This document shows, piece by piece, positions 1 to 32,707 of a stretch of DNA of 32,707 nucleotides. The DNA lies in contig JAGXLB010000010.1 of the NCBI GenBank assembly GCA_018334915.1, positions 1 through 32,707 of the forward strand, written 5' to 3'. Origin of the DNA: Candidatus Bipolaricaulota bacterium (GTDB taxonomy: Bacteria; Bipolaricaulota; Bipolaricaulia; M55B111). The translations under genes and the position numbers were made by a program. Below the pieces are notes generated by a model, which made no database searches, had not been told where the DNA came from, and was given only the letters and a program-made list of their open reading frames with translations. The stretch's first letter is position 1. The number at the start of each line of letters is the position of its first letter.

Positions 1-2
1 CA

Positions 3-176
3 AAGTTTCTCGGTAAGATAGTCAGTATCGCCCCTGGAGGAGCTACAACAATGGACGTTACGCTACCATTGCTTAAAGAAATAGGTGGAGAGGAGATAAT
101 ACTTCCAGCTTTCTTCAGCGGCGCAGTTCTGTCCTCACTGGTGCCGTTATTAGTACCTCTACTAATTCGTATCTAG
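3..176 (+). CDS. C-terminal end of a membrane protein, probably LysO/DUF340 family (partial, truncated by window start)
   Basis: Frame 3 reads KFLGKIVSIAPGGATTMDVTLPLLKEIGGEEIILPAFFSGAVLSSLVPLLVPLLIRI*. The GATTMDVTLP motif and hydrophobic C-terminus resemble LysO (DUF340). Missing from the ORF track because it has no start in the window. Confidence 0.6.
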   Translation, partial: KFLGKIVSIAPGGATTMDVTLPLLKEIGGEEIILPAFFSGAVLSSLVPLLVPLLIRI

Positions 177-230
177 CTATTAACTAAAAAGAAGAAAATT
201 CTTCCCTCGAATTAACTATAAACTAAATTT

Positions 231-366
231 AAAAACCTGCTGGGCGACAACTCAACTCGTAGCACCAACTATTTCGCAGGGAACACTGCCGTGCTCCCCG
301 CGAAACAGCTTAACCAAAAATATCTTTACAGCTAATCCAGCTCAGTTCGGCTAGAACACCCAACAG
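231..366 (-). ncRNA. Candidate structured RNA or long 3' UTR structure downstream of HU
   Basis: On the minus strand, a 10-bp closing helix CTGTTGGGTG/CGCCCAGCAG (357-366 with 237-246, two G-U) encloses a 20-bp hairpin (267-310: AGCTGTTTCGCGGGGAGCAC-GGCA-GTGTTCCCTGCGAAATAGTT, Watson-Crick plus G-U only). The closing helix is followed by GTTTTT. Confidence 0.4.
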
Positions 367-404
367 ATTCAACCGTCAGGATAAACCTGGCAAAGAAGTT
401 TTTG

Positions 405-731
405 TTATTCCTTCTCTATTTTCAGGTCCCCTGAACTCGTTTTTACTGCTTTCAGGCTTTCTCTGACCCCTTCTTTTAGGTTTTTGCCCGTCTTGAATGC
501 GGGTACTACCTTACTCGGTACCTTGATTTTTTCACCCGTTTGCGGGTTAATACGTTCAGTTGCTTTTCTGGATCTGGTTTCAAACTTACCGAACCCTGTC
601 AACAGAACCTCTTCGTTGTTCTTCAGTGCCTCGGTAATTATATCGATGACCGCATCAAGCGCTTTCTTAGAATCCTTTTTGGTAAAACCAGTGGCCTCAC
701 TCAGTCTGTCGACAAACTCGCCTTTGTTCAT
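405..731 (-). CDS. hup: HU family DNA-binding protein
   Basis: MNKGEFVDRLSEATGFTKKDSKKALDAVIDII...GFGKFETRSRKATERINPQTGEKIKVP is a typical HU sequence. AGGAGG RBS upstream. Confidence 0.96.
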   Translation of the reverse strand: MNKGEFVDRLSEATGFTKKDSKKALDAVIDIITEALKNNEEVLLTGFGKFETRSRKATERINPQTGEKIKVPSKVVPAFKTGKNLKEGVRESLKAVKTSSGDLKIEKE

Positions 732-785
732 GTGAAATTTAACCTCCTGTTGGGTTTAATTTAACAGTACTAAACCGTAATGTGG

Positions 786-815
786 ATTATAACAGTGCTT
801 TACCACAAAATCCAA
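786..815 (-). promoter_or_regulatory. Putative sigma-70-type promoter of hup
   Basis: On the minus strand TTGGAT - 18 nt - TATAAT, about 55 nt upstream of the HU start codon. Confidence 0.5.
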
Positions 816-1133
816 GTATTAAAAGGAAAACCGACAAACTATTAAACCATTAATTGTAACCAACCACACCTTAACTTAACTTTATATCAATCCTACAGAG
901 GATTTCAAGGTTTTTCGGCGCAAAAACCGGATCACTATTGTATAGCAAGAAAAATAAGTTAACATTGACAACATTATGAGTTTTTTCCAAAGTAAGTCGA
1001 TAGTTCCGCTCAACCAAACAGGACTCATACAAAAACCAACCGATCAGTACCGAAGCAATATACGGTGTATTCTCGGTAAGTTTTGGTAAATGCCGACAAT
1101 CCGATATAGTTTATATCATAATCGGTGAGGGAA

Positions 1134-2015
1134 ATGCAAACGAAAATTGTAGTTAATCCAGTAGCCGGGGGAGGAACTTCCCTCAAAAAGTTACCAAAAG
1201 TAGAAAAAATTCTTGATTCGGAAGATGTAAAATACGATATTGTTCGAACCCGGTTTCCAGGCCACGCAACTGAACTCGCAGGACAGATAGAGGCTTCAGG
1301 AGACAGGGTAGTTGCAATGGGCGGCGACGGTACCGTTCGGGAAGTACTAAACGGGATCCTGTCTCCGGATACTCCAATAGGAATAATTCCGGCGGGCATG
1401 GGTAACGACTTCGCGCGGAGTCTCGGTATTTCTACGGATGTTTCCAGAGCCTCGCAATACCTCATAAATACTGCAATTAAAAAGGTTGATCTCGGAGTTG
1501 AACGGGGAAAGTTCTTCAACGTAATGGGAGTTGGGTTCCCGTCCCACGTAGTAGAAAGGTTCAATAGGTACAAAAGGGGTCCTGTAAGGAGTTCGTTAAT
1601 CTATTTTATCGGCTTGCTGCGTTCCGTGACTGACCTGGACAATTACGAGTTTCAACTGGAACTGGACGGTAACACACGAAACCAAAGAGCAAACGCAATC
1701 TTCGTAACAAATTCTCGGTTTACCGCGGGGGGTCTGGAACTTGTACCTCAAGCCGAGATGGATGACGGATTACTTGACGTTGCAATTATCTCCGGCGCCG
1801 GGAGGATGGAACTCCTACTGGCTTTGAGGCAAGCTTACAGAGGAGAACACGTAAACCATCCAAAGATAGAGTTTTTGAGGGCAAAAAAGGTCAGAATAGA
1901 ATCGAGATCTCGGTTGATAAAGATGTTCGATGGAGAGTTAGAAGGTACGACGCCGGCGGAACTCGAGATCGCTCCCAGGAGCAGAACCATCATAGTCCCT
2001 GCAAACGAAGAGTGA
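1134..2015 (+). CDS. Diacylglycerol kinase / YegS-family lipid kinase
   Basis: NPVAGGGTSLKKLPKVEKIL, GGDGTVREVLNGI and GIIPAGMGNDFARSL are DAGK catalytic-domain motifs. ORF could start at 1125 or 1134. Confidence 0.92.
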   Translation: MQTKIVVNPVAGGGTSLKKLPKVEKILDSEDVKYDIVRTRFPGHATELAGQIEASGDRVVAMGGDGTVREVLNGILSPDTPIGIIPAGMGNDFARSLGISTDVSRASQYLINTAIKKVDLGVERGKFFNVMGVGFPSHVVERFNRYKRGPVRSSLIYFIGLLRSVTDLDNYEFQLELDGNTRNQRANAIFVTNSRFTAGGLELVPQAEMDDGLLDVAIISGAGRMELLLALRQAYRGEHVNHPKIEFLRAKKVRIESRSRLIKMFDGELEGTTPAELEIAPRSRTIIVPANEE

Positions 2016-2228
2016 AAAAGTACAATCTATTCAATTCTTTCAGCAACGGCGGATTTATTTGTCCGGCTCGACTAAGTGCTCTCCCCCCTTATCTAGCAAC
2101 TCTCTCAAGAAACCCAGCAGTAGACGAAATCCGGCAGCCAGATAAGGGGGGAGCACTTAGTAAAAAATGAAACCAACCTTCATAAACTAAGTTTCGCTTT
2201 CATACGATGGAGAAAGAATTGAGATCAA
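2012..2228 (+). repeat. Dispersed structured intergenic element, copy A (hairpin/core inverted relative to flanks)
   Basis: Arms ACTAAGTGCTCTCCCCCCTTATCT (2071-2094) and AGATAAGGGGGGAGCACTTAGT (2140-2161), with a 2-nt bulge. Core CAGCAGTAGACGAAATCCGGCAGCCAG (2115-2141). Flanks align with copies B and C. Confidence 0.75.
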
Positions 2229-2269
2229 ACTCTAATTGTCTAGTAGACCGCAACATCTTAACTAAAACT

Positions 2270-3523
2270 TCAACTAGCGTCGATAACTACCTCATCTATA
2301 ACGTCCCGGTCTACAGTCATGTCTACGTTACAACCAACTCTCCCGGCGTCCGCCTCCCGGTTAATCCTAGCGACCTCAATCGTCTGTAGTTTTATCTCGT
2401 TCTCATCCACCAATACCCTTACGTAATGCAGCGAATCACCTTTTGCCCTGCGTGAGAAATCAAACCTCGACGATAAGTTACCCGTCGGTGCACCGCCACC
2501 ACCGGTAACCACGTAGGTGACTCCGTTCTTGACTGCCCGTTCGTAAGAATGAACGTGTCCATTGAATACCAGGTCCACTCCGTGCTTCTCGAAAAGTGTA
2601 CCCCAGCTGTCCTCCAACCCGGCGTCGACTCCTTCGGAGTACACCGAGGAGTAGATCGGATGGTGAAATATCACTACGGTAACTGGTTTCGTGTTACTTT
2701 TAAGTTCTTCTACCAGCCACTCACGTTCTTCTGAAAAGTTCGAGTGCCCCATCAGGTGTCGATTGGAGTCCAGAACGATAAACTTAACTCGGCCATAGGA
2801 AAGCGAATACCACTGCTTCCCGTACTCACCGCCTCCCGCGGGCAACCCAAAGGCGTCGTAATAACTATCGTCGTTTCTCTCGTGATTACCCAGTGCGGGA
2901 ACGATCGGCGTGGATTTGCTGAAAGGCTCGATCGCCCAGAAGAAGTCCGCCCAATTGTTAGAAACCGGACTTTCGACGAGATCTCCCGTGTGGATAATGA
3001 ACGAAGGATGGAAAGGATCCAGTGCCATTTCCGAAGCGACTAGTCTATGTCTTCTGGGACAGGTCCTGGTATCGCCGTATACGAAAAAGGAAAAGTCATT
3101 AGCCTCACTGGCTGGACTTCCGAAGTAATTGATCTCACCACGTCCGGGGTCTTTTCCAATGCAATAAACGTATTCTGCACCGGAAGTCAGTCCATCCAGT
3201 TTGACGTGATGGAAAAGCCGCTTTCCACTTTCCTCCTCAGCTCTTTGCCTCAACTTTTCTTGTTCTAGATAAAAATCTGCTTTTTCGTAACTCAGCTTTC
3301 CAGTAGTTGCCCGGTCCGTTCTCCAGTTCACCGCAACGGTATAACTATCTTTCAAAGTTAGATACGGTCCCCAGATTGGTTCTTTAAGCTCCCGCCCCTC
3401 AGCGGAAATAACAATTGAGCTTAAAAATAATGTCAGCACAAAAGCCCAAAAAATATTTAGCCCGGACCTTTTGGTCGCAAAGCTCTCCGGTTTCATATTC
3501 TCACCCAGGTTAAACAACCCCAA
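2270..3523 (-). CDS. Secreted purple-acid-phosphatase-like metallophosphoesterase
   Basis: Signal-peptide-like N-terminus, Fn3-like PAP N-domain (TVAVNWRTDRATTGKLSY), then YGDTR, HTGDLV, LGNHERND and FNGHVHSYER metallophosphatase motifs. Confidence 0.9.
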   Translation of the reverse strand: MGLFNLGENMKPESFATKRSGLNIFWAFVLTLFLSSIVISAEGRELKEPIWGPYLTLKDSYTVAVNWRTDRATTGKLSYEKADFYLEQEKLRQRAEEESGKRLFHHVKLDGLTSGAEYVYCIGKDPGRGEINYFGSPASEANDFSFFVYGDTRTCPRRHRLVASEMALDPFHPSFIIHTGDLVESPVSNNWADFFWAIEPFSKSTPIVPALGNHERNDDSYYDAFGLPAGGGEYGKQWYSLSYGRVKFIVLDSNRHLMGHSNFSEEREWLVEELKSNTKPVTVVIFHHPIYSSVYSEGVDAGLEDSWGTLFEKHGVDLVFNGHVHSYERAVKNGVTYVVTGGGGAPTGNLSSRFDFSRRAKGDSLHYVRVLVDENEIKLQTIEVARINREADAGRVGCNVDMTVDRDVIDEVVIDAS

Positions 3524-3547
3524 AATTAAAATGTGGAATACGGGTAA

Positions 3548-5884
3548 CTACTTATTCTCAGTTGTAGGTTCGGATTTCTGTTTCAATTCCGGCTTGCTTT
3601 TCAATTCACCCATTAATTTGTACATCCTCTGGAGCGCCATGAGCCAGGAAAGAGTCGACTCCGCCCCTTCGTTTTCGTTGGCCCGGGAAGGATGTAATCC
3701 GTCCCTGCATCCACCGCTCCGAAAGTCGTACAGGGTAACACCAAGGTCATTTTTACCCAAAAACCAGTTGAAAGCCATGTAAATGTTCTCCAGGTATTCC
3801 CTGGAATCCGTCGCCTGCCAGGCCTGCCAGTTCGCATCAATCAACGCAGCTACCTCGACAGGCTGCTGGTCATAATCAGCCTTTTTCCCTCCTCGAACGA
3901 GCCATCCGTCGTTGCCGATTAACGATATAATATTCCTGCTTGAATCGGTTTGAATGTCCATTAACCAGCGAAGGCTTTTAAGTCCCCAGTCCTTCATTTC
4001 TTCGTTTGAAGTAAAATCACCCCAGCATATAAGTGCCTGGGGCAACCGGGCGTTTTCGTAGGTAACGCTGTCCTCGGGCCAGACCCAGTCGTCGGAAGAA
4101 TTTTCTTTGAATCTTTCCAGCAATCTATCCGCCAGAGAATTTCCCAGTAATTTCGTGTTCCTGTCTCCTTCGAACTTGTCGAGATATCTCCTGATTCCCA
4201 GAATCGAAAAAGCCCAAGCCCGGGGAGATGTAAAATCACTAACCGAATCGGCCGCCTGATGAAAAAGCTGGTTCCCATAGCCAACCAGCGCTTCGTTCGG
4301 CCTCTTTTTAATCAACGTACCGGCTGCCCAGACCAATCGTCCATGCGCGTCCTCGGTCCTTTCCTCCCGTTCCCACTGCCTGTCAAAAGATAAGTAATTT
4401 CGCGCCTGGCCGGTTTGAGGATCAATGGCTGACCCCAGAAACGAAAGATACGTCCGCAGCAGTTCAAGGGCAGAATCTTCCCCAAAAATCTTCCACTGAT
4501 CGAGGGCAACTATTGCTCCTCGAGCGTTGTCATCGGTTGTATACCCAAACTTTCTGTTCGGTACGGTATAAGAGGCGTGTTGATAGATTCCCGTGTCATC
4601 AGTCAGCGTCTTTAAGTAATCTATTTTTACTTCCGGTAAATCAGGGAGACTATCACTAGGGTCAACCTGTTCACCCGTAGATACTTTGACGTCTTCCTTG
4701 TACTTTTTGATCGCTTCGTGGTACTTCTCCTGGTATTTAGCAGCCACCGAATGCCAGATCATATCCCTGCCGAACTGATAGGCACTCCGTCTCATAGCCT
4801 GGCGTTTTCCTTCGTTTGCAAGGAGGTCGATAATTGCTTCCCCTGTTGCATCCGGATTCTCAAATGGAACAAGCTTCCCTCTGCCGTCAGCCAGCATTTC
4901 CTCGGCATACCAGTAAGGAGTTGACACTACGGCATTACCCAGGGCAACGGCATAAGCCAGAGTACCTGAGGAAATTTGCTCTCGAGAAAGATAGGGAGTA
5001 AGGTAAATATCACTGGTCACCAGGTATTTCTTAAGCTCGTCCAGCGGAACGAACATCTCGTGAAATACCACGTTATTCTGAAGCCCCCTCTCCCTTACCA
5101 TCCTCTCAAGGTTCAACCTATATTCCTCACCCCTCTCTTCCTTGACGTGAGGATGGGTCGCTCCCAGAACTATGTATAGTGATTCGGGAAATTCTTTTGC
5201 AACCCTCTCCATAGCTTCAATCGCCACTTCTATACCCTTATTGGGGCCCAGCAAGCCAAAAGTTAATATCACAGACCGACCTTCAATTCCGTAGTCCTCT
5301 TTGTAATAAGAAGTATCCAAAAAAGGTACATCAGGCGCTCCATGAGGAATCATCGAAACCTTGTCCGGTGGTACGTCGTAGAAGTCCCGAAGTAACTCTT
5401 TACCTTTATTGGCGAGCACCACAACTTCCGTCGATAGATTACATACCTCTTTAAGGACCTCCCGCTGGTGGTCCGATGGGTTTTTAAGTATAGTGTGGAG
5501 CGTGGATATAACGGGTTTCCTTACTACGTCAAGGAAAGTCAGAAGGTTTTCCCCGTCCTCGCCCCCAAAGATCCCGTACTCATGCTGAACGTTTACGACC
5601 CTTGTATCGGAAAGATTTACGTAGTCCGCGGCTCTTCGATAGTCAAGCTTGTTCTGGGCATTGATTTCGAATCCCACCTCCGGACCGTATTCGTAACCTT
5701 CTGGCTGATCATTCAGGGCAGCAATATTAACTCTGCCCTTGGCGGATAGTTCTTCTCCGTATCTCTGAGATACGTTCCTGGCTAAGTCGTGAGTAAAAGT
5801 CCCAATTCCACATTTTCTGGGCGGGTAAGTGGCAAGAAACGTTACGGAAGTCTCCCCAATTTTTTCATCGGTCAAGGTAACCAC
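3548..5884 (-). CDS. GT4-type glycosyltransferase fused to a C-terminal ~350-aa domain (probably alpha/alpha-barrel)
   Basis: N-terminus TYPPRKCGIGTFTHDLARNV and ILTFGLLGPNKGIEVAIEAM are GT-B motifs. The C-terminal half (VPNRKFGYTTDDNARGAIVALDQWK...) is helical and glycosidase-like. Confidence 0.85.
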   Translation of the reverse strand: MVTLTDEKIGETSVTFLATYPPRKCGIGTFTHDLARNVSQRYGEELSAKGRVNIAALNDQPEGYEYGPEVGFEINAQNKLDYRRAADYVNLSDTRVVNVQHEYGIFGGEDGENLLTFLDVVRKPVISTLHTILKNPSDHQREVLKEVCNLSTEVVVLANKGKELLRDFYDVPPDKVSMIPHGAPDVPFLDTSYYKEDYGIEGRSVILTFGLLGPNKGIEVAIEAMERVAKEFPESLYIVLGATHPHVKEERGEEYRLNLERMVRERGLQNNVVFHEMFVPLDELKKYLVTSDIYLTPYLSREQISSGTLAYAVALGNAVVSTPYWYAEEMLADGRGKLVPFENPDATGEAIIDLLANEGKRQAMRRSAYQFGRDMIWHSVAAKYQEKYHEAIKKYKEDVKVSTGEQVDPSDSLPDLPEVKIDYLKTLTDDTGIYQHASYTVPNRKFGYTTDDNARGAIVALDQWKIFGEDSALELLRTYLSFLGSAIDPQTGQARNYLSFDRQWEREERTEDAHGRLVWAAGTLIKKRPNEALVGYGNQLFHQAADSVSDFTSPRAWAFSILGIRRYLDKFEGDRNTKLLGNSLADRLLERFKENSSDDWVWPEDSVTYENARLPQALICWGDFTSNEEMKDWGLKSLRWLMDIQTDSSRNIISLIGNDGWLVRGGKKADYDQQPVEVAALIDANWQAWQATDSREYLENIYMAFNWFLGKNDLGVTLYDFRSGGCRDGLHPSRANENEGAESTLSWLMALQRMYKLMGELKSKPELKQKSEPTTENK

Positions 5885-5991
5885 CCCCTAAAAAATAAAT
5901 CTAAAATCTGAGGTAATGATTGATATTCAAGCTATTTATCGTAAATACGTAAAAGTCAGAGGTTTCCGCAAAGCGGAGAGGCTAAATAAAA

Positions 5992-6939
5992 CTAGCCAGC
6001 CAACAGATATTGTAAAAGGTCGTCCAGTTCAGCCGTAGCTACGCCAATACTGGAATCGGCGGCCCCGTAATAAATCCTTAACTTTTTACTTTCCTCTTGA
6101 TTGTCAACCACCGCTCCAGTGGGAAATACGACACCCGGGACGTCGCCCCTGTATTCGTAATCTTCCCTTGGCCCCATCACCCAGGGATCAGCTCGCTTGA
6201 TCACTTTCGTCGGGTCATTTCGGTCCAGTAACGCCAGCCCAACTCTGTACAGGCTTCCAGAAGCCGTCTCTCGCACCCCGTGATAGATAATCAGCCATCC
6301 TTCCTCCGTTTCTATAGGCTGGGGACCAAGTCCGACCTTTGCGTCGTCCCACCAGCCACTCCGTCTGGTTATCAATATCTCGTGCTCACCCCAGTGGACG
6401 AGATCGGGGGAAAAAGATATCCATATATGCTGTTCTCCCCTGACAATCGGTCGGTGTATCAATACGTACCTGTCACCAAACTTCCGGGGAAAGAGAGATG
6501 CGTCCTTGTCTTCTGGGGACAGCATTACTCCTCGCTTATCAAAAGTTTCGAAGTCTTCAGTAAAGGCCAATGAAACCTGTGGTCCTGCCGGGGAAAAGGA
6601 AGTATAGGTTATGGCGTATTTTTCCATTGGAGCGAACCACACTATTCTTGGATCCTCTAACCCCCATTGCTCCTCGTGAAACTCCTCCGATCTGGATAAA
6701 GTAGGGTTATCATCGACTTTCCAGCCCGTTTTACCGTCCTGGCTTCGGGCTACCGTCAGGTGAGAAAAGCCGCGGCAATCCTCTACACGGCAGAGCAATA
6801 TAGTCTCTCCATCGAGTTTAGTCGCGCCCGGATTAAAGACGGAATTTACCACGTATGGCCATTCTTCTGCCTTTAATATAGGGTTTCCCGCGTATCTATT
6901 AAAAATTTCTCTCGGGTTATTGTTCAAACAAAAGTTCAT
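5992..6939 (-). CDS. GH130-family glycosidase/phosphorylase (PH1107-related)
   Basis: YAGNPILKAEEWPYVVNSVFNPGATKLDGETILLCRVED and WGLEDPRIVWF, typical of GH130 five-bladed propellers. Confidence 0.9.
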   Translation of the reverse strand: MNFCLNNNPREIFNRYAGNPILKAEEWPYVVNSVFNPGATKLDGETILLCRVEDCRGFSHLTVARSQDGKTGWKVDDNPTLSRSEEFHEEQWGLEDPRIVWFAPMEKYAITYTSFSPAGPQVSLAFTEDFETFDKRGVMLSPEDKDASLFPRKFGDRYVLIHRPIVRGEQHIWISFSPDLVHWGEHEILITRRSGWWDDAKVGLGPQPIETEEGWLIIYHGVRETASGSLYRVGLALLDRNDPTKVIKRADPWVMGPREDYEYRGDVPGVVFPTGAVVDNQEESKKLRIYYGAADSSIGVATAELDDLLQYLLAG

Positions 6940-7104
6940 TATATTACCTCGTGTTGGTCGGTTTCTATCTTAAATTATATCTACAATTCACACCTATTCC
7001 AATTAATCCTAAGAATAGCCGTCATAAGGATCTTGTGGGAAGTCGGAAACTTGCTGCCCTTTGCGTTGATATTTGACTTACGAGAGATTATATTATTTCC
7101 CGAG

Positions 7105-8217
7105 GTGATTTTCCTGGTTCGTCACAGAGCTTTAGTCGAATTTCTCGAGGAGATTGCTCCTCCACATCTGGAGTCCGACTGGGATAATTCCGGGACTCAG
7201 GTTAGTACCGGCCAGGAAAATATTAGTAAAATACTAATTGATCTCGACCCATCACTGGAATTGATAGACAAAAGCGTCACCAGAGAAGTAGACCTTGTGC
7301 TTACCCATCACCCTCTTATTTTCTCCCAGCTGGATAGCCTGGATCAGGATACCCTGACCGGTAAAAAGATTTTCACTCTGGTCCAGAATGGAACAGGATT
7401 GATCTCCATCCATACCCCGTTTGATCAATCGGAACGGGGATTATCCCAGGGACTGGCTGAAAGACTGGATCTCCATTCTACGAGCCCCCTAACAAGACTG
7501 GAAACGGGGAAACTGTTCAAACTGGAAGTATTTGTTCCCCGATCAGAGGAAGACTACCTGGTAGAAGCACTTACAGGTGCGGGGGCGGGGAAGGTAGGAA
7601 ACTATGAAGATAGCTACTATCGCTGGAAAGCGGAGGGCAGGTTCAAACCACTGAAGTCAGCCACTCCTCATCAGGGGCGAGAGAACAGGTCAGAGTCCAC
7701 GAAGGAAGTAAGGCTGGATTTTCTGGTGGAACCTAGTGCCAAAGATCAGGTAATTTCGGCTCTGAGACGGTCCCACCCTTACGAGGAACCCGGGTTCTCC
7801 CTGATAAAAACAGAAAGGTCAGAGCCCGGAGTTGGCCTGGGTCGCATAGGCAGGTGGAAGTCAGCCCGGGGAATCAAAGAGGCGAAATCCTTCGTGGCAG
7901 AAACCCTTGAAGTAGACGAAAAAGAAATGACCGTTTCCGGAACTCTATCAGGTCCCGTAAACTGGGTAGCTGCATCTCCCGGTTCCGGTGGATCAGTTGT
8001 AAGTCCGGCGGATAACTCAGGGGTTGATCTATTAATCACCGGTGAGTTGGATTATCACGAAAGACTGAAAACAAAGGAGATGGGTCTGACCGTAATAGAA
8101 GTAGGTCATTATCACTCTGAAAAGGTGTTTACTCCCTGGGTGGGAAATCTCTTACGGGATCGTTTCACCAGTGATGAATTACAGATAGAGTTTCACGAGG
8201 AGGGAACTGAGATTTGA
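7105..8217 (+). CDS. Nif3-like dinuclear metal centre protein (YqfO type, with inserted domain)
   Basis: PPHLESDWDNSGTQVSTGQ, LVLTHHPLIF, SIHTPFDQSERGLSQGLAERL, LLITGELDYHERL and EVGHYHSE. N-terminus uncertain (ORF opens at 7033). Confidence 0.9.
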   Translation: MIFLVRHRALVEFLEEIAPPHLESDWDNSGTQVSTGQENISKILIDLDPSLELIDKSVTREVDLVLTHHPLIFSQLDSLDQDTLTGKKIFTLVQNGTGLISIHTPFDQSERGLSQGLAERLDLHSTSPLTRLETGKLFKLEVFVPRSEEDYLVEALTGAGAGKVGNYEDSYYRWKAEGRFKPLKSATPHQGRENRSESTKEVRLDFLVEPSAKDQVISALRRSHPYEEPGFSLIKTERSEPGVGLGRIGRWKSARGIKEAKSFVAETLEVDEKEMTVSGTLSGPVNWVAASPGSGGSVVSPADNSGVDLLITGELDYHERLKTKEMGLTVIEVGHYHSEKVFTPWVGNLLRDRFTSDELQIEFHEEGTEI

Positions 8218-8915
8218 ACAAAAACGTGGAAAAACTTCTGAAACTTCAAGAAATAGATGACACAATCCGGAAAAAAGATCTCAGGATCGGCAAATTAGAG
8301 CAGAGGAAGGATAAGCTTGAAGAAGAAATCGACCTTTTAAAAGAAAAGGAAAAGGAAAGAGAAGAAAGATTGAAAAAATTAAAAGAAAAAAGCGAGGAAA
8401 AAAACCGGGAGGTCGACGAACTTCAGAACCAGATAGAAAAGTACCAGGAAAGACTGGACGAAGGAATTATTAGCTTCAAGGAAACTGAAGCACTCGAGGA
8501 AAAAATCGAACACTCAACTAACAGGATGGAAAAACTAGAAGACGAAGCAATCGATATAATGATGGAGATAGATAGAACAAAAGAAGAGAGAAAAAAACAG
8601 AAATCAGAAACTAGTGAAGCTATTAAAAAAAAGAAAGAAAAGATAGCCGACCTGGAAGATGAGAAGGAAAAGATGGCCAATGACCTCCAGGAGCTGAAGA
8701 AAGACAAGGAGGACGTTTTGGAAGGAATTCCAGAGAGGTTAATCAGTCAATACGATCGACTTAGGTCCGCAAACAATGATCCTGTAGTTCAGATCAAGAA
8801 CGGAGTCTGCCAGGGCTGCCAGATGTCCGTAAGCAAAAACACCATTAAGCGGGCGCGCGATTCTCAGGAGATAGCAACCTGTGAAAATTGTTCTCGAATC
8901 CTCTTCATCGGATAA
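8214..8915 (+). CDS. Coiled-coil protein with C-terminal C4 zinc ribbon (CT398-like/DUF164)
   Basis: Long coiled coil followed by CQGCQMSVSKNTIKRARDSQEIATCENCSRILF. TTG start overlaps the preceding stop codon. Confidence 0.88.
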   Translation: MNKNVEKLLKLQEIDDTIRKKDLRIGKLEQRKDKLEEEIDLLKEKEKEREERLKKLKEKSEEKNREVDELQNQIEKYQERLDEGIISFKETEALEEKIEHSTNRMEKLEDEAIDIMMEIDRTKEERKKQKSETSEAIKKKKEKIADLEDEKEKMANDLQELKKDKEDVLEGIPERLISQYDRLRSANNDPVVQIKNGVCQGCQMSVSKNTIKRARDSQEIATCENCSRILFIG

Positions 8916-9631
8916 AGAGTTTGGTCTCTGCGGCTAGGTTAATTATCCCATTGACCCTGAGCCTCATTATCCTGGCCTCCTTACCTTCCCTCTCCATCTC
9001 CCTCCCGGATAGAATAGGCAGACTCAATGACTACGGAAATATACTTACTATGGAGAACCAGAGAAATTTACGGGAAAAAATCACCCAGTTGGAAGATAAA
9101 AAAATAGGGCTGACCCTGCTAATATCGACCCGTGACCCCTATCTTAATCCCGATATATTCGCCTCTAAAATAAGAGCTAAGTGGGGTATTCAGGAGGGAA
9201 TAAACGAAAACTTCGTTTTATTCGTTCAGGGGAAAGAGGGCTGGGCGGTGAGAACTTTCTTTACCCCAACCGTTTTGAACCTTTTTTCGTCCGAGGATTT
9301 TAAAAACTACCAGGAAACTCTGAAAAAACGAGCGAGTAGCGGTGACATCAGATCTGGGGCACTGTACGCAGTAAAAACAATTTACAGAAAAGCATTTCCG
9401 CCTAAAAAGAAAAAGGATCAATCCACCGAAAAATCGGGTGGGCTTAGTTTAGCCCACATCATTGGTGGAATAGTTGGCGGAGTTTTACTGATTACCGTAC
9501 TGGTCCGTCGGGAAGCTATGAAAAGGTGCCCCCAGTGCGGAAGTAGGTTGAATATATCGCGGGTCCATAACGAATTCACGGACGAAACTATAAAGAACTG
9601 CCCGGACTGCGGCTATACTGAAACGGAATAA
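8888..9631 (+). CDS. TPM-domain membrane protein with C-terminal zinc ribbon
   Basis: LPDRIGRLNDYGNILTMENQRNLREKITQLEDKKIGLTLLIST, a TPM-like domain, a TM segment, then CPQCGSRLN...CPDCGY. Start uncertain. Confidence 0.8.
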   Translation: MFSNPLHRIKSLVSAARLIIPLTLSLIILASLPSLSISLPDRIGRLNDYGNILTMENQRNLREKITQLEDKKIGLTLLISTRDPYLNPDIFASKIRAKWGIQEGINENFVLFVQGKEGWAVRTFFTPTVLNLFSSEDFKNYQETLKKRASSGDIRSGALYAVKTIYRKAFPPKKKKDQSTEKSGGLSLAHIIGGIVGGVLLITVLVRREAMKRCPQCGSRLNISRVHNEFTDETIKNCPDCGYTETE

Positions 9632-9646
9632 CGGGGGTACCCGAAG

Positions 9647-10072
9647 TTGAAAGTGTCCATTTATCCAGCTGAAAAGATAAAGAAGTTGGCCTGGACTGCA
9701 ATATTTATCGTTTACGCCGGAATTATATTTTACGCCTCAATCCATCCCGTACAGGAAGGTGTACCTATTATAACCGTTCCCGGTGCTGACAAGCTAATAC
9801 ATGCCGGGGAATTCACCCTGTTTACGTTAATTGGCTATAAAGCAATTAGTTATTATACCGAGAGTGATGGAAGGTACAGAAGCCTTATTACTCTATCATT
9901 TTTTTACGGGGGATTAACTGAACTGGTCCAGATTTTCTTTCACTACAGGACTGCATCAGTATTAGACTGGTTTGCAGATATTTTCGGGATAGGGTTCGGG
10001 CTGATAGTGATACTCCTGATTGATGGTTGGAGAAAAAACCAGGACCGGAATTATACAGAACCACCTAGCTAG
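9647..10072 (+). CDS. VanZ-like membrane protein
   Basis: ADKLIHAGEFTLFTLIGYKA...ELVQIFFHYRTASVLDWFADIFGIGFG, VanZ pattern. Confidence 0.85.
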   Translation: MKVSIYPAEKIKKLAWTAIFIVYAGIIFYASIHPVQEGVPIITVPGADKLIHAGEFTLFTLIGYKAISYYTESDGRYRSLITLSFFYGGLTELVQIFFHYRTASVLDWFADIFGIGFGLIVILLIDGWRKNQDRNYTEPPS

Positions 10073-10139
10073 GGCGGGTGGATTCGAACCACCGGTCCAG
10101 GGACCAAAACCCTGTGCCTTACCCCTTGGCCACGCCCTA
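10069..10139 (-). tRNA. tRNA-Gln (anticodon TTG)
   Basis: Minus-strand cloverleaf TAGGGCG...CAGGG-TTTTGGT-CCCTG...GGTTCGAATCC...CGCCCTA. CCA not encoded. Confidence 0.95.
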
Positions 10140-10213
10140 TTAAATTAAAAATAAAATAATATATTATATTCGGAAGCAGCTGACCTTAACTGTCCAAAAC
10201 TGCTTCGCTCGGG

Positions 10214-10597
10214 CTAAAATTCGTCGGTGAAACTCAAGTCTTCGATTTCTTCCTCTTCTTCCTCTTCTTCCTCTTCTAAACCTTGCCCTCCGACGGTTTC
10301 CTCGGCAGAACTAAGATCTTCGGCTTCTTCTTCCGCTTCTTCACCAACTTCTTCCCTGTACTTTTTGAGAACTTTCTCTTCCAGCTCCAGCCTGAAATCG
10401 TTGTCTATGGGATGGGCGGTATCGCGATACTCGCCGTCCCCAACCTCTCTGCTCGGCATAGCCACGAACAGGCCGTTGCTACCCTCGATAACCTTTACCG
10501 AATGAATGATAAATACGTCGTCAAAAACGACAGAACAGAACGACTTTAAGTTCCCTTCGTCCTTCATCGGTCTTATTTCGACTCTAGTGATTTCCAC
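10214..10597 (-). CDS. spoVG: SpoVG family regulator with extended acidic C-terminal tail
   Basis: MEITRVEIRPMKDEGNLKSFCSVVFDDVFIIHSVKVIEGSNGLFVAMPSR...YRDTAHPI is SpoVG. The tail ends GLEEEEEEEEEEIEDLSFTDEF. Confidence 0.95.
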   Translation of the reverse strand: MEITRVEIRPMKDEGNLKSFCSVVFDDVFIIHSVKVIEGSNGLFVAMPSREVGDGEYRDTAHPIDNDFRLELEEKVLKKYREEVGEEAEEEAEDLSSAEETVGGQGLEEEEEEEEEEIEDLSFTDEF

Positions 10598-10739
10598 GGT
10601 AAAACCTCTCCTTTTGTCTATTCTTTTGGGTTGAAAAATGTTATCACACGGTTAACTCTATTTCAACAAAGGAGATACAGCCACTGAAATCACTGACCTG
10701 GAGTTGGATAGCGAGGCCAACAAAATCGAACAAATTTGG

Positions 10740-10959
10740 TTCTTTCCCCATTGCCTGAAAGCGAGCCGTAATTCATAAACATTTAGGTCATTTTGACCTC
10801 CATATTGCCTTTTGCCACTTATATGGCAACTTATTTAACCTTAAAATCTTATCAGTAGAGGTAATCCGGCAGCCAGGTAAGCGACAGAGGGCAGATAAGG
10901 GCTAAAAGTTTAGTCCAGCGGCGGTGAAAGAACTGAGCCAAAGTTTGTAGCCCCGCTGG
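10740..10959 (-). repeat. Dispersed structured intergenic element, copy B
   Basis: Core CAGTAGAGGTAATCCGGCAGCCAGGTAAG (10853-10881, + strand). Arms CTTTTGCCACTTAT (10809-10822) and ATAAGGGCTAAAAG (10895-10908). Flanking blocks match A and C when read on the minus strand. Confidence 0.65.
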
Positions 10960-11076
10960 GATAAATAAGCAATAGTTGCAAAATTTTTCAGGACCGGATA
11001 ATTTCAACAATGTCGGGGATCGGTAGGAATTACGAATCGAAATTTTCTACCCAATTTTCAAACAAGGAGGTTAATA

Positions 11077-11394
11077 ATGAAACTATATTCAACCGGTGAA
11101 GTAGTGGGGGAAGAGATCGAAACCAGCCTGGGCCTTGTACGGGGCAATACAATCAGAGCAAGAGGTTTTGGTAGAGATATACTTGCCGGACTGCGTAATC
11201 TGATCGGAGGCGAAATCAAGGACTACACTGAAATGCTGAACGATGCCCGGGACGAAGCTATTGATCGCATGGTAAAGGAAGCGGAGGAGATGGGTGCAGA
11301 TGGAATATTGGAAGTAAGGTTTACAACTTCCCAGACTATGGGTGGCGCCGCGGAGATTCTCGCTTATGGCACGGCAGTCAAATTCGAAGAGTAA
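11077..11394 (+). CDS. YbjQ/UPF0145 heavy-metal-binding-domain protein
   Basis: VVGEEIETSLGLVRGNTIRARGFGRDILAGLRNLIGGEIKDYTEML; AAGGAGG RBS. Confidence 0.93.
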   Translation: MKLYSTGEVVGEEIETSLGLVRGNTIRARGFGRDILAGLRNLIGGEIKDYTEMLNDARDEAIDRMVKEAEEMGADGILEVRFTTSQTMGGAAEILAYGTAVKFEE

Positions 11395-11533
11395 ACCCTT
11401 TAGCCAGTCTGAATATCAGGGTTAAGTCCGGGATCATTGAACCTTCCTGTCCCCTCCATTAGAATTAAACAATTATTCTAAGGTACAGTAATTGGCTTCT
11501 TCCACTCCATTAACAATAGCAATTGAGGAGATA

Positions 11534-12220
11534 ATGCTTACCCTAGGATTTGATACAGCTACAGACCTCGGAACAGTCGGTTTAATCGACGAAGAGGACG
11601 TCATAGGAGAGTTTACCTTTGAGGCCGACGAAAGCCAGTCCGAAAGGCTTCTTTCCTCAATTGATCTGTTGTTGAAAGAGTCGGATCTAAAAATATCAGA
11701 CGTGGAGAAAATAGGTGTTTCAAGAGGTCCGGGTTCCTTTACGGGACTAAGAATAGGGATCAGCACGGCAAAGGGTCTCGCACACGGACTGGGAATTCCC
11801 CTGGTGGGCGTACCACTGACGACCTGCTACTACAAGAAGGTAGAATACTACCCCGGAGTGGTATATACGCTTATAAAGGACAGGAGAGACCTGGTATATT
11901 ATGCCGGGTTCAACAAAGACGGAAACAAAATGGGAGAAGAAGAATCTATTTCCGTCGGTGAAGCCAAAAAGAGGATAAGTCTCCAAAAGAACAATGCCAC
12001 TAAACCAGTGTTGCTGATTGGAGACGCCGTGCCAGAGCACAGAAATAAGTTTAACGGAATTGATAACGCTGTATTATCCAAAGGAGAACTAAACTACCCT
12101 TCAGGTCTGCAGGTGGCTTTTTTAGGTAGAGATATTCAAGGAGGGGAGGACGAACTGGCCTCTCTGGAACCACTTTACGCTCAGCGACCAATCGCTGAAA
12201 TAAATTGGAACTCAAAATAA
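11534..12220 (+). CDS. tsaB: tRNA threonylcarbamoyladenosine biosynthesis protein TsaB
   Basis: MLTLGFDTATDLGTVGL...GPGSFTGLRIGISTAKGLAHGLGIPLVGV is typical TsaB. GAGGAG RBS directly before ATG 11534. Confidence 0.93.
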   Translation: MLTLGFDTATDLGTVGLIDEEDVIGEFTFEADESQSERLLSSIDLLLKESDLKISDVEKIGVSRGPGSFTGLRIGISTAKGLAHGLGIPLVGVPLTTCYYKKVEYYPGVVYTLIKDRRDLVYYAGFNKDGNKMGEEESISVGEAKKRISLQKNNATKPVLLIGDAVPEHRNKFNGIDNAVLSKGELNYPSGLQVAFLGRDIQGGEDELASLEPLYAQRPIAEINWNSK

Positions 12221-12232
12221 AAGGTGATAAAA

Positions 12233-12424
12233 ATGGCAAATAAATGCGAAGTATGTGGCAAAGGCTCCAGTTTCGGTAACGACGTAAGTAATTCAAACCA
12301 GCGAACGAGCAGGAAACGCAAACCAAATTTGAAGAAGGTTAAAGTATGGGAAAACGGAAAGAAGGTTCGGAAAACCGTATGCACGGATTGTATTAAAAGC
12401 GGTAAAGTAAAGAAGGCTATATAA
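12233..12424 (+). CDS. rpmB: 50S ribosomal protein L28
   Basis: MANKCEVCGKGSSFGNDVSNSNQRTSRKRKPNLKKVKVWENGKKVRKTVCTDCIKSGKV. Confidence 0.96.
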   Translation: MANKCEVCGKGSSFGNDVSNSNQRTSRKRKPNLKKVKVWENGKKVRKTVCTDCIKSGKVKKAI

Positions 12425-12426
12425 CC

Positions 12427-12515
12427 TGGTGCCAAGGGCGGGAGTCGAACCCGCACGGTCCAAACGGACCACGGGATTTTGAGTCCCGCGCGTCTGCCAA
12501 TTCCGCCACCCTGGC
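12427..12515 (-). tRNA. tRNA-Leu (anticodon CAA)
   Basis: Minus strand GCCAGGG...GGGA-CTCAAAA-TCCC, long variable arm GGTCCGTTTGGACC, GGTTCGACTCC, CCTTGGC-A-CCA (CCA encoded). Confidence 0.95.
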
Positions 12516-12616
12516 TGGAAGATAAGTATAGTTTGATCATTCCGGCAAGTCAACCATTCCTGACTGGATCTAAAATAGCGTAGATCAAAAATAAATCTTT
12601 GGGAGAAATTTTTATC

Positions 12617-14857
12617 ATGCACTATCTTCTAATCCGAGGACTGTCACATGGTACAGAGGCTAGGGATATAATCGGAGCTCTGGTAAACCAGACATCGCTA
12701 ACTCCCGATAATATAGGGAAAATAAATTGCGATGAAACCCTTGCCGCGGTAGAAGTGTATACGGGAAAAAATTCATACCAAGAGGAAAATATTAATTCCG
12801 TTGGTCCGGAAGATGTCGATGTCGTTCAGTGGGAAGAAAAACCCTGGGAAAAGATCAAAGGCTATATAGAAAAGTACCGAAATCTTGTCCAGCTCGAACG
12901 TAAAAAAGAGATGGAACGCCACAAAAGAGAGATAAGAGAAACCAGCGGGAGGGAAAGGGAAAAAATGGGCAGGGCCCTGCTGCACCTTCGGGGAAAGGAC
13001 GTCGGAGAAGACCTCGGTGGAAAGAGAATGATCAAGTTCAGCAGGAACAGGAAGGGCGAGACACTACCGGAAAACGAACTGGCGGTCGGAGATCTTGTCA
13101 TGCTCTCTAAAAACGATCCGTTAAGGGACGACAACCCCACGGGTACAGTAGCCGAACAGACAAGCTACTCCACCACCGTCGCCTTCGATGATCAGCCGGA
13201 TAGCTTTTTACTGGGGAAAGATCTGAGAATGGATCTTTACGTAAACGACATCACCTATCAACGAATGCTGGAAAGCCTCGAGAAACTTCCCTTTCATTTC
13301 AACCGGGAACTTGTGGAAAAATTACTCTGCCTGGCCCCCATTAAGGACGTAAAAGAGCCCAGGCTCGATTTAGCGAACGGCGGATTGGATAGCTCTCAAA
13401 AGAAAGCCGCTCGTAGAGCAACCAGCGCCGAATCGTTCTTCTGCATACACGGCCCCCCGGGTACAGGTAAAACCACAACTCTAGCCGGAGTTATAGAAGA
13501 ACTGGTAAGGCAAGACCAAAAGATACTGGCAACCGCGGCCTCCAATATAGCCGTGGATAATATAGTCGAATTTCTTATAGATAGGGAAGTAGAGGTGGTC
13601 AGAGTAGGTCACCCGGCCCGCATCACCCCGTATTTGCGCGAGGTCAGTCTTGATTACAAAATCCAGGAGAACTCCAAGTACCAGAGATCTCGGGAATTAA
13701 GGGAGGAAGCGAAAAAACTCCAGGACGAACAGGACTCTTACCAGTTTCCCTCCGGAAGGTATCGCCGGGGTATGAGCGATTCTCAAATTCACCAGCTCGC
13801 CCAGAAAGGGTCAGGTTCTAGAGGGGTCTCACGGGCCAAAATCAAAGAAATGTCGAGCTGGTTGAAACTCCAAGAGGAAATCGACGAACTCTACGAACGA
13901 AGCCAGCAACTGGAAGAAGAAGCAATTAACGAAATTATCGACGAATCGGATGTGGTATGTACCACTAATTCCACGGCCGGGTCGAGCCTTGTCGAAGAGT
14001 GGACTTTCGACGTAGTCGCAATTGACGAAGCCACTCAAGCTACCGAACCTTCCTGCTTGATTCCAATAAATAAGGCGAGCCGGGTTATCATGGCAGGTGA
14101 TCACAAACAACTACCCCCAACGATACTTGCCGAAGAGGCGAAAAAAGATCTGCAGGTTACCGCTTTTGAGAGGCTCGTCTCCCGAAAAGGGGGCTCGATA
14201 ACTGAAATGTTGCTCACACAGTTCAGGATGAACGAAAAGATTATGGAGTTTTCGAATCGTAATTTCTACGCCGGGAAACTTCAGGCGGATAGTTCGGTGG
14301 CCAGCCACACACTGGCCAGTTTACTGCCGGATAATTATAAGATAGATGGAACCGAACCTTCGTGGTTCACTGGAGCTCTGAATCCCGAACGACCGGTGAG
14401 TTTTCTAGATACCAAAAAGATCGACGCGGGGGAGAGACAAAGACCCGGCTCTACTTCCCGGGAAAACCCGGCTGAAGCAAAAATCGTCTCCAGACTAGTG
14501 GGCTGGCTAATGGATTACCTCCCCGCGAAAAATATCGGAGTTATTTCGCCCTACGACGATCAAATTGACCTGCTAAGCTCCAGAATCGACGAGAAAAATC
14601 TCGAAATAAAGACGGTCGACGGTTTCCAGGGGAGAGAGAAAGAAGTAGTAATTATTTCGTTCGTTAGAAGTAACGAAGATGATCAGTTAGGTTTTCTTAC
14701 TGACGTGAGACGGCTTAACGTCTCTTTAACCAGGGCACGAAGGAAGTTAATAATGATCGGGGATTCCAAGACTCTATCGACTCACAAAACGTACGAAAAG
14801 CTGGTAAAATTCGTCAGAGAGAACGATTTCTACAGAGAGATAAATTATTTAAGTTAA
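12617..14857 (+). CDS. Superfamily 1 DNA/RNA helicase, UPF1/IGHMBP2-like
   Basis: Walker A GPPGTGKTTTLAGVIEEL, DEATQATEPSCLIPI, GDHKQLPPTI, LLTQFRMNEKIMEFSNRNFY, TVDGFQGREKEVVIISFVRSN and RRLNVSLTRAR. Confidence 0.94.
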   Translation: MHYLLIRGLSHGTEARDIIGALVNQTSLTPDNIGKINCDETLAAVEVYTGKNSYQEENINSVGPEDVDVVQWEEKPWEKIKGYIEKYRNLVQLERKKEMERHKREIRETSGREREKMGRALLHLRGKDVGEDLGGKRMIKFSRNRKGETLPENELAVGDLVMLSKNDPLRDDNPTGTVAEQTSYSTTVAFDDQPDSFLLGKDLRMDLYVNDITYQRMLESLEKLPFHFNRELVEKLLCLAPIKDVKEPRLDLANGGLDSSQKKAARRATSAESFFCIHGPPGTGKTTTLAGVIEELVRQDQKILATAASNIAVDNIVEFLIDREVEVVRVGHPARITPYLREVSLDYKIQENSKYQRSRELREEAKKLQDEQDSYQFPSGRYRRGMSDSQIHQLAQKGSGSRGVSRAKIKEMSSWLKLQEEIDELYERSQQLEEEAINEIIDESDVVCTTNSTAGSSLVEEWTFDVVAIDEATQATEPSCLIPINKASRVIMAGDHKQLPPTILAEEAKKDLQVTAFERLVSRKGGSITEMLLTQFRMNEKIMEFSNRNFYAGKLQADSSVASHTLASLLPDNYKIDGTEPSWFTGALNPERPVSFLDTKKIDAGERQRPGSTSRENPAEAKIVSRLVGWLMDYLPAKNIGVISPYDDQIDLLSSRIDEKNLEIKTVDGFQGREKEVVIISFVRSNEDDQLGFLTDVRRLNVSLTRARRKLIMIGDSKTLSTHKTYEKLVKFVRENDFYREINYLS

Positions 14858-14882
14858 GAACAAAACCCCGGCCCTGAAAACT

Positions 14883-15665
14883 TTACTTAAAAAAGTAATC
14901 CCAGAGCCTAATTTTTATAAATCTCTTTTTGAAATAAGGGGTCATAAGCAAACCCCCGATGAATCCACCCACGTGGGCTAGCCTGGCCACCTGCCCAACT
15001 GGCTCTCCAACTGCCCGGATTAGCTCAAATAAAAACCAGAGACCTACCATAATGAAAGCGGGTATCTCTATGAACGTGATGAAGAAGAATATTGGTACCA
15101 GGGTAACTATCCTGGAGTTAGGATAAAGCAGGAGATACGCGGCCATTACTCCGGCTATAGCTCCGGATGCTCCAACCATAGGAGTTCCACTGCCGCTATT
15201 TGCCATTATCTGTAGGGCTCCCCCGGCAAGCCCCGCCAGAAAATAGAACAGTAAAAATCGAACCGGTCCCATAGCATCTTCCACATTATCACCAAAAATC
15301 CAGAGGAACAACATATTGCCAGCTAGGTGAAAAATTCCACCGTGAAGAAAGGTAGACGTAATCATGGTGAAAAAGATCGGAAAAGGGACAGTAGGAGGGA
15401 AATCGGCAAAATTCGCGACTTCACCGGGTACCGCTCCAAATTTAAAGTAAAAATATCTTCTGGCAGAAACGGGAACCCTTGTGGCCCTAATGTTTTGGTT
15501 GTACGGTAAAATCCCGTAATCCTTCCATTTAGTCAAATTAAGGGTCCGATCAGGCTGGGTGCCAAGCGTTAAGGTAAAGAGAAAAACGATGACGTTAAGA
15601 GCAATAAGACTGACCGTAACCCAGGAGAAGCGATAGCTCGGTCTTCTATCGCGAATGGGAATCAA
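14883..15665 (-). CDS. Rhomboid family intramembrane serine protease
   Basis: STFLHGGIFHLAGNMLFLWIFGDNVEDAMG, GASGAIAGVMAAYLLLYP and ARLAHVGGFIGG contain the GxSG and His catalytic motifs. Confidence 0.94.
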   Translation of the reverse strand: MIPIRDRRPSYRFSWVTVSLIALNVIVFLFTLTLGTQPDRTLNLTKWKDYGILPYNQNIRATRVPVSARRYFYFKFGAVPGEVANFADFPPTVPFPIFFTMITSTFLHGGIFHLAGNMLFLWIFGDNVEDAMGPVRFLLFYFLAGLAGGALQIMANSGSGTPMVGASGAIAGVMAAYLLLYPNSRIVTLVPIFFFITFIEIPAFIMVGLWFLFELIRAVGEPVGQVARLAHVGGFIGGLLMTPYFKKRFIKIRLWDYFFK

Positions 15666-15668
15666 AGC

Positions 15669-16340
15669 TTACACTTCCCGGGAAAGACCGTTGGTTTGTG
15701 CAAGTTCTTCGAGATTCTGAGATTCGCCCGCTGACCCCGGCGTAGAAATCCCCATAGATATAACCATTTTGATTCCTTCTTCTACTGACAGGTCCAAATA
15801 AGTAACGTCCTCTTCGGGCACGATGAACAATTTACCGGTAAAAGGATTTGGAGCACTAAAGATGTACACAGCGACCTTGTCCTCGATATGATTGGTAATA
15901 AACCCAATGGTATAGCTACCAGATCTAGGATACTCGAAGAGTACCGCCTCCTTGAAAGAGGAAAAATCCCCTTGTCCAAGGACGGCCTCCGAAATCTCCT
16001 GAGCAGGGGGGTAAATGCGCTTAACGATGGGCACTCGTTTTAATGCCAGTCCAAAGTACCTCCGAACGAGCTTACCTAGGTATACCCGCGAGACTAACCC
16101 CAGTATCAGCACTACAACCACGGTATAGATTATACTGAGGCCGGGAATCCATTCGATTCCAAATAGACGCTGGAGAGATCGGCTGAGCTGGGCTCCAAGC
16201 ACGGTTCCTCGACCAAAAAATTGGTCTATTAAATTATAGCCGAGCCAGAGCAAGTAGATGGTTATCGATATCGGAAGTATTGTTACCAATCCATCAATCA
16301 AAATGTCTCGCAGCTTATGAAAAAAAACCGATAGTTTCAT
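15669..16340 (-). CDS. DUF502 membrane protein
   Basis: LVTILPISITIYLLWLGYNLID...RVPIVKRIYPPAQEISEAVL...GFITN...VFSAPNPFTGKLFIVP pattern. Confidence 0.88.
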   Translation of the reverse strand: MKLSVFFHKLRDILIDGLVTILPISITIYLLWLGYNLIDQFFGRGTVLGAQLSRSLQRLFGIEWIPGLSIIYTVVVVLILGLVSRVYLGKLVRRYFGLALKRVPIVKRIYPPAQEISEAVLGQGDFSSFKEAVLFEYPRSGSYTIGFITNHIEDKVAVYIFSAPNPFTGKLFIVPEEDVTYLDLSVEEGIKMVISMGISTPGSAGESQNLEELAQTNGLSREV

Positions 16341-16382
16341 CTCTCGGGCACCTGGTTACCAAATTAATTCTGCAAGCTAAAT

Positions 16383-16409
16383 AAAAAGGCCCCCGCCAAC
16401 CGGAGGCCT
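16383..16409 (-). terminator. Rho-independent terminator downstream of the UgpC-like gene
   Basis: Minus strand AGGCCTCCG-GTTGG-CGGGGGCCT followed by TTTTTATTT. Confidence 0.85.
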
Positions 16410-16458
16410 AAAATCATGTAATTAAAATTGTGGTGAAAATAATTCCGTACGGAAAGGG

Positions 16459-17559
16459 TTAAACCAACGCCTCTTCCGTTTCTTTATCAAATATATGTAT
16501 GTAATCCATGTCCGCGAACAGTGTTACGTCCTGATGAGGTTCGATCTCTACCCTCGGATCAAGCTGAGCGACGATCTCCTGGTCACCGACTTCTGCGTGG
16601 ACGATTATCTCGTCGCCAAGCGGCTCGGTAACCAATACGTGGGTATCGAAGCTTTTAGTTCTGTCCCCTTCGTGGACGGTCTGTTCCGCCGTGAGATCTT
16701 CAGGCCTTACACCGAACGTTATATCTTTTCCGTTCATCCCTTCCAGCTGATCGGTGATCTTATCGGTCAACAAAAGATTGAAGCCGTCCCCTTCGACGTA
16801 TATATTGCCATCTTCTTCTTTTATGCGAGCATCCAGGAAGTTCATTGAAGGACTACCTATGAAGCCGGCCACGAACTTGTTGCTCGGGTAATCGTAGATC
16901 TCCTGGGGCGCGGCGTACTGCTGGATGATCCCTTCATCAATTACGGCAACCCTGTTACCCAAAGTCATCGCTTCTACCTGATCGTGGGTTACGTACATCG
17001 ATGTCGTTTCCAGGTTGTGGTGTAATTCCTGGAGTTCAGCCCTCATCTGGACCCTCAGTTTGGCGTCGAGGTTGGATAAAGGCTCGTCGAACAGGAATAC
17101 CTTCGGGTTTCGTGCTATTGCCCTCCCCACTGCAACTCTCTGACGCTGCCCTCCGGAGAGTTCCTTTGGCTTGGAGTCAAGCTTGTCGTGTATACCCAGT
17201 AGTTCGGCCGTCCTATTTACCCTCTCTTCGATCTCGTCTTTCGGTAGCTTGCGTAGCTTAAGTCCGAAAGCGATATTGTTGTAGACGTCCATGTGGGGAT
17301 AAAGGGCGTAATTTTGAAAGACCATCGCTATATCTCTGTCTTTTGGGGGGACACCGTTTACGACTTCATCGCCGATGTAGACCTCACCCTTGGTGGGCTC
17401 TTCCAGCCCGGCCACACACCGAAGAGTGGTTGTTTTTCCGCAGCCCGAAGGACCGACAAGCACGATAAATTCCGAGTCCTCTATGGTTAGATTAGCACTA
17501 TCCACCGCCGTTAAATCGCCAAACATCTTTGTTACGTTGTTTAATCTTACTTCTGCCAT
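16459..17559 (-). CDS. ABC transporter ATPase, UgpC/MsmK/MalK family (carbohydrate uptake)
   Basis: MAEVRLNNVTKMFGDLTAVDSANLTIEDSEFIVLVGPSGCGKTTTLR, LSGGQRQRVAVGRAI, plus C-terminal MOBE/TOBE region. Confidence 0.94.
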   Translation of the reverse strand: MAEVRLNNVTKMFGDLTAVDSANLTIEDSEFIVLVGPSGCGKTTTLRCVAGLEEPTKGEVYIGDEVVNGVPPKDRDIAMVFQNYALYPHMDVYNNIAFGLKLRKLPKDEIEERVNRTAELLGIHDKLDSKPKELSGGQRQRVAVGRAIARNPKVFLFDEPLSNLDAKLRVQMRAELQELHHNLETTSMYVTHDQVEAMTLGNRVAVIDEGIIQQYAAPQEIYDYPSNKFVAGFIGSPSMNFLDARIKEEDGNIYVEGDGFNLLLTDKITDQLEGMNGKDITFGVRPEDLTAEQTVHEGDRTKSFDTHVLVTEPLGDEIIVHAEVGDQEIVAQLDPRVEIEPHQDVTLFADMDYIHIFDKETEEALV

Positions 17560-17760
17560 ACAAAAACCTCCCGTTTATCCAGGCTAGTTTAAACCGGGGA
17601 AATTTAACTTTCCTCGCATTTAAATCACTGCATAAAAAATCGCTCTCAAAGAAACAATTTCATAATTAGTGTAACTACTGTTTTTGGGCCTTGCAAGTTT
17701 TCCAGAACTTTTAACACCAAATAAGACGGAGCCCAGCTTTCACGAGGAAGGCTTCACGGG

Positions 17761-17766
17761 TATAAT
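17761..17766 (+). promoter_or_regulatory. Possible -10 box for coaD
   Basis: Perfect TATAAT 61 nt before the coaD ATG. The -35 match (TTTCAC at 17738) is weak. Confidence 0.35.
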
Positions 17767-17826
17767 AAAGGTACTATTCAGAAGTAATTTATTAATCATT
17801 TATTCAAGCCCAGGAGGTAACCAGAC

Positions 17827-18318
17827 ATGCCAAAGGCTCTATATCCAGGAAGCTTTGACCCAATAACATATGGCCACCTCGACATAATAGAAAGAGCGGA
17901 AAAAATTTTTGACGATCTCATCGTAGGAATAGTCGAAAATCCCAGCAAGGAGACACTATTCCCGCCAGAGGAAAGAAAGGATCTCGCCCTGGCAGCATTG
18001 GAAGAAGAGAATATAGAAGTATCAAAGGTAATAACCTTCGATGGACTGTTGGTAAACTGTGCAAAATCCCACGACAGGGAATCAATAGTTAGAGGTCTCA
18101 GGGCAAACTCCGATTTTGAATACGAATTTCAAATGGCTTTAACCAATAGAGATCTTGCTCCGAGCATAGAATCGGTATTCCTTATGACCTCGGGGGAGTA
18201 TTCTTTTCTCAGTTCTAGCATAGTCAAGGAAGTGAAGCAACTGGGCGGGGACGTAAGTACATTCGTACCCCGGGTAGTCGAGAAGAAACTCGCAGAAAAG
18301 TTCTCAGTTACCGATTAA
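17827..18318 (+). CDS. coaD: Phosphopantetheine adenylyltransferase
   Basis: ALYPGSFDPITYGHLDIIERA, IVRGLRANSDFEYEFQMALTNRDL and YSFLSSSIVKEV; AGGAGG RBS. Confidence 0.97.
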   Translation: MPKALYPGSFDPITYGHLDIIERAEKIFDDLIVGIVENPSKETLFPPEERKDLALAALEEENIEVSKVITFDGLLVNCAKSHDRESIVRGLRANSDFEYEFQMALTNRDLAPSIESVFLMTSGEYSFLSSSIVKEVKQLGGDVSTFVPRVVEKKLAEKFSVTD

Positions 18319-18463
18319 CTCTTTCTTGTTCTGCTATAGGGAAAAGAATGTGGAGGGAACTGCAGCTCACCTCACCTTAAGGTGATCCACCCTTTTACCT
18401 GGATTTATTTTTTCCGTAGTGGGTAGATTGTTTTAGCTAATACATAGCATATGCCCGGTCAAA

Positions 18464-18493
18464 TAAAAAAGCCCCGCCTAGAAAGACGGGGCT
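18464..18493 (-). terminator. Rho-independent terminator of the large secreted phosphoesterase gene
   Basis: Minus strand AGCCCCG-TCTTTCTAGG-CGGGGCT followed by TTTTTTATTT. Confidence 0.88.
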
Positions 18494-18523
18494 AATGGTA
18501 TTTTTAGTTGGTGCTAAAATTTG

Positions 18524-21500
18524 TTAGCTGACGTCTGCTTCGACCCAGACCAGCCTATGGTCGGAGGCGTTTTTGGTGACTTCCTGCAACCTGATTGCTC
18601 CCGGACCGAGTCCCGGCCAGAAGACGGCCGATCCTTTGATCTCTATATCCTTTGATGGAATAACGTAATCGACGCGTAAATCACCCAGAGTGTTAAATCG
18701 GGATGCCGCCGAGATATCTATTCCACCCTGACTCATCGGGAAAGTCGAAGTGTTCATTTCCGGGTTTTCTATTAGTAAATTCGCGGCCTTGAAATTGTCC
18801 GCACCTCCGGGTGATGCATTCATGTCACCCATCAGGACGAACTTGGCATCTTCGGGCAGACCGCCTTTCTCTCCGCTGTCATCGTAGATGTAATCCTTGC
18901 CTTCCGCGTAATCGGTAAGCAGCCTGACCTCGTCATGATTTCTGCGTCCATTTAGATTGGCTTCAGCATCAAAGACAGGCGGTGTCGGATGGGCCATCAG
19001 CACGTGTACGGTGGTACCGTCTATGTTGACCGGTACGTCCCAGTGGCTCTTGGATGAAAGTCTGAACTTTTTTGCTTCTTCTTTAGTCAGGAACTGGCCA
19101 CCGTGCTTGGAGCCAATTGGCATCTTATTGTCCGGCATGTCCTTCCAGAGGAACTTTCTAAATGTTCGGACTTGATCCCGTTTTATCGGGTACTTGCTGA
19201 GGAAAGCCATTGCGTACTGGCCTGGATACTCGCCCCAGCCGTAGCAATCGTTGCCGTATTCTCCGGATCCCGATTCGGTTACGATCTCGCCGTTGTTATC
19301 GATATCCATCCCACTGGGGATTCCCGTATTGGACTTAGCGACATAGATGTATTCGTAATCCAGACTTGGTAGATTTTCCCGCTGTGGTTCCTTCAGATAG
19401 TTTTCGACGAAAGCTTTGGCGTTTGAGGTCTCGGTCATCTTCCCTTCCTGGAAGTTATTGGCGATCTCGTTCAGAGCCAGGACGTCCGGGTTTGTCCGCT
19501 GTATGACCTCTGCAGCTGCTGCCGCCTGCTTGTCCCCTTTGTTCTGGACCTGTTCGGTAGTCAAGTTCTCAATGTTGAAGGTTGCAAACTTGACTTCCTT
19601 TTCAGTTTCTTCTCTTTTACGCTTCAGGTATGTTTCGTCTACGATATCACCGGATTTGTCTCTTACCTTGACCGCAACTTCCTCGCCGTCCACGTGAAAT
19701 TCCACGTAGTGGGCGACGGATTTAAATTCCTTAAGATAACTTCCCCAAGGAGCGTAGCTTTTCTCGTACTTGGGCGCCCCGGCACCGCCGGAAACTATCT
19801 CGTAGAACTCGTCCCCGTAGTCGTTGGAGGTCATGTTGGTGTATACCGGAGTTTCTTCGGTAATCAAAAGTCTCTGGTAATTGTGTTCGTCGCTTGCGAG
19901 GACAGCTGGCACGATGCCACTTTCACCAAACATTTCAAGTAACTCGTCCCTCATATCCAGCACGTACTGTTTCTGACCGCTGTACCACATCGAATCGTCA
20001 ATATGGGCGGAATTTGGGAAGGGGGGCTCGTGCATTATCGGGAACAGGTGATCGATCTCCGGATCTTCCTCTGCGTCCTCAACGACTTTTTCTATCCAGT
20101 CCATCTGGTTTTCCAGAATGAAGCCTTCGAGGTTGGAGCCGTACTTTTCCGGGTTAGTAGATATCCAGTAGTTGGAGTTGATCATCAGGATTCTTGAGTT
20201 GTCGTAATCGAAGTAATAGGCGTTTTCTCTGTAAGTCGGTGCATTCTCGCCTTCCGGCTCGGGGCTTACCATCGGATCGTCCGATTCCGGTTTAGTTATT
20301 GGATTGACGAACTCCTCGGCAAATACCGCTTCCGTGCTGTTCTCCCCTTCCTTGTCGAACTGTATTCCATAAGAACTACCGTCGTCGTATGCCGTGTAAA
20401 GGTGTTCATGGTTCCCTATACCCTCGTAGATAGGCATGTAGGCTCCTACCGCCTCTGCAGTATCTTTCCACGCTTTGAGCTGGTTCCTGAACCCTTCCAC
20501 GTTGTTGGAGTATCCTTTTACCAGGTCCCCTGCGAAGACGGTAAAGTCCATCCCCTGTTTATAGGCGCTTTCCAGCAGGGTGGTCATAGTGTCGTAGTTA
20601 GTGCTGTTGGCGTAGTTGACAAGCCCCTCGGTGTGTTCCGAACCCTCGTAACCTCCACGGCTGTCGCCGAGGAACGCGAACTTGAAGTGGTCGGTCTCCG
20701 ATTCGGTCTCGAAATGATATGACTTCGTGCTCATACTGTAGTCCGAATCCGGGTCCATAACAGATACTTCGTAGTCGATCTCGGTTCCCGGAGTGAGCCC
20801 GGTTACATTGACTTCGTGTCTTTCCCTGGGTTCGTCGGAGCTGAATGTCCGATCGTCTACTTTGACTTCCCCAATAGTTGGCTCGTTTGTCTCCCAGGAG
20901 ATAACGGCACTATTTTCCTTTACAAGGTCAACGAAAGGACCCTCTTCTACGTAGGGGACTACAGAATAGTTCATGCCGGTCTCTACCCTGAACCGTCCGT
21001 CGTAAGGAATTCCGTCTACTATCAGCCTGTAGTTAATAGTGGTGGTCTGGTCCAGGTCCAGCTGGTCCAGATCAAGTGAAACCTCGTGCTTCTCTCGCGG
21101 CGAATCGTAAGTCATATCCTTTGTTTCAGTGTAGTCCGGTAGCTGAGGTCCCGATTTCGGCTCATAGACCCCAAATTTTATCGTAAGCTCCTCGGCCTCT
21201 ATGGAAGTAAAGGTGAGATCTACGCCCGTTTCCGTTCCGGAGACTTCTACTTCGTCTTCGAGAAGAAAAACTCTGAATTTATCGATCTTTGGCATGTCCG
21301 GATAAGTCACTGATTCGCCTAACTTACCCCGTTTCGGGAAGCTAATCTGTAATCCTTCTATTTCCTGCGGACGGACCCTGAACTCTCCGTAGCTGAAGTC
21401 GACGGGCCCCCTGATTAATTTGACGCTTTGGCCTTCCTGGGTCGGGGTAGCGGCATCGCCCAGATGAGAACCTGATATCAGGAGCTGTCCGGTTTCGTCT

Positions 21501-22573
21501 TCTACGTACCAGTTACCCTCTCCCGCCGCTGGGTCTGCTACGGTTACGTCCTTTAGTTCGACCAATACACCCTCGTATTTTTCCTGCCTGACCTCGTTGG
21601 CCGGAAGTACTACCGGTTCCGGGATTTCTCCAACTCCGATTACTTCGACCTCACTCGGATCGTTGAACTCGGTCATCTGGTAGTACTCGTCGATCGGCCC
21701 TTTGACCCTGACGAGGTCTCCGGGAGCGACGTTCGGATTGGATCCGGTGTAGACCCAGATCCCGTTCCAGGCCCCTTTGCCATCCTGAAGGTAAAATCCG
21801 TTGTCATCCGTTACGACTGCCGTGCCAGTGGTTTCTACTATCTGTCCGGCGTAAGTTGATGCTCCCTCGTCAGTTGTACTCGACTGGACCTCTTGGACGC
21901 TTACCTCGGGAACTGCGGCTTCTTCACCTGACTTGGAGGTGCTTTTTGGTTGAATCCGGAACTCGCCGTAGCTAAAGGTAAGGGGTCCCGTTATCCTGCC
22001 GATTTCCGTTCCAGTCGAATCCGGTTGAAAATTTGAACCAGTATTCGAGCCATCAATGGCAACTTCTCCGCTGCCGTCATCTACCGACCATACTCCGTAC
22101 TCGTCCGGCGTGGAGGCGACCGTGACGTCTTCTACTTGAACCAGCATGCCCTCGTACTTTTCCTGCCCCACATCTCCGGTCTCAAGGACAAGCGGGTCCG
22201 GTATTTCCGATTCACCAATTTTGACAGCCGATTCGGGCTCTATCTCCGTCAGTTCGTGGAACTCAGTAACCGTACCGGTCACTTCCAGTTGGTCGCCGGG
22301 TGAGACCTCGGGAGTTTGGTCAACGTAAACGAAGATACCGCTCCACGGCTTGGTTCCGTCTTGCAGATAGTAGCCAGAACCGCCCACGGCTGTCACTACT
22401 CCCTTCGTAGTTACCGTCTCTTCAGCGTAATTGGACGCTCCGTCCGCGTTCCTTTCGGACTGTATTGTTTCAATGGTAACTTCTTCTGCCACCATTGTGG
22501 TTGTCGGGGCGGCTACAAGCAAGCCTACCAGCAGGACTGCGAGCAGGTAGATGGAAAACCTGCCTAAGTTCAT
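18524..22573 (-). CDS. Secreted multidomain protein: two OB-fold repeats, Fn3-like region, calcineurin-like phosphoesterase, C-terminal endonuclease/exonuclease/phosphatase domain
   Basis: Signal peptide. Tandem repeats, each with GFYLQDG-type and QEKYEG(M/V)LVxxxDVTVA motifs. LGDSRGG, FAGDLVKG, GIGNHEH, then FATFNIENL, LALNEIAN, LMGDMNASPGG and NASDHRLVW. Confidence 0.9.
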   Translation of the reverse strand: MNLGRFSIYLLAVLLVGLLVAAPTTTMVAEEVTIETIQSERNADGASNYAEETVTTKGVVTAVGGSGYYLQDGTKPWSGIFVYVDQTPEVSPGDQLEVTGTVTEFHELTEIEPESAVKIGESEIPDPLVLETGDVGQEKYEGMLVQVEDVTVASTPDEYGVWSVDDGSGEVAIDGSNTGSNFQPDSTGTEIGRITGPLTFSYGEFRIQPKSTSKSGEEAAVPEVSVQEVQSSTTDEGASTYAGQIVETTGTAVVTDDNGFYLQDGKGAWNGIWVYTGSNPNVAPGDLVRVKGPIDEYYQMTEFNDPSEVEVIGVGEIPEPVVLPANEVRQEKYEGVLVELKDVTVADPAAGEGNWYVEDETGQLLISGSHLGDAATPTQEGQSVKLIRGPVDFSYGEFRVRPQEIEGLQISFPKRGKLGESVTYPDMPKIDKFRVFLLEDEVEVSGTETGVDLTFTSIEAEELTIKFGVYEPKSGPQLPDYTETKDMTYDSPREKHEVSLDLDQLDLDQTTTINYRLIVDGIPYDGRFRVETGMNYSVVPYVEEGPFVDLVKENSAVISWETNEPTIGEVKVDDRTFSSDEPRERHEVNVTGLTPGTEIDYEVSVMDPDSDYSMSTKSYHFETESETDHFKFAFLGDSRGGYEGSEHTEGLVNYANSTNYDTMTTLLESAYKQGMDFTVFAGDLVKGYSNNVEGFRNQLKAWKDTAEAVGAYMPIYEGIGNHEHLYTAYDDGSSYGIQFDKEGENSTEAVFAEEFVNPITKPESDDPMVSPEPEGENAPTYRENAYYFDYDNSRILMINSNYWISTNPEKYGSNLEGFILENQMDWIEKVVEDAEEDPEIDHLFPIMHEPPFPNSAHIDDSMWYSGQKQYVLDMRDELLEMFGESGIVPAVLASDEHNYQRLLITEETPVYTNMTSNDYGDEFYEIVSGGAGAPKYEKSYAPWGSYLKEFKSVAHYVEFHVDGEEVAVKVRDKSGDIVDETYLKRKREETEKEVKFATFNIENLTTEQVQNKGDKQAAAAAEVIQRTNPDVLALNEIANNFQEGKMTETSNAKAFVENYLKEPQRENLPSLDYEYIYVAKSNTGIPSGMDIDNNGEIVTESGSGEYGNDCYGWGEYPGQYAMAFLSKYPIKRDQVRTFRKFLWKDMPDNKMPIGSKHGGQFLTKEEAKKFRLSSKSHWDVPVNIDGTTVHVLMAHPTPPVFDAEANLNGRRNHDEVRLLTDYAEGKDYIYDDSGEKGGLPEDAKFVLMGDMNASPGGADNFKAANLLIENPEMNTSTFPMSQGGIDISAASRFNTLGDLRVDYVIPSKDIEIKGSAVFWPGLGPGAIRLQEVTKNASDHRLVWVEADVS

Positions 22574-23031
22574 ATAAATCCCTCCTCTTGTGATTGGTTT
22601 GATGAAATTTATTGACGATTATGCCGACTGTAACTTTAGGTACTAACAACTCTTACCTTATCACCTCCAGGGAATCATACTTTAGGGAAAATAGGGAGCG
22701 AAAACAAATAAGTCAAATAGTCTATGATCGGTAGATTCACAAAGTTACCCAGTAAATCCATGGTTGGATTGCAATGGCTTTATACAACCAGGATAACTCG
22801 TCTCTGGAACACTAATTTAACATTTTTACCAAACTAGACTAGATAGCTGACGACAAAAATTTTCATCGTCGCCCTCAAGCAAAGTAGTTAAATTTTGTTA
22901 TTCGAAGAAGTAAGTTAAGACTAGTTTAAGAAGATTTTTCTCAGCTAAAGAAGATAATAGCTGGCATAAATAGATTTATTTTGTAGTCAGAAATGTGGAA
23001 TCAGTAACCTGGAAAACAATACTAAGAGCAA

Positions 23032-23868
23032 TCAAACTCCCCCACCATCGATACGAACTTCTCTCCAGGCCGAAGTAATAGTCTCGATAGACCTGCTCAG
23101 GTGTTTTGGCTTGAACTGCTCTAAAACTAGCTGCCCGTCGTAGCTTTTATCCCGCAGAGCTTCTAAGAGCCCGACAAGGTTGAAATTCTCGGATTCCGGC
23201 TCAATCTGCTGGTGATCGTTTCCTTCTACCACACCGTGAAGATGAAGGTTTATGATCGAATCGGAGTTCTCGTAATAGTGCAATACCGGATCTTCCCCCC
23301 TCTTTACCAGGTGTCCGATGTCCAAACATCTCATGTATCCCTCACTTTCCAGAAATCCCTGGAGTCTAAGCATGTCGGTGAATAAATTCTCCACGGCAAT
23401 TTTTTCCGGGTTGAGATATTCTTTTAGTTCCCGAAGGGATTCCCTTGCTTTCTCCAGCTGATCATCGAATTGTTTGATCTCAAAAAGATGAGTCAGTGGG
23501 GAACCGCCCGGATAGTGAACTGGGCTGACGTGAAGCGTGTATAACTGAGGATCGAGTTTTTCCGCCTTCTCGTAAGTCCGGGCGACCACCTCAACCGACG
23601 CTTTCCTGAGATGAGGATTTGACGTCGCTAGCCTTATACTCAGCGGAAGGTGAACAGAATACTCCAGCCCCTTTTCCTCTTTCAGTTTATTTAGCTCACC
23701 GATTCTTTCGCCGTCCAGCGGCAGGCTCCTTGGATACTCCAGAGTTAATTCCACCAGGTCAAACTCGTCAGAGGTCCGCTTTACATTTTCAATCAGGTCA
23801 AGATTTGGATACGTTAACGACGTCGCTCCAAGCCTAAAGGGAAAATCCTTAATCAAAGTAACCTCCAA
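23032..23868 (-). CDS. Xylose isomerase-like TIM-barrel protein (AP-endonuclease-2 family)
   Basis: RLGATSLTYPNLDLIENVKRTSDEFDLVELTLEYP, SVHLPLSIRLA, IAVENLF, RCLDIGHL, INLHLHGV and GQLVLEQF. Confidence 0.82.
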   Translation of the reverse strand: MEVTLIKDFPFRLGATSLTYPNLDLIENVKRTSDEFDLVELTLEYPRSLPLDGERIGELNKLKEEKGLEYSVHLPLSIRLATSNPHLRKASVEVVARTYEKAEKLDPQLYTLHVSPVHYPGGSPLTHLFEIKQFDDQLEKARESLRELKEYLNPEKIAVENLFTDMLRLQGFLESEGYMRCLDIGHLVKRGEDPVLHYYENSDSIINLHLHGVVEGNDHQQIEPESENFNLVGLLEALRDKSYDGQLVLEQFKPKHLSRSIETITSAWREVRIDGGGV

Positions 23869-23944
23869 TCACAGAGAGACGACTTAATTAGCGATCTTAA
23901 AAACGCTTTACGAAGATTTATTGAATGCAATTTTGAGTGTAGTT

Positions 23945-24583
23945 TTACGATCCGTAAAACTCTCTTTCCAACTCCTGCCAATCTTCGACTATCTTAACTC
24001 CTGAAGCCGAATTCTGTAGCTCCTGATTCGAGAAAAGGCCAAGCCAATCAAGCAAAACCGACCTTATCCCAACTCGATTATATACTAAAGCATCGTCCGG
24101 GTGATCACCAATACCTATTATTTCCTTCAACCTTGACTTTTCCGAAAATTCTTTCTGCAATTTGGCAAGTTTGAACTTCCTGTCATTGGTTTTTCTTCGG
24201 GGTTTCATGAAAAGCTTTACTCCCGTAACGGACGGTGAGGGAAATCCGTATTCCTCGAGCCAGGACTCGGTTCCGGGTCTCATCGAATCACCCTCTTCAT
24301 CGTGCCTTCCCGTAAGATAGATAATTTTTACACCTTCATCCTTGATCTTCTGGAGAAATTTCGCGGCTCCTGGAGCGGGACTATCCAGGTGAAGGAATCT
24401 ATTCGACAAAAAGAGATTCCAGAACCTTTCTTCTTCTTCCTCGTCAAGATATTCCCCAAATCCACCGTACCGATCTGCCGTCTCCCCATATACTTCTACT
24501 CTATCGATTTCTTCTAACGAGCGGCGAAGCCTATCCCTTGTATCGGCTATAGTATTGTCAATATCCGTAACAAAACAGTTCAT
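23945..24583 (-). CDS. HAD-superfamily phosphatase-like protein
   Basis: CFVTDIDNTIADTRDRL (motif I DxDxT), IIYLTGRHDE (motif II) and IIGIGDHPDDALVYNRVGI (motif IV). Confidence 0.85.
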   Translation of the reverse strand: MNCFVTDIDNTIADTRDRLRRSLEEIDRVEVYGETADRYGGFGEYLDEEEEERFWNLFLSNRFLHLDSPAPGAAKFLQKIKDEGVKIIYLTGRHDEEGDSMRPGTESWLEEYGFPSPSVTGVKLFMKPRRKTNDRKFKLAKLQKEFSEKSRLKEIIGIGDHPDDALVYNRVGIRSVLLDWLGLFSNQELQNSASGVKIVEDWQELEREFYGS

Positions 24584-24802
24584 ATTCTATGATTACCCTC
24601 CCCCAGCACATAGCTTTTCAGTTTATCGGAGCGAATTATTGTGTTCAAATAATTTTTCCGAGAAATCTTAAAATCTATCAATCCTGTCTTTCACGAAATT
24701 TTTGGTTACCTCGTCCTCGCTAAGATTGCACAAACGAACCAAACACTATATCCTATCTAAAGAAGTTTAACGACTTAGAAAATATTATCAGGAGGGGTTA
24801 AA

Positions 24803-26116
24803 TTGAAAAAAGTTATAATAATGGGCGCCGCCGGAAGGGACTTCCATAATTTTAATACGTACTTTCGAGGGAACGAAGAAGTCCAGGTAGTCGCCTTTAC
24901 AGCGGCACAAATACCCGACATAACGGGAAGAGAATACCCACCGGAACTGGCAGGAGACCTTTATCCGGAAGGAATACCAATTGAAGCCGAAAAGGATCTT
25001 CCCAAACTTATAAAAGATCAGGACGTCGACGAAGTCGTGTTTTCTTACAGCGACGTACCACACCAGCACGTGATGGAGAGAGCTTCCCTTGTAAACGCCG
25101 CGGGGGCCGATTTCAAACTGCTAAGCCCGGACCATACGACCTTAAAATCGTCCAAACCTTTAATATCAATAACCGCAGTTAGGACAGGATGCGGCAAAAG
25201 TCAGACCACCAGACGAGTTACCGACATTTTGAGAGATATGGGAAAACAGGTCGCCGTCATCAGGCATCCGATGCCTTACGGAGATCTCGTCGCCCAAAAA
25301 GCTCAGCGATTCGAAACTTACGACGACATGGACAGGTACGACTGCACGATCGAGGAAAGAGAGGAATACGAACCTCACATAGACAGAGGCAACCTGGTCT
25401 TCGCGGGTGTGGATTACGAAGAAATCCTTCGTCAGGCCGAGCAGGAGGCTGACGTCATAGTCTGGGATGGTGGTAACAACGATTTTTCGTTCTATGAGTC
25501 GGACTACAGTATAGTCATGGCCGATCCTTTGCGTGCAGGACATGAAATGACTTACTATCCAGGAAACGTAAGCATAAGAATGGCGGACATGGTAGTAATA
25601 AATAAGGTTGAGACGGCCACTCCCGACCAGGTAAACGAAGTTCGAAAGAACGTAAGGAAACTAAACCCGGACTCGGGAATAATTGAAGCCAGTTCTCCCA
25701 TAAAGGTCGAGGATCCCTCGGTAATATCCGATAACCGAGTACTGGTAATCGAGGACGGCCCTACAGTCACTCACGGAGAAATGGATCTGGGCGCGGGGAC
25801 ACTAGCCGCGAAAAAGTACGGCGCGGGAGAACTCATAGATCCTGAACCTCACGCCGTCGGCTCGATCAAAGAGACTTTTGAGACTTACCAACACATACCG
25901 GAGTTACTTCCGGCAATGGGGTACGGGAAGAAGCAAATTGAAGACCTCAGTAGAACTATCAGGAACTGTTCGCCCGATAGCGTGGTAATTGGCACACCTA
26001 TTGATCTACGCCGATTAATCGATTTCGAAGTTCCCACCACCAGAGTAACCTACGAACTTCAGGAGATTGGTTCTCCTACTCTCAAAGACGTATTATCCAA
26101 CCTGGAGGTTTTATAA
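24803..26116 (+). CDS. Cyclic 2,3-diphosphoglycerate synthetase family protein
   Basis: MKKVIIMGAAGRDFHNFNTYFRGNEEVQVVAFTAAQIPDITGREYP, SITAVRTGCGKSQTTR P-loop, VIVWDGGNNDFSFY and DPLRAGHE, as in the CpgS family. Confidence 0.85.
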   Translation: MKKVIIMGAAGRDFHNFNTYFRGNEEVQVVAFTAAQIPDITGREYPPELAGDLYPEGIPIEAEKDLPKLIKDQDVDEVVFSYSDVPHQHVMERASLVNAAGADFKLLSPDHTTLKSSKPLISITAVRTGCGKSQTTRRVTDILRDMGKQVAVIRHPMPYGDLVAQKAQRFETYDDMDRYDCTIEEREEYEPHIDRGNLVFAGVDYEEILRQAEQEADVIVWDGGNNDFSFYESDYSIVMADPLRAGHEMTYYPGNVSIRMADMVVINKVETATPDQVNEVRKNVRKLNPDSGIIEASSPIKVEDPSVISDNRVLVIEDGPTVTHGEMDLGAGTLAAKKYGAGELIDPEPHAVGSIKETFETYQHIPELLPAMGYGKKQIEDLSRTIRNCSPDSVVIGTPIDLRRLIDFEVPTTRVTYELQEIGSPTLKDVLSNLEVL

Positions 26117-26121
26117 AGTTT

Positions 26122-26751
26122 ATGGAAGGACAAAACTTAAACGTAGTAAGACATCCCTTAATTCAGAACAAGCTGACTTATCTCCGCAACAAAGATACCG
26201 ACAATCAGGACTTTAGGTTAATACTGGAAGAACTCACGACCCTTATGGTCTACGAAATTACCAGGAACTATCCACTCGCTGAGACGGAGGTCGAGACCCC
26301 TCTTGAAAAGACGACCTCCAAAACACTGGATACGAAAGTAGCACTGGTGCCAATCCTTCGGGCGGGTGTGGGTATGCTGGAAGGAGTGCTAAATCTCTTA
26401 CCCAAGGCGAAAGTTGGCCATATTGGTCTCTATCGGGACCACGAGACGCTGGAGCCTGTAGAATACTATAAAAAACTGCCTCAGCCTCTCAGCGAATTTC
26501 AAATAATCGTCGTTGACCCGATGCTGGCCACCGGAGGTACGGCAAAAGCTGGCGTCGAACTTGTCAAAGAAGAAGGGGGAGAAAACGTTCAGTTCCTCTG
26601 TCTGGTCGCCGCACCGGAAGGAATAGAAAATTTCTCGGGGGAACACCCAAACGTTCCCGTATATACAGCGGCAGTGGACGATAGGTTAGACGAAAAAGGG
26701 TACATCCATCCCGGTCTGGGGGACGCAGGCGATAGGTTATTTGGCACTTAA
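26122..26751 (+). CDS. upp: Uracil phosphoribosyltransferase
   Basis: VVRHPLIQNKLTYLRNKDTDNQDFRLILEEL, LVPILRAGVGMLEGV and VVDPMLATGGTA. Confidence 0.97.
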   Translation: MEGQNLNVVRHPLIQNKLTYLRNKDTDNQDFRLILEELTTLMVYEITRNYPLAETEVETPLEKTTSKTLDTKVALVPILRAGVGMLEGVLNLLPKAKVGHIGLYRDHETLEPVEYYKKLPQPLSEFQIIVVDPMLATGGTAKAGVELVKEEGGENVQFLCLVAAPEGIENFSGEHPNVPVYTAAVDDRLDEKGYIHPGLGDAGDRLFGT

Positions 26752-26766
26752 CGAATTGACTGATCC

Positions 26767-26984
26767 CGGTGAAATCAACTCAGTTTTTTTCACCGCCGTA
26801 TTTAATGGTCTAGCCCAGTTAAATACCCTCCCCCGCTTACCTGGCTACCGGGATTACCTCTACTGCTAAATTGTAAAGGTCAAATCAGTTTCCAGGTAAT
26901 CGGGGGAGGGTATGAAGGATAAAATGAAATCATCGTTCATGAAGTTTGGCTCGACTGGGGAAATGGAGATCAAATTGAGATCAA
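26767..26984 (+). repeat. Dispersed structured intergenic element, copy C
   Basis: Arms ATACCCTCCCCCGCTTACCTGG (26823-26844) and CCAGGTAATCGGGGGAGGGTAT (26892-26913), one mismatch in 22. Core on the minus strand AGCAGTAGAGGTAATCCCGGTAGCCAGGTAAG. Upstream hairpin CGGTGAAA...TTTCACCG. Confidence 0.75.
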
Positions 26985-27032
26985 GGAAGCGACCCCCAAC
27001 GGGGCTAAGGTTCCTCCATTTATCCGTCAATC

Positions 27033-27575
27033 TTATTCGTTACCGTATCTGTTGTAATGAACCACATCATCAAATTTAGCTCTTGTCTCTTCTCGTCGCT
27101 GATCAGGATAACCAAGCGGCAGCATATAAGCTAGGCGAACGTCATCCGGAAAGCCGAGCATCCTCTTAGCTTCTGCCTCCACCGAATCTTTCTTTTCCTC
27201 CAGATCGTATACGTCGAGCCAGTAAGACCCCAGTCCTAGGCTATGAGCAGCCAGGGCCATGTTATGAGCGGTAACCGCCCCCTCCTCGATAAAGTGACTT
27301 GTTCCACAACCGGTTATGGCTATAGCGATGGTTATCGGAGCGTTTTTTATTCCGGCCGTGTAAATCGTGACTCGTTTTGTCAACTCATAAAGTTCCTGTT
27401 TGAGCTCGGGATCCTCAACTACCACGAATTGCCACGGTTCGCAATCACCGAAACTTTCCGACCAGTAACCTGCCTGCAGTACGGCGTTTAGCTTTTCTTC
27501 TTCAACGGGTTTATCCTTAAATTTGAATATCATCTTGCGCTCTCTAACTGTCTCTAGTAGATTGTTATCTAACAT
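27033..27575 (-). CDS. Nitroreductase family protein
   Basis: ERKMIFKFKDKPVEEEKLNAVLQAGYWSESFGDCEPWQFVVVEDPEL...GAVTAHNMALAAHSLGLGSYWLD...LPLGYP. Confidence 0.92.
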   Translation of the reverse strand: MLDNNLLETVRERKMIFKFKDKPVEEEKLNAVLQAGYWSESFGDCEPWQFVVVEDPELKQELYELTKRVTIYTAGIKNAPITIAIAITGCGTSHFIEEGAVTAHNMALAAHSLGLGSYWLDVYDLEEKKDSVEAEAKRMLGFPDDVRLAYMLPLGYPDQRREETRAKFDDVVHYNRYGNE

Positions 27576-27685
27576 CGCCCCCTCCTCCAGTTATGATCAA
27601 TTTTTCAGTCGCTCCATAATCCCAATATTGTACGAATAACAGCCCAGACAACAACGAAAGCAACGGGATTCTTAAACTGATACAA

Positions 27686-28327
27686 TCAACCCTCAATAAC
27701 ATTGCTAACCAGGCCCTCACTCAACTGATAAACCTCATTTGATATGGCCTTCAGGTAATTAATATTCCGGTCCGCTATTAGAATAGACCGATCCTGTCTT
27801 AAATTCTCTTCAAGAACTCGGTGTAACACCTCTTCCAATTCCGGCATCAAGCCCTCAGTGGGCTCGTCCAGAAGCAATAAATCGGGGTTCCGTATCAGCA
27901 GCCGGGCTATCGCCACCATGGTCTGCTCGCCGCCGGACAAGTTTACCGCTTTCTGATTAAACAGCCCTTTCAGGCAGGGAAACAGATCGATAACCTCATT
28001 TTTGATCCGATCCTCCCCGCTATCTTCACCCACCAGCCTCAGGTTTTCTTCCAGGGTGAGCTGACCGAAAACCTTTCTCTCCTGCGGCAAATAACCTATC
28101 CCTCTGGTCGCCCTGGTATGGGGCTCGAGGTCACTTATATCCTCTCCTCTGAATAATACCTCTCCCTCCGTCTCAACTAATCCGATAATTCCTTTCAGGG
28201 TAGAAGTTTTCCCCACACCGTTTCTTCCGGTCAATCCGACGGCATCACCGCTCGGCAGAGAGAAAGACAGGTTTTTTATCGCTTTAAAATTCCCGTATCT
28301 AACCTGAAAATCCCGTAACTCAAGCAT
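27686..28327 (-). CDS. Branched-chain amino acid/urea-type ABC transporter ATPase (LivF-like)
   Basis: MLELRDFQVRYGNFKAIKNLSF, GRNGVGKTSTLKGI, LSGGEQTMVAIARLL and LLLLDEPTEGLMPEL. ATG overlaps the upstream gene's stop region. Confidence 0.92.
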   Translation of the reverse strand: MLELRDFQVRYGNFKAIKNLSFSLPSGDAVGLTGRNGVGKTSTLKGIIGLVETEGEVLFRGEDISDLEPHTRATRGIGYLPQERKVFGQLTLEENLRLVGEDSGEDRIKNEVIDLFPCLKGLFNQKAVNLSGGEQTMVAIARLLIRNPDLLLLDEPTEGLMPELEEVLHRVLEENLRQDRSILIADRNINYLKAISNEVYQLSEGLVSNVIEG

Positions 28328-29102
28328 CTTTCCCCACATCACCCTTAAAGTCTTCAAAAACCCGCTGATTCGCAAGGTAATTCCGAACGAGTTCGTGAGA
28401 CTTCACCTGCTCCGGAACGTCTTCTACTATCAGCTCCCCCGCATGAAGAAAGCCAATTTCGTCGGGGAAATCAAAAAGGATTTCCCGGTCGTGTTCGGTA
28501 AAAATTAACCCCTTTAGGCCGAAATCGCCCCTCGAGTCCGGCAACGAAAGATCCCTTAGTAGTCCCAGGATGGTTTCGGCCGAGCCCCGATCCACTCCGG
28601 CTGTAGGTTCATCGGCCAGAAGCAACCTGGGTCTGGTTGCCAAAGCCATCGCCAAGTCCAGGAGCCGTTTTTCCCCGAAAGGTAACTCCACCGCTCTTAC
28701 CCCCGCCCTCTCCCCGAGCCCGACGAGGTCTAATAACGTCTTTACAGAGGACTCATCATCGGTTCTATTAAGAATCAAACTCGTCTGTGCCGCTCCTCTA
28801 ACGTTTTCTTCGACCGTGAGAGCAGGAAAAACACTGGGCCGCTGGGGCATATAGGAAATACCCAGGTTGCTGGTCCTATCGACCGAGAGCTCCGTCACCG
28901 CCCGACCGGCAAAAACCACCGACCCGGAAGTTACTTCGATTTCTCCGGCGAGTAATCTCAACAGGGTACTCTTTCCCGCCCCGTTGGGCCCCATTATACC
29001 TTTAACGTGACCGGCCTGAAGGGAAAGATCCACTTCTTCCAGCGCCCGGAACCCATCGTACCGTTTACTTAGGCCCCGTACTTCAAGCAGAGTTTCACCC
29101 AC
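28320..29102 (-). CDS. ABC transporter ATPase (LivG-like)
   Basis: LLEVRGLSKRYDGFRALEEVDL, GPNGAGKSTLLRLLAG and LLADEPTAGVDRGSAE. Proposed GTG start at 29102; ORF extends to 29168. Confidence 0.9.
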   Translation of the reverse strand: MGETLLEVRGLSKRYDGFRALEEVDLSLQAGHVKGIMGPNGAGKSTLLRLLAGEIEVTSGSVVFAGRAVTELSVDRTSNLGISYMPQRPSVFPALTVEENVRGAAQTSLILNRTDDESSVKTLLDLVGLGERAGVRAVELPFGEKRLLDLAMALATRPRLLLADEPTAGVDRGSAETILGLLRDLSLPDSRGDFGLKGLIFTEHDREILFDFPDEIGFLHAGELIVEDVPEQVKSHELVRNYLANQRVFEDFKGDVGKDA

Positions 29103-30042
29103 CCGAATCACCTTTCCAGTTCCTGATCGTACCCTCAAGTAAGCCAAATACCCCGCGGGGGAAGACAACCACTGCCAGGACCAGAAGCGCCCCTACTACC
29201 ACCGGATATATATTTCCCACAACGGCCGAGAGAATATCGGAAACGACGGTCAACAGGGCAGCACCTAGAAACGGTCCGACCACGGTCCCAGCTCCACCGA
29301 GAATCGTCCAGACTACTGCGTCGGCCGACCGGGTCCAGTGAAAGAATCCGGCGGAGACGAAGCCGGAAGTATAGGCATAAAGTCCTCCAGCCAGTCCAGC
29401 TATCCCACCTCCGATCGTGAAGGTTATCACCTTGTACTTCTTCAGTGAATAACCCAGCAAACCCGCTCGCCTTTCGTTGTCTCTAATCATCTTTAATACG
29501 AGACCCAGTGGAGATCTGACAAGGATCAGCGCAAAGAGGATCGCGGTCACGCTAACCCCCAGTACCAGATAGTAATTCTCTGCCAACCCGGGAAACACTG
29601 TCGGCACGACCATTCCATCCGACCCTCCCGTCAACCAGCGGTTATCCAGAGCCAGGAGGTAGAATAGTATCGATCCGACAAGGGTGACGAGAAAGAACTT
29701 CGCTCCTTTGATCCTAACTATCGCGCCGCCAACCAGGAGACCAAAAAACCCGGCCACGAAAACCGCTAACAACAGGGAAACAGCCAGCCCCAGACCTCCC
29801 TTAAAAGAGTACAATATCGTGTAAGCCCCGACGCCAAAGAATATCGACTGCCCGAAACTCAACATCCCCGCGTAGCCGAAAATCAAGTCGAACGAAAGGG
29901 CGTATACTCCGAGAATAAGGGCCTCCGTGACGAGGACCACCTGAAACCTCCCGAGAAATAGGGGCAAAACCCCAAAAACAGTAAGTACGACCACAAAAAC
30001 GGTAAGCAACTTACCAAGGTTCCAGCTAGCTTCCATTTGCAT
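29095..30042 (-). CDS. ABC transporter permease (LivM-like)
   Basis: Polytopic; FDLIFGYAGMLSFGQSIFFGVGAYT and MIRDNERRAGLLGYSLKKYK are LivM motifs. Confidence 0.92.
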   Translation of the reverse strand: MQMEASWNLGKLLTVFVVVLTVFGVLPLFLGRFQVVLVTEALILGVYALSFDLIFGYAGMLSFGQSIFFGVGAYTILYSFKGGLGLAVSLLLAVFVAGFFGLLVGGAIVRIKGAKFFLVTLVGSILFYLLALDNRWLTGGSDGMVVPTVFPGLAENYYLVLGVSVTAILFALILVRSPLGLVLKMIRDNERRAGLLGYSLKKYKVITFTIGGGIAGLAGGLYAYTSGFVSAGFFHWTRSADAVVWTILGGAGTVVGPFLGAALLTVVSDILSAVVGNIYPVVVGALLVLAVVVFPRGVFGLLEGTIRNWKGDSGG

Positions 30043-30901
30043 TGGCGGAACTCCGTCCCAAAATGCTCGGATTAACCAGTACCACCAAAAGTGCGAGGGA
30101 AAATGTCAGGATCAATCCTTTTGTGGAGTCCAGAAAAATGGAGGCCAGACCACGAAATACGGCAAAATATATCGCCACAACCACCGAACGCCAGATTTTA
30201 CCCAGACCCCCAATTATCACGATCAGAAAGACTATAGCAAAAATCCTCAGTCCCATTTCCGGCGTCAACGAAACCAGTGGCGCGATCAAAGCACCACTCA
30301 AGCCGGCAAGCGCACCACCCAGGGCGAATCCAAGAAGGAAAAGATTGAAGACTGGAATCCCGATTGCACTACTCAACTCAGGATCTTCCCGGGAAGCCCT
30401 GAGGCGCAGCCCGAATTTTGTCCTTTCGACCAGAAACCAGAGACAATAAAGAACCAGACCCGAGACGAGCGCCACGAAGATCCTGTAAAAGGAGTATCCC
30501 GTACCGAAAAGCGAGAAAGTCGAATCGAAAGGGAGCGGGACGCGGCGGGGTGTACCGCCCCAGAGTACGAGAGTGGAACCCTGGAGTAAAATGGTAATAC
30601 CAAACGTCCCCAGTACCGTTAGAATGGGATCTTTGCGGACGGGTTTAAGGAGGAAACCAATGGAGACCCCAACCAGGCCAACAGCGAGAGGAGAAACAAT
30701 TAAGGAAAGCCAAAAGGAATCCAGGAACGAGAAACATATCCAGGCAAGATAAGCCCCAAACATATAAAGCGAACCGTGGGCTACGTTTACCGTACCCATC
30801 AGACCAAACACGACATTCAGCCCGGAGCTGAGCAGGGCTAGAACAGTTCCCCAAACAACTCCGTTCAGTAAACCGAAAGCTAACTTAGACATTTGATCCA
30901 T
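30026..30901 (-). CDS. ABC transporter permease (LivH-like)
   Basis: SSGLNVVFGLMGTVNVAHGSLYMFGAY and GLRLRASREDPELSSAIGI are LivH motifs. Confidence 0.92.
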   Translation of the reverse strand: MDQMSKLAFGLLNGVVWGTVLALLSSGLNVVFGLMGTVNVAHGSLYMFGAYLAWICFSFLDSFWLSLIVSPLAVGLVGVSIGFLLKPVRKDPILTVLGTFGITILLQGSTLVLWGGTPRRVPLPFDSTFSLFGTGYSFYRIFVALVSGLVLYCLWFLVERTKFGLRLRASREDPELSSAIGIPVFNLFLLGFALGGALAGLSGALIAPLVSLTPEMGLRIFAIVFLIVIIGGLGKIWRSVVVAIYFAVFRGLASIFLDSTKGLILTFSLALLVVLVNPSILGRSSANANGS

Positions 30902-30922
30902 CCTGGCTTGCGGAAAAGAAAA

Positions 30923-32179
30923 TTATAGGTCGGCGTTCGGTTCGTACTCGCTGTATTCAGGTGGAAGCTCGGTTTCGATTTCCAGTTTTCCACCATCCAC
31001 CCGCTGGATGTACTGAGAGTGAAACCCCTGGTGGTCCACGTCCCTTATAAACTTATCACCCTGGGGATAGTCCAAAGAGCCGGGAATATCTGCTCCTTCT
31101 AGATATTCTATCAGCCGCGAATAATCTCTATTTACCTCCCAGCCGACAGCCTCAATAGCTTCTTTCAAAAGATTAACGACCTCCCAGGGAACCCAGAAGT
31201 GAGACGCGTCCACAATCCTTCCTTTTTGGCCTCGTCCCCCAGGGTTAATTCCAACCATATCTCTGAAGTCACGGTTGACATCCATCAGTTCATCAGGCGT
31301 TCCTTCCAACCTTCGGGGGTAGTTCGTTATAGACCAGAGACCTTCAGCTCCGGAAAAATCTATATCCAGTGCCTCGACGCTCCCGGTATTTCCAAATAAC
31401 GCCAGTTCGTCGCTAAGTCCCATTTCAGCGGACCTTCTCAAGCAGGCTAGAGCGTCGGGGCCGTAAAGTATTATTACCAAAACGTCAGACTGCTCAGGAT
31501 CTACCTTTTGAAGATAAGGTCCAAAATCGTCGGTTCCCTGGGGAACAGCAATTTTACCGACAATCCTTCCCCCACGGGTCTCAAGCCTTGATCCCCATTC
31601 CTCCAAGGCAGATTGGCCCATAGCGTAGTCCGCGTAGACAACCGTCCAACTGGTGCCAAGGTTTTCCATAATCCACCGGTATCCGGCTTCCGCGTGAGCC
31701 TCAACACTGCAATTCAACCTAAAGACGTATTCATGGCCCTCTGATCCGGTTATTTCGGTGGCCTCACCAATGGGAAAGTAGGGAACTGAAAATCGTCGAG
31801 AGACGGGAAGACTGGCAAGACAGACACCGGAATGCTGAGAGCCAATGACTAACTCGGCTCCCTTTTTCAAAATCAATCTCTTCATCTTTCTGCTACCGGT
31901 GATTGGGTCCGTTTCAGTATCTTCGTGAACCAGCCTGACTTTTCTACCGTCAATTCCTCCTTCGGCATTGATCCTCTTCACGGCGGCTCTGGCTGATTTC
32001 AGGTGCCAGTAGCCGTAAGTAGCCAGACCCCCGGTCAACTCCGCCTGTAAACCTATGGTTATTGGGGAGTTAGAATATCCTCGAAAAGAGTTAAAACCTC
32101 CGGCTAACAGGCTCAAACCGCCGGACATCACTCCCTTTAAAAGGGACCGTCTCGTCAGCTTCGTCCCGCTATCTTTCAT
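30923..32179 (-). CDS. Liv/urea/amide-type ABC substrate-binding protein with twin-arginine signal
   Basis: MKDSGTKLTRRSLLKGVMSGGLSLLAGG Tat-like leader, then ITIGLQAELTGGLATYGYWHLKSARAAVKRINAEGGIDGRKVRLVHEDTETDP (Peripla_BP_6 type). Start chosen at the internal ATG with an upstream AGGAG; the ORF opens at 32248. Confidence 0.88.
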   Translation of the reverse strand: MKDSGTKLTRRSLLKGVMSGGLSLLAGGFNSFRGYSNSPITIGLQAELTGGLATYGYWHLKSARAAVKRINAEGGIDGRKVRLVHEDTETDPITGSRKMKRLILKKGAELVIGSQHSGVCLASLPVSRRFSVPYFPIGEATEITGSEGHEYVFRLNCSVEAHAEAGYRWIMENLGTSWTVVYADYAMGQSALEEWGSRLETRGGRIVGKIAVPQGTDDFGPYLQKVDPEQSDVLVIILYGPDALACLRRSAEMGLSDELALFGNTGSVEALDIDFSGAEGLWSITNYPRRLEGTPDELMDVNRDFRDMVGINPGGRGQKGRIVDASHFWVPWEVVNLLKEAIEAVGWEVNRDYSRLIEYLEGADIPGSLDYPQGDKFIRDVDHQGFHSQYIQRVDGGKLEIETELPPEYSEYEPNADL

Positions 32180-32277
32180 CTGGAGTTGAACTCCTCTCGA
32201 GCAAAGTATACTTTTATTAAAGCTAACCCGACGACGATTTTTTATCAATACCGTGGTCTATTGCGGCTGGAGGTAAA

Positions 32278-32707
32278 ATGGTAGAAATCAGAAAAGAGGT
32301 TACCAAGGACGAGTGGTCAATTATAGCTCCTACCAGGAGCGAAAGACCGTTTGATTTTTCAGAAGACTCCAGGGAAACAAAAAAAGAACAAGCTTCCAAT
32401 TGCCCCTTTTGTCCGGGTAACGAGTCGGATACTCCTCCCGAGACTTATGCCGTCAGGGAGGGTGATGAACCAAAAGAATCGGACTGGAAAGTCCGGGTTT
32501 TTCCTAACAAGTATCCAGCTCTGGACCGGAACGGTAATACCTCGACAATAGAGGGCGATCTATTCGAATCCAGGGGAGGATTTGGCTATCACGAAGTAAT
32601 TGCCGAAACTCCAGAACACAACACGAGCTTGACGGAACTGGAAATCGACGAGATAGAATTAGTAATCAAAACTTACATCAACAGGGCAGAAGATCTGGCT
32701 GGGAACA
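32278..32707 (+). CDS. galT: Galactose-1-phosphate uridylyltransferase family protein (partial, runs off window end)
   Basis: MVEIRKEVTKDEWSIIAPTRSERPFDF...NCPFCPGNESDTPPETYAV...WKVRVFPNKYPAL...GYHEVIAETPEHN. CPFCPGNE Zn site and NKYPAL are GalT motifs. Absent from the ORF track because it has no stop in the window. Confidence 0.88.
   Translation, partial: MVEIRKEVTKDEWSIIAPTRSERPFDFSEDSRETKKEQASNCPFCPGNESDTPPETYAVREGDEPKESDWKVRVFPNKYPALDRNGNTSTIEGDLFESRGGFGYHEVIAETPEHNTSLTELEIDEIELVIKTYINRAEDLAGN

Follow-up and report, generated by a model that had tools for sequence, protein, structure and literature searches.

The window analysed in this work (the whole stretch of 32,707 nucleotides) corresponds to contig C33 of a 2.9-Mb MAG that comprises 316 contigs and is referred to as genome G000. 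It harbors three copies (A, B, and C) of one family of elements, each with a hairpin in its middle; the initial annotation had recognized these copies, and all of them were found close to where it had placed them, with the element ends refined here. The only Rfam matches above the gathering score in the window are two tRNAs; a 92-nt repeat with 71% identity (21537–21628 and 22116–22207, 579 bp apart) lies inside an ORF of 1349 aa. The features of the three copies are the following:

2030–2223, plus strand: copy A, whole MITE-like element (L arm, hairpin, R arm), from the TIR match at 2208–2223, the refined ends, and the strands of flanks and core
Gene ends at 2015 and 2270: surroundings of copy A, a DAGK-family kinase gene (ending at 2015) and a metallophosphatase gene (ending at 2270), from the Pfam families of the neighbors
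2025–2029, no strand: left target duplication of copy A, ATCTA, read from the sequence
2030–2045, plus strand: left terminal inverted repeat of copy A, TTCAATTCTTTCAGCA
2072–2095, plus strand: left hairpin arm of copy A
2088–2147, plus strand: core of copy A, inverted with respect to the orthologous element in JAGXKX
2140–2160, plus strand: right hairpin arm of copy A, AGATAAGGGGGGAGCACTTAG
2208–2223, minus strand: right terminal inverted repeat of copy A
10735–10937, minus strand: copy B, whole element, with the core reversed relative to its own arms
10818–10881, plus strand: core of copy B
26779–26979, plus strand: copy C, whole element, with the core reversed relative to its own arms
26774–26778 and 26980–26984: target duplication of copy C, ATCAA, a perfect 5-bp repeat
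26836–26899, minus strand: core of copy C, whose hairpin has a perfect stem

The right target duplication of copy A reads ATCAA (2224–2228); according to the ortholog alignment, the orthologous element in genome G001 has ATCTA after its R end.

The copies are a non-autonomous MITE of about 197 bp, with 16-bp TIRs and 5-bp target duplications, restricted to one Bipolaricaulota genus. In agreement with a short TIR element, 89 candidate full elements were retrieved, most of them 188–203 bp long and carrying the terminal repeat CTCAGTTCTTTCACCA; target duplications of 5 bp, as expected of a MITE, flank many copies. Probing 84,980 species genomes with a 20-base core pattern retrieved matches only from Candidatus Bipolaricaulota MAGs, i.e., GSL3510 (JAGXKX, the Great Salt Lake MAG, here G001) and Tobar (JAIPHJ, here G003), which, to judge from the isolate names, presumably come from hypersaline sites. 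The hairpin covariance model, which has A, B, and C themselves among its building sequences, detected these three copies with E-values from 1e-17 to 1e-23; it matched 89 times in G000, at least 150 in G001, 29 in G003, 13 in G002, three in G004, and never in G005; in these counts, a hairpin may at times have been matched on each of its two strands. All the compared genomes are incomplete MAGs (about 85%). Two pairs of contigs from G002 and G003 (G002.C32/G003.C36 and G002.C44/G003.C73) share 100% identical stretches in supposedly different species and are possibly contigs shared between bins.

The copies are nearly all intergenic, with just one inside an ORF of at least 90 codons; 49 out of 137 lie between convergent genes, compared to 66 out of 253 gaps in a background that rests on heuristic ORFs and includes the element gaps. 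The search for the family on phages, plasmids, and viral contigs did not retrieve any copy, and no transposase was found beside lone TIRs in the incomplete MAG G000. At two G000 loci (C238:4590-4820 and C282:7400-7630), the R arms appear by eye to be fused straight to left-arm/TIR sequence, which resembles the outcome of a hairpin deletion.

The hairpin cassette spans about 87 nt, and its stem of 21 bp consists of nine conserved inner bp (TTACCTGGC/GCCAGGTAA) and usually 12 outer bp that vary from copy to copy and are complementary to each other. The spacer between TTACCTGG and CCAGGTAA measures 46–47 nt in 133 out of 150 copies, and 12 bp is the most frequent length of the variable stem in every class, including the copies without recognizable MITE arms. 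Where the stem is variable (k = 1, 2, 5–10), its pairing reaches 0.81–0.89, compared to 0.32–0.66 in shuffles, and falls to chance beyond 12 bp; double changes occur at 13 of the 19 pairs. The arms of the repeat are thus homogenized, with a complementarity far above that of shuffled partners, as in other inverted repeats whose spacer inverts. Selection on the stem at the RNA level was rejected, since mispairs show no RNA-strand bias (27 G-U and 23 C-A); the complementarity of the variable stem, together with this lack of bias, suggests that the stem is kept at the DNA level. A known structured RNA was also rejected, the Rfam hits of the hairpin being below the gathering score and mostly to miRNA models.

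Mean pairwise identity is 0.84 for the core and 0.655 for the arms of the element, the core being the better conserved of the two. The cassette was seen by eye in at least two other arm types. The second arm type (G000.C266:25621 and 30086; G001.C5:2498, 4514, 6473, and 9975) seems, by eye, to border RAYT-type REPs; the third, of the CCAGCGAAGCGG... type, is found at G000.C89:3721, G000.C140:35611, G001.C51:22738, and G001.C33:65807.

The initial annotation had assigned plus-reading flanks to A and C and minus-reading ones to B, with a core that is sense to the flanks in A and antisense to them in the other two copies. Profile scoring agreed on both points (A was classed as forward, with flank scores of 121.8 vs. 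0; B as reversed, with 63.1 vs. 15.5; and C as reversed, with 29.5 vs. 0). The core-versus-flank orientation was then scored over about 145 copies with legible flanks from three MAGs, with separate profiles for the left arm, the right arm, and the core, the arm classification being weak for some copies; 94 copies resulted in being forward and 51 reversed. G000 harbors 31 forward and 12 reversed copies (plus 20 without recognizable arms), G001 59 and 35 (plus 14), and G003 four and four (plus two). The core of A is indeed opposite to those of B and C, as had been proposed; A is no exception, however, as it has the majority orientation, and B and C represent the minority state. Moreover, the fixation of every other copy in one orientation, which had been named as evidence against a flip, is not what the genomes contain, both states being common. 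Core orientation can differ even between copies whose arms are 93–95% identical. A weakly resolved arm tree, built from 103 columns and 81 copies, requires at least 16 changes of orientation, three of which are forced by strongly supported branches, and 50 out of 81 arm-nearest neighbors have the same orientation, compared to 0.60 by chance.

Elements were then paired between genomes through the DNA outside them (flank BLAST), which is roughly 80–90% identical; one of the inverted pairs described below (G001.C151:28447/G000.C263:7460) was paired from TIR-adjacent sequence instead. The ortholog of copy A (G001.C66:19575) has the same neighboring genes, insertion site, and arm direction, and its core is inverted: the arms score 208 in the direct and 52 in the inverted alignment, the core 18 and 60, respectively. 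The segment between the arms of the 22–24-nt inverted repeat, which the initial annotation had suspected of flipping, has thus been inverted at the very locus of copy A. The same arrangement, with arms direct and core inverted at one and the same locus, was found at ten orthologous loci, copy A included, and the core direction was kept at 12. The hairpin interior has therefore been inverted in place, recurrently, without movement of the element. At three further orthologous pairs, including copy B and its JAGXKX counterpart, the arms are inverted around an unchanged core, which requires an inversion of the whole element plus a flip of the core.

The core identity over 12 inverted rows averages 0.81 in the inverted and 0.59 in the direct alignment, two of these rows having been excluded later; at the 12 unflipped loci the direct identity is 0.85. 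The inverted pairs left out of the ten are that of copy C (with G003.C36), where the arms are not homologous, and G001.C33:29958/G000.C209:44546, whose core is too decayed. In the clearest inverted case, 60 out of 61 core nucleotides match once inverted, between loci whose flanking DNA is only 85–88% identical. In a comparison with all the cores, variable stem included, the reciprocal core-match ranks of inverted pairs are, for example, 1 and 1 for G001.C79:6157/G000.C71:295 and 2 and 1 for G000.C266:25621/G001.C5:9975. An inverted ortholog can thus be the reciprocal best match of a core, which implies that not every case represents a replacement by another copy. A control with hairpins that do not belong to the family gave 20 comparisons in which the loop matched strongly; 18 of them were direct and two inverted, the latter being two views of one locus that aligns directly too; this control is weak, as most of its stems measure just 10–11 bp and it may include coding hairpins. 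Another hairpin (stem 17–18 bp, loop 86–88) at G001.C151:31619-31741 and G000.C263:7754-7876 aligns both directly and inverted.

As for the extent of the flip, at more than 12 bp outside the conserved 9 bp the direct identity exceeds the inverted one, which places the breakpoints inside the stem of roughly 21 bp (a conserved inner part of 9 bp and a variable outer part of 12 bp), the stem as a whole being the limit of resolution.

Template switching at inverted repeats is reported to produce both the homogenization of the arms and a reversible inversion of the spacer (PMC8604942), and comparable inversions have been described in plastids (PMC2903610) and apes (PMC8755829). Since these two outcomes together represent the signature of template switching, this process appears to be favored here, and we consider it probable that the family is a MITE with a hairpin cassette that flips recurrently in place through template switching during replication. 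According to this model, the hairpin would form on the single-stranded template at the replication fork; the DNA polymerase would jump from one stem arm to the other, copy the spacer in reverse, and jump back, so that one single event might both invert the spacer and make the two stem arms perfect copies. An occasional TIR-to-TIR inversion of the whole element could account for loci such as B. Copies A and C as single-stranded DNA fold 6–9 standard deviations better than shuffles, far beyond chance; against the model, copy B folds no better than its shuffles (z of 0.30 and −0.49). Moreover, a purely passive flip would leave several features unaccounted for, namely the higher conservation of the core compared to the arms, the near-invariant length of the spacer, the usual 12 bp of the variable stem, and the occurrence of one cassette in other arm families.

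These last aspects are those that a dedicated enzyme might account for. Template switching fits better than site-specific recombination, the other route named in the initial annotation, which remains a rival: a site-specific recombinase or transposase might recognize the conserved core arms, invert the cassette in an inverton-like manner, and possibly move it between elements. The higher conservation of the core, the nearly fixed spacer with its 12-bp outer stem, the sharing of the cassette among arm families, and the presence of RAYT-type Y1 transposases in G001 and G003 point in this direction. However, the search of the G001 MAG, where both orientations occur, retrieved no serine recombinase or invertase, a site-specific enzyme would have no need of an outer stem with a variable sequence, and an inverted segment of about 60–90 bp is short for recombination between paired sites. 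The RAYT genes (NCBIfam NF047646; L258:700-2514 and L259:1-1700, in G003 and G001) lie among a separate REP family (of the TAGCAGGCCGGGTGCC...GGCCGGT type), with no core adjoining and no hairpin match at those loci, and membership of the hairpin in a RAYT/REP system was accordingly rejected. With MAGs of about 85% completeness, a recombinase could have escaped detection; on the whole, we regard this explanation as unlikely. A slightly more doubtful scenario depicts the 87-nt hairpin as an invertible and transferable cassette of its own, whose conserved core would be recognized and flipped by an enzyme that also placed it in at least three unrelated carriers, in every case between the arms of a variable inverted repeat of 12 bp.

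It is also conceivable, and in our opinion improbable, that the cores were not flipped in place and were instead replaced by ectopic gene conversion from copies in the opposite orientation. The similarities of arms and core disagree for many pairs (e.g., 0.94 for the arms and 0.85 for the core), the closest core at several inverted loci is not that of the ortholog, and seven G001 copies (C8:1522, C21:168, C25:13718, C26:19, C32:15967, C79:47, and C146:13976) share an identical hairpin between diverged arms, which suggests a homogenization of the core between copies. On the other hand, when all the cores are ranked by their match, that of the ortholog comes first or second at several inverted loci, and the inverted orthologs are nearly as similar to each other (0.81) as the unflipped ones (0.85). 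No inversion at all would be required if the element, or the cassette, had been inserted independently and in opposite directions at identical sites, which could be invoked for B and two other loci, where the arms are inverted and the core is not. This appears hardly credible, since at the ten key loci the arms and the outer flanks align directly and the hairpin alone is inverted; in addition, the R arms of B and of its ortholog share, by eye, derived bases.

The inversion of hairpin loops has already been described at individual loci of plastids, yeast, and primates. Thanks to far more than a hundred natural replicates per genus, and to orthologs that represent both states, the bacterial family described here makes the rate, the breakpoints, and the strand bias of hairpin-driven inversion in bacteria directly measurable. 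The core orientation of such repeats is an unreliable phylogenetic character, and a testable question arises, i.e., why the flipping segment is itself conserved.

Among the known systems, invertons (PMC11892184) share with this family a short segment between inverted repeats that occurs in both orientations; the present cassette differs in that its outer repeat is variable, the segment is short, there is no evident promoter switch, and no linked invertase was found. REP/RAYT palindromes (PMC3733652) are likewise dispersed and intergenic, RAYT genes occur in the related genomes, and the core has a conserved AGTAGA; this hairpin, however, is much larger than 20–40 bp and lies inside a TIR element, and the RAYT genes are flanked by different REPs. 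Bacterial MITEs (Nezha, ERIC, NEMIS, and others; PMC3733652) are also short, hairpin-forming, and present in many intergenic copies with TIRs and target duplications; unlike them, the present element has no partner transposase that we could find, and a limited literature search retrieved no description of a bacterial MITE with an internal hairpin flipping in place. Inverted-repeat arms that become identical while the spacer inverts are known from yeast genes (PMC8604942) and from ape microinversions (PMC8755829), where the spacers are scattered and measure a few bp (yeast coding genes) or 17–33 bp (apes), whereas here the event recurs many times in one family. The hairpin-associated minute inversions of plastids, such as that of trnH-psbA, with a spacer of 25–27 bp between 18-bp arms (PMC2903610), also consist of a short spacer enclosed by perfect inverted repeats, which close relatives carry in one or the other orientation; those are single chloroplast loci, whereas the present cassette, with its longer spacer of 46–47 nt and its 21-bp stem, belongs to a dispersed bacterial family and shows a flip at roughly every second orthologous locus that could be compared.

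Follow-up and report, generated by a model that had tools for sequence, protein, structure and literature searches.

What is the structured, non-coding feature that lies between the convergent upp and nitroreductase genes of this Bipolaricaulota bacterium? The locus is part of a 32,707-nt stretch of DNA (the window), on which an earlier note had offered three interpretations: a structured RNA, an ERIC-like dispersed element, or a bidirectional terminator or processing element. It had named further genomic copies, significant covariation and a search of Rfam as checks.

Ends and extent of the element

We conclude, with a probability of about 0.9, that a non-autonomous DNA transposon (a MITE), 201-202 bp in length, occupies the spacer between upp (UPRTase, Pfam 6e-74) and the nitroreductase gene. 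Among the interpretations offered, the ERIC-like element comes closest. Transposition is concluded from three properties of the family taken together: terminal repeats, 5-bp target duplications and empty orthologous sites. The terminal inverted repeats are 15 nt long (CTCAGTTCTTTCACC...GGTGAAAGAACTGAG), and copies aligned in F orientation share a common outer body that ends in CTCAGTTCTTTCACC and its reverse complement. Most clear members measure 199-205 bp, with a mode at 201-202. An exact 5-bp duplication was found in 28 of 106 terminal-repeat pairs, compared with 0.66 expected for shuffled partners, and exact agreement over 4 bp (3 pairs) or 6 bp (1 pair) was at or near background. Searches for the terminal 15-mer found 92 sites in the organism's own genome when two mismatches were allowed, against 5 for the reversed control; in G001, a sister species, one mismatch was allowed and 103 sites were found, against 0 for the control. 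Insertion is polymorphic at copy A, which is present in the own genome (G000) and in G001; the site is empty in G003 and G004, where the spacers measure ~74 and 86 bp, orthologs being assigned by BLAST of the flanks in draft MAGs. The MITE is short (~200 bp), multi-copy and intergenic, possesses no coding capacity, and is nearly absent from ORFs (2 overlaps).

Much of the earlier description of the locus was confirmed: the position between the two convergent genes, the three copies in the window, and a hairpin with 22-nt arms and one mismatch (21 bp) around a 47-nt loop (26845-26891). A pattern for the core of this hairpin matched the window twice, with 0 matches expected from 100 shuffles. 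The ~220-nt element placed at 26767-26984 is a real copy of the family, with its true ends further inward and ATCAA on both sides (Table 1). The second hairpin claimed to its left (CGGTGAAA...TTTCACCG) straddles the insertion junction, combining host flank with the left terminal repeat, and is no separate module. The conserved block to its right is there, and consists of the right terminal repeat and the target duplication. The terminator or processing option is not supported: the U-tract that an intrinsic terminator would have is absent on either side of the stem in the flanks read in the window and in relatives.

Table 1. Positions of the MITE copies and their parts in the window
Feature	Position	Strand	Basis or remark
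Copy A, MITE flanked by yegS-like and metallophosphatase genes	2030..2223		present in G001 with inverted core; site empty in G003 and G004
Copy A core, with arms CTAAGTGCTCTCCCCCCTTATCT / AGATAAGGGGGGAGCACTTAG around it	2088..2146	+	nhmmer 6.4e-08
Copy B, degenerate MITE	10735..10937		exact terminal repeat on the right; arms disrupted in part; flanks carry no matching duplication
Copy B core	10818..10881	+	nhmmer 9.2e-19
Target-site duplication ATCAA, left	26774..26778	+	exact match to 26980-26984; family-wide 5-bp peak
Copy C, complete 201-bp MITE in the upp/nitroreductase spacer	26779..26979		ATCAA duplicated just outside the two terminal repeats
Left terminal inverted repeat CTCAGTTTTTTTCACC	26779..26794	+	consensus CTCAGTTCTTTCACC plus one extra T
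Left hairpin arm	26823..26844	+	outer part variable yet complementary; inner CTTACCTGG constant
Conserved core (inner arms and 47-nt loop), F on minus strand	26836..26899	-	nhmmer 1.6e-19; inverted relative to the G001 orthologous copy
Right hairpin arm	26892..26913	+	pairs with left arm
Right terminal inverted repeat, degenerate, GGAGATCAAATTGAG	26965..26979	-	right end of copy C
Target-site duplication ATCAA, right	26980..26984	+	exact match to 26774-26778; family-wide 5-bp peak

Other repeats were seen in the surroundings of the family. A different dispersed hairpin, CAATTACCCCGCCCCAAGGGACGGGGCTTG, often adjoins the MITE (L004, L062, L066, L077 and others), and a dispersed repeat, CCAGCCGATTCCTCCCCAGGGGGTGCCCTGGGGCTTCCTCGGCAAGTTTTGG, occurs in L016, L079 and L206. 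Elsewhere in the window, the gene at 18524-22573 on the minus strand encodes a protein of 1349 aa in which an endonuclease/exonuclease/phosphatase domain lies close to the C-terminal end; the gene also contains a 92-nt internal repeat (71% identity).

Distribution of the family and the search for a partner

The MITE family is confined to one Bipolaricaulota genus, in which it reaches high copy number. BLASTN with copy C gave ~36 matches at E<0.01 in the own genome (a 2.9-Mb draft), at least 41 in G001, 13 in G003 and 3 in G002, and zero in the 36 other relatives searched. When a covariance model of the core was run under strict filters against 100 genomes of the class, it matched five genomes of the genus (G004 weakly) and nothing in the remaining 95. 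Altogether, 163 distinct cores were collected from four genomes of the genus. The core-bearing relatives are Bipolaricaulota MAGs whose origins are the Great Salt Lake and a location with the label Tobar.

At both curated and relaxed thresholds no Rfam family reached its cut-off, and the window gave two tRNAs only. MicroRNA-type matches on the hairpin were set aside: they score far below the cut-offs and are of the kind that a long stem usually elicits. At the sensitivity of the searches made, the family also had no counterpart in collections of known phages and plasmids or in IMG/VR. The note's picture of a dispersed, structured, intergenic and non-coding family with further genomic copies and no known Rfam family was thus borne out, and the MITE family appears undescribed as far as searched, that is, in Rfam, in the phage, plasmid and IMG/VR collections and in some full-text literature.

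A transposase acting in trans would have moved the MITE by recognising its terminal repeats. Within the two transposase families searched in these draft genomes, no autonomous partner with CTCAGTTCTTTCACC ends was found, and a DDE_Tnp_1 profile gave no match in four genomes. Several candidates were rejected. Terminal repeats are absent from both of two IS1380-type remnants; a long terminal-repeat pair at L193 is actually two separate MITEs around a gene; a similar pair at L197 has neither duplication nor core; and L206 is an 896-bp MITE enlarged by nested repeats, with no obvious transposase. At L217, an IS1380-type transposase fragment (L217:1447-2067) adjoins an ORF of opposite direction (L217:2064-3224) that looks IS110-type-like by eye.

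Core inversion and arm pairing

The core has repeatedly inverted without leaving its site. Measured against the outer body, it lies one way in 82 copies and the other way in 47 (47 of 129 resolved; 26 unresolved), and among 33 copies for which the terminal repeat was the sole search criterion, the two orientations number 27 and 6. A tree of the outer bodies requires 18 orientation changes, at least 7 of them forced by supported branches; the shuffled mean is 18.8, and core orientation clusters on the tree no more than by chance. Insertions shared with G001 in which only the core is inverted number four. Two of them are the upp locus, where core identity rises from 53% read directly to 85% after re-inversion, and copy A, where it rises from 41% to 73%. 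The two other pairs are L004/L181, less certain because the immediate flanks differ, and L077/L040, based on one flank and a best-fit comparison of the bodies. At several shared loci the outer body, and thus the whole element, is swapped as well, which could reflect inversion between the terminal repeats or separate insertion. Core orientation was the same as that of neighbouring genes in 20 cases and opposite in 23, and no gene-context or strand bias that would point to regulation was seen.

The arms of the hairpin fall into two parts: an inner 10-mer that is nearly invariant and an outer part that differs between copies. The outer 11 positions covary (z ~4 to 10), and pairing ends sharply beyond them (132 copies). 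In a 24-sequence alignment, the stem covariation score was 0.421 compared with 0.164 after shuffling, two-sided changes were present in 12 of 21 stem pairs, and no covarying pairs were detected among loop positions. Across copies, two-sided arm changes are common and far exceed the rare one-sided ones, while at loci shared by two species the counts are about equal (17 two-sided, 21 one-sided). In a stem that is not selected for RNA pairing, single transitions should leave G-U and A-C mispairs in equal numbers. Mispairs in the outer arm show no preference for G-U (76) over A-C (77); the inner-arm ratio is 45:30. By comparison, the acceptor stems of tRNAs at these loci gave 13 G-U and 3 A-C, in a pairing register that was picked by best fit and mildly favours G-U. 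Taken alone, the balanced count is compatible with RNA, since transcription of the element from both strands would lead to the same balance.

By usual practice the stem covariation would read as RNA, and three results argue otherwise: 1) the balance of mispairs; 2) the pattern of two-sided changes; and 3) the free orientation of the core. Significant covariation is thus present and yet not discriminating here, since template switching in DNA also yields paired, compensatory changes in hairpins (PMC8794818). Template switching during replication, or some other exchange between the inverted repeats, would invert the core and pair the arm changes. It explains both observations because it equalises arms and inverts spacers, and at short inverted repeats it has been reported to homogenise arms and invert spacers (PMC8604942). 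We regard it as the probable cause of inversion and arm pairing, and it fits the inversions and the equalised arms better than a selected RNA does. A 47-nt spacer is unusual for this process; in the yeast inversions the spacers were of only a few bases (PMC8604942).

Selection for RNA pairing would account for the same arm changes if the core were a structured RNA (riboswitch-like, a small RNA or an mRNA-stabilising hairpin) spread by the MITE. Such a role draws on the strong covariation, on the conserved loop and on the precedent of Correia and ERIC MITEs, whose transcripts affect mRNA fate (PMC10969869, PMC2229807). We consider it improbable all the same, given that the unit transposes, that G-U is no more frequent than A-C, unlike in tRNA stems, that the core inverts freely relative to element and adjacent genes, that Rfam families all score below cut-off, and that the loop holds no covarying pairs. 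The structured RNA offered as one option in the note is not supported on these grounds. Even less probable is a programmed invertible switch (inverton), in which a site-specific recombinase would act on the arms. A recombinase site is expected to hold an internal dyad, and the arms lack one; their outer part varies among copies, the core has no orientation bias to genes, and the whole-element swaps at several shared loci are explained by a general inverted-repeat mechanism. These points outweigh what an inverton would otherwise account for, namely recurrent inversion with both orientations common, a nearly invariant inner-arm 10-mer and the inversion under stress on record for a Correia MITE (PMC10969869).

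Core conservation and known relatives

The core is better conserved than the rest of the element. In elements chosen by terminal repeat and not by core, pairwise identity was 86% in the core versus 62% and 66% in the flanks, and at 15 shared loci core identity was 0.85 versus 0.75 (p=0.004), indicating some additional constraint on the core. Template switching does not explain the conservation of the loop itself.

The same hairpin core also sits in an unrelated repeat element with different ends (E2, GGGCCGAGAAATTTCC.../...GGAAATTTCTCGGCCC; the MITE described here is E1). E2 was seen at L010, L101, L100, L128 and L198, and at L206:1727-1940 with no recognised core; its ends enclose the core in some copies and other interiors elsewhere. 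A third and less defined context, E3, has flanks such as TTTTGTTCGGTTCGAGTGA and CTCGAACCGAACAAAAAGG (L057:1058-1097, L042, L048, L082, L130). Conversely, in a 162-bp element at L184:1061-1222 the terminal repeats of E1, with a perfect duplication of 5 bp, enclose a different interior that lacks the core, so movement does not strictly depend on the core.

The occurrence of one hairpin in E1, E2 and the less defined E3, whose outer sequences differ, together with E2 ends that also enclose other interiors, might suggest that the ~90-nt hairpin is itself mobile and inserts into other elements. This we hold to be a slim prospect: the hairpin was not clearly seen standing alone with a target duplication of its own, orthologous copies show inversion in place and not new insertion, and the sharing is explicable by module exchange or nested insertion. 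Somewhat less doubtful, though still unlikely, is that the 90-nt hairpin is a functional DNA-level module, not inert filler, which several unrelated miniature elements of one genus have adopted and in which a specific process conserves and turns the core. More generally, several mobile elements may carry the core as a DNA-level site for protein binding or structure formation, a tentative proposal to which we give somewhat less than even odds; its DNA-level function is the weakest part of the explanation.

Among known systems, the Correia elements of Neisseria (NEMIS/CREE) resemble the new MITE in being short, non-coding MITEs with terminal inverted repeats, a stem-loop and many intergenic copies, and inversion has been reported for them (PMC10969869). 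They differ in having TA-type ends instead of 5-bp duplications and a probably unrelated sequence, whereas the new MITE has a hairpin nested inside it, and the core of this hairpin inverts independently of the element body. ERIC/IRU elements are likewise dispersed, intergenic palindromic MITEs with tens to hundreds of copies (PMC10969869, PMC2229807). ERIC is 127 bp long, with another host and probably another sequence. We know of no separately inverting conserved loop in ERIC/IRU. YPAL/RU-2 of Yersinia (168 bp) shares internal inverted repeats (PMC2229807); its duplications vary from 3 to 26 bp and its repeats are internal, in contrast to the terminal repeats and strict 5-bp duplications found here. 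Spacer inversion by template switching in yeast coding regions, and small inversions in plastids, show the same homogenised arms and inverted spacer (PMC8604942), whereas here a transposon family displays many parallel events on a spacer longer than the few bases of the yeast cases.

This family adds a transposon, undescribed as far as searched, to a little-studied candidate phylum, and its many parallel inversions of one 47-nt spacer form a series supplied by nature. It also carries a warning: strong compensatory covariation is usually taken as the clearest sign of a functional RNA, yet a DNA replication process can produce it. Comparing G-U with A-C mispairs, together with loop orientation, is a cheap test that RNA-discovery pipelines could use. 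What keeps the loop conserved in otherwise unrelated elements can be tested directly.
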